DNA of 64,000 bases from Acinetobacter albensis (GTDB lineage Bacteria; Pseudomonadota; Gammaproteobacteria; Pseudomonadales; Moraxellaceae): the NCBI RefSeq assembly GCF_900095025.1, contig NZ_FMBK01000007.1, positions 62,001-126,000 on the forward strand, in the 5' to 3' direction. Under the pieces are notes generated by a model, which saw nothing but the letters and a program-made list of their open reading frames with translations, was not told the DNA's origin and did not search any database. The position numbers were made by a program, and so were the translations under genes. Each line of letters starts with the position of its first letter. Positions within the stretch are counted from its first letter, which is position 1. Below, one piece after another: positions 1 to 64,000 of the stretch.

Positions 1-603
1 CAAGCTGAAGCTGCACGTCAAGTATCTAATGATGAAATGCACGCAATTTTGTACATTGAAAAAAGTAACAAACAACCTGCTGAACTTGCTTCTCAAATTA
101 CCCAACTCATGAATCAAGCCATGATGCTGGCAAAAAAATATCCGCAGGTTAAAGTTGAAACAGGTTCGCAAACAACTTATCCAGTGTATGACAATGAAAA
201 TCGTAAGCTGAAAGAATGGCGTGGTCGTGCAGAAGTGCAAATAGAAAGTACAGATTTTAAAGCTGCAAGCCAACTGGTGAGTGAACTACAACAAAACTTT
301 CAAACTGAATCAATTAACTTTACCGTATCGGATGCACAGCGCAAAAAAGTTGAAAATGAATTGATGATTGAAGCATCAAAAAACTTTCAACAACGCGCAC
401 AAATGCTCAGTCAAGCTTGGAGTAAGTCAGGTTACAACTTGGTCAATTTAAACCTCAATACCAGTAACAATTATCCACAACCTATGATGATGCGTGCCAG
501 TATGGCTAAGTTTTCAGGCGCTGAAGCTGCCGATGCTCAGAATGTTGCTGCGGGAGAATCTAAAATCACTGTCAATGCAAATGGTACCATTCAGTTTAAA
601 TAA
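1..603 (+). CDS. SIMPL domain-containing (DUF541) protein, 5' truncated
   Basis: The reading frame is open from base 1 to the stop at 601-603, so the gene begins before the window; the Met at 37 is internal. The visible 200 residues show the alternating polar and hydrophobic pattern of SIMPL/DUF541 proteins: a Lys-rich stretch around TYPVYDNENRK, a WRGRAEVQIES strand, and a C-terminal KITVNANGTIQFK strand. Family members are secreted or periplasmic proteins of poorly defined role. The signal peptide would lie upstream and cannot be seen. A strong hairpin with a T-tract follows immediately. The family call is from motif style only. Confidence 0.7.
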   Translation, partial: QAEAARQVSNDEMHAILYIEKSNKQPAELASQITQLMNQAMMLAKKYPQVKVETGSQTTYPVYDNENRKLKEWRGRAEVQIESTDFKAASQLVSELQQNFQTESINFTVSDAQRKKVENELMIEASKNFQQRAQMLSQAWSKSGYNLVNLNLNTSNNYPQPMMMRASMAKFSGAEAADAQNVAAGESKITVNANGTIQFK

Positions 604-630
604 GCCATTTAGACCCACGATGCTTCATCA

Positions 631-657
631 AAAAGACCACAAAACTGTGGTCTTTTT
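631..657 (+). terminator. Rho-independent terminator after the SIMPL-domain gene
   Basis: An A-tract, then GACCACA and TGTGGTC arms around a short A-rich loop, followed by TTTTT. It lies 28 bases after the stop of the SIMPL-domain gene and before the next plus-strand gene, so it probably separates the two transcripts. Confidence 0.8.
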
Positions 658-720
658 CTATGTAGAAATGCGAAAGTTCTGATAAATTAGCGCGTTATTT
701 TTATTTTTATCTCCACTTTT

Positions 721-1317
721 ATGGACTTCACTGAATTAAATCTGCACCTTTTTGAATGGTTTAATGCCTCAAATCATGCCCATGAGATGACCATTCGCTT
801 TGCAATTTTCATCGCCAATGATTTATTTTATATTATGCTACTTTTTTTTGGTTTTTATTGGCTTAGAGGAAATTTTGCCATTAAAAAACAGATTGTTAAA
901 GCATTTATTTTCACGACTGTGGCACTTTTAATTAGTCAAATTATTTCTCACAGCTTTTATCACCCACGCCCTTTTGTGATGGAAGTAGGACGTACCTTAA
1001 TTTACCACTCGCCCAATGGTTCTTTTCCCAGCGACCACATGCTGATTTTTAGTACGATTGCCTTTTCATACTTTTTCTCAGAAAAACGTAGTCTTGGGAT
1101 CATATTAATTTTATTGGCTTGGCTAGTGGCTTGGTCACGTGTTTATTTAGGTGTACATTTTCCTTTAGATATGTTGGGTGCTTTTTCCCTTGCTTTTATA
1201 TTGAATTTCTTTGGTTTAGCTTTATGGAATCGATTCAAAATAACGATTATAGAATTTGTACTTAAAATCCATCATGCTGTATTTAAACCCTTTATCAAAA
1301 AAGGCTATGTAAAATAA
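721..1317 (+). CDS. PAP2-family undecaprenyl-diphosphatase (BcrC-like)
   Basis: An integral membrane phosphatase of 198 residues with about five or six hydrophobic segments. The three phosphatase signatures of the PAP2 superfamily are present: HPRPF at residues 81-85, FPSDH at 102-106, and SR at 139-140 followed by His146 and Asp150. The length and the S-P-S-D-H spacing fit the BcrC/YbjG group, which dephosphorylates undecaprenyl diphosphate to recycle the lipid carrier for peptidoglycan and other envelope polymers. The start has no clear ribosome-binding site. Another lipid phosphate (for example phosphatidylglycerophosphate) as substrate cannot be excluded. Confidence 0.8.
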   Translation: MDFTELNLHLFEWFNASNHAHEMTIRFAIFIANDLFYIMLLFFGFYWLRGNFAIKKQIVKAFIFTTVALLISQIISHSFYHPRPFVMEVGRTLIYHSPNGSFPSDHMLIFSTIAFSYFFSEKRSLGIILILLAWLVAWSRVYLGVHFPLDMLGAFSLAFILNFFGLALWNRFKITIIEFVLKIHHAVFKPFIKKGYVK

Positions 1318-1330
1318 TTCTAATATGTAT

Positions 1331-1360
1331 AAAAAAAACCACTCTAGAGTGGGTTTTTTT
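1331..1360. terminator. Bidirectional terminator between the PAP2 gene and proB
   Basis: An A-tract, a CCACTC/GAGTGG stem with almost no loop, and a T-tract. It lies between the 3' ends of two convergent genes and reads as an intrinsic terminator on both strands. Confidence 0.8.
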
Positions 1361-1380
1361 ATACGAACAGTTTTAGTACA

Positions 1381-2514
1381 TTAGTAAATCGCCATGTGGT
1401 TGCGATGGATCATTTCTAAAGAACGCGCTTCACCTAAAACCTGATGCACTTTATCTGAAGATAAACCCTTCACAATTTCAGCTGAACGCGAACTAAAATT
1501 GACACGACCAACTGCAATTCGCCCACCATTCGCATCAACACATTCCACTACATCGCCCCGTTCAAAATGACCTTCGACAGCTTTAACCCCTACAGGCAAT
1601 AAACTACGATGATTTTCTTTAATCGCTTTAACTGCGCCATCATCTAAAATCAGACGACCTGCAGTTTGTAAATGTGCAGCAAGCCACTGTTGATGCGCAG
1701 TTATACGGTCATTATCAGTAATAAATAATGTTCCAAGTAACTCACCCGACATTAAACGAGCCAATACTTGGTCACTTTCACCGCTAGCAATTAAAGTTGG
1801 ACAACCCGATTTTGCAGCCAACCGTGCAGCACGCACTTTGGTTAACATGCCACCACGACCAAACTTCCCACCCCCACCTGCCATATCAAACAGGCTTTCA
1901 TCCAAAGCACGAACTGTATGGAACAGCTTCGCATTTGGATTTGAACGGGGATCAGAATCAAACATGCCTTGTTGATCAGTCAAAATAATCAACAAATCCG
2001 CATGTACCTGACCTGCAACCATCGCGGCTAAAGTGTCATTGTCACCAAAGCGAATTTCATCTGTAGAAACAGTGTCATTTTCATTGATGACCGGAATCAC
2101 TTTCCAATCGATCAAATTTTGCAATGCATCGCAAGAGTTTAAATAACGACGGCGATCGGCTAAGTCATCATGGGTCAGTAAAACTTGGGCAGTTTGAATT
2201 GCATGCTTTTCCAATACACTCGACCAAGTCTGAATAAGACCCATTTGACCAATAGCAGCACACGCTTGAAGACTCGGTAAATCAGTGGGTCGGCTCTCCA
2301 GTTTCATCCGAACCATGCCTTCAGCCACAGCACCCGACGACACTAGAATAATCTCGTGTCCTGCATTGTGTAGATCTGCAATTTGTTCCGCCCAATGCGA
2401 AATTGCATCCAAATCTAAACCTTGCCCATTTGCTGTAAGTAAAGATGATCCGATTTTAACAACGATTCGTTTACAAGCCTTGAGCTGACGTTGCCCATCT
2501 ACCACTTCTATCAT
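1381..2514 (-). CDS. proB: Glutamate 5-kinase
   Basis: First step of proline synthesis: ATP-dependent phosphorylation of L-glutamate to glutamyl 5-phosphate in the cytosol. The 377 residues match the two-domain form. The amino-acid kinase fold starts with VVKIGSSLL (about residues 18-26), and has SSGAVAEGM, the INENDTVS segment and the [10 protein letters not shown] nucleotide/substrate loop. A PUA domain follows from about residue 280. It lies 28 bases downstream of obgE on the same strand, so the two are probably co-transcribed. The proA partner is not in this window. In the family the enzyme is feedback-inhibited by proline. Confidence 0.97.
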
Positions 2515-2542
2515 CTTGTCCTCAATACGCTATCCTAAGCGC

Positions 2543-3775
<1,233 letters not shown>

Positions 3776-4046
3776 CTAAATACTTTAAAACCGCATATTC
3801 TGCCATATTTTACAAAATTTCTCGAATAGTATTATTCAGCATTACATGATTTTTGCTTGGCTAAAGCCAATTTGATGTTGTTTAGCGCTATACGACTGAC
3901 TCGACGCTCGATAATAGGTTATTTGGAAAGTGAATCCTCGTTTTGTTTTTATCCATCCATATCATTTTTAAAACGCAGCTTTTAATCCGCTAGAATGATT
4001 TTTTCGTTACTCAATAAAAATTTAAATTTATTTGAAAATAGGAAAA

Positions 4047-4424
4047 TTAATCTTTGTCCGTGGTTTTTTTATTTTCTAAAATTTCGGGCAAATTACGTTC
4101 AATCCAACCAATCAATCCCGTTAATTTTTCAGCGGCTTGAGCGCCTAAAATAGTCAACTGATATTCCACTTTAGGCGGTACAACTGGATAAACCGTTCGA
4201 ATTAAAAAACCATCTTTTTCAAGCAGTTTTAAAGTTTGTGCCAGCATTTTTTCGCTTATCCCCTCTATACGTTGCTTTAATTCGCTAAAACGGTGTATAC
4301 CTTCGCTCAAGCAACGTAACACCAATACCGACCATTTTGTGGTTAAGTGTTCTAATATTTGACGTGAAGGACATTCATTCGACAAAACCTGTCCAAGCAA
4401 AATACTCTTTTCGTAGTGACTCAT
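4047..4424 (-). CDS. HxlR-family winged-helix transcriptional regulator
   Basis: A 125-residue DNA-binding protein with the single HxlR winged-helix domain: the CPSRQILEHLTTKWSVLVL segment, the FSELKQRI recognition region and the wing EYQLT. Cys18 lies where the quinone- and oxidant-sensing relatives YodB and QorR carry their redox cysteine, and Cys38 is a second cysteine. It is divergent from a NAD(P)-binding reductase gene. A dyad in the shared intergenic region overlaps the promoter of that gene, so I infer that it represses its neighbour until an electrophile or quinone is sensed. The inducer is not shown by the sequence. Confidence 0.9.
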   Translation of the reverse strand: MSHYEKSILLGQVLSNECPSRQILEHLTTKWSVLVLRCLSEGIHRFSELKQRIEGISEKMLAQTLKLLEKDGFLIRTVYPVVPPKVEYQLTILGAQAAEKLTGLIGWIERNLPEILENKKTTDKD

Positions 4425-4463
4425 TCATTTTCTCCATATTCTTTAACTTACCTTTAGGTACGT

Positions 4464-4494
4464 ACTTACATTAAGTAAGTTAATGCAATATGAT
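4464..4494 (+). promoter_or_regulatory. Promoter of the reductase gene overlapped by a putative HxlR operator
   Basis: A dyad ACTTAC-N5-GTAAGT spans 4464-4480, with another ACTTAC at 4446-4451 that extends to a wider inverted repeat with GTAAGTTA at 4475-4482. A good -35/-10 pair is TTACAT (4466-4471), 17 bases, TATGAT (4489-4494). The -35 box and the spacer are therefore inside the dyad, a typical layout for repression. Assignment to the neighbouring HxlR protein is inference. Confidence 0.6.
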
Positions 4495-4538
4495 CAAAAC
4501 ATCAAGTATATAAAACAAACAATCTAGAGGTTTTGAAC

Positions 4539-5402
4539 ATGAAAATAGCAATTACTGGCGCGACAGGTCAACTCGGTGAATTGGTGATACACGCTCTTTT
4601 AAAAGTGACTCCTGCTGAAAATATCATTGCGTTAGTCCGCAATGCCTCTAAAGCCAAAAATTTAAAAGCCCAAGGGATTGAATTGCGTCATTTTGATTAT
4701 GATCATCCTGAAACATTAACATCAGCTTTATTGGGTATTGATAAGCTCTTACTGATTTCAGCCAATGAAATCGGACGTCGTACCCCACAACACAAGGCTA
4801 TCATTGAAGCAGCACAGCAAGCAGGTGTTCCTTATATTGCTTATACCAGTTTACTACATGCTGATATTTCACCTTTAGGTTTGGCTCAAGAACATCGTGA
4901 AACTGAAGACCTGATCAAATCGAGTGGACTTAAATATACAATTTTACGTAATAACTGGTATAGCGAAAATTACTTAGCTGCACTTACTCATACAGTCGAA
5001 AATGGCAAACTCTATGGTGCTGCAGGTTTAGGGGAAATTAGTTCTGCAGCTCGTCAAGATTATGCCCAAGCAGCAGCTAAAGTTTTAACATCTGAGAATC
5101 ATGATGATAAAACGTATGAACTTGCAGGTTCTCAAAGTTTCACTTTAGCGGATTTAGCACAGAAAATTACAGATGCGTCTGGAAAATCGGTTATTTATCA
5201 AAATCTAACTGCCAATGAATATACACAAGCTTTATTAGAAGCAGGTCTTCCGGCAGGTCTAGCCGACGTTATAGTGGATGCTGACGTGCAAGCTGAAAAA
5301 GGTGCTTTATTTAGTACCAGTCAAGATTTAGAAAAATTGCTCGGTCATAAAACGACAACCATTCAAGATCAAGTTAAAGCGATATTAATGAAATCTCACT
5401 AA
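4539..5402 (+). CDS. NAD(P)-binding NmrA/QorB-like oxidoreductase
   Basis: A 287-residue Rossmann-fold protein with the GATGQLG dinucleotide-binding loop at residues 7-13, a HxFDYDHPETL segment and SANEIGRR, as in the NmrA-like/QorB (YtfG) group of atypical short-chain dehydrogenases. Those proteins reduce quinones with NADPH or act as NADP sensors. ATG 4539 is preferred over the upstream TTG at 4533 because AGAGG at 4526-4530 is 8 bases before it. The gene is divergent from an HxlR regulator, the usual partner of quinone-stress reductases. The substrate is not established. Confidence 0.85.
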   Translation: MKIAITGATGQLGELVIHALLKVTPAENIIALVRNASKAKNLKAQGIELRHFDYDHPETLTSALLGIDKLLLISANEIGRRTPQHKAIIEAAQQAGVPYIAYTSLLHADISPLGLAQEHRETEDLIKSSGLKYTILRNNWYSENYLAALTHTVENGKLYGAAGLGEISSAARQDYAQAAAKVLTSENHDDKTYELAGSQSFTLADLAQKITDASGKSVIYQNLTANEYTQALLEAGLPAGLADVIVDADVQAEKGALFSTSQDLEKLLGHKTTTIQDQVKAILMKSH

Positions 5403-5416
5403 GGCCATCATTCTCT

Positions 5417-5457
5417 CCTAAACTATTTGATTACACTTTAAGGAGAAGAGGTTTAGG
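5417..5457. terminator. Inverted repeat between convergent genes, possible terminator
   Basis: CCTAAAC (5417-5423) and GTTTAGG (5451-5457) are complementary arms around a 27-base spacer that itself contains an AGGAGA/TCTCCT-like pairing. It sits between the reductase and the minus-strand repeat protein. There is no good T-tract, so a terminator role is tentative. Confidence 0.35.
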
Positions 5458-5465
5458 AAAATAAA

Positions 5466-6146
5466 CTAAGGACGAATACTCTGGATTGGTACATTCATGC
5501 TCATGTCTAAATTTGCCGTCGTATTTCGTTCTTGGTTATACATGGTGGCATTAAAAGTTGCAATTTTACGCATGGTCATAGGATCATTAATTTTGAGCTG
5601 AGGTGCAAACTGGTGTAATACATGTAAATCCACTGCTTCATTAAATTCAAAAAAAACAGGGCCATTAAAAGAAATTTTTACAGGAACAGCATAGGTTTTT
5701 TTGAGCTGAAAAGGAACCTCAAGCTGAATAGGGATATCCAAACTTAGTGGGAATTGGGGTAAAAATTTATTTTGATATACCAGATCTGTCGTTGCACGAA
5801 GCGGCAAGGTCTGGTCTATTTTGACTATTGTTTGATAATTCACAGATACTGAAATAGGCGTTTCAACTTCAAACTGCAAATTTGCTAAATATCTGCCTGT
5901 TAATGGTAATAATAACTGATGATTTAAGTGAATTTGGGTATCTAAAATTCCCACTGATTGAGTTTCTAAATAATTTCCGACATGAATTTTAGTAGGTAAT
6001 GAATCGGGTAATTCTATTCGTGCCCGATCAGCTGAAAGTTGCATTGAAGCTATAATATTCAAATATAACCAAAAAAGAATGGAAACCAACAAAACTACTG
6101 CGCTAAAGCTTAACAATAAACTTTTGAAAGAACGAAATATCCACAT
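5466..6146 (-). CDS. Membrane-anchored hypothetical protein, repeat-protein pair member A
   Basis: I do not recognise a family. The 226-residue protein has one N-terminal transmembrane segment (about residues 10-32) and no lipobox or cleavage site, so it is probably anchored in the inner membrane with a periplasmic body. The body alternates short beta-prone stretches rich in Pro, Ile, Leu and Val (for example LPLTGRYLANLQFEVETPISVS). It lies 11 bases after a gene with the same architecture and similar phrases such as IKVDQxLP, which points to an old tandem duplication and one transcript. Function is unknown; a structural or lipid-facing envelope role is only a guess. Confidence 0.75.
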   Translation of the reverse strand: MWIFRSFKSLLLSFSAVVLLVSILFWLYLNIIASMQLSADRARIELPDSLPTKIHVGNYLETQSVGILDTQIHLNHQLLLPLTGRYLANLQFEVETPISVSVNYQTIVKIDQTLPLRATTDLVYQNKFLPQFPLSLDIPIQLEVPFQLKKTYAVPVKISFNGPVFFEFNEAVDLHVLHQFAPQLKINDPMTMRKIATFNATMYNQERNTTANLDMSMNVPIQSIRP

Positions 6147-6157
6147 GATCTTTCTTC

Positions 6158-6868
6158 CTAATTTTTCTTTTGCTCTAAAATAGTCTGGCGGCTTAAACGC
6201 AAATTATGTAAGGGAATTTTTAATTCACCCTGCTCAATTTTTATAGGCAAAGTATTTTGTACATCGACTGAAGCTTTTAAAGCCGTTTTAATAGGTACAT
6301 TTAAATGACCTTGAATGGGAATATTTGTTTTTAAGGTTGTATGTAACGGTATATTCAAATTTTCCTTAAGTACTGCTTTTACTGGAGCATCAAACTTCAA
6401 ATGTACATTTTGTTCTAAAGGTACATTCATATGAATAGGAACATCTAACTTGATGGGAATAGTTCCTTTTAAAGGAAGTGTAATATCCTTACCTAATATG
6501 CGAACTTTAACTTGGGTATTGATAGGTAAATTTTGATCTACCTTTAATATTTCTTGAATAGGGATCGTCGTTTTAATTGGAACTTGATTATCAAAATACA
6601 CATGAGGTGTTAATGTTTGCGTGAGAGGAATATTCAGATTTTCATGAATTGGAATTTCTGCATTAACTCGTCCAGTCACATCAACATTTAAAGCATCATG
6701 AATTTGAACTTTCGCCTGTAAGGGTTCTTGTAAATCGATATTTACAGCTTGGTTTTCTAGTGGAATGTAAATATTAAAATGCTTAAACACCCAAATGGCG
6801 ATAACTACACCACAGAGTGAAGCAAACACAATAAATGCTAATCCACTTAGCATGTGTTTTACTTGCAA
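6158..6868 (-). CDS. Membrane-anchored repeat protein, pair member B
   Basis: Unrecognised 236-residue protein with one N-terminal transmembrane helix (about residues 8-30). It is followed by a strikingly regular body in which units like IPIxxxLNVPI recur: IPIHENLNIPL, VPIKTTIPI, VPIHMNVPL, IPLHTTLKTNIPI and HLNVPIKTALK. The alternation of hydrophobic and polar residues with repeated Pro suggests a long amphipathic beta structure in the periplasm. It is the first gene of a two-gene minus-strand unit with its shorter homologue. Cysteine is nearly absent outside the membrane segment. Low-complexity evolution could produce such repeats, but the frame is intact and paired. Confidence 0.75.
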   Translation of the reverse strand: MQVKHMLSGLAFIVFASLCGVVIAIWVFKHFNIYIPLENQAVNIDLQEPLQAKVQIHDALNVDVTGRVNAEIPIHENLNIPLTQTLTPHVYFDNQVPIKTTIPIQEILKVDQNLPINTQVKVRILGKDITLPLKGTIPIKLDVPIHMNVPLEQNVHLKFDAPVKAVLKENLNIPLHTTLKTNIPIQGHLNVPIKTALKASVDVQNTLPIKIEQGELKIPLHNLRLSRQTILEQKKN

Positions 6869-7020
6869 CTGCTCTTCCTTGATCTTTTTTTTCTTAGGAT
6901 GATTATTACTAAAAATATCAAAAAGTATGCAATTTTTTGTATATAAAAAATTTTATTTAAATCATTCGACTCTATAAATTGGTAAATACAGTACTTTACT
7001 CTTATTAATTAAGAAAACAA

Positions 7021-7048
7021 AAAAAGAGCCTCATTTGAGGCCCTTTTT
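7021..7048 (-). terminator. Terminator of the GapDH gene
   Basis: GCCTCA-TT-TGAGGC stem flanked by A and T runs, 15 bases beyond the GapDH stop codon. On the minus strand it ends in a T-rich tract. Confidence 0.85.
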
Positions 7049-7062
7049 ACTACATCTACAAA

Positions 7063-8520
7063 TTATGCATTTGTTTCAGCAGGAACTTTTGGATAGCTTA
7101 CGCCACACATTTGTTCAGCAATACGTAGCACTTGGCAGCTATAACCGACTTCGTTGTCATACCAAACATAAGCTGTTAAACGTGTACCTGATGTAATAGT
7201 GGCTTGCGCATCAAATACACCCGCAGTACGCGAACCAATAAAGTCTGACGACACCACTTCAGTCGAGTTGGTATAACCAATTTGACCTTGTAGGTTTGAG
7301 TTGATTGAAATTTGACGAATGTATTCGTTCACTTCTTCACGATCAACTTCTTTCTCAAGGGTTAAATTCAGAATTGCCAATGACACATTTGGCGTCGGAA
7401 CACGTACTGAATTACCCGTCAACTTACCTTTAAGTGCAGGAAGTGCTTTAGCGACTGCTTTAGCTGCACCTGTTTCAGTAATGACCATGTTCAAAGTCGC
7501 AGCACGACCACGACGATCCGCACTGTGGTAGTTGTCAATTAAGTTTTGATCATTGGTGAAAGAGTGAACTGTTTCAACGTGACCATTAATCACTTTGTAT
7601 TTGTCATCTAACACTTTTAATACAGGTGTAATTGCATTTGTTGTGCAACTTGCAGCAGAGATAATTTTATCTTCGTCTAAAATATCAGTGTGGTTTACAC
7701 CATACACGACATTTTTCATTTCACCTTTACTTGGCGCAGTCAATACGACACGAGCAACGCCTGGGCATTTCAAGTGTTGTGCAAGACCTTCTGCATCACG
7801 CCATTTACCCGTATTATCAATTACCAAAGCATTATTGATTCCAAATGCAGTGTAATCCACTTCAGCTGGGCTAGATGCGTAAATCACTTTGATATAATTA
7901 CCATTCGCAATAATCGCTTCATTGGCTTCATCTACAGAAATAGTACCTGCAAATGGCCCATGAATTGAGTCACGACGAAGCAAAGATGCACGTTTTTCTA
8001 AATCACCATCTGATGATTTACGAACAACAATCGCTTTAAGGTTTAAGCCCCGGCCCAAACCAGACTGACCAATAATTAAACGCGCAAGGATACGGCCAAT
8101 ACGCCCAAAACCGTAAAGTACAACATCTTTCGGCTCTACTGTTGCAGGATTGCCTTCTAAAGATTGAACAGCACTTGCAACAAAAGCATCAATGTTGCCG
8201 CCTTTTTCTTTAAATTCAACTGCAAGTTTACCTAGATCAATTTCAGCAGAGCCGATATTTTCAACTTTCGCCAAAGCTTCTAAAATAGGGAAAGTATGAA
8301 CAACTGAAAGCTCAACATCGACTACACGTGTACGGCGATGGGCTTTTAAAATTTGGATAACTGAGCGGTTAACCAAAGAACGACCAAATACAGAAGTCAC
8401 GATATTTTTTTCACGATACAACTGACCAATTAAGGCAATCATGTGTTCCGCGATTTCTTCACGGTTTTTCCAACGACCTTGGTGCTCTGCATGTAAGGCG
8501 ATGATAGTGTCTTTGCTCAC
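7063..8520 (-). CDS. gap: Glyceraldehyde-3-phosphate dehydrogenase, long form with N-terminal extension
   Basis: Interconverts glyceraldehyde 3-phosphate and 1,3-bisphosphoglycerate with NAD(P). The NAD-binding loop GFGRIGR is at residues 137-143, the catalytic SCTTN has Cys292, and His319 lies in the ETVHSFTNDQ segment; WYDNEVGYS is near the C-terminus. The usual protein is about 330 residues. This one has 485, with an extra N-terminal region of about 130 residues seen in a GapDH group of Acinetobacter and Pseudomonas. In organisms lacking a full glycolysis this form probably serves gluconeogenesis. It is transcribed alone and has its own terminator. NAD versus NADP preference cannot be read here. 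Confidence 0.93.
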   Translation of the reverse strand: MSKDTIIALHAEHQGRWKNREEIAEHMIALIGQLYREKNIVTSVFGRSLVNRSVIQILKAHRRTRVVDVELSVVHTFPILEALAKVENIGSAEIDLGKLAVEFKEKGGNIDAFVASAVQSLEGNPATVEPKDVVLYGFGRIGRILARLIIGQSGLGRGLNLKAIVVRKSSDGDLEKRASLLRRDSIHGPFAGTISVDEANEAIIANGNYIKVIYASSPAEVDYTAFGINNALVIDNTGKWRDAEGLAQHLKCPGVARVVLTAPSKGEMKNVVYGVNHTDILDEDKIISAASCTTNAITPVLKVLDDKYKVINGHVETVHSFTNDQNLIDNYHSADRRGRAATLNMVITETGAAKAVAKALPALKGKLTGNSVRVPTPNVSLAILNLTLEKEVDREEVNEYIRQISINSNLQGQIGYTNSTEVVSSDFIGSRTAGVFDAQATITSGTRLTAYVWYDNEVGYSCQVLRIAEQMCGVSYPKVPAETNA

Positions 8521-8782
8521 AGATACGTCCTCTAATTAATATATATCTAGGCTAGGCATAAATTCTAAAACGCCATAATTGTAAAGGAATTATCGGTAGT
8601 TTTGAATCAAAAGCTGATTAAGTCCAGTATATTTTGCGTTATATTCACTATAAATGAACAAAATAGTGCTCAATACTTTTGTAAATTTCATCTCTGCAAT
8701 AAATTTAAAGGATTTCTTAGGATAAAACAGACAATGCTGGCTAAAACTCAAAAAGACAGAAAAATATAAAGCAATGTGCTTT

Positions 8783-9721
8783 TTATTTCTTTAAACGATT
8801 TGAATATTGTTCAAGATTTTGTAACAGTGTTTTTTGTTTGTGTTTTTGCTTAGCTATATGTAGACAGCCTTCAATCACCAACAATAAAACGGCAAGCCAA
8901 ATTGGGATATAAGTTAACCATTCTGCAGCTCCAACGTTTTCACCTAATGCAATCGATGCCAAAGCAAGTAACACAGGCTCTAAATAACTCAGTAACCCAA
9001 AAATGATGAAAGGCAGATAACGACTGGCCAACATATAACTGCCCAATCCAAATGCACTTAAAAAACCTAAGCCAATAATTGCCCAGATTAAATGGGGAAA
9101 TTGTTCAATCAAAACAAAAGAGTGGTTGTGCATCGTCGCCAAATAAATAGCGACCGGCATGACTAAAAATAAGTCCCACCAAAAGCCCCCCAAATGATCG
9201 GTTTTAAATGCACGCCTTAGAAAGAAATAAATAGGATAAGCAATCGCAACATATAATGTTTCCCAAGCCATACTGCCGATTCGCCATAATTCATGACCAA
9301 CGCCAACACTGGCACATACAACGGCAGCAACTTGCCATTTTGATAATTTTTCTTTGTAAAATACACATCCCATTAAAACCATGACTAAGGGCAATAAGAA
9401 GTAACCCAATGAAACTTGCAATCCACGACCATTGATGGGTCCCCACAAGAACAACCAAAGCTGTGTCGTGCATAAAAAAGAACTGACAACTAACCAGATT
9501 AAAATTGTGGGCTGATGAACAATACGCTTAAAAATTTCGTTGATATACTTTAAGTCGCCTAGCCACCACATAAATAAACTGAGGAATGGTAAGGTGGCTA
9601 ACATACGCCAAGCAAATGTTTGCTCGCTGTCAAAAGGTTTTAAAAATTGAGTATAAAAGTATAAAACCCCAAAAGTGATTGATGCCAATATAGACAATAT
9701 TACGCCTTTGTACATCTTCAC
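8783..9721 (-). CDS. RarD/EamA-type drug/metabolite permease
   Basis: A 312-residue inner-membrane protein with about ten hydrophobic helices in two EamA repeats. It starts with ILASITFGVLYFYTQFLKP and contains FLWGPINGRGLQVSLGYFLLPL, the typical RarD phrase (WGPxNGRxxxxSLGYF). It ends in a basic cytoplasmic tail rich in Lys. RarD proteins are DMT-superfamily carriers, originally named for chloramphenicol sensitivity, with an unknown physiological substrate. A weak AAAGCA-ATG-TGCTTT hairpin (8768-8782) directly follows the stop. Identity as a RarD-like protein is good; function is not known. Confidence 0.88.
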   Translation of the reverse strand: MKMYKGVILSILASITFGVLYFYTQFLKPFDSEQTFAWRMLATLPFLSLFMWWLGDLKYINEIFKRIVHQPTILIWLVVSSFLCTTQLWLFLWGPINGRGLQVSLGYFLLPLVMVLMGCVFYKEKLSKWQVAAVVCASVGVGHELWRIGSMAWETLYVAIAYPIYFFLRRAFKTDHLGGFWWDLFLVMPVAIYLATMHNHSFVLIEQFPHLIWAIIGLGFLSAFGLGSYMLASRYLPFIIFGLLSYLEPVLLALASIALGENVGAAEWLTYIPIWLAVLLLVIEGCLHIAKQKHKQKTLLQNLEQYSNRLKK

Positions 9722-9806
9722 ACCTCTGAATTTATTTGATTTGCATTATAGAGATGTCCCACTCATAAAACTTGAATTTTCATATTTTTAATTTGATCAT
9801 TGAATA

Positions 9807-9834
9807 AAAAAACCATGCCGAAGCATGGTTTTTT
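9807..9834 (-). terminator. Terminator of the lipocalin gene
   Basis: ACCATGC-CGAA-GCATGGT stem with flanking A and T tracts, 18 bases beyond the lipocalin stop on the minus strand. The CGAA tetraloop is typical of intrinsic terminators. Confidence 0.85.
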
Positions 9835-9851
9835 CTATTGCCATTTAAGTT

Positions 9852-10439
9852 CTATTTCTGGGTTTGTTGAGTATGAATAATATCGCTCAAATCATATCCA
9901 AGTGACTTTGCATAATCCAAATATTCTTTTACTACTGATTCATCTGGGTGTGCTGAGCGAGACAATACCCACATATATTTACGTCGTGGTTCACCTACCA
10001 ATACAGTTTGGTAGTTTTCATCCAGTTTTAAAACCCAGTAATCCCCCCGACCGACTGGTAACCATCGAACGGCTTCAGGTAAAAAGCTGACTTTCAATTT
10101 AGTATTAAATGGCGAATTTTGTACAAAAGCTTCACCAACTGATTGTTTCAACTGGCCACTTTTACTGTAGCAACGATTATCTACTTTGACATTGCCATTT
10201 TCATTCAGTGTATAAGTTGCTGACACATCACGATCACATTGGTTTTGAAAATACATAGGTTTACGCGCGACTTCATACCAAACGCCTAAGTATTTATCTA
10301 ACTCCACCTTTTCTACCGTCTGTAATGGCTTGGTTTGTGCATACGCTACCGTCACCGCACCCAAACCGACTAACACTGCGCCACCTAAGGCAATTTTAGC
10401 CAAAGTAAAGCCCGCTTTTGGAAGATTATTCTTTGCCAT
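9852..10439 (-). CDS. Blc-like bacterial lipocalin
   Basis: A 195-residue exported protein. Residues 12-34 form a hydrophobic signal or anchor ending in VAYA, with a likely cleavage before Gln35. There is no lipobox, unlike the lipoprotein Blc of E. coli. The mature part has the lipocalin GxW motif (GVWYEVARKP at 52-61), the CDRDVSATYTL strand, NRCYSKSG, and the C-terminal YMWVLSRS. Two Cys are placed as in Blc for a disulfide. Family members bind fatty acids or lysophospholipids at the envelope. ATG 10439 is chosen because AAGGA lies about 8 bases upstream; the longer frame to 10508 has no such site. Confidence 0.9.
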   Translation of the reverse strand: MAKNNLPKAGFTLAKIALGGAVLVGLGAVTVAYAQTKPLQTVEKVELDKYLGVWYEVARKPMYFQNQCDRDVSATYTLNENGNVKVDNRCYSKSGQLKQSVGEAFVQNSPFNTKLKVSFLPEAVRWLPVGRGDYWVLKLDENYQTVLVGEPRRKYMWVLSRSAHPDESVVKEYLDYAKSLGYDLSDIIHTQQTQK

Positions 10440-10557
10440 AAACCTATCCTTTTCAATCCATCTTATAAATTTTAAAAACAAATATATGATTAAAAATAAC
10501 CATTCCAACAGTCTGATACTGTAGCGTTATGTAATAATTTCACAATAAAATCATACT

Positions 10558-12582
10558 CTAACTCAACATTTGGGCTTTTAAGCGAACAATCTCATCACGT
10601 AATCTGGCAGCCTGTTCAAACTGTAATTCTTTCGATGCTTTTAACATCTCCTTTTCCAGTTTTGACATGTGTTTAGCCAGTAATTTCGGATCGGCCAAAA
10701 TATGTCGTTCATCCGCACTTAACGCGCGCGCCTGACTTGAAATATTTTCATCAATTTGATCGTCCGTTAGTACTTCACCAGTATCAATATCTTTATTATT
10801 TTGACGTTTCGTACTGCGCGGTATAATGCCATGTAATGTATTAAACTCGATTTGCTTATTACGACGACGGTCGGTTTCATCAATTGCTTTTCGCATAGAA
10901 TCTGTAATTCGGTCAGCATATAAAATCGCTTTTCCTTTCACATTACGTGCAGCTCGACCTATTGTTTGAATGAGTGAACGCTCCGAACGCAAAAATCCTT
11001 CTTTATCGGCATCAAGAATAGCCACCAAAGATACTTCTGGCATATCCAGACCTTCTCGTAATAAATTAATACCCACGAGCACATCATGCACACCAGAACG
11101 TAATTCATGAATAATTTTGACACGCTCAACCGTATCAATGTCTGAGTGCAAATAAGCGACTTTCACCCCATATTCTTTTAAATAAGAGGTTAAATCTTCT
11201 GCCATACGTTTCGTCAAAGTGGTCACTAAAACACGCTCATCTAAATCTTTACGCAGATTAATTTCCGAAAGTACATCATCGACTTGGGTTAAGACTGGAC
11301 GAACTTCAATTTCAGGATCAATCAAACCTGTAGGACGAACCACCTGCTCGGCTATTTGTTCCGATTTTTCCAATTCATATTTGGCAGGTGTTGCACTGAC
11401 ATAAATCGTGGTCGGTACAATACGTTCCCATTCTTCAAACTGCATTGGACGGTTATCTAGCGCACTAGGCAAACGAAACCCATAATTCACTAAGTTTTCT
11501 TTACGTGAACGGTCACCTTTGTACATTGCACCAATTTGCGGAACAGTCACATGTGACTCATCAATAATCAGTAGAGCATCATCAGGAATATAATCAAATA
11601 ATGTCGGTGGCGCTTCACCCGATGGACGACCGGATAAATGTCTTGAGTAGTTTTCAATTCCGTTGGTATAACCCAACTGTTGCATCATTTCTAAATCGTA
11701 ACGGGTGCGTTGTTCAATTCGTTGTGCTTCTAATAATTTGTCATGTTGTTTAAAAAAAGCCAAACGATCTTTGAGCTCCTCACGAATAGTGCCTATGGCA
11801 CGCTGCAAGTTATCTTTTGGTGTAACGAAATGACTTTTGGGGTAAATCGTCACTCGCGGAACTTTACGTACCATTTTGCCCGTTAAAGGATCAAACCAAC
11901 GAATAGAGTCCACTTCCTCATCAAACAGTTCAATACGAATGGCATTTTGATCAGATTCGGCAGGAAAAATATCCATAATTTCACCGCGTATACGATACGT
12001 ACCGCGTAAAAACTCGAGTTCATTGCGACTATATTGCATTTCAACCAAACGACGAATCAAGTCATCACGACTAATTCGGTCACCTTGGACAATATGCAAC
12101 AGCATACTCATATAAGCATTCGGATCACCTAAACCGTAAATTGCAGAAACAGAGGCTACAATAATGGCATCACGGCGTTCTAATAATGAACGTGTTGCAG
12201 AAAGACGCATCTGGTCAATGTGATCATTGATAGCTGAATCTTTTTCAATAAAGGTATCTGAAGATGGAACATACGCTTCGGGTTGATAATAGTCATAATA
12301 ACTGACGAAATATTCAACCGCATTGTTGGGAAAAAAGGATTTAAATTCGCCATACAACTGTGCCGCCAAGGTTTTATTATGCGCCATCACAATGGTTGGA
12401 CGTTGTAGCTGTGAAATCACATTGGCCATGGTATAGGTTTTACCCGAACCTGTTACCCCTAACAATAACTGGTCGTGATAACCTTTTTTTATGCCACTGA
12501 CTAATTTTTCGATGGCTTGTGGCTGATCACCTGCGGGTTGATAGCTGGTGACCAATTCAAAAGGTTGCGGAGTATCCTGCAT
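10558..12582 (-). CDS. uvrB: UvrABC system protein B
   Basis: Damage-verification helicase of nucleotide excision repair; it receives lesions from UvrA and recruits UvrC. The Walker A GVTGSGKT is near residue 42, followed by the beta-hairpin region [17 protein letters not shown] (motif II) and QTIGRAARN (motif VI). The C-terminal UVR domain ([21 protein letters not shown]) contacts UvrC. ATG 12582 gives 674 residues, the family length. ATGs at 12591, 12594 and 12639 would add 3, 4 and 19 residues; none has a convincing ribosome-binding site, so the start is uncertain by up to 57 bases. No uvrA or uvrC nearby. Confidence 0.96.
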
Positions 12583-12847
12583 AGTATCCATCATCTTCAA
12601 CGACATAACCTTCATAGTATGAGGGCTAAACGCCAACATACAATATGAACAGTTCTATATTTATGTATTTAAACTATATTTTTAGTGATGAAGCACTACG
12701 ACTTCCCTATCCAGTTATGCATACTGAATTCTTAAATACGATTTGATATCTATAAATACAAGATCATGCATTTCTAATTCTAGATGATTGATTTCAATTT
12801 CAAAAAAGCTGATCTTTCACTTGACCCTAGACTATTTCGATTGCAAC

Positions 12848-13669
12848 ATGAATGAAATGCCATCACGATGTAGTGCTCACATGTCATATCTCTATCACGA
12901 TGAAAATATTATCAAAAGCTTACCTGAAGACACGGTCTTTGTTTTTGGTAGCAATCTGGCTGGACAACATGGAGGGGGGGCAGCATCGACTGCGTTACAA
13001 TATTTTGGTGCTATGCAAGGTGTGGGCCGTGGCTGGTCTGGGCAAAGTTATGCTATTCCGACAATGAATGAACATTTACAGCAAATGCCTTTGTCTCAAA
13101 TTCAGCATTATATTGATGACTTTAAAATATATACCAAAAACCATCAGAAAATGACCTACTTCGTGACTTCAGTTGGCTGTGGTATTGCAGGTTATACCAC
13201 TGAAGAAATTGCTCCCATGTTTAAAGGTATTTCACAAAATGTGATTTTACCCCATTCATTTCGTCCTTTTGTCGAAAAAGCATTACCCAAATTGACCCGT
13301 CATTTTCTAAGAACGGTCTTCAACGATGAAGTCATTTTCTCGACACGTGATGAAGAGATCATTACGCAATTAGATTTATCAGAAAGTGAAAAAAGTGCTG
13401 CGCGAATTATTTTACATACTCAAATCTACCCGACAGACAGTAATGGACGAGATCGTATTTTTGAAATTTCCGATATTTTACATGTATTGAATGGTAAAAT
13501 TTTTGACTGGCAAAATAATGCTGAAGGCTCAATGCTATTTGGTGGTGTGATTTTAGCTTTGCTTGAACTCTATAATATTAATGAAAAGGATTTTATGGAT
13601 GTTTGGCAAGGCGAACGGGAAATTCCACCACCTAAGCCTGAAAACAAAGCACGCAAACAGATCCGTTAA
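12848..13669 (+). CDS. Macrodomain-like protein with uncharacterised C-terminal half
   Basis: The N-terminal half (about residues 20-145) has the pattern of a small macrodomain-like family found in bacteria and phages: VFVFGSNLAGQHGGGAA, YAIPTMN and YFVTSVGCGIAGYT followed by IAPMFK. The glycine-rich loops are what one expects for ADP-ribose binding. The C-terminal half (about 145-273) is helical, contains an RIILHTQIYP segment, and I do not recognise it. The start is uncertain: ATG 12848, 12857 or 12881, or TTG 12788, all without a good ribosome-binding site. A strong terminator follows. ADP-ribose-related chemistry is inference from motif shape. Confidence 0.6.
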   Translation: MNEMPSRCSAHMSYLYHDENIIKSLPEDTVFVFGSNLAGQHGGGAASTALQYFGAMQGVGRGWSGQSYAIPTMNEHLQQMPLSQIQHYIDDFKIYTKNHQKMTYFVTSVGCGIAGYTTEEIAPMFKGISQNVILPHSFRPFVEKALPKLTRHFLRTVFNDEVIFSTRDEEIITQLDLSESEKSAARIILHTQIYPTDSNGRDRIFEISDILHVLNGKIFDWQNNAEGSMLFGGVILALLELYNINEKDFMDVWQGEREIPPPKPENKARKQIR

Positions 13670-13687
13670 AATCTATTTTAACCTTTC

Positions 13688-13717
13688 AAAAAAGCCAATA
13701 TAAATTGGCTTTTTTTA
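13688..13717 (+). terminator. Terminator after the macrodomain-like gene
   Basis: AAGCCAAT-ATAA-ATTGGCTT stem with an A-tract before and seven T after, 18 bases past the stop codon. Confidence 0.88.
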
Positions 13718-13845
13718 TTTCTAGCTCAAAATAAGCAATAAATCTCTTCATCGTGAGCCATAATTTAAAAAGCATATTATTTCAAAAATATTTTTATCAA
13801 TTTATACTACAAGATTAGATTAATAAAAATATGATGAGCTCGTGA

Positions 13846-15303
13846 ATGGAAATGTTGGATTCGCCTTTTTTTGAACTCTCTCCCGTGGCCATGTGGCTTG
13901 AAGATTATAGTGAAGTAAAAAAACAATTTGATCTTTGGCGTGAACAAGGAATTCAAGATTTATCAGCATTTTTACGAGAAGATGAGTCTCGAATTTTAGC
14001 ATGTGCCAGAAAAATTAAATTATTACGTGTCAATTCAAAAACACTGGAACTGTATCAAGCTGAAAACTTTGAGGCATTGAATGAAAACCTCCATTTGGTT
14101 TTCAAAGAAGATATGTCTGGAACGCATATTAAAGAATTGGTCAGTTTATGGAATGGTGAAACTCAATTTTCACATCCTGCTGTCAACTATACCCTAACCG
14201 GTCAGCGTATAGATATCCAGCTTAAGGGTGTAGTCCTGCCACAACATGAGCATGATTTATCCTTGGTTCTAATTACCACGGAAGATATTACGGCTTATAC
14301 CGAAGCGTGTCGTCTTGAAGAAAAAAGCCGTCATTTGGCCGAAGCACGTTTTATTTACTCACCGACTTCTCTGTGGGTAGAAGATTTTAGTCGAATTAAA
14401 ATTAAATTAGATGAACTTCGCGTCTTAGGTATTGAAGATTTCAGTACATTTTTAGATGTGCATAATGATTTTGTGAATGATTGCATTAAAGATATTCTGA
14501 TCCTTGATGTCAATCAGGCTACGCTAAATTTATTTGGCGCACCCAATAAACAAACTTTACTTAAAAATATTCATAAAGTATTTGCGCAAGAAATGTTTCA
14601 AACTTTTCGAGAGCAATTAATTGAACTTTGGAATGGCAATATTCATCATCAGCGTGAAGCAGTTAATTACGCACTCGATGGCAGTATTCGTCATGTGGTT
14701 TTACAATTTAGTGTATTTCCAGATTACCTAGACAATTGGGGCATGGTTCAAGTTGCCCTGACCGACATTACCGCACGTAAAAAAGCAGAGAAGTATCTTG
14801 AATATTTAGGTAAACATGATGTTTTAACCAAACTCTACAACCGTTCTTTTTACAATGGTGAAATCAATCGTTTACAACGTAATAGGCTTTCTCCTGTTTC
14901 TTGTATTTTTATGGATATGAATAGCTTAAAGGAAGTAAATGATAGTTTGGGCCATGATGCAGGCGATAATTTATTGCAGCGGATAGGTAATGTACTCAAT
15001 CAACTGGTTCAACAGACGCTTTATTCTGCTTGTCGTATTGGAGGTGATGAATTTGTGATTCTTTTGCCAGGAGCAGATGAGGCAGCATTACAGAATTGCG
15101 TACAAAGCCTAGAAGAACTTTTATCAGTTGATAATCAGTTTTATGCAAATCAACCCATTCTTTTATCGATTGGTTATGCCACTCTACAAAGTGGAGAAAC
15201 GATGGAAGATATGCTGAAACGTGCAGATACAGTGATGTATCGTGAAAAGAAAAATTACTATTTAAAGTATACAAAACACACAACAACACTCACTGAATCT
15301 TAA
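13846..15303 (+). CDS. Diguanylate cyclase with duplicated PAS-like sensor region
   Basis: A 485-residue GGDEF protein expected to make cyclic di-GMP from two GTP. The C-terminal catalytic domain (about 325-475) has KHDVLTKLYNR, the metal-site DMNSLKEVND, and an exact GGDEF at 399-403. I see no RxxD inhibitory site upstream of it, so product inhibition may be absent. The N-terminal 315 residues hold two similar PAS-like units (about 5-160 and 165-315), each opening with S-P-x-x-x-W-x-E-D-[YF]-S and later containing LWNG and an AVNY-like strand. There is no transmembrane segment, so it should be cytosolic. The ligand of the sensor units is unknown. Confidence 0.92.
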   Translation: MEMLDSPFFELSPVAMWLEDYSEVKKQFDLWREQGIQDLSAFLREDESRILACARKIKLLRVNSKTLELYQAENFEALNENLHLVFKEDMSGTHIKELVSLWNGETQFSHPAVNYTLTGQRIDIQLKGVVLPQHEHDLSLVLITTEDITAYTEACRLEEKSRHLAEARFIYSPTSLWVEDFSRIKIKLDELRVLGIEDFSTFLDVHNDFVNDCIKDILILDVNQATLNLFGAPNKQTLLKNIHKVFAQEMFQTFREQLIELWNGNIHHQREAVNYALDGSIRHVVLQFSVFPDYLDNWGMVQVALTDITARKKAEKYLEYLGKHDVLTKLYNRSFYNGEINRLQRNRLSPVSCIFMDMNSLKEVNDSLGHDAGDNLLQRIGNVLNQLVQQTLYSACRIGGDEFVILLPGADEAALQNCVQSLEELLSVDNQFYANQPILLSIGYATLQSGETMEDMLKRADTVMYREKKNYYLKYTKHTTTLTES

Positions 15304-15325
15304 TCAGCTAAGCGATGATTAAACA

Positions 15326-15357
15326 TAAAAAAACCATGAATATCCATGGTTTTTTTA
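15326..15357. terminator. Bidirectional terminator between the GGDEF gene and the small basic protein
   Basis: ACCATG-AATATC-CATGGT stem flanked by A7 and T7 tracts, between the 3' ends of two convergent genes. Confidence 0.87.
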
Positions 15358-15365
15358 TTTGACGC

Positions 15366-15545
15366 TTAACGCTTACCAAATGAACGCCGAGTACCACGAG
15401 GTGGCATCCATGTACGATCAGCATAACGCTGTGGACGTGGACGAACGTCATCCAAGATTTCATCAAGGTTCTGCTCAGTTTCTTTTTGTATCGGAAATGG
15501 CAAATTGACTAATGCTTTCTTCTTGGGAGTATTTTGGGTGCTCAT
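15366..15545 (-). CDS. Small basic hypothetical protein (59 aa)
   Basis: An unrecognised 59-residue soluble protein with a Lys-rich N-terminus (PKKKALVNLPFP), an acidic centre (LDEILDDVRPRPQ) and an Arg/Gly-rich end (PPRGTRRSFGKR). The Arg-rich tail is suggestive of nucleic-acid contact but nothing more. ATG 15545 is preferred over the GTG three codons upstream. It sits just past a shared terminator and is followed upstream by a long non-coding AT-rich stretch, so it is probably monocistronic. The compact fit between terminator and promoter region supports a real gene, but there is no family evidence. Confidence 0.6.
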   Translation of the reverse strand: MSTQNTPKKKALVNLPFPIQKETEQNLDEILDDVRPRPQRYADRTWMPPRGTRRSFGKR

Positions 15546-15954
15546 ATGATTCACTCAATAATTTATAGAGGGTATTGTACGAAAAAATGAGTTTAAGTGC
15601 GAGATTAGATTCTTCAAAAAAATATTGAACGATTTAAAATATTTATTTCGCCATTGCAAATTTAAAAAACCACTTCCCGTTTAATAACAAGTACACGATA
15701 AAAATATGTTAAAAAAAGAATCATAATATCGTATAAAAATTAATCAAAATCCAAACAAAAAAACATAAATTACTGAAATTAAATAATTTTATAAAATAAA
15801 ACACACCTACTTAATTAAAACAAATTAGCCTATTTTTTTACATGAAGACAACTAGTTTTATAATTTTTAGTACATTTTGTTTTAAATACAACTATACAAT
15901 CCGCATTGTCAAAGAAAAAAAATGTATAAACGTAAATGGACATGGAGTCCCCAA
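15546..15954. other. AT-rich intergenic region before the OmpW-like gene
   Basis: About 400 bases without a gene, extremely AT-rich with long A and T runs between 15600 and 15900. It must hold the divergent promoters of the small basic protein (minus) and the OmpW-like gene (plus). TATACA at 15893-15898 is a plausible -10 for the latter, with no convincing -35. The A-tract richness suggests intrinsic curvature or a binding region for nucleoid proteins, but I see no defined operator dyad. Confidence 0.5.
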
Positions 15955-17037
15955 ATGAAAAAATCGTTACTTTGTCTTATTTCATCACTTGCAGCCTTAC
16001 CTGCAATAAGCTATGCCGAATCACCTTATTTTAGTTTAAAAGATGGTGATGGTTTTAAACGCTTTTCTGTATCGGTAGGTGCATTACATGTCATGCCTCA
16101 AGGTAAAGCTCAGCCATTTGAAATTAGTACTGCCGTTAAAAATGGTGAAGTTGCTAAAAACGGTGATATTAAAGTTGATACCGTATTAAATAACCTCAAT
16201 CCAGATGTTAAGCAGGCAGGACTTGCCGCAGCCTTAGAATTTGTAGGTTTTTTCACGGGTGGCGACTTACCCGCAGAACTCAGCGGCAATTCAAAAATTA
16301 GTGGTTTAGAAAGTTGGGAAGCACAAGGAACTGGGCTTGAAGCCGATGACGTGACCACATTGGGGATTATATCCAATTACTTTTTCACCGATCATGTTTC
16401 ATTCGAAATTAAGGGTGGAATTCCACCGAAAGTAGATTTACAAGGTAAAGGAAAAATTTATGCACCTTTTTCCGCGATTGCTACCCCGCAAATTGGTGAT
16501 CTTGATTTAAAATTTCTGAATATTGACCTTAAAAACGATCTTTTAATTACCGATTTAGAAGCCTATGGGCCTGCGGCATCAGCTCGTGCTTGGACGCCAG
16601 CTTTTGAGTTCCAATATCATTTTGGCAAAACAGGTGTAAATAAATTCCGGCCTTATGTTGGCTTGGGTGTGATGTATGCTTATTTTAATGAACTTGAAAT
16701 TAATCCACGTACAGAACAAGATTTAATTGCAGCAGGTCATATGATTGCGAATATTAAAGAAGGTAATGCAGGCGCGGCTTTAGAACGTACGCCAAGCAAA
16801 GCCAACCCCCAAGTCGATTTAGAAGCAACTGATGCTATTGCACCTATTGCCACTGTAGGTTTTACTTACGACTTTAATGACAAATGGTTTGCTGTAGGCT
16901 CTTTGTCCTACGCACATTTAAAAAATGAAACCACTATCACAGTCAGTGATGCAAAACTGGGTGAATTGATTCGCTCAACAGCCGATATTGAGATTAATCC
17001 TGTTCTGGCTTATGCAGGTGTAGGGATGCGCTTCTAA
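15955..17037 (+). CDS. OmpW-family outer-membrane protein, long form
   Basis: A 360-residue beta-barrel protein. A signal peptide covers residues 1-22 (MKKSLLCLISS to AISYA) and the chain ends in Phe (YAGVGMRF), the C-terminal barrel signature. FRPYVGLGVMYAYF, FTYDFNDKWFAVGSLSYAHLKNE and INPVLAYAGVGMRF are OmpW-like strands. Classical OmpW has about 210 residues; here the excess sits in long extracellular-type segments between residues 35 and 220. The ATG at 15955 is chosen over 15922 because GGAG at 15944-15947 lies 7 bases before it and the signal peptide then begins correctly. OmpW proteins pass small hydrophobic compounds; the substrate here is unknown. Confidence 0.82.
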   Translation: MKKSLLCLISSLAALPAISYAESPYFSLKDGDGFKRFSVSVGALHVMPQGKAQPFEISTAVKNGEVAKNGDIKVDTVLNNLNPDVKQAGLAAALEFVGFFTGGDLPAELSGNSKISGLESWEAQGTGLEADDVTTLGIISNYFFTDHVSFEIKGGIPPKVDLQGKGKIYAPFSAIATPQIGDLDLKFLNIDLKNDLLITDLEAYGPAASARAWTPAFEFQYHFGKTGVNKFRPYVGLGVMYAYFNELEINPRTEQDLIAAGHMIANIKEGNAGAALERTPSKANPQVDLEATDAIAPIATVGFTYDFNDKWFAVGSLSYAHLKNETTITVSDAKLGELIRSTADIEINPVLAYAGVGMRF

Positions 17038-17051
17038 ATCAAAATGCTAAA

Positions 17052-17076
17052 GAAGACGACTTTATGTCGTCTTTTT
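17052..17076 (+). terminator. Terminator after the OmpW-like gene
   Basis: AAGACGAC-TTTAT-GTCGTCTT stem followed by a T-tract, 14 bases past the stop codon. Confidence 0.87.
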
Positions 17077-17181
17077 TATTTTAATTCTCTGTTCTATAAC
17101 TTAATTTTATCTTTTGTTTAAATTTTATTTCATCGCATCACCCTTCAAAAAGGAATAATATCCTGATATTAAAATCAGTTT

Positions 17182-18408
17182 ATGGCTAAAAATATGTCGG
17201 ATACACGTTTTTCTAAACCTCTGATTTATATGTTAATTGGAAGTGCGCTGATTTTGGGCTTGTCTTTAGGTATTCGGCATGCTTTTGGTCTTTATCTTGT
17301 CCCTATGAGTAGTGAATTCGGCTGGGGGCATAATGTTTTCAGCCTCGCGATTGCTATGCAAAATCTAGTCTGGGGAGCTGTTCAACCCATTACGGGTGCT
17401 TTCGCAGATAAATATGGTAGCAAAATAGTGGTCGCAGTAGGTGGTGCACTCTATTGCATCGGCTTGTTGCTTATGGCCGTTAGCTCTACAGGGTTACTGT
17501 TAAATTTAAGTGTCGGTTTAATTTTAGGCTTGGCTTTATCTGCCACCTCTTTTCCAATTTTATTATCTGCGGTAGGACGGGCAGCGCATCCTGAAAAACG
17601 TAGTCTTGCCATGGGAATTGCCAGCGCAGCAGGGTCCTTTGGGCAATTCATTATGCTGCCTTCTACCCTTCTACTCTTACAAAATTTTGGTTGGTCAGCG
17701 GCCTTGGTCGTGAGTGCAATTTTAGTGGCTCTCATTGTGCCATTGGCATGGATGCTTAAAGCCCCAATGTATGTTGCACCAAATATTATCGGTCAGGTGA
17801 CAAAATCATCCTTAGGTTTTAAACAAATCTTAGTCATTGCAAAAAATCATCAGCCCTTTTGGTTTTTAGGCTTAGGCTTTTTAGTCTGTGGATTTCAAGT
17901 GGTGTTTATTGGTATCCATTTACCCGGTTATCTGATTGATCATGGATTTAATGCAACGACAGGAACTATTTTTCTCGCTTTAGTGGGATTATTCAATATT
18001 GTCGGAACATATACTGCAGGTTGGTTAGGCGGTAAATATTCCAAACCCAAACTTCTGATGGGTTTATATGGTTTACGTGGAATAGTCATTATAGGCTTTT
18101 TAGCTCTTCCATTAAGCACATGGACAATTTATACATTTGGCATCATTATGGGTTTATTGTGGCTCTCTACTGTGCCATTAACCAATGGTATTGTGGCCAA
18201 CATGTTTGGAGTTAAGTACCTATCCATGCTCAGTGGCATTATATTTTTTACTCATCAAGTCGGTTCATTTTTTGGTGGATGGCTCGGTGGTGTCAACCAT
18301 GACATGACGGGCAACTACAATTTAGTATGGATCGTTTCAATAGTATTAAGTGTGGTCGGTGTACTGGTACATTTCTTCGTCAATGAGAAGGCTGTCATTC
18401 ATGATTAA
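17182..18408 (+). CDS. MFS transporter
   Basis: A 408-residue major-facilitator permease with twelve predicted helices. GAFADKYGSK after helix 2 is the MFS signature loop, and RHAFGLYLVPMSSEFGW in helix 1 resembles the oxalate/formate-antiporter and monocarboxylate-like subgroups. The two six-helix halves are separated by a loop around residues 195-215. The 3' end overlaps the start of a 44-residue membrane protein by 8 bases, so they are translationally linked. The substrate cannot be told from sequence; a small organic anion is a reasonable expectation from the subgroup. The ATG at 17182 follows a stretch with no strong Shine-Dalgarno; Met5 is an alternative. Confidence 0.88.
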   Translation: MAKNMSDTRFSKPLIYMLIGSALILGLSLGIRHAFGLYLVPMSSEFGWGHNVFSLAIAMQNLVWGAVQPITGAFADKYGSKIVVAVGGALYCIGLLLMAVSSTGLLLNLSVGLILGLALSATSFPILLSAVGRAAHPEKRSLAMGIASAAGSFGQFIMLPSTLLLLQNFGWSAALVVSAILVALIVPLAWMLKAPMYVAPNIIGQVTKSSLGFKQILVIAKNHQPFWFLGLGFLVCGFQVVFIGIHLPGYLIDHGFNATTGTIFLALVGLFNIVGTYTAGWLGGKYSKPKLLMGLYGLRGIVIIGFLALPLSTWTIYTFGIIMGLLWLSTVPLTNGIVANMFGVKYLSMLSGIIFFTHQVGSFFGGWLGGVNHDMTGNYNLVWIVSIVLSVVGVLVHFFVNEKAVIHD

Positions 18409-18535
18409 CACTCAATTGGGTTTAAAAATTATACTGGTTGTGATGATGATTGGATTATTCAGTTTAGCAATTCTACTGTGGTTACAAACACCGCAACTGT
18501 TTGAATACTTCAATCAAGCCTTCTGTGCACATTAA
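18401..18535 (+). CDS. Tiny single-pass membrane protein overlapping the MFS gene
   Basis: A 44-residue ORF whose ATG lies inside the end of the MFS gene (overlap 18401-18408) with GAGAAGG at 18385-18391, 9 bases upstream. Residues 8-27 (LKIILVVMMIGLFSLAILLW) form one transmembrane helix; the rest is short and polar with one Cys near the end. The overlap, the ribosome-binding site and the following strong terminators support translation. It could be a small accessory subunit of the transporter. No family is recognised, and chance hydrophobic ORFs of this size exist in AT-rich DNA. Confidence 0.6.
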   Translation: MINTQLGLKIILVVMMIGLFSLAILLWLQTPQLFEYFNQAFCAH

Positions 18536-18536
18536 T

Positions 18537-18556
18537 TGTCAATTCTTTGACATTTT
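18537..18556 (+). terminator. Weak hairpin directly after the 44-residue ORF
   Basis: TGTCAA-TTCT-TTGACA followed by TTTT, starting one base after the stop codon. The stem is only 6 bp, so it may act with the stronger hairpin at 18593. Confidence 0.4.
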
Positions 18557-18592
18557 CCAGCAGTGATTTGACTTTAATTTCCAAGATTAAAT

Positions 18593-18627
18593 AAAAGTTA
18601 ATAAATCAAACATTTATTAACTTTTTT
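18593..18627 (+). terminator. Terminator with a perfect 14-bp AT-rich stem
   Basis: AAAAGTTAATAAAT (18593-18606) and its exact complement (18612-18625) around a 5-base loop, ending in a T-tract. It lies between the MFS/small-protein unit and the dioxygenase gene, and is probably the main end of the MFS transcript. Confidence 0.7.
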
Positions 18628-18721
18628 CTGCCTTTTCATAAGTTTAGCAATTCTTGTGATTTCTATTAAGCGGTATTTTTTTCTAGATTGATTTGATATT
18701 AAACAAACTAGAGAAATTACC

Positions 18722-19687
18722 ATGACCAGCTTAACCCAACTTTCACAAGCCATTCATGACGCACCACGTTGGCATCAAGCTGAACAATTTCAAAACCCGA
18801 CTGAAATTACGATTGTTCCTTTAAAAGATGAAGCCTTAGGTGCTGCAGTTTTTGGATTAGATGCAAAAAAAGCACAGTCTGGAGAAACAATTTATCGCTT
18901 AAAGCAGGCATTGGCTGAACATTTAATTCTGGTCTTTAAAAACCAAAGTTTAGACGACCTGCAATATTTGGCTTTTGCCAGTTATTTTGGCTCAATTTTC
19001 CGTCCAAGTGCAGATAATCCCGTATTGGCCACACAAGAAGATTCCGGCACACCGCCTGATGTTGTTCCCGTATCCAATGCGGTAGGTAAAGGCGACTATA
19101 CAGGTCATGGTGAACTTACCCCACATGCAGATCACCAATGGACACCACTTCCTTCTTTTGGTTCATTGTTATATGCCATAGAATTACCACAAAATGGTGG
19201 ACAGACTGCTTGGTTTAATACCATTAAAGCCTATGAAGCTTTAGACGATAACACCAGACAGTACATTAATCAGTTACAGCTCATTACCTATAATCCATTC
19301 GTACGCTTCCAAAACAACAAAGGTACTCCCAAGGATGGTGGTTATGGTACTTCCCCGAAATATCGCTTTAAAGATCAGCCTATTATTGGGCATGCTTATC
19401 CACATCCACTGGTGAGAACACATCCTGAAAGTGGTCGTAAAGCATTGTGGCTGAATACGCATAGCGAAGTAGAGCTTGTAAATGAAGATGATCAGATTGG
19501 TAGTGAACTCATTGAAAAATTACGTGAACATATTTTAAAACCAGAATTCCGCTATGAACATCAATGGGAACAAGGTGATATCGTTTTTTGGGATAATCAA
19601 GCCACTCTACACTCACGTCGCCCATTTCCAAGTGATCAAAGACGTTTACTTAAACGTATTAGTCTGGCTGGTGGAAGACCGTTCTAA
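18722..19687 (+). CDS. TauD/TfdA-family 2-oxoglutarate-dependent dioxygenase
   Basis: A 321-residue non-haem Fe(II) enzyme. The metal-binding facial triad is clear: His135 and Asp137 in TPHADHQW, and His297 in LHSRRPF. The 2-oxoglutarate-binding Arg lies in the QRRLLKRIS segment just after. TauD relatives oxygenate taurine, other sulfonates, sulfate esters or chlorophenoxyacids. The protein is somewhat longer than TauD (about 280). A strong terminator precedes the gene, so it has its own promoter; AGAGAA lies before ATG 18722. No ssu or tau transport genes are adjacent, so the substrate is open. A role in sulfur scavenging is only an inference from the family. Confidence 0.88.
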   Translation: MTSLTQLSQAIHDAPRWHQAEQFQNPTEITIVPLKDEALGAAVFGLDAKKAQSGETIYRLKQALAEHLILVFKNQSLDDLQYLAFASYFGSIFRPSADNPVLATQEDSGTPPDVVPVSNAVGKGDYTGHGELTPHADHQWTPLPSFGSLLYAIELPQNGGQTAWFNTIKAYEALDDNTRQYINQLQLITYNPFVRFQNNKGTPKDGGYGTSPKYRFKDQPIIGHAYPHPLVRTHPESGRKALWLNTHSEVELVNEDDQIGSELIEKLREHILKPEFRYEHQWEQGDIVFWDNQATLHSRRPFPSDQRRLLKRISLAGGRPF

Positions 19688-20083
19688 AACAGGATCAAGC
19701 GAGACATTACTCTTTCAACATTTGATCGATCAATGTATCGCTTCCTTTAAAAAATCTCCAAAATTTTTACTATTCTAATCATAAAATATTCACGATCAAT
19801 TCCAATATTTTTCATTTTTCTCATTTACTGTATTTCAATTTTCTGACAAAAAATGATTTTCTCCCATCAAAGATGGGTAAGCTTTTTAAATTTATAAAGA
19901 AAAATAATCAACGAAAGAAATCTTCAGAATTTCAATCATATTACATCCAAATTATATTTATACAGGATTGATTTGGCTGATTTCATGACTAAATTAATGA
20001 TGTATCGATTTCCAATGCGCGAACAACAAAAAACCCGCAAGCATTCAAACTTACGGGTACTCAACACAAGACTTAAATTAAAA
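19688..20083. other. Intergenic region between the dioxygenase and sthA
   Basis: About 396 bases without a supported gene. CCCATC-AAA-GATGGG (19863-19877) forms a small hairpin with a T-run seven bases on, a possible end of the dioxygenase transcript. A second hairpin at 20030-20057 belongs to sthA on the other strand. The rest is AT-rich with no long ORF, no clear repeat and no tRNA-like structure. Confidence 0.5.
20030..20057 (-). terminator. Terminator of sthA
   Basis: On the minus strand CCCGTAAG pairs with CTTGCGGG (one wobble pair) and runs into a T-tract, 27 bases past the sthA stop. Confidence 0.75.
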
Positions 20084-21499
20084 TTAGAACAAACGATTCA
20101 TACCGTTCAAAGTCGCGACACGATACGCTTCGGCCATGGTTGGATAGTTAAACGTAGTTTCAACAAAGTACTTAATAGTATTGTTTGGACTATTCATGAC
20201 AGCTTGACCAATATGAATAATTTCCGCTGCATTATTACCAAAGCAATGCACACCTAGAACTTCCAAAGTATCACGATGGAATAAAATTTTCAGCTCACCG
20301 ACGGTATCACCCGTAATTTGCGCACGGGCAAGATGACGGAAAGAAGCTTGTCCAACTTCATAAGGAATTTTTTCCTCAGTCAATTGTTGTTCATTTTTAC
20401 CAATCGATGAAATTTCTGGAATGGTATAAATTCCCGTTGGAATATCAGTAACAGGTGCAACATTTTCTTCACCGCTCATATTCGCGCCTGCACAACGACC
20501 TTGGTCATAGGCAGCAGAAGCTAAAGATGGCCAACCAATTACATCTCCAGCAGCATAAATATTTTCGACTTCAGTTTGATACTGATCGTTAACAGTAATT
20601 TGACCACGACTATTCGGGGTAATGCCAACATTTTCCAAACCTAAGCCATCAGTATTACCTGAACGTCCATTACACCATAAAATAGCATCTGCTTTAATTT
20701 TCTTGCCACTCAGCAAATGCATCACGACATGATCATCAAAGGTTTCCAAATGATCAATTTGTTCATTGTGGCGAATCAAGACACCTTGTTCACGTAAGTG
20801 ATAAGACAAAGCATCTGAAATTTCATCGTCCAAATAACTGAGCAATTTATGCTGAGTATTAATGAGATCGACTTTATGACCTAATCCAATAAAGATGGAA
20901 GCATATTCACAGCCAATCACCCCAGCACCATAAATAATGATTTTTTGAATCGGAAAATCCAAATCCAAAATTTTATCCGAATCAAAAACACATGGATGAT
21001 TGAAATCCAATATCGTTGGACGATATGGACGACTACCTGTTGCAATCACTAATTGTTTGAAGATAATACTTTCTTTGATGCCATCATCAGTAAAAATTAA
21101 CGCTGTATTTTTATCTTGGATATAAGCACGTCCATGATAAATATCAATCTTATTTCGATCATAAAAACGTGAATGCGTATCCACTTGTTGTTGAATGACT
21201 TTATGTGCATTACGTAGCACTTGTTTCATGGTGAATTGTTTCCAATCTCCCACTTTCTGAAACATCGGGTCACGTTGATAACGAATAATGCTAGATACGG
21301 TCTGACGCAATGCTTTACTTGGAATTGTTCCTACATGTGCACAGTTACCACCTAACTGCTCACGCATATCCACTATTGCAACACGCTTACCTGCTTTCGC
21401 CAGCTTCATTGCCGCGCCTTCACCTGCAGGGCCTGAACCGAGAACGACCGCGTCATATTTAACGAAAGTTCCGTTAACGACCTCTTTTTTACGTGGCAT
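20084..21499 (-). CDS. sthA: Soluble pyridine nucleotide transhydrogenase
   Basis: An energy-independent flavoprotein that moves hydride between NADPH and NAD, balancing cytosolic redox pools. The 471 residues show the FAD loop [10 protein letters not shown] near residue 20, then [13 protein letters not shown] where lipoamide dehydrogenase has the redox pair CxxxxC: the second Cys is replaced by Thr, the hallmark of SthA. The NAD-binding loop [10 protein letters not shown] lies near 190 and the interface domain is intact. It is divergent from lipA with about 200 bases between. Its own terminator follows. The E. coli gene is also called udhA. Confidence 0.95.
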
Positions 21500-21704
21500 T
21501 CAACGCTCCTCTTTTCAATATTCTGTTTATCTTCTGCATATTATGACGCAAATAATCGCAATTTGCTGTATTTACCTGTCCTATATTATCTGATGACTAC
21601 ATTTATTAAATGAATACCCTTTTCGCCCTATTTAGACTCAAGTTCGTTATAATAAAAAAGCTTCTTTTAGCATCTCCCCCGTCTAAAACAGTGGAAAGTT
21701 GAAT

Positions 21705-22718
21705 ATGTCTGAAAACCGTAAACCTGAACAGGGTGTCAAACTTCGTGGCGCAGAAAAGGTCGCTCGTATACCTGTAAAAGTGATACCTACGGTTGAAACC
21801 CCACGGAAGCCTGATTGGATTCGGGTGAAAATGGCAGCTCCTGAAGAAGTTCAACGCATCAAAACAACTTTACGTGCTCAAAAATTACATACCGTTTGTG
21901 AAGAAGCTGCATGTCCGAACTTACCTGAATGTTTTGGTGGTGGTACGGCAACCTTTATGATCATGGGTGATATTTGTACACGTCGTTGTCCGTTCTGTGA
22001 TGTTGCACATGGTCGCCCGAATGCGTTAGATCCAGATGAACCACGTCACATGGCGGAAACCATTTCAAATCTGGGTTTGAAATATGCTGTGATTACCTCG
22101 GTTGACCGTGATGATCTTCGAGATGGTGGGGCTCAGCACTTTGTCGATTGTATTAAAGAAGCACGTGATTTAAGTCCAAAAACTTTGCTTGAAATTTTGG
22201 TTCCAGATTTCCGTGGTCGTATGGATGTGGCTTTACGTATCATGACAGAATGTCCACCTGATGTGTTTAATCATAATATTGAAACCGTACCGCGTTTATA
22301 TAAAGCGATGCGTCCAGGTTCTGATTATCAGCATTCATTAGACTTACTTAAAATGTTTAAAGAATACTGTCCTGATGTTCCGACAAAATGTGGTTTGATG
22401 GTTGGTTTAGGTGAAACTGAAGAAGAAGTATTAGCGCTCCTAGACGATCTACGTGCACATGACGTGGACTACATTACGATTGGTCAGTATTTACAACCGT
22501 CTAAACAACATGCACCACTGGATCGTTTTGTAACCCCTGAAGAGTTTGAACGCTATACAGCGCATGGTCAGAAGCTTGGTTTCAAAAATATCTGGGCTGC
22601 ACCAATGGTTCGTTCAAGCTACTTTGCTGATCGTCAATATTATGGCGAGCCTGTTCCAGCAGTACGTCGCAAAGCCGATCCTGCGAAAAAAATTGCCGTG
22701 CAAACTATCGAAGCTTAA
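21705..22718 (+). CDS. lipA: Lipoyl synthase
   Basis: A radical SAM enzyme that inserts two sulfurs into octanoyl-protein domains to make lipoyl cofactor. Both iron-sulfur clusters are visible in the 337-residue protein: the auxiliary cluster Cys65, Cys70 and Cys76 ([12 protein letters not shown]), and the radical SAM cluster Cys91, Cys95 and Cys98 (CTRRCPFC). The C-terminal RSSY motif (MVRSSYFAD) closes the auxiliary cluster. ATG 21705 is preferred over TTG 21699 because GGAAAG lies about 8 bases before it. No lipB is adjacent. The gene is divergent from sthA, and a terminator follows. Confidence 0.97.
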
Positions 22719-22753
22719 TTTACAGCAAATTAAAAAACCAAACTGATCTAGCG

Positions 22754-22792
22754 ATGCCAATTTAATCCATTTAGGTTGGCATTTTTGTTTTT
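22754..22792 (+). terminator. Terminator of lipA
   Basis: ATGCCAA (22754-22760) and TTGGCAT (22776-22782) pair around a 15-base loop, followed by a long T-rich run. Confidence 0.7.
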
Positions 22793-22815
22793 TATATTTA
22801 AAAATTAAGAGTCAT

Positions 22816-22847
22816 AAAAAATCCCCTATACAAATAGAGGATTTTTC
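22816..22847 (-). terminator. Terminator of the lepA-miaE block
   Basis: AAAAATCC...GGATTTTT arms with a CTA/TAG inner stem and short A-rich loop, 14 bases past the miaE stop. On the minus strand it ends in a T-tract, and it would close the whole nine-gene unit. Confidence 0.8.
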
Positions 22848-22860
22848 AAAGAACAATAGA

Positions 22861-23514
22861 TTAAGCCGCTTGACTTGGCACGCCACTATGAAAGCGAAAT
22901 AGATGATCTGGGCTTAAAATCAGATTTTTTTCAACTTCACGAAAGTGGGCAATACGCTGCTGAATATCTTCTTTAGGGTTTTTTAACTTTGACGTTTGAG
23001 CAACATCTAATGCTAAGGCTAAATAATCCTCAAAATGGCGCGATTCAGATTTCAGAAGATAACGATAATATTTACCCAAGTCTTCATCTACAAGCGGCGC
23101 AAGTGCATAGAATCGTTCACAGGAACGCGCTTCCACAAACGCACCAATAATCATAATGTCGATTAAAGCTTCAGGCTCATACGTTCGTACCTCTTTACGC
23201 ATGCCCCCCGCATAACGACCAGCACTAATCGATTGCCATTCCTGCCCACGCTTGGTCATTAATTCAAGCACTTGTTCATAATGCAGCATTTCTTCGCGCA
23301 CCAATTGTGCCAATTTAACCTGTAAATCGGTAAAAAAAGTGTAGCGAAACATCAGGTTCATGGCTGTACCTGCGGCTTTTTTTTCACAATTGGCATGATC
23401 TTGCATGAGTAACTCGAGGTTATTCATAGCTTCATCTAACCAAGCTTTCGGTGTTTCACATCCCAAAAAACCCAAAACGGGTTTCATGAAATCGTTATAA
23501 TTTATTGAGGACAT
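22861..23514 (-). CDS. miaE: tRNA-(ms2io6A)-hydroxylase
   Basis: A diiron monooxygenase that hydroxylates the isopentenyl side chain of ms2i6A37 in tRNA in an oxygen-dependent way. The 217-residue helical protein carries the two ferritin-like iron-ligand sets: EEMLHYEQV near residue 75 and ESRHFEDYLALA near 165, with further Glu in EARSCERF. The length fits the family. It is the last gene of a minus-strand run behind pdxJ, 11 bases away, and is followed by a terminator. miaA and miaB are not in the window. Because the reaction needs O2, the modification can report oxygen status. Confidence 0.93.
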   Translation of the reverse strand: MSSINYNDFMKPVLGFLGCETPKAWLDEAMNNLELLMQDHANCEKKAAGTAMNLMFRYTFFTDLQVKLAQLVREEMLHYEQVLELMTKRGQEWQSISAGRYAGGMRKEVRTYEPEALIDIMIIGAFVEARSCERFYALAPLVDEDLGKYYRYLLKSESRHFEDYLALALDVAQTSKLKNPKEDIQQRIAHFREVEKNLILSPDHLFRFHSGVPSQAA

Positions 23515-23525
23515 AATTCTAAAAC

Positions 23526-24251
23526 TTATCTTGCTGCTTTAATAACAGCTTTCATTTGTTGAACCGCTTGGGCTAAGCCGACAAATACAGCATCAGCAAT
23601 AATCGAATGACCAATATTAAGCTCATGGATTTGTGGAATTTGAGCAATTGGTGTGACATTTTCAAGGTTTAGACCATGCCCTGCATTGACCACTAAGCCT
23701 TTGGCTGCGGCATATTCAGCACCTTTTACAATACGCTCTAATTCATATTGTTGCGCTTCGGTGGTTTCTGCATCAGCGTAAGCGCCAGTATGCAATTCAA
23801 TCGTGGGTGCACCGCAAGCAAGTGCAGCATCGATTTGTGCAATATCGGCATCAATAAACAAAGACACATCACAACCAATGGCTGTTAAGGCTTGTGTCGC
23901 TGCTTTGACCTCTTCGAAATGACCTAAAACATCAAGTCCACCTTCAGTCGTCACTTCCTGACGTTTTTCTGGCACTAAACATACATGTTGCGGTTTTATT
24001 TCTTTGGCAAATTCGACCATTTCAGGTGTAACTGCCATTTCTAAATTCATATGCGTTTTCAGTAAAGGACGCATACGTCGTACATCATCATCTTGAATAT
24101 GACGACGGTCTTCACGTAAATGCAAAGTAATCCCTTCAGCACCCGCTTGTTCACACATCAATGCAGCATTGACAGGATCTGGATAAGTCGTTCCACGCGC
24201 TTGTCGCAATGTCGCTACATGGTCAATATTTACACCAAGCAATGCAGCCAT
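23526..24251 (-). CDS. pdxJ: Pyridoxine 5'-phosphate synthase
   Basis: Final ring-closing step of vitamin B6 synthesis, condensing 1-deoxyxylulose 5-phosphate with 3-amino-2-oxopropyl phosphate. The 241-residue TIM-barrel opens with [16 protein letters not shown], a diagnostic start, and keeps the catalytic Glu and His in the [15 protein letters not shown] segment and the phosphate loop [13 protein letters not shown]. It lies 16 bases after recO, as in many gammaproteobacteria, where recO-pdxJ is a conserved pair. Co-transcription with recO and miaE is likely. Confidence 0.96.
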
Positions 24252-24267
24252 AAGAATGTCCTACCAA

Positions 24268-24978
24268 TTATGATTGAGATTGAGTATTTTGAATCCACAA
24301 TTGACGGCTTTTAAGCGGTCGGTCTCCCAACAATGAAGTGATCATTTGTCGGTAAAGTTGTGCCAATAATTGTAACTGTTCAGGATTAAAATCCCTACCC
24401 TTTTCATACTCACGCATGGAGAGAATATTCTGTCCTGATAAGGTTGAGCGTGATTGTTGTGCTGTCGCAATAAATCCATCATTCAGTTGGAATAAATAAT
24501 TTTGTTTTTCTAAAATCTGTTGTTGCTGTGCGTCTTGGGTAAAATCAAGGGCATAACCCAATTCTTCCAAAAGTGCATGTTCAAACTGACGTAAAATCTG
24601 TCTTAAAAAAACATTCGAATTTGTTTGTTGAGTCAATTGCTGTAACTGTTGCAAAGTATGATGATATTGCACAAAAGTTTCTGGCATTTCGACTTCAATG
24701 GGGCATAAGCGAAGAATAATTTCATTGAGATAGAAACCAGAAAAAAAAGCATCTCCAAAGAAAAAAACAGGCTGATTGACAATTTCTACCTTGGTAAAAT
24801 TTTTAAGTTCCGATTTACCAGACGCCTGCAAACATATCGGCTGATATTGCGGTGGTGGCGTTTGTCTTAAAATACCATCGACACGACCATGCTCTTGTGT
24901 AAATAAATGCACAATATGGCTACGTTCACGGTATTTACGATGATGGATTAAATAACCATGCAATACTTCATTTCGCAT
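24268..24978 (-). CDS. recO: DNA repair protein RecO
   Basis: Recombination mediator of the RecFOR pathway that helps load RecA on SSB-coated single-stranded DNA. The 236-residue protein has the N-terminal OB fold (GYLIHHRKYRERSHIVHLFTQEHGRV) and a helical C-terminal region with LRQFEHALLEELGYALDF, the usual RecO phrase. There is no four-Cys zinc finger, as in the E. coli form. It starts 12 bases after a small lipoprotein gene and precedes pdxJ. The link to era and rnc upstream is the classical rnc-era-recO-pdxJ order. Confidence 0.93.
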   Translation of the reverse strand: MRNEVLHGYLIHHRKYRERSHIVHLFTQEHGRVDGILRQTPPPQYQPICLQASGKSELKNFTKVEIVNQPVFFFGDAFFSGFYLNEIILRLCPIEVEMPETFVQYHHTLQQLQQLTQQTNSNVFLRQILRQFEHALLEELGYALDFTQDAQQQQILEKQNYLFQLNDGFIATAQQSRSTLSGQNILSMREYEKGRDFNPEQLQLLAQLYRQMITSLLGDRPLKSRQLWIQNTQSQS

Positions 24979-24990
24979 GAAATTCGGTGT

Positions 24991-25185
24991 CTAATCTTTA
25001 TTTTTTTTAGATTCTGCTTCATCTTCATCATCCCCATCGGGAATCACTGCACCTACGACAGCTGCAGTTCCTTTTACGACACCTTTGGTGGTTTTATAAG
25101 CCACTTTTACAGGAACAGTAACAAGTTTATGAATACAGCCTTGCAAGAATAGAACACATGCCACAATAGCTAATACTTTCATCAT
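24991..25185 (-). CDS. Small lipoprotein between era and recO
   Basis: A 64-residue lipoprotein: MMKVLAIVACVLF leads to the lipobox LQGC, so the mature lipid-anchored protein begins at Cys17. The mature part has a Val/Lys-rich stretch (VPVKVAYKTTKGVVKGTAAVVGAV) and a very acidic-then-basic tail. ATG 25185 is preferred because AGGA is 7 bases upstream and the signal then starts correctly; longer frames would overlap era. It resembles small lipoproteins I recall from Acinetobacter genomes (possibly model NF038104, not checked). Function is unknown. It is within the lepA-miaE gene run. Confidence 0.8.
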   Translation of the reverse strand: MMKVLAIVACVLFLQGCIHKLVTVPVKVAYKTTKGVVKGTAAVVGAVIPDGDDEDEAESKKNKD

Positions 25186-25222
25186 TACCATTCCTATAAA
25201 AGAGTGACTTAAATTAAAATGC

Positions 25223-26251
25223 TTAGATATCACTATACCCTAAGCTTTTTAAAGCACGTTCATCATCAGACCATCCACCTTTAACTTTCACCCACAGGGT
25301 CAGCATGATCTTTTGTTCGAACATTTTTTCCATATCAGCACGGGCATCCATACCAATTTTTTTCAGTTTGGCCCCTTTTTCACCAATCACAATGGCTTTT
25401 TGGCCTTGGCGATCGACGAAAATAGTGGCATCAATATAAGTACACGCGGGTTTTGGACGACCTGTTTTTTCATTCACTGTCGCCTCTTCAGTCTTAAATG
25501 ATTCAATTTGCACCGTTAAATCATAAGGCAGCTCTTCACCGAGTTGACGCATAATTTTTTCACGAATCACTTCTGAAGCCAAGAAACGTTCTGAACGATC
25601 CGTAATTTGATCTAAAGCATAAAGGGGTGGTTGAAATGGTAAATATTGCTCAATCGTGTCACGTAAATGTTCAAGATTTGCACCACGAAGTGCAGAAACA
25701 GGAACAACTTCTGCAAAATTCATTAATTTAGAACGTTCTTGAATTAATGGTAAAGCATGGTTTTTATTTTCAAGGGTATCAATTTTATTGATAACAAGAA
25801 TCACTGGCATTTCAGCATTCTTCAGTTTTTCCAAAACAAGTTCATCATTTTGTGTCCACTTATCTGCATCAAGCACAAACAATACCAAGTTCACATCACG
25901 CAATGCCGAACTTGCAGCACGGTTCATCATTTTATTGATGGCACGAACTTCTTTTTTATGCATCCCTGGTGTATCAACAAATACAGCCTGAGATTTTTCA
26001 CGTGTATCAATCCCCACAATTTTATGACGAGTTGTTTGTGGCTTACGAGAAGTAATCGAAAGCTTTTGTCCTAAAATATGGTTCATCAAGGTAGATTTGC
26101 CCACATTTGGACGACCTACAATCGCAACAAATCCACTTTTAAAATCGGAAGGAATCGTGGTTCCTTGTGAACTAAAAAAATCATTAATTAATTCATTACC
26201 GTTATTTTGCGGCTCGTGATCAGCATCAGTGTGATCAGAATGTGTGGTCAT
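25223..26251 (-). CDS. era: GTPase Era
   Basis: An essential GTPase that binds the 3' end of 16S rRNA and assists 30S assembly. G1 GRPNVGKST and the SRKPQTTRH effector loop are near the N-terminus, then DTPGMH (G3) and NKID (G4). The C-terminal KH domain has VIGEKGAKLKKIG. The protein has 342 residues against about 300 in E. coli; the excess is a polar N-terminal leader of about 40 residues rich in His, Asp and Asn. It starts 8 bases after rnc, with GGAG in the last codons of rnc acting as a possible ribosome-binding site. rnc-era linkage is classical. Confidence 0.96.
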   Translation of the reverse strand: MTTHSDHTDADHEPQNNGNELINDFFSSQGTTIPSDFKSGFVAIVGRPNVGKSTLMNHILGQKLSITSRKPQTTRHKIVGIDTREKSQAVFVDTPGMHKKEVRAINKMMNRAASSALRDVNLVLFVLDADKWTQNDELVLEKLKNAEMPVILVINKIDTLENKNHALPLIQERSKLMNFAEVVPVSALRGANLEHLRDTIEQYLPFQPPLYALDQITDRSERFLASEVIREKIMRQLGEELPYDLTVQIESFKTEEATVNEKTGRPKPACTYIDATIFVDRQGQKAIVIGEKGAKLKKIGMDARADMEKMFEQKIMLTLWVKVKGGWSDDERALKSLGYSDI

Positions 26252-26259
26252 TTAAACGA

Positions 26260-26949
26260 CTACTCCAATTGTTTTAAAATATCCGCTGCAACTGCTTGTT
26301 CAGCAAAGCGGCGACTAGAACCTTCACCATAGACCACTGGCAATCCTTCGATAATACATTCCACTTTGAAATGCTGATTCGGAGCATCACCTTGAATATC
26401 CACGACATCGTAAATAGGGAGAGGTTTTTTACGTGCTTGTAAATATTCTTGCAGACGTGATTTAGGATCTTTAAGTTGGTCTGTAGGTTCAATATGGTCT
26501 AAATATGGGGTGTACCATTTCAGTACAATATCTTGCAAGATATTTAAGTCACTGCAATCCACATAAATAGCACCAATAATGGCTTCTACAGTATCAGCAA
26601 GAATAGACTCTCGATGATGTCCTCCCGACTTTAACTCGCCCGTGCTTAAAATTAAACAAGGGCTCAGTTTTAGATCGTTTGCAATTTTGCCTAATGCTTC
26701 TTGGCGAACCAATGTGGCACGCATACGTGTTAAACGCCCTTCATTTTCATGTGGGTAGGTTTCATACAAATAATGGGCAATGATCATCCCTAATAATGAA
26801 TCGCCTAAAAACTCCAAACGTTCATAATTAGATTTGTGACTTACCGATCGATGTGTCAATGCAAGCTTTAATAATTCAGGCTGCTTGAACTGATAACCGA
26901 TACGGCTGACTAAGCGCATATCACTTAGTTTGGACTGACCTTTGATCAA
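26260..26949 (-). CDS. rnc: Ribonuclease III
   Basis: Double-strand-specific endonuclease for rRNA and mRNA processing. The 229-residue protein has the signature ERLEFLGDSLLGM near residue 45, the second metal-binding segment DTVEAIIGAIYVD, and a C-terminal double-stranded RNA-binding domain (DPKSRLQEYLQARKKPLP, then FAEQAVAADILKQLE). The chosen start overlaps the upstream DUF4845 gene by 29 bases; Met11 would shift the start to 26919 and remove the overlap. In many bacteria RNase III controls its own operon by cleaving the leader; no such hairpin was looked for by folding here. Confidence 0.96.
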   Translation of the reverse strand: MIKGQSKLSDMRLVSRIGYQFKQPELLKLALTHRSVSHKSNYERLEFLGDSLLGMIIAHYLYETYPHENEGRLTRMRATLVRQEALGKIANDLKLSPCLILSTGELKSGGHHRESILADTVEAIIGAIYVDCSDLNILQDIVLKWYTPYLDHIEPTDQLKDPKSRLQEYLQARKKPLPIYDVVDIQGDAPNQHFKVECIIEGLPVVYGEGSSRRFAEQAVAADILKQLE

Positions 26950-27295
26950 AACTTTTCTCGAAATTTAACACTAAATCTATATTGAGTAAGAATGGTTTTC
27001 TTATCTCATAATCTTTTTTCACTTGCAGACCATCAATATTCGTCACTTGCGCAATTTCATCAAACTTAATATCACGCACATTGTTCATGTCTAAACGCTG
27101 ACTCATCTGACTTGCAAATTTCGCAGGATCAACGTTAGCTGGACTACTTTTCATCAATTCTTCAATCTGTCCATTAATCACTCTATCATCCCAATATGGA
27201 CCCCATACTGCAATTGCAATTTTTGCTAAAAAAGCAAAACCGACAATTGCAATTAATATTCCAATATATGATGCACCTTTTTCATTTTTATGCAT
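26921..27295 (-). CDS. DUF4845 domain-containing membrane protein
   Basis: A 124-residue protein with one transmembrane segment near the N-terminus (YIGILIAIVGFAFLAKIAIAVWGPYW) after a short pilin-like GASYIGI start, and a small soluble domain with NVRDIKFDEIAQVTN. DUF4845 proteins are repeatedly found between lepB and rnc in gammaproteobacteria and have no assigned function. The E. coli lepA-lepB-rnc-era operon lacks it. The 3' end overlaps rnc by 29 bases if the long rnc start is right. Confidence 0.85.
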   Translation of the reverse strand: MHKNEKGASYIGILIAIVGFAFLAKIAIAVWGPYWDDRVINGQIEELMKSSPANVDPAKFASQMSQRLDMNNVRDIKFDEIAQVTNIDGLQVKKDYEIRKPFLLNIDLVLNFEKSFDQRSVQTK

Positions 27296-27315
27296 TTTTT
27301 ATTTTCCAATGATGC

Positions 27316-28143
27316 TTAATCAATTTTACCATTACGAGCAAATGATGGTAATTTAAATCCCGGTTCTTTGTGCATCCAAATAAAGAATGCACGTCCTGTT
27401 AAATTCTCTTCTGGTACAAAGCCCCAAAAACGACTGTCAGCACTCTGATCACGATTATCCCCCATCGCGAAGTAATGACCTTGGGGTACTTTAACTTCCC
27501 AATATAAACCATTTTCAACCGAATATTTACCATTTTCAACATAATTGATAAATGGGGCTTGGCGTGCCACATTTACACCCTCTAACTCACGCATTTTGAA
27601 GGTATGTTTACCCAATGTTTCTTGATGGTAAATTGATGTTGGCGTATCTAAAATATCTTTTTCACGACTAAACTCAACGGGAACTTTAGCAACTTTATTG
27701 CCATTGATCGTCAATTGACCATGATCATAAACAATATGATCACCTGGCAAGCCGACCACACGTTTAATATAACTAATGGTCGGTTGCGGTGGATAACGGA
27801 ATACAATTACATCACCACGCTCTGGTTCACCAACATCTATTATTTTTTTATTTACAACAGGTAGACGTACACCATATTGGTATTTATTCACCAAAATAAA
27901 ATCACCAGTTTCTAGTGTCGGCACCATTGAATCAGATGGAATATTAAAGGGTTCATATAAAAACGAACGTAGAATCAATACCACAGCCAATACAGGCCAA
28001 AAGTCATAAGCCCATGTAATAATGAAGTTTTCATTGCCCTTGCCACGAGTCTGTCTTTGTTTAAACACAAACTTATCCAATAACCACACCAAAAAGAAAA
28101 TGAGTGTGGCGGGTACAAGGATTAAATTAAAATCAAAATCCAT
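27316..28143 (-). CDS. lepB: Signal peptidase I
   Basis: An inner-membrane serine protease that removes signal peptides from exported preproteins. The 275-residue protein has an N-terminal transmembrane helix (about residues 7-22), a second helix (47-62), then box B IPSDSM with catalytic Ser72, box D YIKRVVGLPGD with general-base Lys127, and box E GDNRDQSADSR. It lies 21 bases downstream of lepA, the classical pairing. The SPase I substrates in this window include the YceI protein, the lipocalin and CarO. Confidence 0.96.
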   Translation of the reverse strand: MDFDFNLILVPATLIFFLVWLLDKFVFKQRQTRGKGNENFIITWAYDFWPVLAVVLILRSFLYEPFNIPSDSMVPTLETGDFILVNKYQYGVRLPVVNKKIIDVGEPERGDVIVFRYPPQPTISYIKRVVGLPGDHIVYDHGQLTINGNKVAKVPVEFSREKDILDTPTSIYHQETLGKHTFKMRELEGVNVARQAPFINYVENGKYSVENGLYWEVKVPQGHYFAMGDNRDQSADSRFWGFVPEENLTGRAFFIWMHKEPGFKLPSFARNGKID

Positions 28144-28164
28144 GGGTTTATATCCTCAACTTTA

Positions 28165-29982
28165 TTATCTTTCTACTTTTAATACAGCAAGGAACGCTTC
28201 TTGTGGAATTTCAACACTTCCCACTTGTTTCATGCGTTTCTTACCTTCTTTTTGCTTAGATAACAGTTTTTTCTTACGTGAAACGTCACCACCATAACAT
28301 TTAGCCAATACGTTTTTACGCATTGCTTTTACAGTAGAACGCGCAATAATTTGTGCGCCAATGGCAGCTTGAATGGCAACATCAAACATTTGACGTGGAA
28401 TTAATTCTTTCATTTTTTCCACAAGCGCAATACCACGATGACGTGCGTCATTACGATGACAAATCATCGCCAAAGCATCTACTTTATCACCGTTAATCAG
28501 TACATCGACTTTGACTAAAGATGAGCTTTCAAAACGGACAAAATTATAATCGAGTGAAGCAAAACCACGTGAGCAAGATTTTAAACGGTCAAAAAAGTCC
28601 ATGACGACTTCTGCCATCGGAATTTCAAAAGTCAACGACACTTGTTTACCTAAGAATTTCATCTCTTTTTGAACACCACGACGCTCTACACACAGGGTCA
28701 TGACATTACCCAAATATTCTTGCGGAACAAGAATATGACATTCAGCAATGGGCTCACGTAAATCTTCAACAGTAGAACCATCAGGCATTTTTGATGGACT
28801 GTCGATATAACGTATTTCACCATTTTTCATCAATGATTCATAAATAACCGTTGGTGCGGAGCTGATCAGGTCTAAATCATACTCACGCTCTAAGCGTTCT
28901 TGTACAATTTCCATGTGTAGCATGCCTAAGAAGCCACAGCGGAACCCAAAACCAAGTGCATCAGAACTTTCAGGTTCAAAGAATAACGCGGAATCATTGA
29001 TTTGTAGTTTATGCAAAGCTTCACGAAACGGCTCAAAATCACTGGCATCAATGGGAAATAACCCTGCATACACCTGCGGTTTGACCTTTTTAAAACCGGG
29101 CAAAACAGCAACATCAGGCGTGCTAGACAATGTGATGGTATCACCAACGGGTGCACCAAAAATGTCTTTAATTCCTGCAATCACAAATCCAACTTCGCCT
29201 GCTTCTAACTCACCTGTTTCAAAGTGTTTCGGATTAAAAATACCCACTGACGTAACAATGTGTGTTTGACCTGTTGATTTCACCAACATTTTGTCGCCCT
29301 TACGGATACGACCTTCTTTAACACGAACCAGAGAAACAACACCTAGATAATTATCAAACCATGAATCAACAATTAAGGCTTGTAAAGGCGCATTACGATC
29401 GCCTACAGGTGGCGGAATCACATTAACCAGCGTTTCTAAAACCCCTTCAACACCCAAGCCAGTTTTTGCTGAACAGGTCGGCGCTTCAGTTGCTTCAATC
29501 CCAATAATATCTTCAATTTCTTGAATGACACGTTCAGGCTCAGCTTGAGGTAAATCAATTTTATTTAATACTGGAAGAACTTCTAAACCCTGCTCAAGAG
29601 CGGTATAGCAGTTTGCAACGGACTGTGCTTCGACCCCTTGTGCTGCATCAACGACCAACAAAGCACCTTCACAGGCAGCCAATGAACGTGATACTTCATA
29701 AGAAAAGTCGACGTGCCCAGGCGTATCAATAAAATTTAATTGATATTCTTCACCATTTGGATGGGTATAATATAGCGTGACCGAAGCCGCTTTAATAGTA
29801 ATACCACGCTCACGCTCAATATCCATAGAGTCGAGCACTTGAGCTTGCATTTCTCGGGCTTGAAGACCACCACAGGTTTGAATAAATCGATCTGCAAGTG
29901 TCGACTTACCGTGGTCAATATGCGCAATAATCGAAAAATTCCGTATATTATTGATATTGACTGACTTTTTAGCAACTGCCAT
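28165..29982 (-). CDS. lepA: Elongation factor 4 (LepA)
   Basis: A translational GTPase of 605 residues, linked to back-translocation and 30S assembly. [11 protein letters not shown] (G1) and [12 protein letters not shown] (G3) are at the N-terminus, and NKIDLP is G4. The LepA-specific C-terminal domain, with [24 protein letters not shown] and a basic tail [19 protein letters not shown], is complete. First gene of the nine-gene minus-strand run; the promoter should lie in 29983-30187. Confidence 0.97.
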
Positions 29983-30187
29983 AAACTACTCTAAATCAAA
30001 ATACACAATCACTTACCTGAATATAAACAGTGTTTATGACGTGCAAAAAAGGATATTCCAAAGATGTTGCACAGTATAAGCAGTACATGGTCAAAAATAC
30101 AGTGAGCTTTTAAAAATAGTCCGATTCTTCTACAAAACTTTGCTTTTAAATTGCTTGATTAAAATGAACAAGCTCCGATTAGACCAT

Positions 30188-30652
30188 TTATTGTTCAACA
30201 ACCATTGTATATAAATTCGAAAAATCTAAAGGATTTAACTGTTCTGTAAGAGGCTGATAGGCTTGACTAAATGTAGGTGACATTCGTTTTGGACGACCTG
30301 TTGCAATTTCGACACAGGCCCATTTCGTATTACCTGTAAATAAAATAGCCTGATTCTCAGAACGATAAAAAACGTATTGGCGGAAAGAATAAAGCGCATT
30401 CAAATCATTTAACCATGTACGTAAAATAATTTTTTCGCCTTCAAATGCTGCTTTACGATAATGCACATGATGTTCAACAGCCACCATAGCATGTTTTAAC
30501 TCAAGATATTCTTTTAGTCCTAAACCTAGGGTTTCAATATGTGCTGTTGCGACATCCTGCATCCACTGCATGTAAATGACATTATTGACATGACCCAAAC
30601 TGTCTATATGACAGGGTTGAACAGTGATTTCTAAATCAAAAACTGTACTCAT
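30188..30652 (-). CDS. 4-hydroxybenzoyl-CoA-type acyl-CoA thioesterase
   Basis: A 154-residue hotdog-fold thioesterase. The N-terminal IDSLGHVNNVIYMQWM is the 4HBT active-site segment (D-x-x-G-H-x-N-N-x-x-Y), and the long central strands (HHVHYRKAAFEGEKIILRTWL) fit the fold. Such enzymes hydrolyse short- or medium-chain acyl-CoA. It stands alone, with degP/mucD transcribed from the same strand upstream of it and a strong terminator (30757-30787) between them. The acyl chain preference is not shown. Confidence 0.85.
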   Translation of the reverse strand: MSTVFDLEITVQPCHIDSLGHVNNVIYMQWMQDVATAHIETLGLGLKEYLELKHAMVAVEHHVHYRKAAFEGEKIILRTWLNDLNALYSFRQYVFYRSENQAILFTGNTKWACVEIATGRPKRMSPTFSQAYQPLTEQLNPLDFSNLYTMVVEQ

Positions 30653-30756
30653 TGTTTATTTATCTCTTATTTCTAAAAATGACTCAATCATCCGCAGTTT
30701 AAGGAATTTAATACGAGAGTAAAATCATCCTCTCACCTATATTTCGGTCAATCATA

Positions 30757-30787
30757 AAAAAACCACTCATTTTTAGAGTGGTTTTTT
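30757..30787 (-). terminator. Terminator of the DegP/MucD-like protease gene
   Basis: ACCACTC/GAGTGGT stem with a 7-base loop and flanking A and T tracts, 16 bases past the protease stop on the minus strand. Confidence 0.86.
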
Positions 30788-30802
30788 ATTCAAGATTAAT
30801 TT

Positions 30803-32197
30803 TTACTCAATACGCATACCTACAATTACGCGTTGTCCCTGACGAATAATAGACACTCGTGCTACCGTTCCTTTTTTCAATTCAGAAGCCGCTTTCACAA
30901 AATCAACACTATTTAAAATGACTTTATTATTCACCTGAGTAATTACATCGCCCGCAGTAATTCGTGCTTGTGCAGCAATCCCTTCTCGTTTTACTTCTTG
31001 AATGAATATGCCGCCCTTAACCTCTAGCTGCGATTGCTCAGCGGCCGTTAAGTTACGAATACTCACGCCTAATACTGGTCCATTATTTTTCGCGTTTTGT
31101 TCCACTTTCGCAGGAGTATCATCTGGTGCAAGAGTTAAGGTCGCTGAAATATTACGGGTTTTATCATCACGTAGTATTTGAAGTTGTATCACCTGATTTG
31201 GCGAAGTTCGATTGAGGTAATTCAGTAAATCAGATGTTCTTGAAATAGCAGAACCGTTATATTTTAAAATAACATCACCTGTTTGAAGCCCCGCTTTCGC
31301 AGCTGGTGAATTAGGTGCAACCTCAGTCACCAAAGCGCCTTCTGGTTTGTCCAAACGATAAGACTCTGCCAAGTTACGGTCAATATCTTGAAGCATGACT
31401 CCCAAATAAGAACGGGTGACTTTACCATTCTTTTTCAACTGATCAGCAACATCCATGGCAACATCAATCGGAATAGAAAATGACAAGCCCATATAACCGC
31501 CTGTTCCACTAAAAATCCGCGAGTTCACCCCCACCACTTCACCACGCTGGTTAAATAAAGGGCCGCCTGAATTACCTGGATTTAAAGCAACATCGGTTTG
31601 AATAAAAGGCACGGAGGTTTCCCCCATCATATTCCGCATTTTTGCACTGACAATACCCGCTGATGCAGAGTAATCAAATCCAAACGGCGAGCCGATAGCA
31701 AGCACCGGCTCTCCCACTCTTAGCTGATCAACATTTCCAGTTTTTAACTCTGGAAAATTTGAACCATTCACTTTGAGTAAGGCGACATCTGTACGTTCAT
31801 CACTACCCACCACTGTGGCATCAATTTCACGGCGATCGTTCAACATAATAGTCACTTTAGAAGCATCTTCAACCACATGGTGATTGGTCAGCAAATAACC
31901 ATCTTTACTAATAAAAAAAGCACTACCGTAGCCCGTTTTTTCTTGTGGTGCTTGTTGCTGAGGAATAATCACTTGATTACCAAAGAAACGGCGTAAAATT
32001 TCTGGAACTTGCTGCTGTAATAATTCTTCTTGTGTCATTTTTTTTACAACATTGACACTCACTACCGCAGGACTGACTTGTGCAACCAAATTCGAAAAAT
32101 CAACGGGAGATGCTGCATAAGTTTGTATACTCGCCAATGTAAATACAGTAGCGACTACCCCTTTGGTTAAATAGCTATTTTTCATATCAGCATTCAT
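30803..32197 (-). CDS. DegP/MucD-type periplasmic serine protease
   Basis: A periplasmic protease-chaperone of the HtrA family for misfolded envelope proteins. The 464-residue precursor has a signal sequence ending in TYAAS (about residues 1-30). The trypsin-like triad is His107 (TNHHVV), Asp137 (ERTDVALL) and Ser210 (NPGNSGGPL), and two PDZ domains follow (about 265-350 and 370-460). This is the DegP/DegQ/MucD size. The Met at residue 5 (32185) is an alternative start; neither ATG has an ideal ribosome-binding site. It is divergent from nadB. No rseAB or sigma-E genes are present here. Confidence 0.93.
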   Translation of the reverse strand: MNADMKNSYLTKGVVATVFTLASIQTYAASPVDFSNLVAQVSPAVVSVNVVKKMTQEELLQQQVPEILRRFFGNQVIIPQQQAPQEKTGYGSAFFISKDGYLLTNHHVVEDASKVTIMLNDRREIDATVVGSDERTDVALLKVNGSNFPELKTGNVDQLRVGEPVLAIGSPFGFDYSASAGIVSAKMRNMMGETSVPFIQTDVALNPGNSGGPLFNQRGEVVGVNSRIFSGTGGYMGLSFSIPIDVAMDVADQLKKNGKVTRSYLGVMLQDIDRNLAESYRLDKPEGALVTEVAPNSPAAKAGLQTGDVILKYNGSAISRTSDLLNYLNRTSPNQVIQLQILRDDKTRNISATLTLAPDDTPAKVEQNAKNNGPVLGVSIRNLTAAEQSQLEVKGGIFIQEVKREGIAAQARITAGDVITQVNNKVILNSVDFVKAASELKKGTVARVSIIRQGQRVIVGMRIE

Positions 32198-32412
32198 TCC
32201 ATTTCATTATAGATATGTGTAGGTAACCCGTTTTTAGCATAAATTTTGTTTATTTTGGGTAATAAAATGTTGATGATGTTTACGCTAGAATATAAATAAA
32301 ATTTCTTAAATCTTCTGACCTTATTGCTTTTTCTGATCATGTATAAGCATATTAGCTCTTGTTTTTTGATCAAAAAAGCGGTGTCATTACCAAACTTTTT
32401 TGAAATTAGCTG

Positions 32413-34050
32413 ATGGACATGTCTAATTTAAACACAACGCATCATTTTGACGTGATCATTGTGGGAAGTGGCGGTGCAGGTTTAAGCCTAGCGTTATCAC
32501 TACCTGATCACTTCAACATCGCAGTTTTGGCAAAATCGACTTTAACAGATGCAAGTACGTTTTATGCACAAGGTGGTGTAGCAGCTGTTCTCGATGAAAC
32601 TGATTCGATAGAACAGCATATTGATGACACCATGATTGCGGGTGCACATTTGTGTGAAATAGAGGCAGTCAGACAAACGGTGGAAGGTGGAAAACCTTCA
32701 GTTGATTTCTTGTTAGAACATGGAGTGCAATTCACGCTAGATGAACAAGAACAACTTCATTTAACTCGTGAAGGCGGTCACTCACAACGCCGTATTATAC
32801 ATGCAGCAGATGCGACAGGCCGCGCCATCTCAACCACTTTAGTTCAACGTGCTCAAGAAAAATCAAATCTTACAATTTTTGAAAATTATATTGCAATTGA
32901 TTTAATTACTTCGCAAAAACTAGGATTAGCGACGACACCGAACCGCAATTTGGGTTTATATGCTTTAGATGAAAAGACTGAAACAGTACACACCTTTTTA
33001 GCACCCTCTACTGCTTTGGCTTGTGGCGGGGCGATGAAAGCCTATTTATATACCTCTAACCCTGACATTGCGACGGGTGATGGAATTGCCATGGCATATC
33101 GGGCGGGTTGCCGTGTGGCCAATATGGAATTTAATCAGTTCCATCCGACCTGTCTTTACCACCCCCAAGCCCGTTCATTTTTAATTACTGAAGCTATGCG
33201 TGGTGAAGGTGCTTATTTACGCCTGCCTGATGGTGAGCGCTTTATGCTTCGTTTTGATGAACGTGCAGAACTTGCGCCACGTGATATTGTGGCACGGGCT
33301 ATTGACTATGAAATTAAACGTTTAGGAATACGTCATGTTTGGCTAGATATTACTCACAAGCCTGCTGATTTTGTGAAAGAACACTTTCCTACGCTCTACC
33401 AACGTTTGCTAGAACTGGGCATTGATATTACCAAAGAAATGATTCCTGTGGTCCCCGCTGCACATTATACCTGTGGTGGAGTGATGGTAGATGAACATAG
33501 TCAAACCGATCTGGCTGGACTATATGCAATTGGTGAGACATCCTACACTGGGCTACATGGTGCTAACCGAATGGCAAGCAACTCACTTTTAGAATGTTTT
33601 GTTTACGGTATGAGTGCTGCCAAACATATTGAAAGCCAATTTGATAGAAATTACGTTATTGTTGATGCACCAGCATGGGATGATTCACAAGTAATGAATC
33701 CCGATGAAGATGTAGTCATTTTACAAAACTGGGATGAGTTACGTCAGACCATGTGGAATTACGTGGGAATTGTAAGAACGACTAAACGCTTGGAACGGGC
33801 GCTCCATCGTATCGAAATGCTGAAACGAGAAATTAACGAGTACTATCATGATTATCAAGTCAGTAAAAACTTGATTGAACTGCGTAATCTTGTTTTGGTG
33901 TCGGAAATGATTGTACGCTGTGCGATGGAACGTAAAGAATCACGCGGTTTGCATTTTACTTTGGATTACCCAGAACTCTCCGAAGAATTGCGTAAAACTG
34001 TATTGGTGCCGCCTCATTTTGAAGTAGAAACACCTTTGGTTAATGCTTAA
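32413..34050 (+). CDS. nadB: L-aspartate oxidase
   Basis: First enzyme of de novo NAD synthesis: FAD-dependent oxidation of L-aspartate to iminoaspartate for NadA. The 545-residue protein has the FAD loop [14 protein letters not shown] near residue 17, the diagnostic [10 protein letters not shown], the active-site HPTCLYHP and GEGAYLR region, and [18 protein letters not shown] near the C-terminal helix domain. ATG 32413 and ATG 32419 are both possible starts. A terminator follows. nadA and nadC are not in the window. Confidence 0.96.
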
Positions 34051-34089
34051 TCTTTTATTTTGTGTACTTCTAAACCTCAGCATAGATTT

Positions 34090-34118
34090 AAAAAACCGAA
34101 CATAATGTTCGGTTTTTT
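34090..34118. terminator. Bidirectional terminator between nadB and the PaaI-like gene
   Basis: ACCGAACAT and ATGTTCGGT form a near-perfect palindrome with flanking A6 and T6 tracts, between two convergent genes. Confidence 0.87.
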
Positions 34119-34135
34119 AAATTAAAATTATATTT

Positions 34136-34552
34136 TTACGTTTTAGCAGGAATAGAGTACGTGCCGACAACATGTGCTATAGCTTGGTCCGAACCAATAG
34201 AATATAGCCACACATCGCCAACAATTAATGCTTTACCCACTTTCATTAATTGACAAACTGCACGAATATTTTGCTCTGCTGCTGGCTTCTTTAAAAAATT
34301 AATCGACAAATTAGTGGTAACAGCCAAAGCAACTATGCCTATCTCGCTCAAGATGGCAATATACAGTGCATAATCGGCAGCAGTCATCATGGTGGGACCT
34401 GATACTGTTCCACCTGGTCGTAAATCTTCAGCACCTACATAATAAATAATAGATGCGCCTTTTTCGGTTAAATTTTCTATTTCACACTTTTCAAGACTTT
34501 GCGGAAATTCGGCCTGTAGAAAAGCAATAATCTCTGCCTTGGTAGTTTTCAT
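34136..34552 (-). CDS. PaaI-like hotdog thioesterase
   Basis: A 138-residue hotdog protein. The PGGTVSGPTMMTAADYALYIAIL segment is the catalytic loop and central helix of the PaaI group, which normally carries D/N-x-x-x-x-G and a helix-borne acidic residue; here Asp is in TAADYALY. The C-terminal strand RAVCQLMKVGKALIVGDVWLYS is typical. Function is probably hydrolysis of an aromatic or short-chain acyl-CoA. It is on the same strand as tmk but 104 bases after it, so it may be a separate unit. Substrate unknown. Confidence 0.8.
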   Translation of the reverse strand: MKTTKAEIIAFLQAEFPQSLEKCEIENLTEKGASIIYYVGAEDLRPGGTVSGPTMMTAADYALYIAILSEIGIVALAVTTNLSINFLKKPAAEQNIRAVCQLMKVGKALIVGDVWLYSIGSDQAIAHVVGTYSIPAKT

Positions 34553-34656
34553 TTACTCATCCATGATTATTTTAAATATAAGAAAATAATGTACATTAAA
34601 CACTGATATTTTTAATATTCATTGCACTTAATATAAAAATAGAATAAAACACAAAA

Positions 34657-35256
34657 TCATTTTAAGTAGCTTAAAGCTTGCTCAAAAACGTGTTCAGGTG
34701 TTTGTGTCGCATCCAAACGCTTAATTCGGTTACTCTCTCTTTCAAAAAGTGATTGATAACCTGCGCGTACTTTCTCAAAAAAAATGGCTTTTTCTTGTTC
34801 AAAACGATCTAAGTCACCGCGTTCGCGCGCACGTGACATGCCTATTTCGGTCGGTGCATCGAGCCAAAAAGTAATATGGGGCAAGTAAGACACAAAGTTT
34901 TGATTCAATAAATTCAATTTTTTTGCGCTTAAACCACGTCCTGCACATTGATAAGCAAAACTTGCATCAACAAAACGATCACAGAGTACTGTTTTACCTG
35001 CCTCTAATGCAGGCTTAATGACTTGCTGTAAATGTTGTGCACGTGCCGCATACATCAACAACAGTTCGGTGTCATTGGACATCATTTCGTCAGGATTAAC
35101 AGACAATAAAAGTGAACGGATATGCTCTGCCATAGGCGTTCCGCCAGGTTCACGTGTCAGTACAACGTCTTGGCCTTGTTGTTGTAAATAATGATAAATT
35201 TTACCAATCAGCGTGGTTTTACCAACACCTTCTGTGCCTTCAAAACTAATAAACAT
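34657..35256 (-). CDS. tmk: Thymidylate kinase
   Basis: Phosphorylates dTMP to dTDP for DNA synthesis. The 199-residue protein has the P-loop FEGTEGVGKTT at residues 5-15, the TREPGGTPMAEHIR segment, DRFVDASFAYQ, and a LID region with RARERGDLDRFE. It is 3 bases after mltG on the same strand. The pabC-mltG-tmk order is the classical one; holB, next in E. coli, is not found behind it. Essential gene. Confidence 0.96.
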   Translation of the reverse strand: MFISFEGTEGVGKTTLIGKIYHYLQQQGQDVVLTREPGGTPMAEHIRSLLLSVNPDEMMSNDTELLLMYAARAQHLQQVIKPALEAGKTVLCDRFVDASFAYQCAGRGLSAKKLNLLNQNFVSYLPHITFWLDAPTEIGMSRARERGDLDRFEQEKAIFFEKVRAGYQSLFERESNRIKRLDATQTPEHVFEQALSYLK

Positions 35257-35259
35257 TCC

Positions 35260-36309
35260 TTAATCCTTTTTCGCTTTCAATACTGCCAAGTAATCTTGCA
35301 CGGCACGATTATGCTCATCTAAACTTGCAGTAAAGGTATGTCCTCCATTGCCTGTTGCAACAAAATAAATATTTTTTGCATTGTCAGGATGCATGGCAGC
35401 CTCAATTGCTTTCTGGCTTGGCAAAGCAATTGGCGTTGGCGGTAAGCCATTATTGGTATAGGTATTATAAGCTGTAGGCGTGCGCAAATCTGCGCGGGTA
35501 ATATTGCCTGTATAATTTTCCCCCATACCATAAATTACAGTAGGATCAGTTTGTAGACGCATCCCCAGTTTTAAACGTCGAACGAATACACCTGAAACTT
35601 GTTCTAACTCACGATCTAGACTGGTTTCTTTCTCAATAATTGAAGCCATAATCAAAGCTTCATATTTATTTTTATAAGGTAAGTCAGTTGCCCGTTTTTC
35701 CCACGCTTTATCCAATGATTTCATTTGACGTTGATATAAATCCGTCAAAATTTTCTTATCCGTTTCACCTTTTGCAAAAAAATAAGTATCAGGTGCAAAC
35801 AATCCTTCGGGATGCTCAAATGGAATATTGAGTGCTTTAAGCATTTGCTCTTTTGGCAGATTGAGCACGTCTTTAGTAACTAAATCATCTTTTTTGAGTT
35901 GCTCAAGCAGTTGCTTAAATGTGGTACCTTCAATCACTAAAATCCGATTCATTTGTGCATTTTCAGAATTGGATAACATCTCCATAACTTGACGAATACT
36001 CATGCCTTTTTGCACTTCGTAAACTCCAGCCTTTAAAGTGTCATGAATAATAAATTTTTGATAAAGCTTGAGAATAATAGGAAAACTGACTTTATCTTCT
36101 TGTCCTAAACGATCAATAAAACCAGAATAAGTATCTCCTGTGCCTATGGCTAACATTTGCTTTTGGCCCTTAACAGGATAAGCCTTAAATAAACTCGACC
36201 ATAAAATAACAAAAGCTAGACCAATAAAACCCAGCATTAAAAGACCAAGACCTTTTGAGGGGAATATTTTTGTCACTTTCTTTTTTGATTTTTGCTTTGT
36301 GGTGGGCAT
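35260..36309 (-). CDS. mltG: Endolytic peptidoglycan transglycosylase MltG (YceG)
   Basis: An inner-membrane enzyme that cuts nascent glycan strands and sets glycan length. The 349-residue protein has one N-terminal transmembrane helix (LLMLGFIGLAFVILWSSLF), a LysM-like region, and the YceG catalytic domain with ASIIEKETS carrying the catalytic Glu, then LQTDPTVIYG and SPQKAIEAA-like ALPSQKAIEAAMHP. It lies one base after pabC and 3 bases before tmk, so the three genes are one transcript. Confidence 0.95.
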   Translation of the reverse strand: MPTTKQKSKKKVTKIFPSKGLGLLMLGFIGLAFVILWSSLFKAYPVKGQKQMLAIGTGDTYSGFIDRLGQEDKVSFPIILKLYQKFIIHDTLKAGVYEVQKGMSIRQVMEMLSNSENAQMNRILVIEGTTFKQLLEQLKKDDLVTKDVLNLPKEQMLKALNIPFEHPEGLFAPDTYFFAKGETDKKILTDLYQRQMKSLDKAWEKRATDLPYKNKYEALIMASIIEKETSLDRELEQVSGVFVRRLKLGMRLQTDPTVIYGMGENYTGNITRADLRTPTAYNTYTNNGLPPTPIALPSQKAIEAAMHPDNAKNIYFVATGNGGHTFTASLDEHNRAVQDYLAVLKAKKD

Positions 36310-36310
36310 A

Positions 36311-37123
36311 TTAATGAATCTGATTCAATTGAAGGATATTAAAAAGTTCAGTACAAGCCTGAACATTCAAAGGTCGCTGATTAAGTTCAGTCGCTATTTT
36401 CATGGCAGTTAAAGCATTACAAAAAAATACGCTTTCAAATTTTGAAATTTCTTCCATATCAATGAAACGTTGTTGACATGCAATACCAAACTTCTGCATA
36501 CGCGATAAAATTTCAGCACGCATTACACCATGCACACCATTATAACGAAGTTCTGGGGTAATCCATGTATTCTTTAGGCGAATGAAACAATTACTACTCA
36601 CACCTTCAACGACCGAACCTTGAACATCTGTGACTAAGGCCTCTTCCCAGTCTTTTTGATCTGCCTCATGTTTAAGTAAAACTTGTTCCAAACGGTTTAG
36701 ACTTTTTAAACCGACCAAACTTGGCATCGTAAGCCCTAATGCTTGTTGTAATACACCCGACTTAGTTTTTTGTATTTCAAAATCCTGCACAGCATGTGGA
36801 TAAAAAAATACCCACACGTCTGCTACATGATCTGGCAAATGATATCCACGTTGTCCATCACCACGGCTAATGATGATTTTTAAAGTACCGTTAAGCTGTA
36901 CACATTGTTGTTCTAGAACACTCAAACTTTGTTGGATTAAGCTTAAATCGACCTTTAGTTTTAAACGCTCACAGGTCAAACTTAATCGAGCCATATGTAG
37001 CGCTTCAAGTTCAATTGCTCCGTCTCTCACTCGTGCTGTGCTAAAACAGCCATCGCCATAATGAAAAGCACGATCTAATAATGATATCCCAGTAATTTCC
37101 TGTGCATTCTTTAAACATGACAT
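36311..37123 (-). CDS. pabC: Aminodeoxychorismate lyase
   Basis: A PLP-dependent fold-type IV lyase that converts 4-amino-4-deoxychorismate to p-aminobenzoate for folate. The 270-residue protein has the FHYGDGCFSTARV start of this family, the Schiff-base Lys in GLKSLNRL, the phosphate-binding VEGVSSNCF segment, and HGVMRAEIL. mltG starts one base downstream. The promoter would be in the 37124-37289 divergent region shared with the sulfate-binding protein. Confidence 0.93.
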   Translation of the reverse strand: MSCLKNAQEITGISLLDRAFHYGDGCFSTARVRDGAIELEALHMARLSLTCERLKLKVDLSLIQQSLSVLEQQCVQLNGTLKIIISRGDGQRGYHLPDHVADVWVFFYPHAVQDFEIQKTKSGVLQQALGLTMPSLVGLKSLNRLEQVLLKHEADQKDWEEALVTDVQGSVVEGVSSNCFIRLKNTWITPELRYNGVHGVMRAEILSRMQKFGIACQQRFIDMEEISKFESVFFCNALTAMKIATELNQRPLNVQACTELFNILQLNQIH

Positions 37124-37289
37124 AACCAGATATCCTGAAATTGATGGCTTAGTTTAAGAACTGCTTCAGCAATTTAATATCTTTTTTATTCATATAAAAT
37201 TCATTTTTTATTATTTTTTATGCATAGAAGATATGGTTATTCTCAGCTCATGTTTTAAAACATTTAAAAATATTGCTGAGGAAAAAGAC

Positions 37290-38300
37290 ATGCATTTTTC
37301 AAAATTTAAATTAGGGGTGGTTGCTGCACTTATTTCTGTTTCATCACTGAATGTAGCAGCCAAAGATTTCTTAAATGTTTCTTATGATCCAACCCGAGAG
37401 CTTTACGAAAATTTTAATCAACAATTTGGCGCTTACTGGAAAAAAACCACTGGGCAAGATCTTAATTTCAAACAATCACATGGTGGTTCGGGCAAACAAG
37501 CACGAGCAGTCATTGATGGTTTAGATGCAGATGTAGTCACTTTAGCTTTGGCTGCTGACATAGATGCAATTGCAGAAAAAACCAACTTATTACCCAAAGA
37601 TTGGCAAAAAAAATTCCCGCAAAATTCAACACCATATACTTCGACTATCGTCTTCTTGGTTCGTAAAGATAATCCTAAAAAAATTAAGGATTGGGGTGAT
37701 TTAGTTAAACCGGGAGTAGAAATCATTACACCAAATCCAAAAACTTCCGGTGGCGCACGTTGGAATTACTTGGCAGCATGGGCATGGGCTAAACACCAAG
37801 CAGGTGGCAATGATGCCAAAGCTCAAGAATTTGTTCGTCAAATTTACAAGCAAACCAAAGTTCTTGACTCAGGCGCACGAGGTTCAACCACCACATTTGC
37901 TGAGCGTGGAATTGGTGATGTATTACTGGCATGGGAAAATGAAGCCTATTTAGCAGTCCGTGAGCAACCAGGTAAGTTTGAAATCATTACGCCATCTTTG
38001 TCTATTTTGGCAGAGCCACCTGTGGCTATTGTTGAAAAAAATGTAAAAAAAGATGGTAATGAAAATGTGGCCAAAGCCTATTTAAATTTCCTCTATTCAC
38101 CGCTTGGACAAGATATTGCAGCGAAAAATTATTATCGTCCACGTAATGCTGCAGTATTAAAAAAATACAGCACTACCTTTAAACCGTTAAAACTAGTAAC
38201 GATTGATAAAGAGTTTGGCGGTTGGACCAAAGTTCAAAAACAGCATTTTGAAAATGGTGGTGTTTTTGATCAGATCGTGAAAACGAATAATTCAAAATAA
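37290..38300 (+). CDS. Sulfate ABC transporter substrate-binding protein
   Basis: A periplasmic sulfate/thiosulfate binder of the Sbp/CysP family, 336 residues. A signal peptide ends in VAA before Lys25. The mature start [17 protein letters not shown], then [30 protein letters not shown], and [16 protein letters not shown] are the family fingerprints and line the sulfate pocket. ATG 37290 has GAGGAAA about 9 bases upstream and gives the right signal; the longer frame to 37233 does not. First gene of the sulfate block. TATAAA near 37193 could be the -10; the missing -35 would fit activation by CysB (inference). Confidence 0.94.
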
Positions 38301-38337
38301 AGATTGAATTGCTCAAGATATTTGAGGGAGTAAAGAC

Positions 38338-38943
38338 ATGATTCATACTGTAATTGTGCCGGGTGTTGGCGGCAGCGAACCTGCCCACTGGCAATCTTGG
38401 TTACAACGACAACTCATGTCTTGCTCACGAGTACAGCAGCAAGATTGGAATAATCCGATATTAGAGACTTGGATAAAGCAATTGGTTGATACCGTTCAAT
38501 CTATTCAAGACAATATTCAAATTGTGGCTCACAGTTTTGGATGCCTAACTGTCGTTGCAGCATTAAACGAATATCCTGAGTTAAATCGAAAGATAAAAAA
38601 TTTGATTCTGGTTGCGCCTGCCAACCCTGCACGTTTTGGCGAAGCCGGTTTTGCTCGGCATAGCCAGCAAGATTATCAAAACTATTTTCATCAATTGACC
38701 ATTCGCGTACCGACAACGTTATTAATCAGTGAAAATGATCCATGGTTAAGTTTTTCAGATGCAACACGCTTAGCGGATACGTGGAAACTTAAAGCGATTA
38801 ATTTGGGTCAGGTCGGTCATATTAATGTGGCTTCTGGATTCGGTGCTTTTCCTGAAATTTATGATTATTTAATTTCAGACAATAAACCGCAACCTATCAA
38901 TTTTATTGATGAAAGCCATTACTTTTTTAGATTTGCAATTTAA
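38338..38943 (+). CDS. RBBP9/YdeN-family alpha/beta hydrolase
   Basis: A 201-residue serine hydrolase. It opens with VIVPGVGGSEPAHWQSW, the family start, and the triad is Ser66 in AHSFGC, Asp134 in SENDPW and His161 in VGHIN. No signal peptide. It is placed between the sulfate-binding protein (37 bases upstream) and cysT (83 bases downstream) on the same strand. The YdeN/RBBP9 family has no agreed physiological substrate. The location suggests a link to sulfur metabolism, for instance ester or thioester hydrolysis, but that is inference. It could also be an unrelated insertion into the operon. Confidence 0.88.
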   Translation: MIHTVIVPGVGGSEPAHWQSWLQRQLMSCSRVQQQDWNNPILETWIKQLVDTVQSIQDNIQIVAHSFGCLTVVAALNEYPELNRKIKNLILVAPANPARFGEAGFARHSQQDYQNYFHQLTIRVPTTLLISENDPWLSFSDATRLADTWKLKAINLGQVGHINVASGFGAFPEIYDYLISDNKPQPINFIDESHYFFRFAI

Positions 38944-39026
38944 AAGTCGCAAATTATGCTTGTGTCAAATTAAACTTTATTTCTGCTGGCCATATTGGTC
39001 AGCATTTTCTCTTTTGAGGAGTCAGC

Positions 39027-39860
39027 ATGTCGCAGCGATCCCGAGTGCTGCCAGGATTTGGTCTTTCTCTAGGCTTTACCCTAGCGTATTTGTCATTAAT
39101 TGTACTTATCCCACTGTCCGCAGTGTTTATTAAATCACTTGGCATTGGCTGGGATGGTTTATGGGAAATTTTAAGTTCAGAACGTATTTTAAAATCCTTA
39201 CAGCTCAGTTTTAGTACAGCCCTATTTGCTGCGTTAGTAAATGTGGTGTTCGGTTTATTATTGGCGTGGTGTCTGGTGCGTTATACCTTCCCTGGTAAAC
39301 GAATTATTGATGCCTTGGTTGATTTACCTTTTGCTCTACCTACAGCAGTTGCAGGTATTGCCCTGACATCTTTGTACGCACCGACAGGCTGGATTGGTCA
39401 ATATTTGGAACCGATGGGTATTAAAGTGGCCTATACCCCGATTGGCATTACGCTTGCGCTAATTTTCATCGGGTTACCCTTTGTCGTCCGTACTGTACAA
39501 CCGGTATTAAGTGATTTGGAAACAGAACTTGAAGAAGCAGCGTCAGCACTTGGTGCTAACCGTTTGCAAATTGTGACGAAAATTATTTTACCTATCTTGT
39601 TTCCTGCGCTGCTGACTGGTTTTGCCTTAGCCTTTGCCCGCGGTGTGGGTGAATACGGTTCTGTCATCTTTATTGCAGGTAATCAGCCTTTTGAAACTGA
39701 AATTGCACCGCTCATGATTATTTCTCGTTTAGAAGAGTACGATTATGCGGGTGCAACCACCATTGCTGTAGTGATGTTGGTACTTTCTTTCGTCATTTTA
39801 TTCCTGATTAACTTGCTACAAGGATGGGCAAGCCGCCGCACAGGGAGAACTGCAAAATGA
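39027..39860 (+). CDS. cysT: Sulfate ABC transporter permease CysT
   Basis: One of two membrane subunits of the CysTWA sulfate/thiosulfate importer (also called CysU). The 277-residue protein has about six transmembrane helices and the ABC permease EAA loop [21 protein letters not shown] that contacts Cys[18 protein letters not shown] is a CysT hallmark. A ribosome-binding site GAGGAG lies before ATG 39027. Its stop overlaps the start of cysW (ATGA), so translation is coupled. Confidence 0.95.
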
Positions 39861-40750
39861 GTTTAATTACAAATAGCAATGCTTTAGCCAAAAAGCTGCA
39901 ATCTCGAGATGCGACGCGGGAACCGACTTGGGTACGTAATCTTCTCATTATCATTGCTTTAATATTTTTCTTAAGCTGTCTGATTCTGCCTTTAATTTTA
40001 GTTTTTGTTGAAGCCTTTAAGCAAGGTGTCGGCGTTTACTATCAAGCCCTCATTCATCCAGATACCTTATCGGCAGTTAAATTGACCTTGTTGACGGCAG
40101 TCATTGCGGTGCCATTAAACGTGGTATTTGGTGTAGCAGCAGCGTGGTCCGTTGCAAAATTCAATTTCCGTGGCAAGTCTATTCTCACCACCATTATTGA
40201 TATGCCTTTTTCAGTTTCTCCAGTCATTGCAGGTTTAATGTTGGTGCTGATGTTTGGTACTCAAGGTTGGTTTGGCGGTTGGTTAATGGACAACGACATC
40301 AAGATTTTATATGCCGTACCTGCAATTGTACTTGCAACCATTTTTATTACTGTACCTTTTGTTGCTCGTGAACTGATTCCGCTGATGGAAGCACAAGGCA
40401 CTGAAGAAGAAGAAGCTGCCATTGTACTGGGTGCATCCGGCTGGCAAACCTTTTGGAAAGTCACTTTACCGAATATTAAATGGGGTTTAATTTACGGTGT
40501 GATTTTGTGTAATGCTCGTGCCATGGGTGAGTTTGGAGCAGTATCTGTCGTATCAGGTCATATTCGGGGGGAAACCAACACGTTACCTTTGCATGTAGAA
40601 ATTCTGTATAACGAATATACCTTTAGTGCCGCATTTGCAGTGTCATCACTGTTGGCTCTTTTGGCGATTGTCACTCTGATTTTAAAAGCATGGGTTGAGA
40701 TTCGCCAAGAAAACCAAAACAAACATAATGAAGATTCAACAGTTTCTTAA
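39857..40750 (+). CDS. cysW: Sulfate ABC transporter permease CysW
   Basis: Second membrane subunit of the sulfate/thiosulfate importer, 297 residues with six or seven helices. The EAA loop is [22 protein letters not shown], followed by [26 protein letters not shown], typical of CysW. ATG 39857 overlaps the cysT stop by four bases and has GGAG about 10 bases before it; a longer frame from 39824 would be inside cysT without support. cysA follows after 11 bases. Confidence 0.95.
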
Positions 40751-40761
40751 GGAATGACATC

Positions 40762-41823
40762 ATGAGTATTCAAGTTAAAAATATTGAAAAGCACTTTGGT
40801 GCATTCCATGCATTGAACAATATTTCACTCGATTTTCCAGAAGGTCAATTAGTTGCACTATTGGGTCCATCTGGCTGTGGTAAAACCACTTTACTTCGTA
40901 TTATTGCGGGTTTGGAGTCGGCAGATGGTGGCCAAGTTATTCTTGAAGGCGAAGATGCAACTGATGTTCATGTCCGCGAACGTCAAGTGGGTTTCGTATT
41001 TCAGCACTATGCTTTGTTTCGTCATATGACTGTATTTGACAATATTGCTTTTGGTTTAAGAGTTCGTCCACGTAAAACTCGGCCCTCAGAGGCTGAAATA
41101 AAAAAACGTGTAACTCGATTATTAGATTTGGTTCAATTGGGATTTTTGGCAGATCGCTTTCCTGCACAACTCTCAGGTGGTCAGCGTCAACGTATTGCTT
41201 TAGCACGCGCATTGGCCGTCGAGCCTCGAGTATTATTGCTTGATGAACCGTTTGGTGCTTTAGATGCCAAAGTGCGTAAAGAGCTTCGTCGTTGGTTACG
41301 TACCCTGCATGATGAATTGCATATTACTTCAATTTTTGTTACGCACGACCAAGAAGAAGCCCTAGAAGTTGCAGATCAAATTATCGTCATGAATAAAGGC
41401 AATGTTGAGCAAATCGGTTCACCACGTGAAGTGTATGAACACCCTTCTACTCCGTTTGTATTTGACTTCTTGGGTCAAGCCAATCGTTTTGAAGGTCAGC
41501 ATCAACAAGGTATTATTCAAATTGGTGAAGACCGTATTTTATTGCCTCAAGCAACCGATGCGCCTCAAGGTGAAATTATTGCTTTTGCTCGCCCCAACGA
41601 ATTGCGTATTCATGCTACTCCGCAAGAAAATGCGATTCAGGCCACTTTCTTACGAGAAATATGGATTGCAGGTAAAGTGATTGCAGAATTACAAGATCGT
41701 CAAGGCAACTTAATTGAAATCTCATTACATTCCGATGAGTCCACTCTGCATCAATTAAAACCAAATCAAACAGTGTGGTTAAGCCCGACAGCATTGCATT
41801 TATTTGCCAATGACGTTGCTTAA
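40762..41823 (+). CDS. cysA: Sulfate ABC transporter ATP-binding protein
   Basis: The ATPase that drives sulfate/thiosulfate import with CysT and CysW. The 353-residue protein has Walker [10 protein letters not shown] at 35-43, the Q-loop FVFQHYALF, signature LSGGQRQR, Walker [12 protein letters not shown] and the H-loop FVTHDQEEA. The C-terminal TOBE-like regulatory domain (about residues 240-353) is complete. A small terminator-like hairpin lies between it and cysB. Confidence 0.96.
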
Positions 41824-41833
41824 AACAGCTTTA

Positions 41834-41863
41834 GATGAGGCACAAAAGCCTCATCCCCTTTTT
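41834..41863 (+). terminator. Terminator-like hairpin between cysA and cysB
   Basis: GATGAGGC-ACAAAA-GCCTCATC (perfect 8 bp) followed by CCCTTTTT. It lies in the 54-base cysA-cysB gap, so part of the transcription may stop before the regulator. GGT is the only weak ribosome-binding feature close to the cysB ATG. Confidence 0.7.
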
Positions 41864-41877
41864 AGGTATACAGAATT

Positions 41878-42801
41878 ATGAATTTCCAGCAATTAAGAAT
41901 TATTCGAGAAACCGTTAGACAAAACTTCAATTTAACTGAAGCTTCGGCTGCACTTTACACCTCACAATCAGGGGTAAGTAAACACATCAAAGATTTAGAA
42001 GATGAGTTGGGCGTACAATTGTTTATCCGTAAAGGTAAACGCTTACTCGGTTTAACCGAACCTGGTCAATCCTTACTCGGAATTGTTGAGCGTATGTTGG
42101 TCGATGCTGATAATATTAAACGCTTGGCAGATGACTTTAATCGCGTCGATGAAGGAACACTCACGATTGCCACGACCCATACTCAGGCACGTTATGTATT
42201 ACCGCCTATCGTGAACCAATTTAAAAAAGAATTTCCAAAAGTACATTTAATTTTGCAACAAGCAAGTCCTGTTGAAATTACTGAGATGTTATTGCAAGGT
42301 GAAGCAGATATCGGAATTGCAACCGAATCATTAACCACAGAAGATAACTTGGCGAGTGTCCCTTTTTATGAATGGCAACACAGTATCATTACGCCACAAA
42401 ATCATCCGCTCGCCAATAAATCTCAAATTCTGTTAGAAGATTTATCTCAATATCCAATTATCACCTATCATGGTGGTTTCACAGGCCGCTCCAAAATTGA
42501 TAAGGCTTTTGAGGATGCGGGTATTGATGTCGATATTGTTATGTCTGCTTTGGATGCTGATGTGATCAAAACCTATGTTGAATTAAACATGGGAGTCGGT
42601 ATTGTCAATAAAGTGGCTTACGATGCCGAGCGCGATTATCGCTTAAAACAAATTCCCACTGATATTTTCGGTATGAATACCACTTGGATTGCAGTTCGTA
42701 AAGGTCATTTACTCCGTGGTTATGGTTATGAGTTTATTTCACTTTGTTCGCCAGAAGCCGATATAAAGGCACTAAAAAAAGTCGCTTATCCAGATGACTA
42801 A
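41878..42801 (+). CDS. cysB: LysR-type regulator CysB/Cbl
   Basis: A 307-residue LysR activator of sulfur assimilation. MNFQQLRIIRETVRQNFNLTEASAALYTSQSGVSKHI is the CysB-type helix-turn-helix, where the S-Q-S-G-V-S-K-H-I recognition helix is diagnostic. The C-terminal domain has TTHTQARYVLPP and the sulfate/acetylserine pocket around the ITYHGGFTGRSKID segment. In the family N-acetylserine is inducer, and sulfide or thiosulfate antagonise it. It sits directly behind the sulfate importer genes it is expected to regulate. The paralogue Cbl is similar; the linkage favours CysB. Confidence 0.93.
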   Translation: MNFQQLRIIRETVRQNFNLTEASAALYTSQSGVSKHIKDLEDELGVQLFIRKGKRLLGLTEPGQSLLGIVERMLVDADNIKRLADDFNRVDEGTLTIATTHTQARYVLPPIVNQFKKEFPKVHLILQQASPVEITEMLLQGEADIGIATESLTTEDNLASVPFYEWQHSIITPQNHPLANKSQILLEDLSQYPIITYHGGFTGRSKIDKAFEDAGIDVDIVMSALDADVIKTYVELNMGVGIVNKVAYDAERDYRLKQIPTDIFGMNTTWIAVRKGHLLRGYGYEFISLCSPEADIKALKKVAYPDD

Positions 42802-42818
42802 AACCTGAAAAAGACATC

Positions 42819-42844
42819 AAGGGGATAATTCAATCCCCTTTTTT
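42819..42844 (+). terminator. Terminator of the cysB transcript
   Basis: AAGGGGAT-AATTCA-ATCCCCTT perfect 8-bp stem followed by T4, 18 bases past the cysB stop. Confidence 0.85.
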
Positions 42845-42993
42845 ATTGATCAGTTTTTGTTTGATAAATCGATGATCATCTTTACTTTTGAATCAATGAA
42901 ACTACGTTATTTATTTTTTAAGTTTCATTTTTGTTTGGGATCATTTTTATAAATCAATCATTATAGAAAAATCATATCTAAAAATTCAAAAAT

Positions 42994-43021
42994 AAAAAAA
43001 CGAGCCGAAGCTCGTTTTTTT
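42994..43021 (-). terminator. Terminator of carO
   Basis: CGAGC-CGAA-GCTCG stem between A7 and T7 tracts, 13 bases past the carO stop codon on the minus strand. Confidence 0.87.
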
Positions 43022-43034
43022 AAAGAATATTAAC

Positions 43035-43787
43035 TTACCAATGGAAGCTTACACCCACTTTACCCACAGGCATCCACTCGTATTTGTCATCATTTGCTAT
43101 TTCATTAGCTTCTTTATTAACGGCATCTTGAGCTGATACAGTATTACCATTTACTGGAACTAGATTACTTTGTGTTAAGTTAACGTCTGGGTTACCAGTG
43201 TAATAAGCACCGACTTCACCAAACACACCCCAGTTCTTATTAATTTTTGGTGCAAAACCAAAACCTACATATGGTGCAATATCATTTTCATATGACATTT
43301 GACCACGTACAGAACCTTCATTAGCGCCTGCTGCTAATTGATAGTTATTACCATCAATGCTTAAAGTTTCACCTGCACCAATACGTTTTTGTAGATCATA
43401 TTGATTATCTAGATAACCTACACCCGCAGCCATATATAGACCTTGAGCCCACATATTATTGCTTGCGCCCCAAGGACGAATCTCAGCATTTAAGTAAGCA
43501 AGTTTATTGTCCATATCTAAGTCATATTTTGTACCGTTTACAGATACATCATCAGACCAAGAAATATCACCACCATTATAACCCAGTGCTAAACCTACAT
43601 ATGGGTTTGCCGTCCAAAGTAAAGCACCACCATAACCTGTCGTACCTATTTCAGCACGAACACCTGTTGGAAGTAGCTGATTTTGCTCAAATACATAACC
43701 ATCTTGTACTACAGAATCATCTGCCATTGCTGTAGCAGAAAAAGCTGCAAACAATGATGCTGCTAAAATTGTACTTAAAGTTTTCAT
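43035..43787 (-). CDS. carO: CarO-type outer-membrane protein
   Basis: A beta-barrel outer-membrane channel of the CarO family, known from Acinetobacter baumannii, where its loss accompanies carbapenem resistance and where it passes basic amino acids such as ornithine. The 250-residue precursor has a signal peptide ending in ATAMA (residues 1-22). The mature part has the CarO phrases ALLWTANPYVGLALGYNGGD, YLNAEIRPWGASNNMWAQGL and YVGFGFAPKINKNWGVFGEV, and ends in FHW, an aromatic C-terminus typical of barrels. GAGGAGA before ATG 43787 fixes the start; the longer frame to 43829 is not supported. Transcribed alone. Confidence 0.9.
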   Translation of the reverse strand: MKTLSTILAASLFAAFSATAMADDSVVQDGYVFEQNQLLPTGVRAEIGTTGYGGALLWTANPYVGLALGYNGGDISWSDDVSVNGTKYDLDMDNKLAYLNAEIRPWGASNNMWAQGLYMAAGVGYLDNQYDLQKRIGAGETLSIDGNNYQLAAGANEGSVRGQMSYENDIAPYVGFGFAPKINKNWGVFGEVGAYYTGNPDVNLTQSNLVPVNGNTVSAQDAVNKEANEIANDDKYEWMPVGKVGVSFHW

Positions 43788-44093
43788 TGTGTATCTCCTC
43801 AAATAAATAACGCGTTTCTTTTTTGACATTCATACTTATTTCTTGCATGAACTATAATTTATAAATACATAATGTTTTATTCTAAATTTGCTTAGTTTTT
43901 GTTATTTTTTGATACATTTTCATTTTCCACATTGATTCCTAAATCTTTTTTGGTTAGTAAATCTTCAAAAACCCTCTTTTAAAGCTTAAATTTTAATCCT
44001 TAATAACTAATTCCGATCCAAAGCCACTTTTTCATCAATTGTTAGCTCAATATAGTGTAAAATCTTGAAAATTTTTTTTGGAAATGGAAGATC
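43788..44093. other. Divergent intergenic region between carO and dapD
   Basis: About 306 bases, very AT-rich, holding the promoters of carO (minus) and dapD (plus) but no ORF. GAGGAG of carO lies at 43794-43799. I find no convincing operator dyad or riboswitch-like fold. The T-rich stretch at 43885-43930 has no clear pairing. Confidence 0.4.
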
Positions 44094-44915
44094 ATGTCTC
44101 AGCTTTCAACAATCATTGAACAAGCTTTTGATGACCGTGCAAATTTTACCGCAGCCGATTGTTCTGCTGAAATTCGCAGTGCTGTAGAAGAAGCAATTGC
44201 AGGTCTAGATAACGGCACACTCCGTGTAGCTGAAAAAATTGATGGTGAATGGATTGTTCATCAATGGCTTAAAAAAGCTGTTTTGTTGTCTTTTAAATTA
44301 AATGATAACAAACCGATTGAATCTGGCGATCTTCGTTTCTATGACAAAGTAGATACGAAATTCAAAAACTGGACTGAAGCACAATTCAGAGCTTCTGGTG
44401 TACGTGTAGTACCACCTGCTGTTGCTCGTAAAGGTTCTTTCCAAGCTAAAAATGTAGTATTGATGCCATCTTATGTAAACATTGGTGCATATGTTGACGA
44501 AGGCACCATGGTAGATACATGGGCAACTGTCGGTTCATGTGCTCAAATTGGTAAAAATGTACATTTGTCTGGTGGTGTAGGTATTGGTGGTGTGCTTGAG
44601 CCATTACAAGCCAATCCAACGATTATTGAAGATAACTGTTTCATTGGTGCACGTTCAGAAATTGTTGAAGGTGTTATCGTTGAAGAAGGTTCTGTTATTT
44701 CAATGGGCGTATTTATTGGTCAATCAACTAAAATTTATGACCGTGCAACAGGTGAAGTACATTATGGCCGTGTACCTGCGGGCTCTGTAGTTGTAGCGGG
44801 TAGCCTACCGTCTAAATGCGGCACTTATAGCTTATATGCTGCAATTATCGTGAAAAAAGTCGATGCACAAACACGTTCTAAAACAAGTTTGAACGATTTA
44901 TTACGCGAAGACTAA
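44094..44915 (+). CDS. dapD: Tetrahydrodipicolinate N-succinyltransferase
   Basis: Second dedicated step of the succinylase branch of lysine/diaminopimelate synthesis. The 273-residue protein has a helical N-terminal domain and a left-handed beta-helix of hexapeptide repeats ([22 protein letters not shown] onwards, with [30 protein letters not shown]). The C-terminal segment ends in SLNDLLRED. Monocistronic, with its own terminator at 44955. Confidence 0.97.
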
Positions 44916-44954
44916 GATGTCTTAACGCTCTTGCGGAATTTTAGCCATCTTGCG

Positions 44955-44988
44955 TCTCTACGATCAGACATGACCGTAGAGATTTTTG
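44955..44988 (+). terminator. Terminator of dapD
   Basis: TCTCTACG (44955-44962) pairs exactly with CGTAGAGA (44975-44982) across a 12-base loop, followed by TTTTTG and more T. Confidence 0.8.
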
Positions 44989-45031
44989 TTTTTGTACCCA
45001 GTTATTTGTTTTGGTGTGGTAATTTGTTGTT

Positions 45032-45742
45032 ATGAATACACTTCGATCTTCCGCTATCCCTGTTTCCGATCCGTCTGCGGGTTTACGCATTACGGAGATT
45101 TTCTATTCATTACAAGGTGAAGCGAATGCAGCGGGTCTGCCAACGGTTTTTATTCGTTTAACTGGCTGTCCTTTACGTTGTAGTTATTGTGATACGACTT
45201 ATTCGTTTGAAGGTGGTGAACGTCAATCTTTAGAGCAGATTATTCAAACCACGCTCGATTTTAAAACCCCTTATATTTGTGTAACTGGTGGTGAACCACT
45301 TGCTCAGCCAAATGCTCTTCCTTTAATGACACGCCTTGCCGATTTGGGCTGCGAAGTGTCTCTTGAAACCAGTGGTGCTTTAGATGTCTCTAAAGTTGAT
45401 CCGCGTGTTTCTAAAGTGCTTGATTTAAAAACGCCAACTTCTGGGGAAGAACATAGAAATTTACTCAGTAATTTGGATTATTTAACTCAACATGACCAAA
45501 TCAAATTTGTGATTTGTAATCGCGAAGATTATGAATGGTCAAAACAGCAAGTTAAACAATACCAATTAAACAATAAAGTCAGTACTGTTTGGTTTTCCCC
45601 TGCTTTTGCAGTTGAGAAAGGTCATGTTGGTTTACCCCAACTTGCTCGTGATTTAGCACAATGGATTTTAGACGACCATCTCCCTGTTCGCTTTCAGTTG
45701 CAATTACATAAATTGCTATGGAATGACGAAACTGGTCGTTAA
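45032..45742 (+). CDS. queE: 7-carboxy-7-deazaguanine synthase
   Basis: A radical SAM enzyme of queuosine synthesis that turns 6-carboxytetrahydropterin into 7-carboxy-7-deazaguanine. The 236-residue protein has the truncated SAM barrel with Cys46, Cys50 and Cys53 in CPLRCSYCDTTYSF, then VTGGEPLAQ. The start is ATG 45032; the preceding TTGTTGTT region has no obvious Shine-Dalgarno. queC follows after 42 bases, so the two consecutive pathway steps are together. Confidence 0.94.
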   Translation: MNTLRSSAIPVSDPSAGLRITEIFYSLQGEANAAGLPTVFIRLTGCPLRCSYCDTTYSFEGGERQSLEQIIQTTLDFKTPYICVTGGEPLAQPNALPLMTRLADLGCEVSLETSGALDVSKVDPRVSKVLDLKTPTSGEEHRNLLSNLDYLTQHDQIKFVICNREDYEWSKQQVKQYQLNNKVSTVWFSPAFAVEKGHVGLPQLARDLAQWILDDHLPVRFQLQLHKLLWNDETGR

Positions 45743-45784
45743 TTTTATTGTGATGATTGAATAAAGATATTTGGAGATTTTAAT

Positions 45785-46456
45785 ATGCGCGCTCGTGCAA
45801 TCGTTTTATTATCTGGCGGTTTAGACTCAACGACGTGTTTGGCTTGGGCACAAGCACGGTATGAATGTATTGCTGTAAGTTTCATGTATGGTCAACGTTC
45901 GACCACTGAACTGGATGCAGCACGCGCCTTAACACAAGGTGCAGGTGTAGAACATCGAGTGATCAAGATTGACTTGGGGAATTTAGGCGGTTCTGCTTTA
46001 ACAGACTTAAGTATTGATATACCGGAACAGGAACAAGAAGGTATTCCTGTAACTTATGTTCCAGCACGTAACACCATTTTTCTCTCTTACGCTCTGGCTG
46101 CGGCTGAAGTTTTTGGTGCAGAAGCGATTGTGATTGGTATCAATGCCGTTGATTATTCAGGATATCCAGACTGTCGTCCTGAATTTATTGATGCCTTTGA
46201 ACGTATGGCAAGGCTGGCAACTAAAGTCGGTGTAGAAGGAAAACCTCTTAAATTTGAAACACCTCTGTTACATTTATCCAAAGCAAATATCATTCGCTTA
46301 GGTATAGAACATGGCGTAGACTACAGTCAAACGGTGTCTTGCTACCAAGCAGACGACCAAGGACGTGCTTGTGGCAAATGCGATAGTTGCCGTTTACGCA
46401 AACAAGGTTTTGCTGATGCAAGTGTCGAAGATCCAACACGTTATATACCGTCATAA
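45785..46456 (+). CDS. queC: 7-cyano-7-deazaguanine synthase
   Basis: Makes preQ0 from 7-carboxy-7-deazaguanine and ammonia with ATP, next after QueE. The 223-residue protein has the PP-loop LSGGLDSTT at about residues 9-17, the [17 protein letters not shown] substrate segment, and a C-terminal zinc site in [17 protein letters not shown] (four Cys). GGAG lies before ATG 45785. It is followed after 13 bases by a small secreted protein gene, which may be co-transcribed. Confidence 0.96.
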
Positions 46457-46469
46457 CAGGTTCCCATAT

Positions 46470-46880
46470 ATGAAAAATTTAAAATCAAACATTATTCTTT
46501 CTACTTTATTTTCTGCTGTAGCGTTAATGACTACTGCTACACATGCAGCAGAATCTAATAAGCTGCAAGAAGCTTATAAAAGTACCAATGTAAAATCAGC
46601 TTTGATCAATGTTTGTAAAGATGAAACTGGAAAAAGTAAAAAACTATCTGCTGCTGAAGTCAGCAAATATTGTACTTGTGCAGTTGAAGCAGATGGTAAA
46701 TTGACTAACTCGCAAAAATGGGAAATCCAAAGTTCTGTGAATCAGAAGAAAAGTCCTGCAACTTTAGCTTTTGTACAAAAACAGAATAAAGATTTACAAG
46801 CATGTTTTGGCCCTCAGTTAACAGGTAAATTAAAAACTTTAACTGAAGATGCAATGAAAGCAGCTCAAGCCAAAAAATAA
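46470..46880 (+). CDS. Small secreted cysteine-containing hypothetical protein
   Basis: A 136-residue precursor with a signal peptide (LSTLFSAVALMTTATHA, cleavage before Ala or Glu near residue 25). The mature part is Lys-rich and has four Cys: one in INVCKDE, a CTC pair in SKYCTCAVEADG, and one in LQACFG, spaced as for disulfides in the periplasm. The region resembles small envelope proteins with a C-x-C motif, but I recognise no named family. ATG 46470 gives the signal at the start. It lies close behind queC, and a strong terminator follows, so the operon ends here. Confidence 0.75.
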   Translation: MKNLKSNIILSTLFSAVALMTTATHAAESNKLQEAYKSTNVKSALINVCKDETGKSKKLSAAEVSKYCTCAVEADGKLTNSQKWEIQSSVNQKKSPATLAFVQKQNKDLQACFGPQLTGKLKTLTEDAMKAAQAKK

Positions 46881-46896
46881 GCTCAGTCAAATTCAA

Positions 46897-46926
46897 TAAA
46901 AGCCTGCGATATGCAGGCTTTTTTAT
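46897..46926 (+). terminator. Terminator after the small secreted protein gene
   Basis: AAGCCTGC-GATAT-GCAGGCTT stem followed by T6, 16 bases after the stop codon. Confidence 0.87.
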
Positions 46927-46939
46927 ATGTAGAGATACT

Positions 46940-47635
46940 ATGCAGCAACTCTGGAAAACGAATGCGACTCAACGCAAATTTATTGTGTCCTATAGCGGTG
47001 GCAAAGACAGTACATTGGCGCTATACCACGCAAAAAAAATGGGGCAATGTCTGGGTTTAATCGTGATGCTTGAAGAACAAGGCCAACGTTCACGCTCACA
47101 TGCTATGCCAATGGACATTATTTATGCACAAGCTCAGGCATTAAGTCTTCCTGTACTATGTACACGTTCGTCTTGGCAAAATTATGAAACCAAGTTTCTT
47201 GAATTATTACATCAGGTAAAACAGCAAGAGGTAGAAGTGTTGGTGACAGGCGATTTAGATATGCCTGAACATGGATGTTGGCATGACAAAGTCACACAAC
47301 AAGCAGGTCTTAAACTGTGCATGCCTCTTTGGGAACGCCCTCATCTTGAGGTCATTAAAGAGTTTATTCAGCTCGGTTTTAAAACTAAAATTGTGACTGT
47401 AAATTTAAGTTTAGGTATGACGGTTAAAGACTTAGGCCAATTTTTGACTTTCGATTATATTCAGGAATTGCAGAATAGAGGGATAGACCCATGTGGTGAA
47501 GGTGGAGAATTTCATACGACTGTTTTAGATGGCCCGATCTTTAAACATCCAATTCCTGTACGTTCTGGTGAAATTCTGTATCATGGTGATTATGCTTTTT
47601 TAACTCTCGAATTAGAACAAGATTCAAACACTTAA
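46940..47635 (+). CDS. Dph6-like PP-loop ATP-pyrophosphatase
   Basis: A 231-residue adenine-nucleotide alpha-hydrolase of the Dph6/MJ0570 family. The PP-loop SYSGGKDSTLALYHA is near residue 17, and VLVTGDLDMPEHGCW and RGIDPCGEGGEFHT are the family C-terminal landmarks. Eukaryotic and archaeal relatives amidate diphthine; bacteria have no diphthamide, so the bacterial substrate must differ and is not established. An ATP-dependent amidation or thiolation is plausible. It is followed by a peroxiredoxin after 10 bases, so these two are probably co-transcribed. Confidence 0.85.
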   Translation: MQQLWKTNATQRKFIVSYSGGKDSTLALYHAKKMGQCLGLIVMLEEQGQRSRSHAMPMDIIYAQAQALSLPVLCTRSSWQNYETKFLELLHQVKQQEVEVLVTGDLDMPEHGCWHDKVTQQAGLKLCMPLWERPHLEVIKEFIQLGFKTKIVTVNLSLGMTVKDLGQFLTFDYIQELQNRGIDPCGEGGEFHTTVLDGPIFKHPIPVRSGEILYHGDYAFLTLELEQDSNT

Positions 47636-47645
47636 GGAATTATTG

Positions 47646-48104
47646 ATGACCAGTATCACTCTTCCAAACCAAATTTTTCCAACCACAACGGGTGAAGTTA
47701 ATTTATCCGCTGTTTCATCAGAATGGTTGATTGTCTATTTTTATCCAAAAGATTCAACGCCAGGTTGCACAACACAAGCTGTCGATTTTTCAGCTTTAAA
47801 AGATCAATTCGATGCTTTAAATACCACAATTTTTGGAATTTCTCGCGATTCAGTTAAAGCACATCAAAACTTTACGGAGAAGCAAACACTTCGTATTGAT
47901 TTGATTAGTGATAAAGAAGAAACGTTGTGCCATCATTTTGATGTCATTAAAGAAAAAAACATGTATGGGAAAAAAGTGATGGGCATTGAACGTTCAACCT
48001 TTATTTTTCATAAGGGGACGTTGGTAAAAGAATATCGAAAAGTCAAAGCGGCAGGTCATGCTCAAATTGTTTTAGAAGAATTAAAAGCTCTTCAGGACAG
48101 TTGA
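47646..48104 (+). CDS. bcp: PrxQ/Bcp-type peroxiredoxin
   Basis: A thiol peroxidase of 152 residues that reduces hydroperoxides. The peroxidatic Cys41 is in PKDSTPGCTTQ. The usual alpha2 resolving Cys five residues later is Val46, and the alternative alpha3 position also lacks a Cys; Cys95 in EETLCHHFD is the only other one. This suggests a one-Cys or non-standard two-Cys mechanism. KKVMGIERSTFIFHK is the family C-terminal motif. ATG 47646 has AAGGA 8 bases upstream, so TTG 47643 is not needed. Close behind the Dph6-like gene. Confidence 0.92.
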   Translation: MTSITLPNQIFPTTTGEVNLSAVSSEWLIVYFYPKDSTPGCTTQAVDFSALKDQFDALNTTIFGISRDSVKAHQNFTEKQTLRIDLISDKEETLCHHFDVIKEKNMYGKKVMGIERSTFIFHKGTLVKEYRKVKAAGHAQIVLEELKALQDS

Positions 48105-48223
48105 TTTTTAAATTTTGTCTTAGCTTTATAGATGACAATATAAGGTATTGGTATGCATAAAAATATCAATTGCCGCAGCTAAAGACTTTAACTTCAGTTT
48201 TGACACAACCAGCAAAAGCGAAT

Positions 48224-48251
48224 AAAAAAGCCATCTTAAAGATGGCTTTTT
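48224..48251. terminator. Bidirectional terminator between bcp and the YceI gene
   Basis: AAGCCATC-TTAAA-GATGGCTT stem flanked by A and T tracts, between convergent genes. Confidence 0.86.
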
Positions 48252-48264
48252 GAGTTTCTAAATT

Positions 48265-48834
48265 TTAAATGGCTTGCCATTGACCTGATAATTGAATATT
48301 CACTTTTTCACCTGCGCCACCTATGGCTTTTTTCATACCAAAATCAGTACGATTAATGATAGTAGAAGACTGTACATCCAATATTTTTGGATTACTTGCA
48401 TTTGGCTTTAACGTAGTATTAAAAACTACAGGTTTGGTCACACCGCGCAAGGTTAAATTGCCTGCAATATTATATTTTCCCTGACCTAAGGACGTAAAAT
48501 TGGTGCTTTTAAAACTGACTGTTTTATATTGAGCTGCATTAAAAAGATCTTCGCCCATAATCATTTTTTTAAGCGATGGTTTACTAAAACTTAGGCTATT
48601 CACATCGAGCACAAAGTTGGTAGAAGCCTTTTGTAGAGCGTTAGAATCAAAATTCATTTTAGATTGAACTTGATTAAATTTACCTTTGACCACAGATAAA
48701 CCGACCGATTTAATTTCAAAACCCACATTACTCTGAGGGGTTAAAGTCCAGTTTTGTGCATTGACCTGAGTCAAGCCCGCTAAACCTACTGCACCCATAA
48801 TCAATGCACTTTTCATTATTTTTTTAATCTTCAT
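48265..48834 (-). CDS. YceI-family periplasmic protein
   Basis: A 189-residue exported lipocalin-like protein of the YceI family, which bind polyisoprenoids such as ubiquinone-type molecules. A signal peptide (residues 1-26, LAGLTQVNA) is followed by NWTLTPQSNVGFEIKSVGLSVVKGKF, the family opening, and TGNLTLRGVTKPVVF-like IAGNLTLRGVTKPVVFN. It ends INRTDFGMKKAIGGAGEKVNIQLSG, the standard YceI C-terminus. A bidirectional terminator follows. Physiological role uncertain; monocistronic. Confidence 0.92.
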   Translation of the reverse strand: MKIKKIMKSALIMGAVGLAGLTQVNAQNWTLTPQSNVGFEIKSVGLSVVKGKFNQVQSKMNFDSNALQKASTNFVLDVNSLSFSKPSLKKMIMGEDLFNAAQYKTVSFKSTNFTSLGQGKYNIAGNLTLRGVTKPVVFNTTLKPNASNPKILDVQSSTIINRTDFGMKKAIGGAGEKVNIQLSGQWQAI

Positions 48835-48885
48835 TTCACTTAACTCCTAAGTAATTTCATTCGTTTCCTTAAAAAGCAAGATTAC

Positions 48886-49461
48886 TTAAGATTTATCTAA
48901 ATTAGTTTTATCTTGAGTCAGATATTTGTTTTGCAATTGTTGATAAATACACGTTTTTTGAAAATTTTGTAAAAATTCACTGGTTCCTAAAGGTAGAGCT
49001 GATTCAATAATTTCGCCACGATAATAGGCTTCACGTAGCGGAGTTGCTGAGATTGAACCTTTTAAACTGTCCAATTCAACCAAAGTCCATTCAGGGAAAA
49101 GTTGAAGATAATATGAAGAATCATCTTTAAAATGCCCAATCAAACCCACTCGGTTGTCGGGCTCCACGACTTCTGCTACCAACGATGTAACCAGTTTTTG
49201 CCATTTTTCATCGTTATACATATCTACAACATGAACAAATTTAATCCGCTTTTGATCTGATTCCGAAAAATTGGATAAAATCATTTTTTGACGTTCAAAG
49301 ACAGTGAATGGATTTTTAATGTTGCGTTCATTCTGCGCAGAACCTAAAGCCAAAATAATCGTTTGGCATTGTTTTAAAGCAATTTTAATCGTTTGCATAT
49401 GGGCCAAATGAAAAGGCTGAAAACGACCAATAAAAACCAGATAATCAAATAAATAATTCAT
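48886..49461 (-). CDS. nadM: Nicotinamide-nucleotide adenylyltransferase (NadM type)
   Basis: A 191-residue nucleotidyltransferase. FIGRFQPFHLAH carries the H-x-x-H ATP-binding variant near residue 15, and the ISATPLREAYYRGE segment is the ISxTxxR motif. This is the NadM form (NMN to NAD). It has no fused Nudix domain, unlike the forms in Francisella or Synechocystis. Acinetobacter uses an NMN adenylyltransferase of this type in nicotinamide salvage. It is located 51 bases from the YceI gene but not clearly coupled. The de novo enzyme NadB is also in this window. Confidence 0.86.
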   Translation of the reverse strand: MNYLFDYLVFIGRFQPFHLAHMQTIKIALKQCQTIILALGSAQNERNIKNPFTVFERQKMILSNFSESDQKRIKFVHVVDMYNDEKWQKLVTSLVAEVVEPDNRVGLIGHFKDDSSYYLQLFPEWTLVELDSLKGSISATPLREAYYRGEIIESALPLGTSEFLQNFQKTCIYQQLQNKYLTQDKTNLDKS

Positions 49462-49564
49462 AACAGATCAATTTTTTATGACTCATGAGTTGTGTCACCT
49501 AAATAAATATGCGACATAATAAACAGCATAAAATCAAATTAAGTTTTAGAGCAAGGATAGTACG

Positions 49565-50365
49565 ATGACACTGAGCTGTATTCAACAACCACATGAACAT
49601 TTGGATGCGAATTTAGAAAATGGCGTACTGACCTTAGCCATTAATCGACCAAAAGCAAAAAATGCACTGTATGGCGAACTTTATTTATGGATTGCCCAAG
49701 CATTTGATGAAGCCGATCAAGATAAAGACGTTCGTGTATTGATCTTCCGTGGTACGGATACGGATTTTACTGCTGGTAATGATATGCAGGATTTCATGAA
49801 ATCAGCAGCCATGAAAGGACAAGCACCTGCAAGTGAAGGCCCTCCATTTATTTTATTAAAAGCTGCAGCAAAATTTTCCAAGCCACTGATTTGTGCAGTT
49901 CGTGGTGTTGCGATCGGAATTGGTGTCACTATTCTGTTGCATGCTGACCTTGTATACAGTGACTCTACGGCCCTCTTCCAAATTCCTTTTGTCAGCTTAG
50001 GCCTATCCCCAGAAGGTGCTTCGAGTAAACTTTTGGTTGAGCAAGCGGGTTACCATAAGGCAGCTGAACTTTTATTGACGGCACAGAAATTCAATAGTGA
50101 AACAGCCTTGAGTATCAATTTAATCAATAGCATTGAGGATGATGCTTATGCTAAAGCGCAAAAACAAGCTGAAATAATGTCTGCCTTGCCTTTAGCTTCA
50201 CTTAAACAGTCAAAAGCACTGATGAAGCATAATGTGAATGAGATCGTGGCATGGATTGATCACGAAGCGGAAATCTTTATGCAACGTGTTGGCTCCCCTG
50301 AAATGATGGAAGCTGTTGCTGCATTTATGCAAAAACGTAAACCCGATTTTTCACAATTTAATTAA
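49565..50365 (+). CDS. Enoyl-CoA hydratase/isomerase (crotonase) family protein
   Basis: A 266-residue crotonase. NRPKAKNALYGELYLWI opens the fold, then oxyanion-hole loops FTAGNDMQDF and VRGVAIGIGVT, and the LGLSPEGASSKLL region with a Glu in the catalytic position of hydratases/isomerases. Acts on CoA thioesters; whether as hydratase, isomerase or decarboxylase cannot be decided. It starts 5 bases after a GGATAG-like site. The C-terminal ends normally. An unusually long 13-bp hairpin follows. Confidence 0.88.
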   Translation: MTLSCIQQPHEHLDANLENGVLTLAINRPKAKNALYGELYLWIAQAFDEADQDKDVRVLIFRGTDTDFTAGNDMQDFMKSAAMKGQAPASEGPPFILLKAAAKFSKPLICAVRGVAIGIGVTILLHADLVYSDSTALFQIPFVSLGLSPEGASSKLLVEQAGYHKAAELLLTAQKFNSETALSINLINSIEDDAYAKAQKQAEIMSALPLASLKQSKALMKHNVNEIVAWIDHEAEIFMQRVGSPEMMEAVAAFMQKRKPDFSQFN

Positions 50366-50386
50366 TGATCTTCACTGTTCAATAAA

Positions 50387-50417
50387 AACCACTCAACAAT
50401 CATCTTGTTGAGTGGTT
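50387..50417 (+). terminator. Long hairpin after the crotonase gene
   Basis: AACCACTCAACAA (50387-50399) pairs exactly with TTGTTGAGTGGTT (50405-50417) over a 5-base loop. The tail is ATATC rather than a T-tract, so it may work as a terminator or a processing/stability stem. Confidence 0.6.
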
Positions 50418-50467
50418 ATATCATTCTAAATTTTACCAAAACGTCTATATTTTCATCTGAGAAAAAA

Positions 50468-51229
50468 ATGAGCCATTCAACAGAAGTCGAAAAAAAGCGA
50501 TACTTTGAACCTGCACCACATGATATTGATGTAGAAAATTTTAAAAAAGTGATTCAAAGTCGTCGTTCAGTTCGTAAATTTACCAATAAAGCGATTCCAG
50601 TCGATGTACTTGATGATTGTTTAGATCTTGCTTTGCTTGCACCCAATTCATCAAACTTGCAACCGTGGACCTTCTATATAGTGCAAAATCCAACGAATAA
50701 AAAGCAGTTGGTTAAAGCATGTTTAAGTCAATTGGCTGCGAAAACAGCTTCCGAATTAATTGTTTGTGTCGCACGTATAGACCGCATTGATGAAATGGCC
50801 AAGCAAAATGTCAGTCAATTTCCTTTTCCTGAAGCACCTAAAGCAGTGAAACAATATTACCGTTTTATTCCTTATAACTACAAAACAGGTTACTTCAATG
50901 CACTGGGTCATTTCAAAAAAGTAGCATTTAAAGTAGCACGTCAACTCGACAAACAACTTCCTGTCACTGCATTTAATCCAGCAGATGCCAAACTTTGGGC
51001 GAGTAAAACCACTGCGCTCGCCTGTGAAAATCTAGTATTAGCATTGCGTGCCTATGGCTTTGATAGCTGTATGATGGAAGGTTTTGATGAGCCCTTGGTC
51101 GCTAAAATCTTAGGATTAAACGATCAACAGTTTCCGGTGATGGTCATTGGTGCAGGTGAACGTGCAGCAGATGGAGTATTCTTTCCACAGTATCGTTTTG
51201 ACCGTGACTTATTTATTCAAAAAGTTTAA
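50468..51229 (+). CDS. Nitroreductase-family flavoprotein
   Basis: A 253-residue FMN-binding reductase. The diagnostic VIQSRRSVRKFTNKAI (about residues 28-43) and APNSSNLQPWTFYI are the nitroreductase FMN contacts, and GFDSCMMEGFDEPLVAKILGL is the C-terminal family segment. It could reduce nitro compounds, quinones or act in oxidised-substrate detoxification. The central insert (about 110-165) is longer than in the classical NfsB type. ATG 50468 has GAGAAA close upstream; the earlier frame from 50405 covers the hairpin and is unlikely to be translated. Confidence 0.87.
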   Translation: MSHSTEVEKKRYFEPAPHDIDVENFKKVIQSRRSVRKFTNKAIPVDVLDDCLDLALLAPNSSNLQPWTFYIVQNPTNKKQLVKACLSQLAAKTASELIVCVARIDRIDEMAKQNVSQFPFPEAPKAVKQYYRFIPYNYKTGYFNALGHFKKVAFKVARQLDKQLPVTAFNPADAKLWASKTTALACENLVLALRAYGFDSCMMEGFDEPLVAKILGLNDQQFPVMVIGAGERAADGVFFPQYRFDRDLFIQKV

Positions 51230-51328
51230 TTTTAAATAAGCATAATTTTATCCACATCCATCAAGTAGTTTAAACCTACCTAGATCTAGATGTTACTTTA
51301 AGACTCTATGTCACTCAATCCTATGTAT

Positions 51329-51384
51329 AGACAGAATATTCATCTTTGAAACTCTGTCTAAGGGGTAATATTTGAGTACCCCTT
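51329..51384. terminator. Two consecutive hairpins between convergent genes
   Basis: AGACAGA/TCTGTCT (51329-51335 and 51353-51359) is followed directly by AAGGGGTA/TACCCCTT (51360-51367 and 51377-51384). They lie between the nitroreductase and the NIF3-like gene, so one or both probably terminate. T-tails are weak. Confidence 0.5.
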
Positions 51385-51401
51385 TCACCAGCCATATAGC
51401 A

Positions 51402-51719
51402 TCAATCATTTATATCGACTGTTTGAATAAATTCAAAAGCAGGTTCTTCATAAGGATGAGTTTGCTTTAATGCTCTCACCACGTCTCTTGCTTTATCTTC
51501 TGCGACTATGATTTCCACTCGCCATTCCGATACTTTTTCTAAAACATCAAGTTGCCCCATAAATGGATGTGCTGCTTTTACTGGTTTAAATTGTCCAGTT
51601 CCTAATACCTGCCAAGCACAATGTTCATAATTTCCAATCCCACCACCACCTGCATTAAAAATAGCGCTTTTGGTCGATTCAAGATGGGTTTCAGGCACAT
51701 AATAAATGAGTTTGAGCAT
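51402..51719 (-). CDS. NIF3-like/YqfO C-terminal domain protein
   Basis: A 105-residue protein matching the small domain inserted in NIF3/YqfO proteins: LIYYVPETHLESTKSAIFNAGGGGIGNYEHCAWQV, then GQFKPVKAAHPFMG and the HPYEEPAFEF end, a well-known small family with a CutA-like fold. ATG 51719 is the likely start; a longer frame reaching 51842 would add 41 hydrophobic, AT-derived residues without a ribosome-binding site. No metal-binding NIF3 core is attached, so it is a stand-alone domain. Function unknown. Confidence 0.78.
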   Translation of the reverse strand: MLKLIYYVPETHLESTKSAIFNAGGGGIGNYEHCAWQVLGTGQFKPVKAAHPFMGQLDVLEKVSEWRVEIIVAEDKARDVVRALKQTHPYEEPAFEFIQTVDIND

Positions 51720-52066
51720 GTAATAACCCAATTTAAAAAGAAAAGAAATATCCATAAACTCTATGCTATTTTTCATAATTATTGTGAATCTATATCTCAA
51801 GGTATACTCATAAATACAAGATGACATTACTTTTCTTGACATTTTTCTGACAATTCAAGCTTTTACATCTCTTTAAAAAGTCTCTATTTTTAAAAAATAA
51901 TATTTCATTAATAACGGCGAGTTTGAAGTTTCTTAAAATTTCTCTCGATCATTAAAACAAAATTTATTACACCCAAGCTAGACAGATGAATGATTCTATA
52001 AGTAAGTTAAATCTGCTTATTGTTAATCACATTCACTTTAATTTGGTGTAGCAACTGGAGAAATGA
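51720..52066. other. Divergent region between the NIF3-like gene and fadE
   Basis: About 347 AT-rich bases without a supported gene; it must hold the promoters of both neighbours. GGAG at 52057-52060 is the fadE ribosome-binding site, and an out-of-frame ATG at 52063 lies just before the true start. I see a partial TAAG...CTTA symmetry (52000-52020) but no recognisable FadR- or PsrA-like operator. Confidence 0.4.
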
Positions 52067-54571
52067 ATGCTATTTATTATCAGTGTGCTTATTCAATTTT
52101 TTACACTATGGGCCATATTCTTTTTCGGCTTAAGTCGTAATGCTGGGGCAATAAGCACGATTATTGTGGCAATCGTGACTGCTTTTATTAGTCCTTGGTC
52201 ACTTGTTTTGGGTATTCCACTTATTTTGCTGAGTGTTGTAGTGATGATTGACTCCCTCAGGATGATATTCATTACCAAGCCTGCTTACAAAACTTTGGCG
52301 AATGCAATGCCAAGTATGAGTATAACTGAACGTGAAGCCCTAGATGCGGGAACAAGTTGGTGGGAAAAAGAGCTCTTTATGGGTGCACCCGACTGGTCTA
52401 AATTTAATGCTTATCCCTATCCAACCCTTTCAACCGAAGAACAATCCTTTTTAGACCATGAAGTTGAACATTTATGTCAAATGCTCAACGATTGGGATAT
52501 TCATCACCAGCTTAAAGATTTACCACCTGAAGCTTGGACTTATATTCGTGAAAATGGATTCTTAGGACTGATTATTCCCAAAGAATATGGCGGGCGTGCA
52601 TTTAGTTCATTTGCACAGAGTCGTATTATGAGCAAAATTGCGTCTCGTTCATTAACAACAGCAGTCAGCTGTATGGTGCCTAATTCTCTAGGCCCAGGTG
52701 AATTATTACTGCATTATGGAACGGAAGAACAAAAAAATCGCTATCTGCCAGGTTTGGCCAAAGGTGAAGAAATCCCATGCTTTGGTTTAACCAGTCCAGA
52801 AGCTGGTTCAGATGCAGGTGCGATTCCAGATACTGGCGTGGTCTGTTATGGTGAATTTGAGGGTCAGCAGGTTCTTGGTTTACGTATGAACTTTTCTAAA
52901 CGCTGGATTACCCTTGCTCCGATTGCAACCGTCATTGGCCTAGCATTTAAACTTTACGATCCTGAAGGACTCTTGGGCGATAAAAATAAAACTGAACATG
53001 GCATTACTTGTGCACTGATTCCTGCAAGTCATGAAGGAGTAAAAATTGGCGCACGACACAATCCTGGTTCACCTTTTATGAATGGTACTGTGGATGGTCA
53101 AGATGTCTTTATACCATTGGATTGGATTATTGGTGGTTCCCAAAATATTGGAAAAGGCTGGCGCATGTTGATGGAATGCTTGGCCGTCGGACGTGGTATT
53201 TCCCTGCCTGCGTTGTCTACTGCGGCCAGTGAGATGACCTATTTAAATGTGGGTGCATTTGCCAAAATTCGTCAGCAATTCAAAATTTCTATAGGCAAGT
53301 TTGAAGGTGTGCAAGAAGCCACCAGTGATATTGCCAGTGATACCTATATGTTAGAAGCTTTCCGATATTTGGTCACTTGTGGGCTAAATCAAGGTGGTAA
53401 ACCTGCGGTAATGACGGCCATGGCAAAATATTATGCGACCGAAACCATGCGCCGTGTAGTCAATCATGGTATGGATGTGGTCGGTGGTCGTGCCGTACAA
53501 ATGGGGCCGCGTAACTTTATTGCTTTAATGTATCAGGCCATTCCCGTCTCTATTACAGTGGAAGGTGCAAATATTCTGAGTCGCTCTCTGATGATTTTCG
53601 GTCAAGGTTCTATGCGTTGTCATCCTTATTTATTTGAGGAATTACAACTTTTACAAGCCGAAGATAAAAACACTGCTTTATATCATTTTAATGACATGCT
53701 GTTTAAGCATTTAGGCTATACATTTAATCGTACCGCACGTGCTTTTGCTTATGGGTATATCGGTGGTGCATCAGATACGCCGCAAAGCGCAAATGATTTT
53801 ACTCGCCCTTATTATAAAATTATCAATCGTTTAAGCGCTGACTTTGCCTTAACTGCAGATATGTGTTTGGGTTTATTGGCCGGCGATATCAAACGTAAAG
53901 AAATGCTTTCAGGCCGTTTAGCCGATATCCATGCCAATTTGTTTATCAGTACTGCTATTTTGAAATATTATGAACATGGTAAACAGACGGAAGCTGAACA
54001 AATTCATGCAAAACTGGCTTTAGAAAAAGCCCTATTCAATGCACAAGAAGCTTTTTATGGATTATTTGCTAATTTTCCAGTCGGAATTGCAGCAGGTTTG
54101 GTCAAATTTATTTGCTTCCCACTTGGACGTCCAATCAAAAAATCAAGTGATGCTTTAAAACAACAGGCAGGTGAAATCATTATGCAGGATAATGCTTTCC
54201 GTGATGAGCTCAAAAAACATGTGTTCTATACGACCCAAGAAGATGATGTCACGGGTCGTATGGAATCTACGTTTAATCTATTAATTAAATTAGAACCACT
54301 TTGGGATAAGTTTAAAAAAGCTGAATCTAAAGGACAATTTAAAGGCTTAACTTTTGATGAACGTATTAGTGATGCGTTAAGTATTGGTTTTTTGACTCAA
54401 CAAGAAGCTGCTAGCCTGATGATTTATAATGCAAAACGTTACGATAGTATGCTAACGGACATTTTTGACTCTGAACTTAATCAAACGTTAGAACTGGAAA
54501 ATCCTTATAATCAAGAGCAAGAATCGGCTCCTTTGCCTAATCCTGAACAGCAAGAACCATTAGCACCATAA
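52067..54571 (+). CDS. fadE: Acyl-CoA dehydrogenase FadE
   Basis: First step of fatty-acid beta-oxidation. The 834-residue protein has the long FadE form: two N-terminal hydrophobic segments (residues 1-20 and 27-55), then the acyl-CoA dehydrogenase core with GFLGLIIPKEYGGRAFSSFAQS, CFGLTSPEAGSDAGAIPD and the GGRAVQMGPRN segment, and a FadE-specific C-terminal region. SITVEGANILSRSLMIFGQGSMRCHPY is a FadE landmark. GGAG lies 6 bases before ATG 52067; the ATG at 52063 is out of frame. Terminator at 54585. Confidence 0.95.
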   Translation: MLFIISVLIQFFTLWAIFFFGLSRNAGAISTIIVAIVTAFISPWSLVLGIPLILLSVVVMIDSLRMIFITKPAYKTLANAMPSMSITEREALDAGTSWWEKELFMGAPDWSKFNAYPYPTLSTEEQSFLDHEVEHLCQMLNDWDIHHQLKDLPPEAWTYIRENGFLGLIIPKEYGGRAFSSFAQSRIMSKIASRSLTTAVSCMVPNSLGPGELLLHYGTEEQKNRYLPGLAKGEEIPCFGLTSPEAGSDAGAIPDTGVVCYGEFEGQQVLGLRMNFSKRWITLAPIATVIGLAFKLYDPEGLLGDKNKTEHGITCALIPASHEGVKIGARHNPGSPFMNGTVDGQDVFIPLDWIIGGSQNIGKGWRMLMECLAVGRGISLPALSTAASEMTYLNVGAFAKIRQQFKISIGKFEGVQEATSDIASDTYMLEAFRYLVTCGLNQGGKPAVMTAMAKYYATETMRRVVNHGMDVVGGRAVQMGPRNFIALMYQAIPVSITVEGANILSRSLMIFGQGSMRCHPYLFEELQLLQAEDKNTALYHFNDMLFKHLGYTFNRTARAFAYGYIGGASDTPQSANDFTRPYYKIINRLSADFALTADMCLGLLAGDIKRKEMLSGRLADIHANLFISTAILKYYEHGKQTEAEQIHAKLALEKALFNAQEAFYGLFANFPVGIAAGLVKFICFPLGRPIKKSSDALKQQAGEIIMQDNAFRDELKKHVFYTTQEDDVTGRMESTFNLLIKLEPLWDKFKKAESKGQFKGLTFDERISDALSIGFLTQQEAASLMIYNAKRYDSMLTDIFDSELNQTLELENPYNQEQESAPLPNPEQQEPLAP

Positions 54572-54584
54572 AAATTTTAGTAAT

Positions 54585-54612
54585 AAAAACGGCTTTCTTA
54601 AGCCGTTTTTTA
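54585..54612 (+). terminator. Terminator of fadE
   Basis: AAACGGCTT-TCTT-AAGCCGTTT stem with A and T flanks, 14 bases past the fadE stop. Confidence 0.86.
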
Positions 54613-54836
54613 CTCTAATCACATCAAATTTATGGTTTATTTATCCTATTCAATTCAATAGTGGAAGACCTAAATATTGATGTTGCTTACCTTTAAAATG
54701 ATGACAAAATAAAGAAATACTACCTTTCTTTCCCACCCAAAATGTATTTTGACATTTCGAAGTTAAAATATTCCTTCACTCTTTGCCCTTCAAACTTAAC
54801 AATACGCTTAGCTCTACTCAATAAATTTTAACCCAT

Positions 54837-54860
54837 AAAAAACCACCCGAAGGTGGTTTT
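54837..54860 (-). terminator. Terminator of purL
   Basis: AAAACCACC-CGAA-GGTGGTTTT stem, 18 bases past the purL stop; on the minus strand it continues into a T-tract. Confidence 0.86.
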
Positions 54861-54877
54861 GAACATCTTAAAATAGA

Positions 54878-57800
54878 TTAACCAATGAACTTACGTGCAT
54901 TGCGGAACATACGTAACCATGCGCCATCTTCCGTCCATTCTTCAGGTTTCCAAGAATGCTGAACTGCACGGAAATTACGCTCAGGGTGTGGCATCATAAT
55001 CGTTGCACGGCCATCCATTGAGGTCACCCCTGTAATGGCTTCTGGTGAACCATTTGGATTCAATGGATATTGTTGGGTTGCATTACCTAAACTATCCACA
55101 TAACGCAAAGTCACTTGGTTGTTGGCATTTAAAGCAGCAAGATGCTGACTTGTTGCAACCACACGACCTTCACCATGCGCAACAGCGATAGGTAAAATTG
55201 AACCTTCCATGCCATCTAACAAAATCGAGTGAGACTTTTCAACGCGAACGTTAACAGCACGTGCTTCAAAAACTTCGGAAGTGTTACGGTGGAAACGTGG
55301 CCAAGCATCTGCACCAGGAATAAGGGGAGCCAATTGCGACAACATTTGACAACCATTACAAATACCTAAAGAGAAGGTTTCATCACGATTAAAGAATTTC
55401 TCAAATTGGTCACGAAGTTTCGGGTTAAACAAAACTGATTTAGCCCAACCGCCACCTGCACCCAATACGTCACCGTAAGAGAAACCGCCACAAGTCACCA
55501 GACCTTCAAAATCATTCAAATCTATACGACCCGCAATCAGGTCACTCATGTGAACATCAATAGTATTGAAACCGACTTTATCGAATGCCGCTGCCATTTC
55601 TACATGACCATTGACACCTTGTTCACGTAAAATTGCCATACTTGGACGGCGTGAATTGATATACGGCGCTTCAACAGGTTCGTTTAAATCAAATGTTGGT
55701 AATGCGATGATACCTTTGTGCTCTTTGTTGGCAATCAAGCTATATTCTTGATCTGCTGTTTCAACATTGTCACGTAAACGTTGGATCTGATGCGATACTT
55801 CAGTCCATGCCTGTTGTAAATCAGCACGGTCTAAGTTCAAACCATTGATTGTTAAAGTATCCGTTGTATTGACTGTACCCATTACAGCAATTGCATCTTT
55901 CAGTATCGATGCGGCAACTTCTGCTTGAAGTGATTCCCAATCAGATACACTGATTTGAAGCACTGCACCAATTTCTTCAGCAAATAAACTGTCTGTAGAT
56001 TGATCTTGTAGTGCTACACCCAAACGTGATGCAAACATCATTTCTGCAACAGTCGCAAGCAAGCCACCATCACCGATGTCATGGTAAGCCTTGATTAAAC
56101 CACGGTTGTTCCAATCTTGAATCAATGCAAAGAATGCTTTGAACTCATCGAAACTATCAACGTCAGGAGTGATTGAACCAATTGCTTTATACACTTGTGC
56201 AAGGATCGAACCACCCAAACGGAACTGACCTTTAGATAAGTCGATACGTACCAATACTGAATCTTCATTTTTCAATTCAGGTGTCAATGTTTTACGCACA
56301 TCACCTACGGGTGCAAATGCGGTAATTACACCGGTCATTGGTGAAGTGACTGACTTATCAACACCTTCATCATTCCACGTGGTACGCATAGACAATGAGT
56401 CTTTACCGACTGGAATTGCAATTCCAAGTGCAGGACACATTTCCATACCAATGGCTTTAACACCTTCAAACAAGGCTTGATCTTCACCTGTTTGACCAGC
56501 AGCGGCCATCCAGTTCGCAGACAATTTAATATCGCTGATCTGTTCGATGTTGGCACACATAATATTGGAGATTGCTTCAGCCACAGCCAAACGTGCAGAT
56601 GCAGCAGGATTTAACAATGCAACAGGAGGACGTTCACCCATCGCCATTGCTTCACCAGTGAAGCCCACTAAACTGGTGGTGGTTACCGCAGCATCCGCTA
56701 CGGGCACTTGCCAGCGACCGACCATTTGGTCACGTGCAACCATACCCGTAATTGAACGGTCACCAATGGTAATCAGGAACGATTTAGACGCAACTGTTGG
56801 ATTTTTAAGAACACGGTAAATCGCGTCTTTCAAATCAACTTTTGATGCATCAAAGTCATCGCCTTGACGTTCAATTGATTCAAAAGAACGGCTCATGCGT
56901 GGTGTACCCCCCAGCATGACTTGCATTGGCATATCCACAGCTTTGTTATCAAACAATGGATCTTCAACAGTTAAGTGACGCGCTTCAGTTGCTTCACCCA
57001 ACACAGCAAACGGACAACGTTCACGTGCACAAATCGATTCAAATAATGCTAAAGAACTTGGACGAATTGCCAATACATAACGTTCTTGCGCTTCGTTTGA
57101 CCAGATTTCCATTGGAGACATACCCGGCTCTAATGAAGGGATCTTACGAAGATTTAACACTGCACCGAGTTCGTGATCATTCACAAGCTCAGGCATGGCA
57201 TTGGAAACACCGCCTGCACCCACGTCATGTACAGAAACGATTGGGTTGGCATCTTCAAAGCGCCAGCAGGTATCAATCACTTCTTGGCAACGGCGTTCCA
57301 TTTCTGGGTTTTCACGTTGTACTGAAGCGAAATCTAGGTTTTCACCCAATTTACCACTGTCTACAGAAGATGCTGCACCACCGCCTAAACCGATCAGCAT
57401 GGCAGGGCCACCCAACACGATGAGCAAGTCACCCGGTTGGATTGCATCTTTTTCTACATGGTCAGGACGAATGTTACCGTAACCACCAGCAATCATAATC
57501 GGCTTATGGAAACCTTTAACGTCACCATTTACATTTTGTTCAAAGGTACGGAAGTAACCATTTAAAGCAGGACGACCAAATTCATTATTGAATGCAGCAC
57601 CACCCAGTGGGCCTTCAATCATAATTTGTAGCGGAGATGCCATACGAGATGGTTTGCCGTAATTCTCTTCCCATGGTTGTTCGAAGCCCGGAATATTCAG
57701 GTTAGACGTGGTAAATGCGGTTAAACCTGCTTTAGGTTTACCGCCACGACCTGTCGCACCTTCATCACGAATTTCACCACCCGAACCCGTCGCTGCACCT

Positions 57801-58708
57801 GCAAATGGCGCAATCGCTGTAGGATGGTTATGGGTTTCTACTTTCATTAAAATGTGAGCAGCTTGGCTCTTATATTTATAAACGTAATGACCGTTTTCAT
57901 CTGGTTTTGGATAAAAACGTTGTGTGTCATAACCGACGATCACAGAAGCATTGTCTTTATATGCCGACAAAACATCTGTAGGCGATTCTTTATAGGTGTT
58001 CTTAATCATTTGGAACAATGATAAAGGTTGTTTTTCACCATCGATGGTCCACTCTGAACCGAAGATTTTATGACGACAATGCTCTGAGTTCGCTTGTGCA
58101 AACATCATGAGTTCGATGTCGTGCGGGTTACGACCCATTTTGGTAAAGGCAGCTGTTAAGTAATCAACTTCTTCATCAGACAAAGCAAAACCAAACTCAG
58201 AATTGGCTTTAACTAAAGCATCTTTACCTTGACCTAAAATATCAATGCTATTTAAGGGTTTTGGCTCAGTTTCAGAAAATAGTGCAGAGGCATCCTCAAT
58301 TTGATTGAACACACTTTCCGTCATACGGTCATGTAACAATAATTTCACTTCATCCGATATTTCAGAAATACCTTTTAAAGTAAACAAAACACCACGTTCT
58401 AAGCGGTGAATTGGTGTATTACAATTGGCAAAAATATCGGTTGCTTTTGATGACCACGGAGAAATTGTTCCCAAACGTGGCGTAACCAGCACTTGAATTT
58501 CGTCACTTTCGACTTGGCGAATTTCAAAAGAAGCACCGTCATTTAATAGTTGTAATGCAGAATGATGCTGCTGCTCGTTGAGCGCTTGATCAAACAGATA
58601 AATCCATTGACTTTCAATTGATTGAACAGAACTCAATGACGCGAGGCGGTTTAAGAGTTGAGTTTTCTTAAAAGAAGAGTGTGCTTGCGCACCGGCCACG
58701 ATAAACAT
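54878..58708 (-). CDS. purL: Phosphoribosylformylglycinamidine synthase (FGAM synthase)
   Basis: The large single-chain PurL of proteobacteria, 1276 residues: ATP-dependent conversion of FGAR and glutamine to FGAM in purine synthesis. The FGAM synthase domains carry [24 protein letters not shown], and a second AIRS-like half follows. The C-terminal class I glutaminase has [13 protein letters not shown] with the nucleophilic Cys, and VAHGEGRVV and [12 protein letters not shown] 58708 is the first ATG; the longer frame begins at TTG 58753 and is not needed. Probably monocistronic, with a terminator at 54837. Confidence 0.97.
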
Positions 58709-59001
58709 GCTGATTTTGGCTCCACGGGCAGGTCTTTTGAACCATGCCGCCAATGTGACTTAGAGAGAGCGCATATTCTACTTCGTATTGACCAAATCAG
58801 CTAGATAGAAATTCATGAATGTGTCATGTATATCGGATATTCCCCCCACAGCTTCGCTTTATTGTTGGTTAAAAAATACATCTCTCCTGAGTTAATCCTG
58901 AATTATGTTATTTTCAAATGCTCTTAAATCTTTAAAATTCTATGCTTTAACTTAATTAAGCAAGTTATTCATCTGATATAACGACGAATCGAGGAGAAAA
59001 A

Positions 59002-59034
59002 ATGAATAATAATTTAAAAATTGTTACATTTTAA
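59002..59034 (+). CDS. Putative 10-residue leader peptide MNNNLKIVTF
   Basis: A short ORF with an excellent GAGGAG at 58991-58996, 5 bases before ATG 59002; the frame closes with TAA after ten codons. The ribosome-binding site is better than those of most genes around it, although nothing of normal length follows in this frame. It may be a leader peptide or a relic. The long distance (about 395 bases) to the symporter argues against classical attenuation unless transcription starts upstream. Confidence 0.35.
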   Translation: MNNNLKIVTF

Positions 59035-59170
59035 TTGCTTATACAATGAATGCTTCTTTTAAAACTTGAAATAAAAAATAAGCAACTGTATTTCATTAAA
59101 ATATTTAGACTTTGGCCTCTGATTATTAATATGAACAAAAGGCCCTAAACCGCTATATAAGTAAAAAAAT

Positions 59171-59207
59171 TTTACAATGATAGCGTTCATCAGTAAATTT
59201 GATGAAC
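59171..59207 (+). promoter_or_regulatory. Possible promoter with an overlapping dyad before the symporter
   Basis: TTTACA (59171-59176), 17 bases, TAAATT (59194-59199) form a moderate -35/-10. The dyad GTTCATCA (59185-59192) and TGATGAAC (59200-59207) straddles this -10, with the -10 in its 7-base centre. The layout is that of an operator. No regulator gene is adjacent. Confidence 0.35.
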
Positions 59208-59237
59208 TTATGTTACACTCGCCTTCCGCACGTATGC

Positions 59238-59259
59238 AGTTGTTCTTCTCACAACAACT
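59238..59259 (+). other. Perfect 7-bp hairpin in the symporter leader
   Basis: AGTTGTT (59238-59244) pairs exactly with AACAACT (59253-59259) around an 8-base loop. It has no T-tract, so it is not a terminator; it would lie in the 5' untranslated RNA if transcription starts near 59205. Confidence 0.45.
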
Positions 59260-59429
59260 ATTCGTGGATGTTCTTCTATATTGTAAATAAGAATATATCA
59301 ATAATATATTCATACACTTACACTCTTGTGTTTATCTCAATATTTCTGCTCTTTCTTCATTAGAGCCTTAATCTGTCACTCAGTTCTTCGGTTATTTTGA
59401 CCAGACTGTGACGCGCTTAAGGAGTCATT

Positions 59430-61067
59430 ATGTTTCAATTCTCTAGTACAACCACTGTACTATTGATGGTGCTTTTTTATGGCATAACTTTTTTACTTTC
59501 GTTACGGATTAAACGAAAAAATGAAAATGTCGATGGTTATATGGTATCCAATGGTTCCATAGGATTTGGTATGTCAGCCGCAAGTATGACGGCCACTTGG
59601 ATTTGGGCTGCCTCATTTTATGCAGCGGCTTCTTCGGGTTATAAATATGGCGTTTCAGGCGCATTGCACTATGGTTTTTGGGGTGCGCTGATGATTTTAT
59701 TTATTTATCCCTTTGGTAAGCGGTTTCGAGAACTTGCACCCAACGCCCATACCCTAGCCGAAATTATGCACGCCCGTCACGGCACGCAAAGCCAGCTTAT
59801 TTTGGCAGGTTCAAATATTGTTGGTAGCATTATTAGTTTGATGGTGAACTTTACTGCTGCGGGTGCACTGGTTGAAATTCTTTCACCACTCAGCTTTATT
59901 CATGGTGTTCTCATTACAGGTATTGGCGTTTTATCCTATACGCTTTGGTCAGGTTTTCGTTCCTCAGTATTTACCGACTTTGGTCAATTGGTAGCGATGA
60001 TTGTAGCCGCAGTGATCATTATTCCTGTTATTTTTTACACTTTGGGTGGGCCAACTTTATTCCAAACCGGCATGCACAATTTAACTGCCGACCAACTCAA
60101 TTTCTTTTCTAAAGCTGCTTTTTTAGAACAAGGTGCGCCTTTTTTTGTTGCAGTGCTTGCCTATGCGATTGGCAACCAAACCATTGCACAGCGTTTATTT
60201 GCCGTTCGTGAAGATTTAATAAAACCCAGTTTTATTACTGCAACGATTGGCTACGCCGCGATTGTGATTGGATTAGGCATGCTCGGTTTGTTGGCGCTAT
60301 TCGCAGGCGTACAACCGATTGATGGCAATTTAAACAATCTGATTCCGCAAATGGCTGCAACATACCTTCCGCCGTTTATGGTGGTTCTCCTGTTTATTAT
60401 GGTGATTGGTGCATTGTCATCTACAGCAGATTCTGATTTGTCTGCCCTTGCTGCTTTGGTCATGACCGATATTTATGGCAAACAAATTGCTAAAAACCGT
60501 CCTGATCCTAAGAAAATGCTGTTCATCGGGCGTATGACCATGATAGTCGCGACGCTACTCGGTATTCTCATTGCAACCTTAAAATTCGATATTTTATCGA
60601 TGTTAATTTTTGTGGGTGCCTTATGGGGAGCGATTGTTTTCCCCGTTATTGCCAGTCTGTATTGGAACAAAGTAAATGCACGTGCCTTTAATTGGGCAGT
60701 ACTTGTTGCATTTATCAGCTTCCTGATTGTGCGTTTTGAATGGATTCCAATTCAAGGTCTAACGGCTTATAGCTTTGAGTTGGTTGCAACTTTAGGTGCT
60801 GGCGTGGTGCTTGGCTTGATGAGCTTTGGCTTTTTTGGCAAGAAAGTGGGTTTATGGGTCGGTATTTTTGCCACTCTCGCATTATTGCCTTGGACAATCG
60901 GATTTTTACGCGATTACACCACGTTATTGAGCTCTCTCACTGCTTATGGTACGAGCGCTTTGGTATGTACGCTCATCACCTTGTTCAATCGAGAAGATCG
61001 TTTTGATTTCAAACAAATCAATCAAATGGTGATTGAGTTCCATCAATTATCCAACAAAAACAAATAA
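59430..61067 (+). CDS. Sodium:solute symporter (SSS family)
   Basis: A 545-residue secondary transporter with about thirteen or more helices. SMTATWIWAASFYAAASSGYKYGVSGALHYGFW (helices 2-3) and APNAHTLAEIMHARHGTQSQLI match the SSS family and are closest in style to the DUR3-like branch (urea or polyamine uptake). ALSSTADSDLSALAALVMTDIY is the conserved later helix with the sodium-site Ser/Thr. GGAG lies before ATG 59430. It is followed after 13 bases by a 43-residue membrane protein. The substrate is not established. Confidence 0.87.
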   Translation: MFQFSSTTTVLLMVLFYGITFLLSLRIKRKNENVDGYMVSNGSIGFGMSAASMTATWIWAASFYAAASSGYKYGVSGALHYGFWGALMILFIYPFGKRFRELAPNAHTLAEIMHARHGTQSQLILAGSNIVGSIISLMVNFTAAGALVEILSPLSFIHGVLITGIGVLSYTLWSGFRSSVFTDFGQLVAMIVAAVIIIPVIFYTLGGPTLFQTGMHNLTADQLNFFSKAAFLEQGAPFFVAVLAYAIGNQTIAQRLFAVREDLIKPSFITATIGYAAIVIGLGMLGLLALFAGVQPIDGNLNNLIPQMAATYLPPFMVVLLFIMVIGALSSTADSDLSALAALVMTDIYGKQIAKNRPDPKKMLFIGRMTMIVATLLGILIATLKFDILSMLIFVGALWGAIVFPVIASLYWNKVNARAFNWAVLVAFISFLIVRFEWIPIQGLTAYSFELVATLGAGVVLGLMSFGFFGKKVGLWVGIFATLALLPWTIGFLRDYTTLLSSLTAYGTSALVCTLITLFNREDRFDFKQINQMVIEFHQLSNKNK

Positions 61068-61080
61068 GGAGTTTTATATT

Positions 61081-61212
61081 ATGAATACGCAATTTCTCAC
61101 CCTCTATGTTTTATTTTGGCCCATGGTGGCTACAGGTATTCTCATTACCTTATGTTTGGCAGTGTATCGAGATACGCAAGAAGCCAAAGCCAATGGTGAA
61201 GACTTAGTTTAA
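61081..61212 (+). CDS. Putative transporter small subunit (43 aa)
   Basis: A 43-residue ORF starting 13 bases after the symporter, with AAGGAG at 61066-61071 about 9 bases before its ATG. It has one transmembrane helix (about residues 6-27, LTLYVLFWPMVATGILITLCLA) and a short polar tail ending in NGEDLV. Small partners of this size are known next to some SSS symporters, in the manner of the YhdT and YjcH partners of PanF and ActP (those are larger). Short length and position support translation. A strong terminator follows. Confidence 0.8.
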   Translation: MNTQFLTLYVLFWPMVATGILITLCLAVYRDTQEAKANGEDLV

Positions 61213-61226
61213 ATCGTCGTATCATT

Positions 61227-61256
61227 AAAAAAACAGATCTCAAGATCTGTTTTTTT
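61227..61256 (+). terminator. Terminator of the symporter unit
   Basis: ACAGATCT-CA-AGATCTGT stem with A7 and T7 flanks, 15 bases past the small-subunit stop. Confidence 0.88.
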
Positions 61257-61388
61257 CATACTGAAATTCTGATTCAAAATCACAGCTTTCACTCAAATAA
61301 ATTTTACCGACAATTCATGTCGCCCCATACTGGTCTGTAAGACTTTTTTTTGGCATGATGAATCTAGGTCATCACTGAATCATGATAC

Positions 61389-62729
61389 ATGGAACAAATG
61401 CGTTGGTTAGAACTGCTTTCAACAGTTCGTATTGGTAGCAAAAAACAAAGTACAGAACAGGCACGTAGCCCCTTCCATAAAGACTATGATCGCATTATTT
61501 TTTCACAAAGTTTTCGACAACTAAATCGTAAAACTCAAGTTCATCCCCTGACCCAACATGACGGCATTCACACACGTTTGACCCATTCTTTAGAAGTATC
61601 CTGTATTGGTCGCTCCTTAGGCATGCTTGCTGCTGAAAAAATTAAAGATCAATTGCCGGTTTGGATTTCTCCTGCCGATGTGGGTGCGATTATTCAGGCG
61701 GCTTGCCTTGCACATGATATTGGTAATCCACCTTTTGGTCATGCGGGTGAATATGCCATCCGCGAATGGTTTGATGATGCTTCACATGGAAACTTCTTAG
61801 AAAAACTAAGCGACAAAGAACAAGCCGATGTGCGCCAGTTTGAAGGTAATGCACAAGGTTTACGCTTACTGACTAAGATTGATTATCATCCCAATGACGG
61901 CGGTATGCGTTTAACTTATGCAACCTTAGGGGCTTACTTAAAGTATCCATGGTTATCTAAAACCATTGCGTCGCAAGGTGATCGTCCTGCCAGCCAACGC
62001 GCCAAATTTGGTTGTTATCAATCTGAAAAGGACATATTGCAACAGATTGCGGAACAATTGGGTTTAATTCAACTGGGTGAATATCACTATTGTCGTCATC
62101 CACTGACTTATCTTTTGGAAGCAGCAGATGATATTTGCTATGCCTTAATTGATCTTGAAGATGGCATTATTTTAAATATGCTGTCTTATGAAGAAGTTGA
62201 ACCCATTTTCCTAGACTTAATTGCAGATTATGGCAAACCCTCAGAGCTTTCTATGCCCAGTACCACTTGGCAGCAAAAAATTGCCGCCTTACGTGGTCGC
62301 GTCATGAAACGTCTGGTAGATGAAGTCACCACGGCATTTGCCAAACATCACTTTGAAATTTTAACCGGTCAACTCAAAGGCAGTTTACTGCAGTATTGTT
62401 CTCAAGATATTGAACGCGGTATTGAGCGTGCCAAAAATTTAGCCCGAGATAAAATTTTTGAGCATCCACAAAAAGCAGGACTTGAAATTATTGCACATCA
62501 AAGTTTGCAAAATATCTTAGATGCGTTTATTCCATTAACAACACCCCATAAATCCCTAAGCTTTAAGGAACAACGGTTAATGTCGATGTTGCAACGTGCT
62601 GGCGTCAATTTTCAAAGTGATCATTATGAGAATATTATGCAAGTTCTGGACATTATTTCAAAATTCTCAGACCATCAAGCCTATAATCTGTCGCAAGAGC
62701 TACAAGGGAATAAAGCGGGTTTAATCTAA
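61389..62729 (+). CDS. dgt: Deoxyguanosinetriphosphate triphosphohydrolase
   Basis: A dNTPase that releases tripolyphosphate from dGTP (and related dNTPs), limiting dNTP pools. The 446-residue protein has the HD-domain residues His66 (RLTHSLEV), His109 and Asp110 (ACLAHDIGNPPFGHAGE) and a later YLLEAADDICYALIDLEDG segment with the last metal ligand. NRKTQVHPLTQHDGIHTRLTHS is the Dgt/dNTPase opening. The window shows no ribosome-binding site before ATG 61389; Met4 is an alternative. Standing alone before ruvA. Confidence 0.93.
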   Translation: MEQMRWLELLSTVRIGSKKQSTEQARSPFHKDYDRIIFSQSFRQLNRKTQVHPLTQHDGIHTRLTHSLEVSCIGRSLGMLAAEKIKDQLPVWISPADVGAIIQAACLAHDIGNPPFGHAGEYAIREWFDDASHGNFLEKLSDKEQADVRQFEGNAQGLRLLTKIDYHPNDGGMRLTYATLGAYLKYPWLSKTIASQGDRPASQRAKFGCYQSEKDILQQIAEQLGLIQLGEYHYCRHPLTYLLEAADDICYALIDLEDGIILNMLSYEEVEPIFLDLIADYGKPSELSMPSTTWQQKIAALRGRVMKRLVDEVTTAFAKHHFEILTGQLKGSLLQYCSQDIERGIERAKNLARDKIFEHPQKAGLEIIAHQSLQNILDAFIPLTTPHKSLSFKEQRLMSMLQRAGVNFQSDHYENIMQVLDIISKFSDHQAYNLSQELQGNKAGLI

Positions 62730-62760
62730 AAATCTTCAAGATATTTAAAAAATTACACTG

Positions 62761-62788
62761 GAGCATTTTGCCTTTATGACAAATGCTC
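62761..62788 (+). other. Hairpin over the start of a short ORF before ruvA
   Basis: GAGCATTT (62761-62768) pairs with AAATGCTC (62781-62788). The loop contains the ATG (62776) of an 18-codon ORF, so the stem could hide its start. Confidence 0.4.
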
Positions 62789-62832
62789 ACTACTATGCAG
62801 GCAACGATAAACAAGTGAAAAATTCAAAATGA
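62776..62832 (+). CDS. 18-codon upstream ORF overlapping the ruvA start
   Basis: ATG 62776 opens a frame of 18 codons (MTNAHYYAGNDKQVKNSK) whose TGA overlaps the ruvA ATG as ATGA. GGAG at 62760-62763 is 12 bases upstream, rather far. ruvA itself has no good ribosome-binding site, so translational coupling is possible. May be chance. Confidence 0.35.
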   Translation: MTNAHYYAGNDKQVKNSK

Positions 62833-63431
62833 TTGGATGTCTTATTGGTGAAGTATTTGCTTTGGAAGCACCGACAGTTTTACTGAATGTGAATGGAGTC
62901 GGCTATGAAGTCGATACCCCTCTCTCTACTTTTTGCCAACTACAAAAAGGACAAACAGTAACACTGTGGACGCATTTAACCGTGCGTGAAGATGCACAAT
63001 TACTTTATGGCTTTTTAGATGCGCAAGAAAAAACCATTTTTCGGACCTTACTTAAAGTAAACGGCGTAGGACCAAAAATGGCGCTGGGTATTTTATCGAC
63101 TTTAAGTATCGACCTGTTAATTCATACTGTAGAAAATGAGGACCTCAATACTTTAATTAAAGTTCCAGGTGTGGGTAAAAAGACTGCCGAACGTTTGATG
63201 ATTGAACTTCGTGATCGCTTCAAGGCAATGTCTTCAAGCCATGCACCAAGCAACTCTACTGCGCTACAAATTCAATTTACAGGGAACTCAGCTGTAGCCG
63301 AAGCCGAAGCGGCATTACAATCACTCGGTTATAAACCAGCTGAAGCGCAAAAATTGATTAATGCCGTAAAGGCTGATTTTACTGAAGCCAGTGATATTAT
63401 TCGTGCAGCGTTAAAATCGATGAATCGTTAA
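62829..63431 (+). CDS. ruvA: Holliday junction helicase subunit RuvA
   Basis: Binds the four-way DNA junction and loads RuvB. The 200-residue protein has the N-terminal OB fold (MIGCLIGEVFALEAPTVLLNVNGVGYEV), two helix-hairpin-helix motifs (LLKVNGVGPKMALGIL and LIKVPGVGKKTAERLMIELRD), and the mobile C-terminal UBA-like domain that contacts RuvB (EAEAALQSLGYKPAEAQKLI). Start ATG 62829 overlaps a short upstream ORF. Confidence 0.96.
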   Translation: MIGCLIGEVFALEAPTVLLNVNGVGYEVDTPLSTFCQLQKGQTVTLWTHLTVREDAQLLYGFLDAQEKTIFRTLLKVNGVGPKMALGILSTLSIDLLIHTVENEDLNTLIKVPGVGKKTAERLMIELRDRFKAMSSSHAPSNSTALQIQFTGNSAVAEAEAALQSLGYKPAEAQKLINAVKADFTEASDIIRAALKSMNR

Positions 63432-63575
63432 AGTGATATATATACTTTCAAATGAACCTAAAAACAGATTGTGATGCGTGTATACCGCATAAATATGGTT
63501 AATTAAACAGAGCATATAAAGCCTATTCTCTGCTTAATCTAAAAAATTTAAACTCAAATGTTTATCTGAGGCTGT

Positions 63576-63653
63576 ATGAATCATCACAGACTCAATGGAT
63601 GCCTAAAGGTAAATCTAAATCATTATGCAAGACCGTCTCATCAGTGGTTCTGA
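63576..63653 (+). CDS. 25-codon ORF running into ruvB
   Basis: ATG 63576 with GAGG at 63568-63571, 4 bases upstream, opens a frame of 25 codons that ends at 63651-63653 inside ruvB in another frame. It may be a chance ORF; ruvB has only a weak ribosome-binding site (AAAGG 14 bases before its ATG), so coupling is conceivable. Confidence 0.25.
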
Positions 63654-64000
63654 AAAACCCGAAGATCATTTTGATCGTGCCATTCGCCCCACTTCACTAG
63701 ATGATTACATTGGTCAGCCTGTGGTGCGTGAGCAAATGGAAATCTTTATTGGCGCAGCACGAGGTCGCGGTGAAGCACTCGATCATACCCTCATTTTCGG
63801 CCCACCCGGTTTAGGAAAAACCACACTTGCCAATATTATTGCGCGCGAAATGGGCGGAAACCTGAAATCCACCTCTGGGCCAGTCCTTGAACGGGCAGGT
63901 GATTTGGCCGCCATGCTCACCAATTTAGAAGAAGGTGATGTTTTATTTATTGATGAAATCCATCGTCTTTCTCCTGTCATTGAAGAAATTTTATATCCTG
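63625..64000 (+). CDS. ruvB: Holliday junction helicase RuvB, 3' truncated by the window
   Basis: AAA+ motor of the RuvAB branch-migration complex. The first 125 residues are visible and open to the window edge. [22 protein letters not shown] is the usual N-terminus, and [13 protein letters not shown] follows. Walker [10 protein letters not shown] and Walker [11 protein letters not shown] are present. ATG 63625 is the first possible start, since a TAA lies in frame three codons upstream. It follows ruvA after about 193 bases, further apart than the usual tight ruvAB coupling. Confidence 0.96.

Follow-up and report, generated by a model that had tools for sequence, protein, structure and literature searches.

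Two adjacent genes in a 64,000-nucleotide stretch of an Acinetobacter albensis genome (hereafter the window) each very probably encode one giant amphipathic beta-hairpin. Our best explanation of the whole, which we regard as possible and short of probable, is that the two hairpins would be anchored in the inner membrane and that their aliphatic faces would act as a lipid bridge across the periplasm. Of 175 Acinetobacter genomes, about 100 have the pair, in most cases located between gap and obg. The computational observations, with the evidence for each given in the sections below, are the paralogy of the two proteins, their alternation, the length of the arms, the register of the hairpin, purifying selection, and co-inheritance.

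Two Intact Paralogous Genes Downstream of gap

The original prediction of two adjacent minus-strand genes is borne out by two intact ORFs, of which B precedes A in the direction of transcription with 11 bp between them. A stem-loop lies upstream of the pair.

Gene B, 6158-6868, minus strand: ORF of 236 aa with a TTG start; predicted membrane-anchored giant amphipathic beta-hairpin
Gene A, 5466-6146, minus strand: ORF of 226 aa with an ATG start; paralog of B with the same architecture
Terminator-like stem-loop, 7021..7048, minus strand: 12 pairs followed by a T-rich tail; a pattern match only

Upstream of B is gap, a glyceraldehyde-3-phosphate dehydrogenase gene of 485 aa, and the stem-loop sits 3' of it as a putative terminator that sets gap apart from the B-A unit. 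Downstream of A are a convergent NmrA-like gene, an HxlR-type regulator, and the GTPase gene obg/cgtA, beyond which lies proB (named by eye). The assembly containing the window totals 3.05 Mb in 30 contigs. Among ten relatives with flanks, gap is upstream in all eight whose contigs extend that far, with one additional gene between gap and B-A in L071, and obg-proB is downstream of the pair in eight of ten. The exceptions are L067, which has other genes there, and L071, which is without obg in the fetched stretch.

A and B are full-length homologs (profile-profile probability 99.8%, E = 1.4e-28, 227 columns) that share 20.9% identity. Alignments of B and A drew on 52 and 51 of 70 loci, respectively, each plus the window (53 B and 52 A members). 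Selection on the intact pair, previously thought likely, is strong and purifying: median dN/dS is 0.041 over 84 pairs of B sequences and 0.035 over 61 pairs of A sequences, both calculated from pairs with dS of 0.1 to 1.0.

Unbroken Alternation and the Placement of Prolines

In the predicted structure of both proteins, an N-terminal helix is followed by two long arms that are joined at an apex.

B N-terminal transmembrane helix, residues 2-30, 6779..6865, minus strand: AF2 helix, block pLDDT 66-81
B first beta arm, residues 42-124, 6497..6745, minus strand: from phase segmentation; 83 residues in one alternation phase
B hairpin apex, L125-G126, 6491..6496, minus strand: single phase flip; AF2 strand limits are symmetric about it
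B second beta arm, residues 128-212, 6233..6487, minus strand: phase segmentation gives 125-212 as one segment
A N-terminal transmembrane helix, residues 3-31, 6054..6140, minus strand: AF2 helix
A first beta arm, residues 41-119, 5790..6026, minus strand: one phase over 41-202; AF2 strand 74-119
A apex loop, residues 120-132, 5751..5789, minus strand: between AF2 strands 74-119 and 133-178
A second beta arm, residues 133-207, 5526..5750, minus strand: AF2 strand 133-178; phase held to 202 or 207

The AF2 helices at residues 3-31 of A and 2-30 of B agree with the N-terminal transmembrane anchor that the two proteins had been proposed to share. The helix of B is probably an inner-membrane anchor, where we infer both the membrane and the side.

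The cumulative parity sum of B traces a clean V, with one phase held from approximately residue 42 as far as 124 and the other as far as 212, the single flip between them falling at L125-G126. G126 is invariant in 53 of 53 alignment rows. Hydrophobic residues occupy 29 of 42 in-phase versus 2 of 41 out-of-phase positions in arm 1, and 32 of 44 versus 1 of 44 in arm 2 (61 of 86 and 3 of 85 when both arms are pooled). A keeps a single phase from residue 41 to 202, which fits an apex loop that differs by one residue from that of B in the A-B alignment. Of the window's 57 ORFs that do not overlap and reach 120 aa, A and B take the first two ranks for density of [IVLMF]P[IVLMF] and for strict alternation. 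Alternation counts of 39 in B and 48 in A were never attained in 2000 shuffles of each body, in keeping with the alternating Pro/Ile/Leu/Val strands first described for both proteins. The body of B has 15 IPI-like triplets, a number reached in 0 of 2000 shuffles, and that of A has seven, reached in 2 of 2000. The original prediction also read repeated phrases in B; these look less like copies of a sequence unit than like one unbroken alternation in which polar-side prolines are often 6 or 12 residues apart.

Among 297 ORFs scored in spans of 80 residues, 35 of 35 family members reach at least 0.55 and all but one of the others score at most 0.475; the outlier outside the family, with a score of 0.65, is a low-complexity ORF of L213. 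This background is preferred over an earlier one based on phase segments of 209 ORFs, because the latter included one A ortholog and had two unrelated ORFs whose segments were long (130 and 99 residues) but far weaker in contrast. Ordinary meander sheets, with their short strands and varied turns, should lose phase over such a length. Low-complexity ORFs at L213:83-1258 and in L212 (genomes G889 and G821) contain short repeats that imitate the profile of the family or its alternation score, and they are probably not relatives.

Prolines are placed with similar regularity. The nine prolines of the second arm of B, from residue 132 to 208, are all at even-numbered positions, and of the 16 conserved proline columns in the two arms, 15 are on the polar face and one, P88, is not. 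A has 13 columns in which proline is the commonest residue, and 12 of them are on the polar face. Conservation in B is 0.92 for the aliphatic face versus 0.70 for the non-proline polar face. In a hairpin with a short loop and hydrophobic flanks, polar-face positions are non-hydrogen-bonded and their backbone points outward. Prolines on the polar face would be tolerated by the hairpin at no cost and would keep the sheet from growing at either edge; because they would occupy outward-pointing positions, edge-to-edge aggregation should be blocked.

Register of the Predicted Hairpins

AF2 models of both proteins are of low confidence (mean pLDDT of 55.7 for B and 50.2 for A; pTM of 0.20 and 0.23, respectively). 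In B, strands 59-86 and 93-124 are paired with 165-192 and 127-158, respectively, and their limits are symmetric (59+192=86+165=93+158=124+127=251). In A, strand 74-119 is paired with 133-178 (74+178=119+133=252). The original prediction had looked to structure prediction to decide between beta structure and a disordered chain. Long paired strands were predicted, but the models do not fully dismiss disorder, as pLDDT is below 50 at 103 of 236 residues in B and 120 of 226 in A; the covariation and charge tests argue against it.

Covariation was calculated with the A proteins of L147 and L167 left out and identical rows collapsed, leaving 70 distinct B and 68 distinct A rows. When MI-APC was averaged over residue pairs with i+j=s, s=251 in B and s=252 in A each ranked 1 of 61, and the same two sums each ranked 1 of 61 for complementarity of facing charges. 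At these registers, charge pairs whose mean product exceeds 0.15 in magnitude are complementary in 10 of 10 cases in B and in 10 of 10 in A. AF2 may itself have used covariation, so the models and the covariation are not independent lines of evidence. The apex-side part of each arm ranks 1 in both MI and charge in A and B. In the middle part, residues 59-86 of B rank 2 (MI) and 4 (charge) of 61 and residues 61-86 of A rank 6 and 1, and the membrane-proximal part of A ranks 1 in MI and 11 in charge. For the membrane-proximal residues 40-58 of B, no register stands out (rank 5 of 39 by MI and 13 by charge), and charge-pair support in B starts at residue 53.

Distant B orthologs were outside both the AF2 models and the covariation, and their register was set by the LG apex motif alone. 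Those of G706, G576, G696, and G567 are 26.3-35.6% identical to B of the window (27.5-35.6% for the first three) and have arms of 76-88 residues. Facing charged pairs are complementary in 10 of 10 cases in G706, 4 of 5 in G576, and 9 of 10 in G696, or 23 of 25 when the three are pooled; B of G567, which is 86% identical to that of G696, has 10 of 11. Summed over the four orthologs, offset 0 has a value of -30, versus a mean of 0.7 and a standard deviation of 6.1 for 61 offsets. For B of the window together with those of G706, G576, and G696, 29 of 32 pairs are complementary, a result as low being found in 0 of 5000 sign permutations (p = 0.0002). Taken alone, the counts for B of the window (6 of 7, p = 0.07), A of the window (4 of 4, p = 0.07), and B of G576 (4 of 5, p = 0.08) fall short of significance. 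Among A orthologs, the register of G696 and that of G567 each rank 1 of 61; in the A orthologs of G706 and G576 the register is not confirmed (ranks 20 and 5 of 61), and in the single-copy protein of G070 the register at the LG motif ranks only 41 of 61.

A hairpin is the most likely structure because the phase flip, the symmetric AF2 registers, the covariation ranks, and the charge complementarity all point to it. Alternation, AF2 strands, covariation, and charge pairing likewise agree with the long amphipathic beta structure that was originally proposed.

Occurrence and Co-inheritance

The pair is broadly distributed in Acinetobacter, and the restriction to one strain that would have spoken against the original prediction was not found. 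In a first set of 58 genomes, the 18 genomes with A, out of 37 from Acinetobacter, are also the 18 with B. In a genus-wide profile search, 103 of 175 genomes have a match; three of these (G394, G408, and G452) have remnants only, and two (G352 and G467) have one match each rather than the usual two. Because the remaining 72 of 175 genomes are without a match, the pair is dispensable in the genus. The decaying remnants are just downstream of gap, at L282, L283, and L284 (genomes G452, G394, and G408, respectively). In G394, B is reduced to its first ∼35 residues and A to its last ∼86, and there are stop codons in the visible pieces of B in G452 and G408.

The genes are paired, as first described. 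At 70 of 70 named Acinetobacter loci, which include those of A. baylyi, A. baumannii, A. pittii, A. ursingii, and A. haemolyticus, B has A directly after it. A is without a full-length ORF at two of them (L147 and L167), and at the 68 others the ORFs are spaced by -4 to +13 bp, with one exception of -32 bp that is due to an alternative start. The pair is missing as a unit in other Acinetobacter genomes; in G013, gap adjoins the NmrA gene and the remaining order is kept, a clean loss of the pair. Given their co-inheritance, the short spacing or overlap of their ORFs, and their joint loss, A and B likely share a role.

Outside the genus, homologs are rare. Matches were found in 12 of 293 genomes of the order, including the window's own and some near the threshold, and in 8 of 398 genomes of the phylum, again including the window's own, most of them weak, antisense, or low-complexity matches. 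Four genomes of the order (G706, G576, G696, and G567) have B-A tandems, and a single copy is present in G057, G042, G493, and G638 of the order and in G070 of the same class. Single-copy homologs in other families of the order, at L062:5589-6485, L204:6805-7692, and L208:6871-7683, seem to have about three coherent arms of 65-93 residues and are perhaps a three-stranded variant. The plain hairpin may be limited to proteins of the B-A type, because these single-copy proteins seem three-armed. Two repetitive arrangements were also observed: a tandem array of six similar genes (405-490 aa) whose N-termini closely resemble one another at L214:1076-10229 (genome G650), and an ORF of 2423 residues, with cadherin-like or Ig-like repeats by eye, that is convergent to B-A in G576 (L205:8649-15920).

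Possible Functions of the Pair

The lipid bridge that we tentatively favor would work as follows. The N-terminal helix would anchor each protein in the inner membrane. From there, arm 1 (∼85 residues) would run up through the periplasm to the apex turn and arm 2 (∼85 residues) would run back, forming a ribbon with one continuously aliphatic face (I/V/L) and one polar face that carries cross-strand ion pairs and the conserved prolines. The aliphatic face would then provide a slide or bridge for phospholipids or other hydrophobic molecules between the membranes, as AsmA-like and Lpt systems do, with a different architecture. At ∼0.33 nm per residue, the ribbon would be 24-28 nm long; arms of 83-88 residues correspond to 27-29 nm and the part supported by charge pairs to ∼24 nm. 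The Gram-negative periplasm is ∼20-25 nm wide. A bridge is suggested by the combination of a ribbon length near the width of the periplasm, an unbroken aliphatic face, and an anchor in the inner membrane. We infer that A and B reach the outer membrane and that they work together. A more specific version, in which the aligned aliphatic faces of an A/B pair make up a hydrophobic slide or tunnel that spans the entire periplasm and moves lipids or other hydrophobic molecules from membrane to membrane, would be a previously undescribed trans-envelope architecture and is in our judgment rather unlikely.

Contact covariation between A and B (69 pairs) reached z = 3.9 at an antiparallel sum of 253, which is below the 95% point of the null at 4.65; maxima of 60 row-permuted pairings averaged 3.59, with their 95% point at this value. 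Half-sampling left the sum of 253 high (rank 1 in 17 of 30 cases), but just one of the two arm combinations backed it and a structurally senseless register scored z = 5.5. On account of these results and of the row-permuted null, this signal was dropped as evidence.

Gene neighborhoods offer weak hints of a link to lipids. A DUF1302 gene (Pfam E = 1.8e-122 and 5.8e-120) immediately precedes B-A in G696 and G567. DUF1302 is described as a predicted outer-membrane barrel family tied to efflux of apolar monoterpenes (PMC6394551, in part), and the family has been linked to use of Tween 20 (PMC10866462, in part). In G070, the distant single-copy homolog (L210:7122-8093) adjoins a gene whose product has a diacylglycerol kinase catalytic domain (E = 3.5e-20) and lies opposite a pair of genes for LptF/LptG permeases (E = 2.2e-39 and 2e-42). 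The absence of YdbH, detailed below, is a hint of the same weak kind. The Acinetobacter neighbors gap, obg, and proB give no hint of lipids. In the two related genomes with DUF1302, L206:5113-8740 and L207:6458-10546 are possible operons with the DUF1302 gene directly before B-A; a small DUF4282 gene is ahead of DUF1302 in L207, and a DUF445 gene and an unnamed gene of ∼250 aa are close by at both loci. In G706, the DUF445 gene immediately precedes B-A, and in G696 and G567 it is nearby. We rejected DUF445 as a partner because it is present in 175 of 175 Acinetobacter genomes, with or without the pair, and so does not discriminate.

The main rival of the lipid bridge is a plain tether or ruler, which we consider unlikely. 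The aliphatic faces of A and B would pack against each other as a four-stranded dry beta-sandwich rod that links, or sets the spacing of, the inner membrane and a partner in the outer membrane or cell wall, without transport of lipids. Such a rod would bury the aliphatic face, which must be buried somehow, and A is a collinear paralog of B that is paired with it in presence and in loss; arm length is also kept at 76-88 residues in B orthologs only 26-36% identical to B of the window. However, covariation between A and B does not exceed the null, no outer-membrane or peptidoglycan-binding domain was recognised, and a ruler needs no uninterrupted aliphatic face.

It is improbable that the hairpins instead join edge to edge into an oligomeric tube, a beta-barrel conduit through the periplasm built like the hairpins of pore proteins. 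An aliphatic interior would suit a hydrophobic cargo, and many of the top Foldseek matches of the B model are long-hairpin pore proteins (lysenin and aerolysin), with a phage collar/tail protein at rank 1. But these matches rest on a model of low confidence, 0 of 198 are at E ≤ 0.001 (best E = 8.0e-03), and by geometry the conserved polar-parity prolines on both arms would break the hydrogen bonds between edges. Equally low in probability is a periplasmic chaperone or holdase, whose aliphatic ribbon would bind hydrophobic clients such as unfolded outer-membrane proteins; one continuous aliphatic face and membrane anchoring are consistent with this role, but very long conserved arms seem unnecessary for it and there is no match to a chaperone family.

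Relationship to Known Families and Envelope Systems

The original prediction recognised no family for either protein, and searches of Pfam, NCBIfam, and PDB as well as profile comparisons gave no match to a well-known one. A and B reach no Pfam or NCBIfam cut-off and have no significant sequence match in PDB. A PDB search with a mixed B-type profile had 0 matches, and searches with the A and B profiles had five and one matches at E ≤ 1, all unrelated-looking and at E of 0.61 or worse. Seven distant family members matched 0 Pfam families at E ≤ 0.01. PF09172 (vitellogenin open beta-sheet) scored 14.3 bits in B against a cut-off of 23.7. A left-handed beta-helix of hexapeptide repeats was considered on the basis of prolines that are often 6 apart and one match to an NCBIfam acyltransferase model (E = 0.11). 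It was set aside by reasoning, as nearly every second residue of A and B is aliphatic, which the pattern of a left-handed beta-helix disallows. A search of open-access literature, made without locus tags, found no paper on the A-B pair.

Distant membership in a known beta family (YnbE-like lipoproteins, LEA_2/WHy, or AsmA-like proteins) is very improbable and largely refuted by profile comparisons, since the sub-threshold matches to PF13617 in 9 of 53 B members and to PF03168 in 14 of 53 are below curated cut-offs at best and profile-profile probabilities are 5.9% for YnbE and 0.3% for LEA_2.

YnbE looked promising by eye and from sub-threshold Pfam matches. Residues 145-170 of B, a stretch of 26, resemble the YnbE strand, and B is the only PF13617-like stretch in its genome at E ≤ 10. 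PF13617 has a best E of 1.7e-4 among B members and scores 18.7 bits for B of the window, 21.7 for the best relative, and 22.7 in the genome search, below the cut-off of 25.8. The low profile-profile probability, from eight YnbE proteins (all above the cut-off in our search) against 53 B members, ruled it out as an identity for B, and a widened B profile gave 6.5%. B also differs from YnbE in having a transmembrane helix, and it may lack a lipobox, none being evident by eye: its Cys19 sits in ASLC with Leu at -1, a context unlike the lipobox motif. B is about three times longer than the profiled YnbE proteins and has no YdbH partner in its genome; YdbH (PF11739) was found in 0 of 37 Acinetobacter genomes searched, the window's own included. 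YnbE is described as an outer-membrane lipoprotein that interacts with YdbH (PMC12977461, in part).

The LEA_2/WHy domain was also rejected. It is a small beta-rich domain, and in this respect, together with the weak matches in B members (best E = 3.7e-4), it is like B. However, the best score is 21.4 bits against a cut-off of 25.4, the low profile-profile probability comes from 20 LEA_2 proteins (from 30 loci; <260 aa, spanning the locus center, and containing NP) against B, and LEA_2 has no match in the window's genome at E ≤ 0.01.

Models of the AsmA superfamily have no match at E ≤ 1 to A or B of the window and none at E ≤ 0.01 among the 53 B and 52 A members. AsmA-like bridge proteins (TamB, YhdP, and YdbH) are portrayed as membrane-anchored, with a hydrophobic beta-groove that is thought to span the periplasm (PMC12977461 and PMC12802150, both in part). 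A and B would resemble them in having a predicted helix anchor and a hydrophobic beta ribbon and may act like an AsmA-type bridge. But AsmA proteins are built of repeated beta-groove units, whereas A and B, at 226-236 aa, are each predicted to be a single hairpin. Lpt is a chain of several short-stranded units and in this differs from A and B, which have no sequence match to it. The likeness to Lpt is in the continuous hydrophobic surface, which in the LptC-LptA-LptD bridge is a groove that runs from the inner to the outer membrane (PMC12977461, in part) and in A and B would be the aliphatic face of the predicted hairpin. We rate the A/B family and architecture as categorically new, for a structure that is computational and with the proviso that such proteins may be described in literature beyond open access. 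The bridge function, if it is one, would be a variant of known trans-envelope hydrophobic bridges.

Implications for Transport across the Envelope

If the predicted structure is right, the hairpins of A and B would be among the longest continuous ones known to have been predicted, with a length that matches the periplasm. The passage of phospholipids across the Gram-negative periplasm is a subject of ongoing work (PMC12977461, in part). If true, the A/B slide, with its two proteins of ∼230 residues, would offer a minimal alternative to the AsmA-like and Lpt systems, in a genus with YdbH in 0 of 37 genomes searched. As a two-gene system that is naturally dispensable and that occurs in the laboratory species A. 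baylyi, the pair would then make a simple bridge directly testable.
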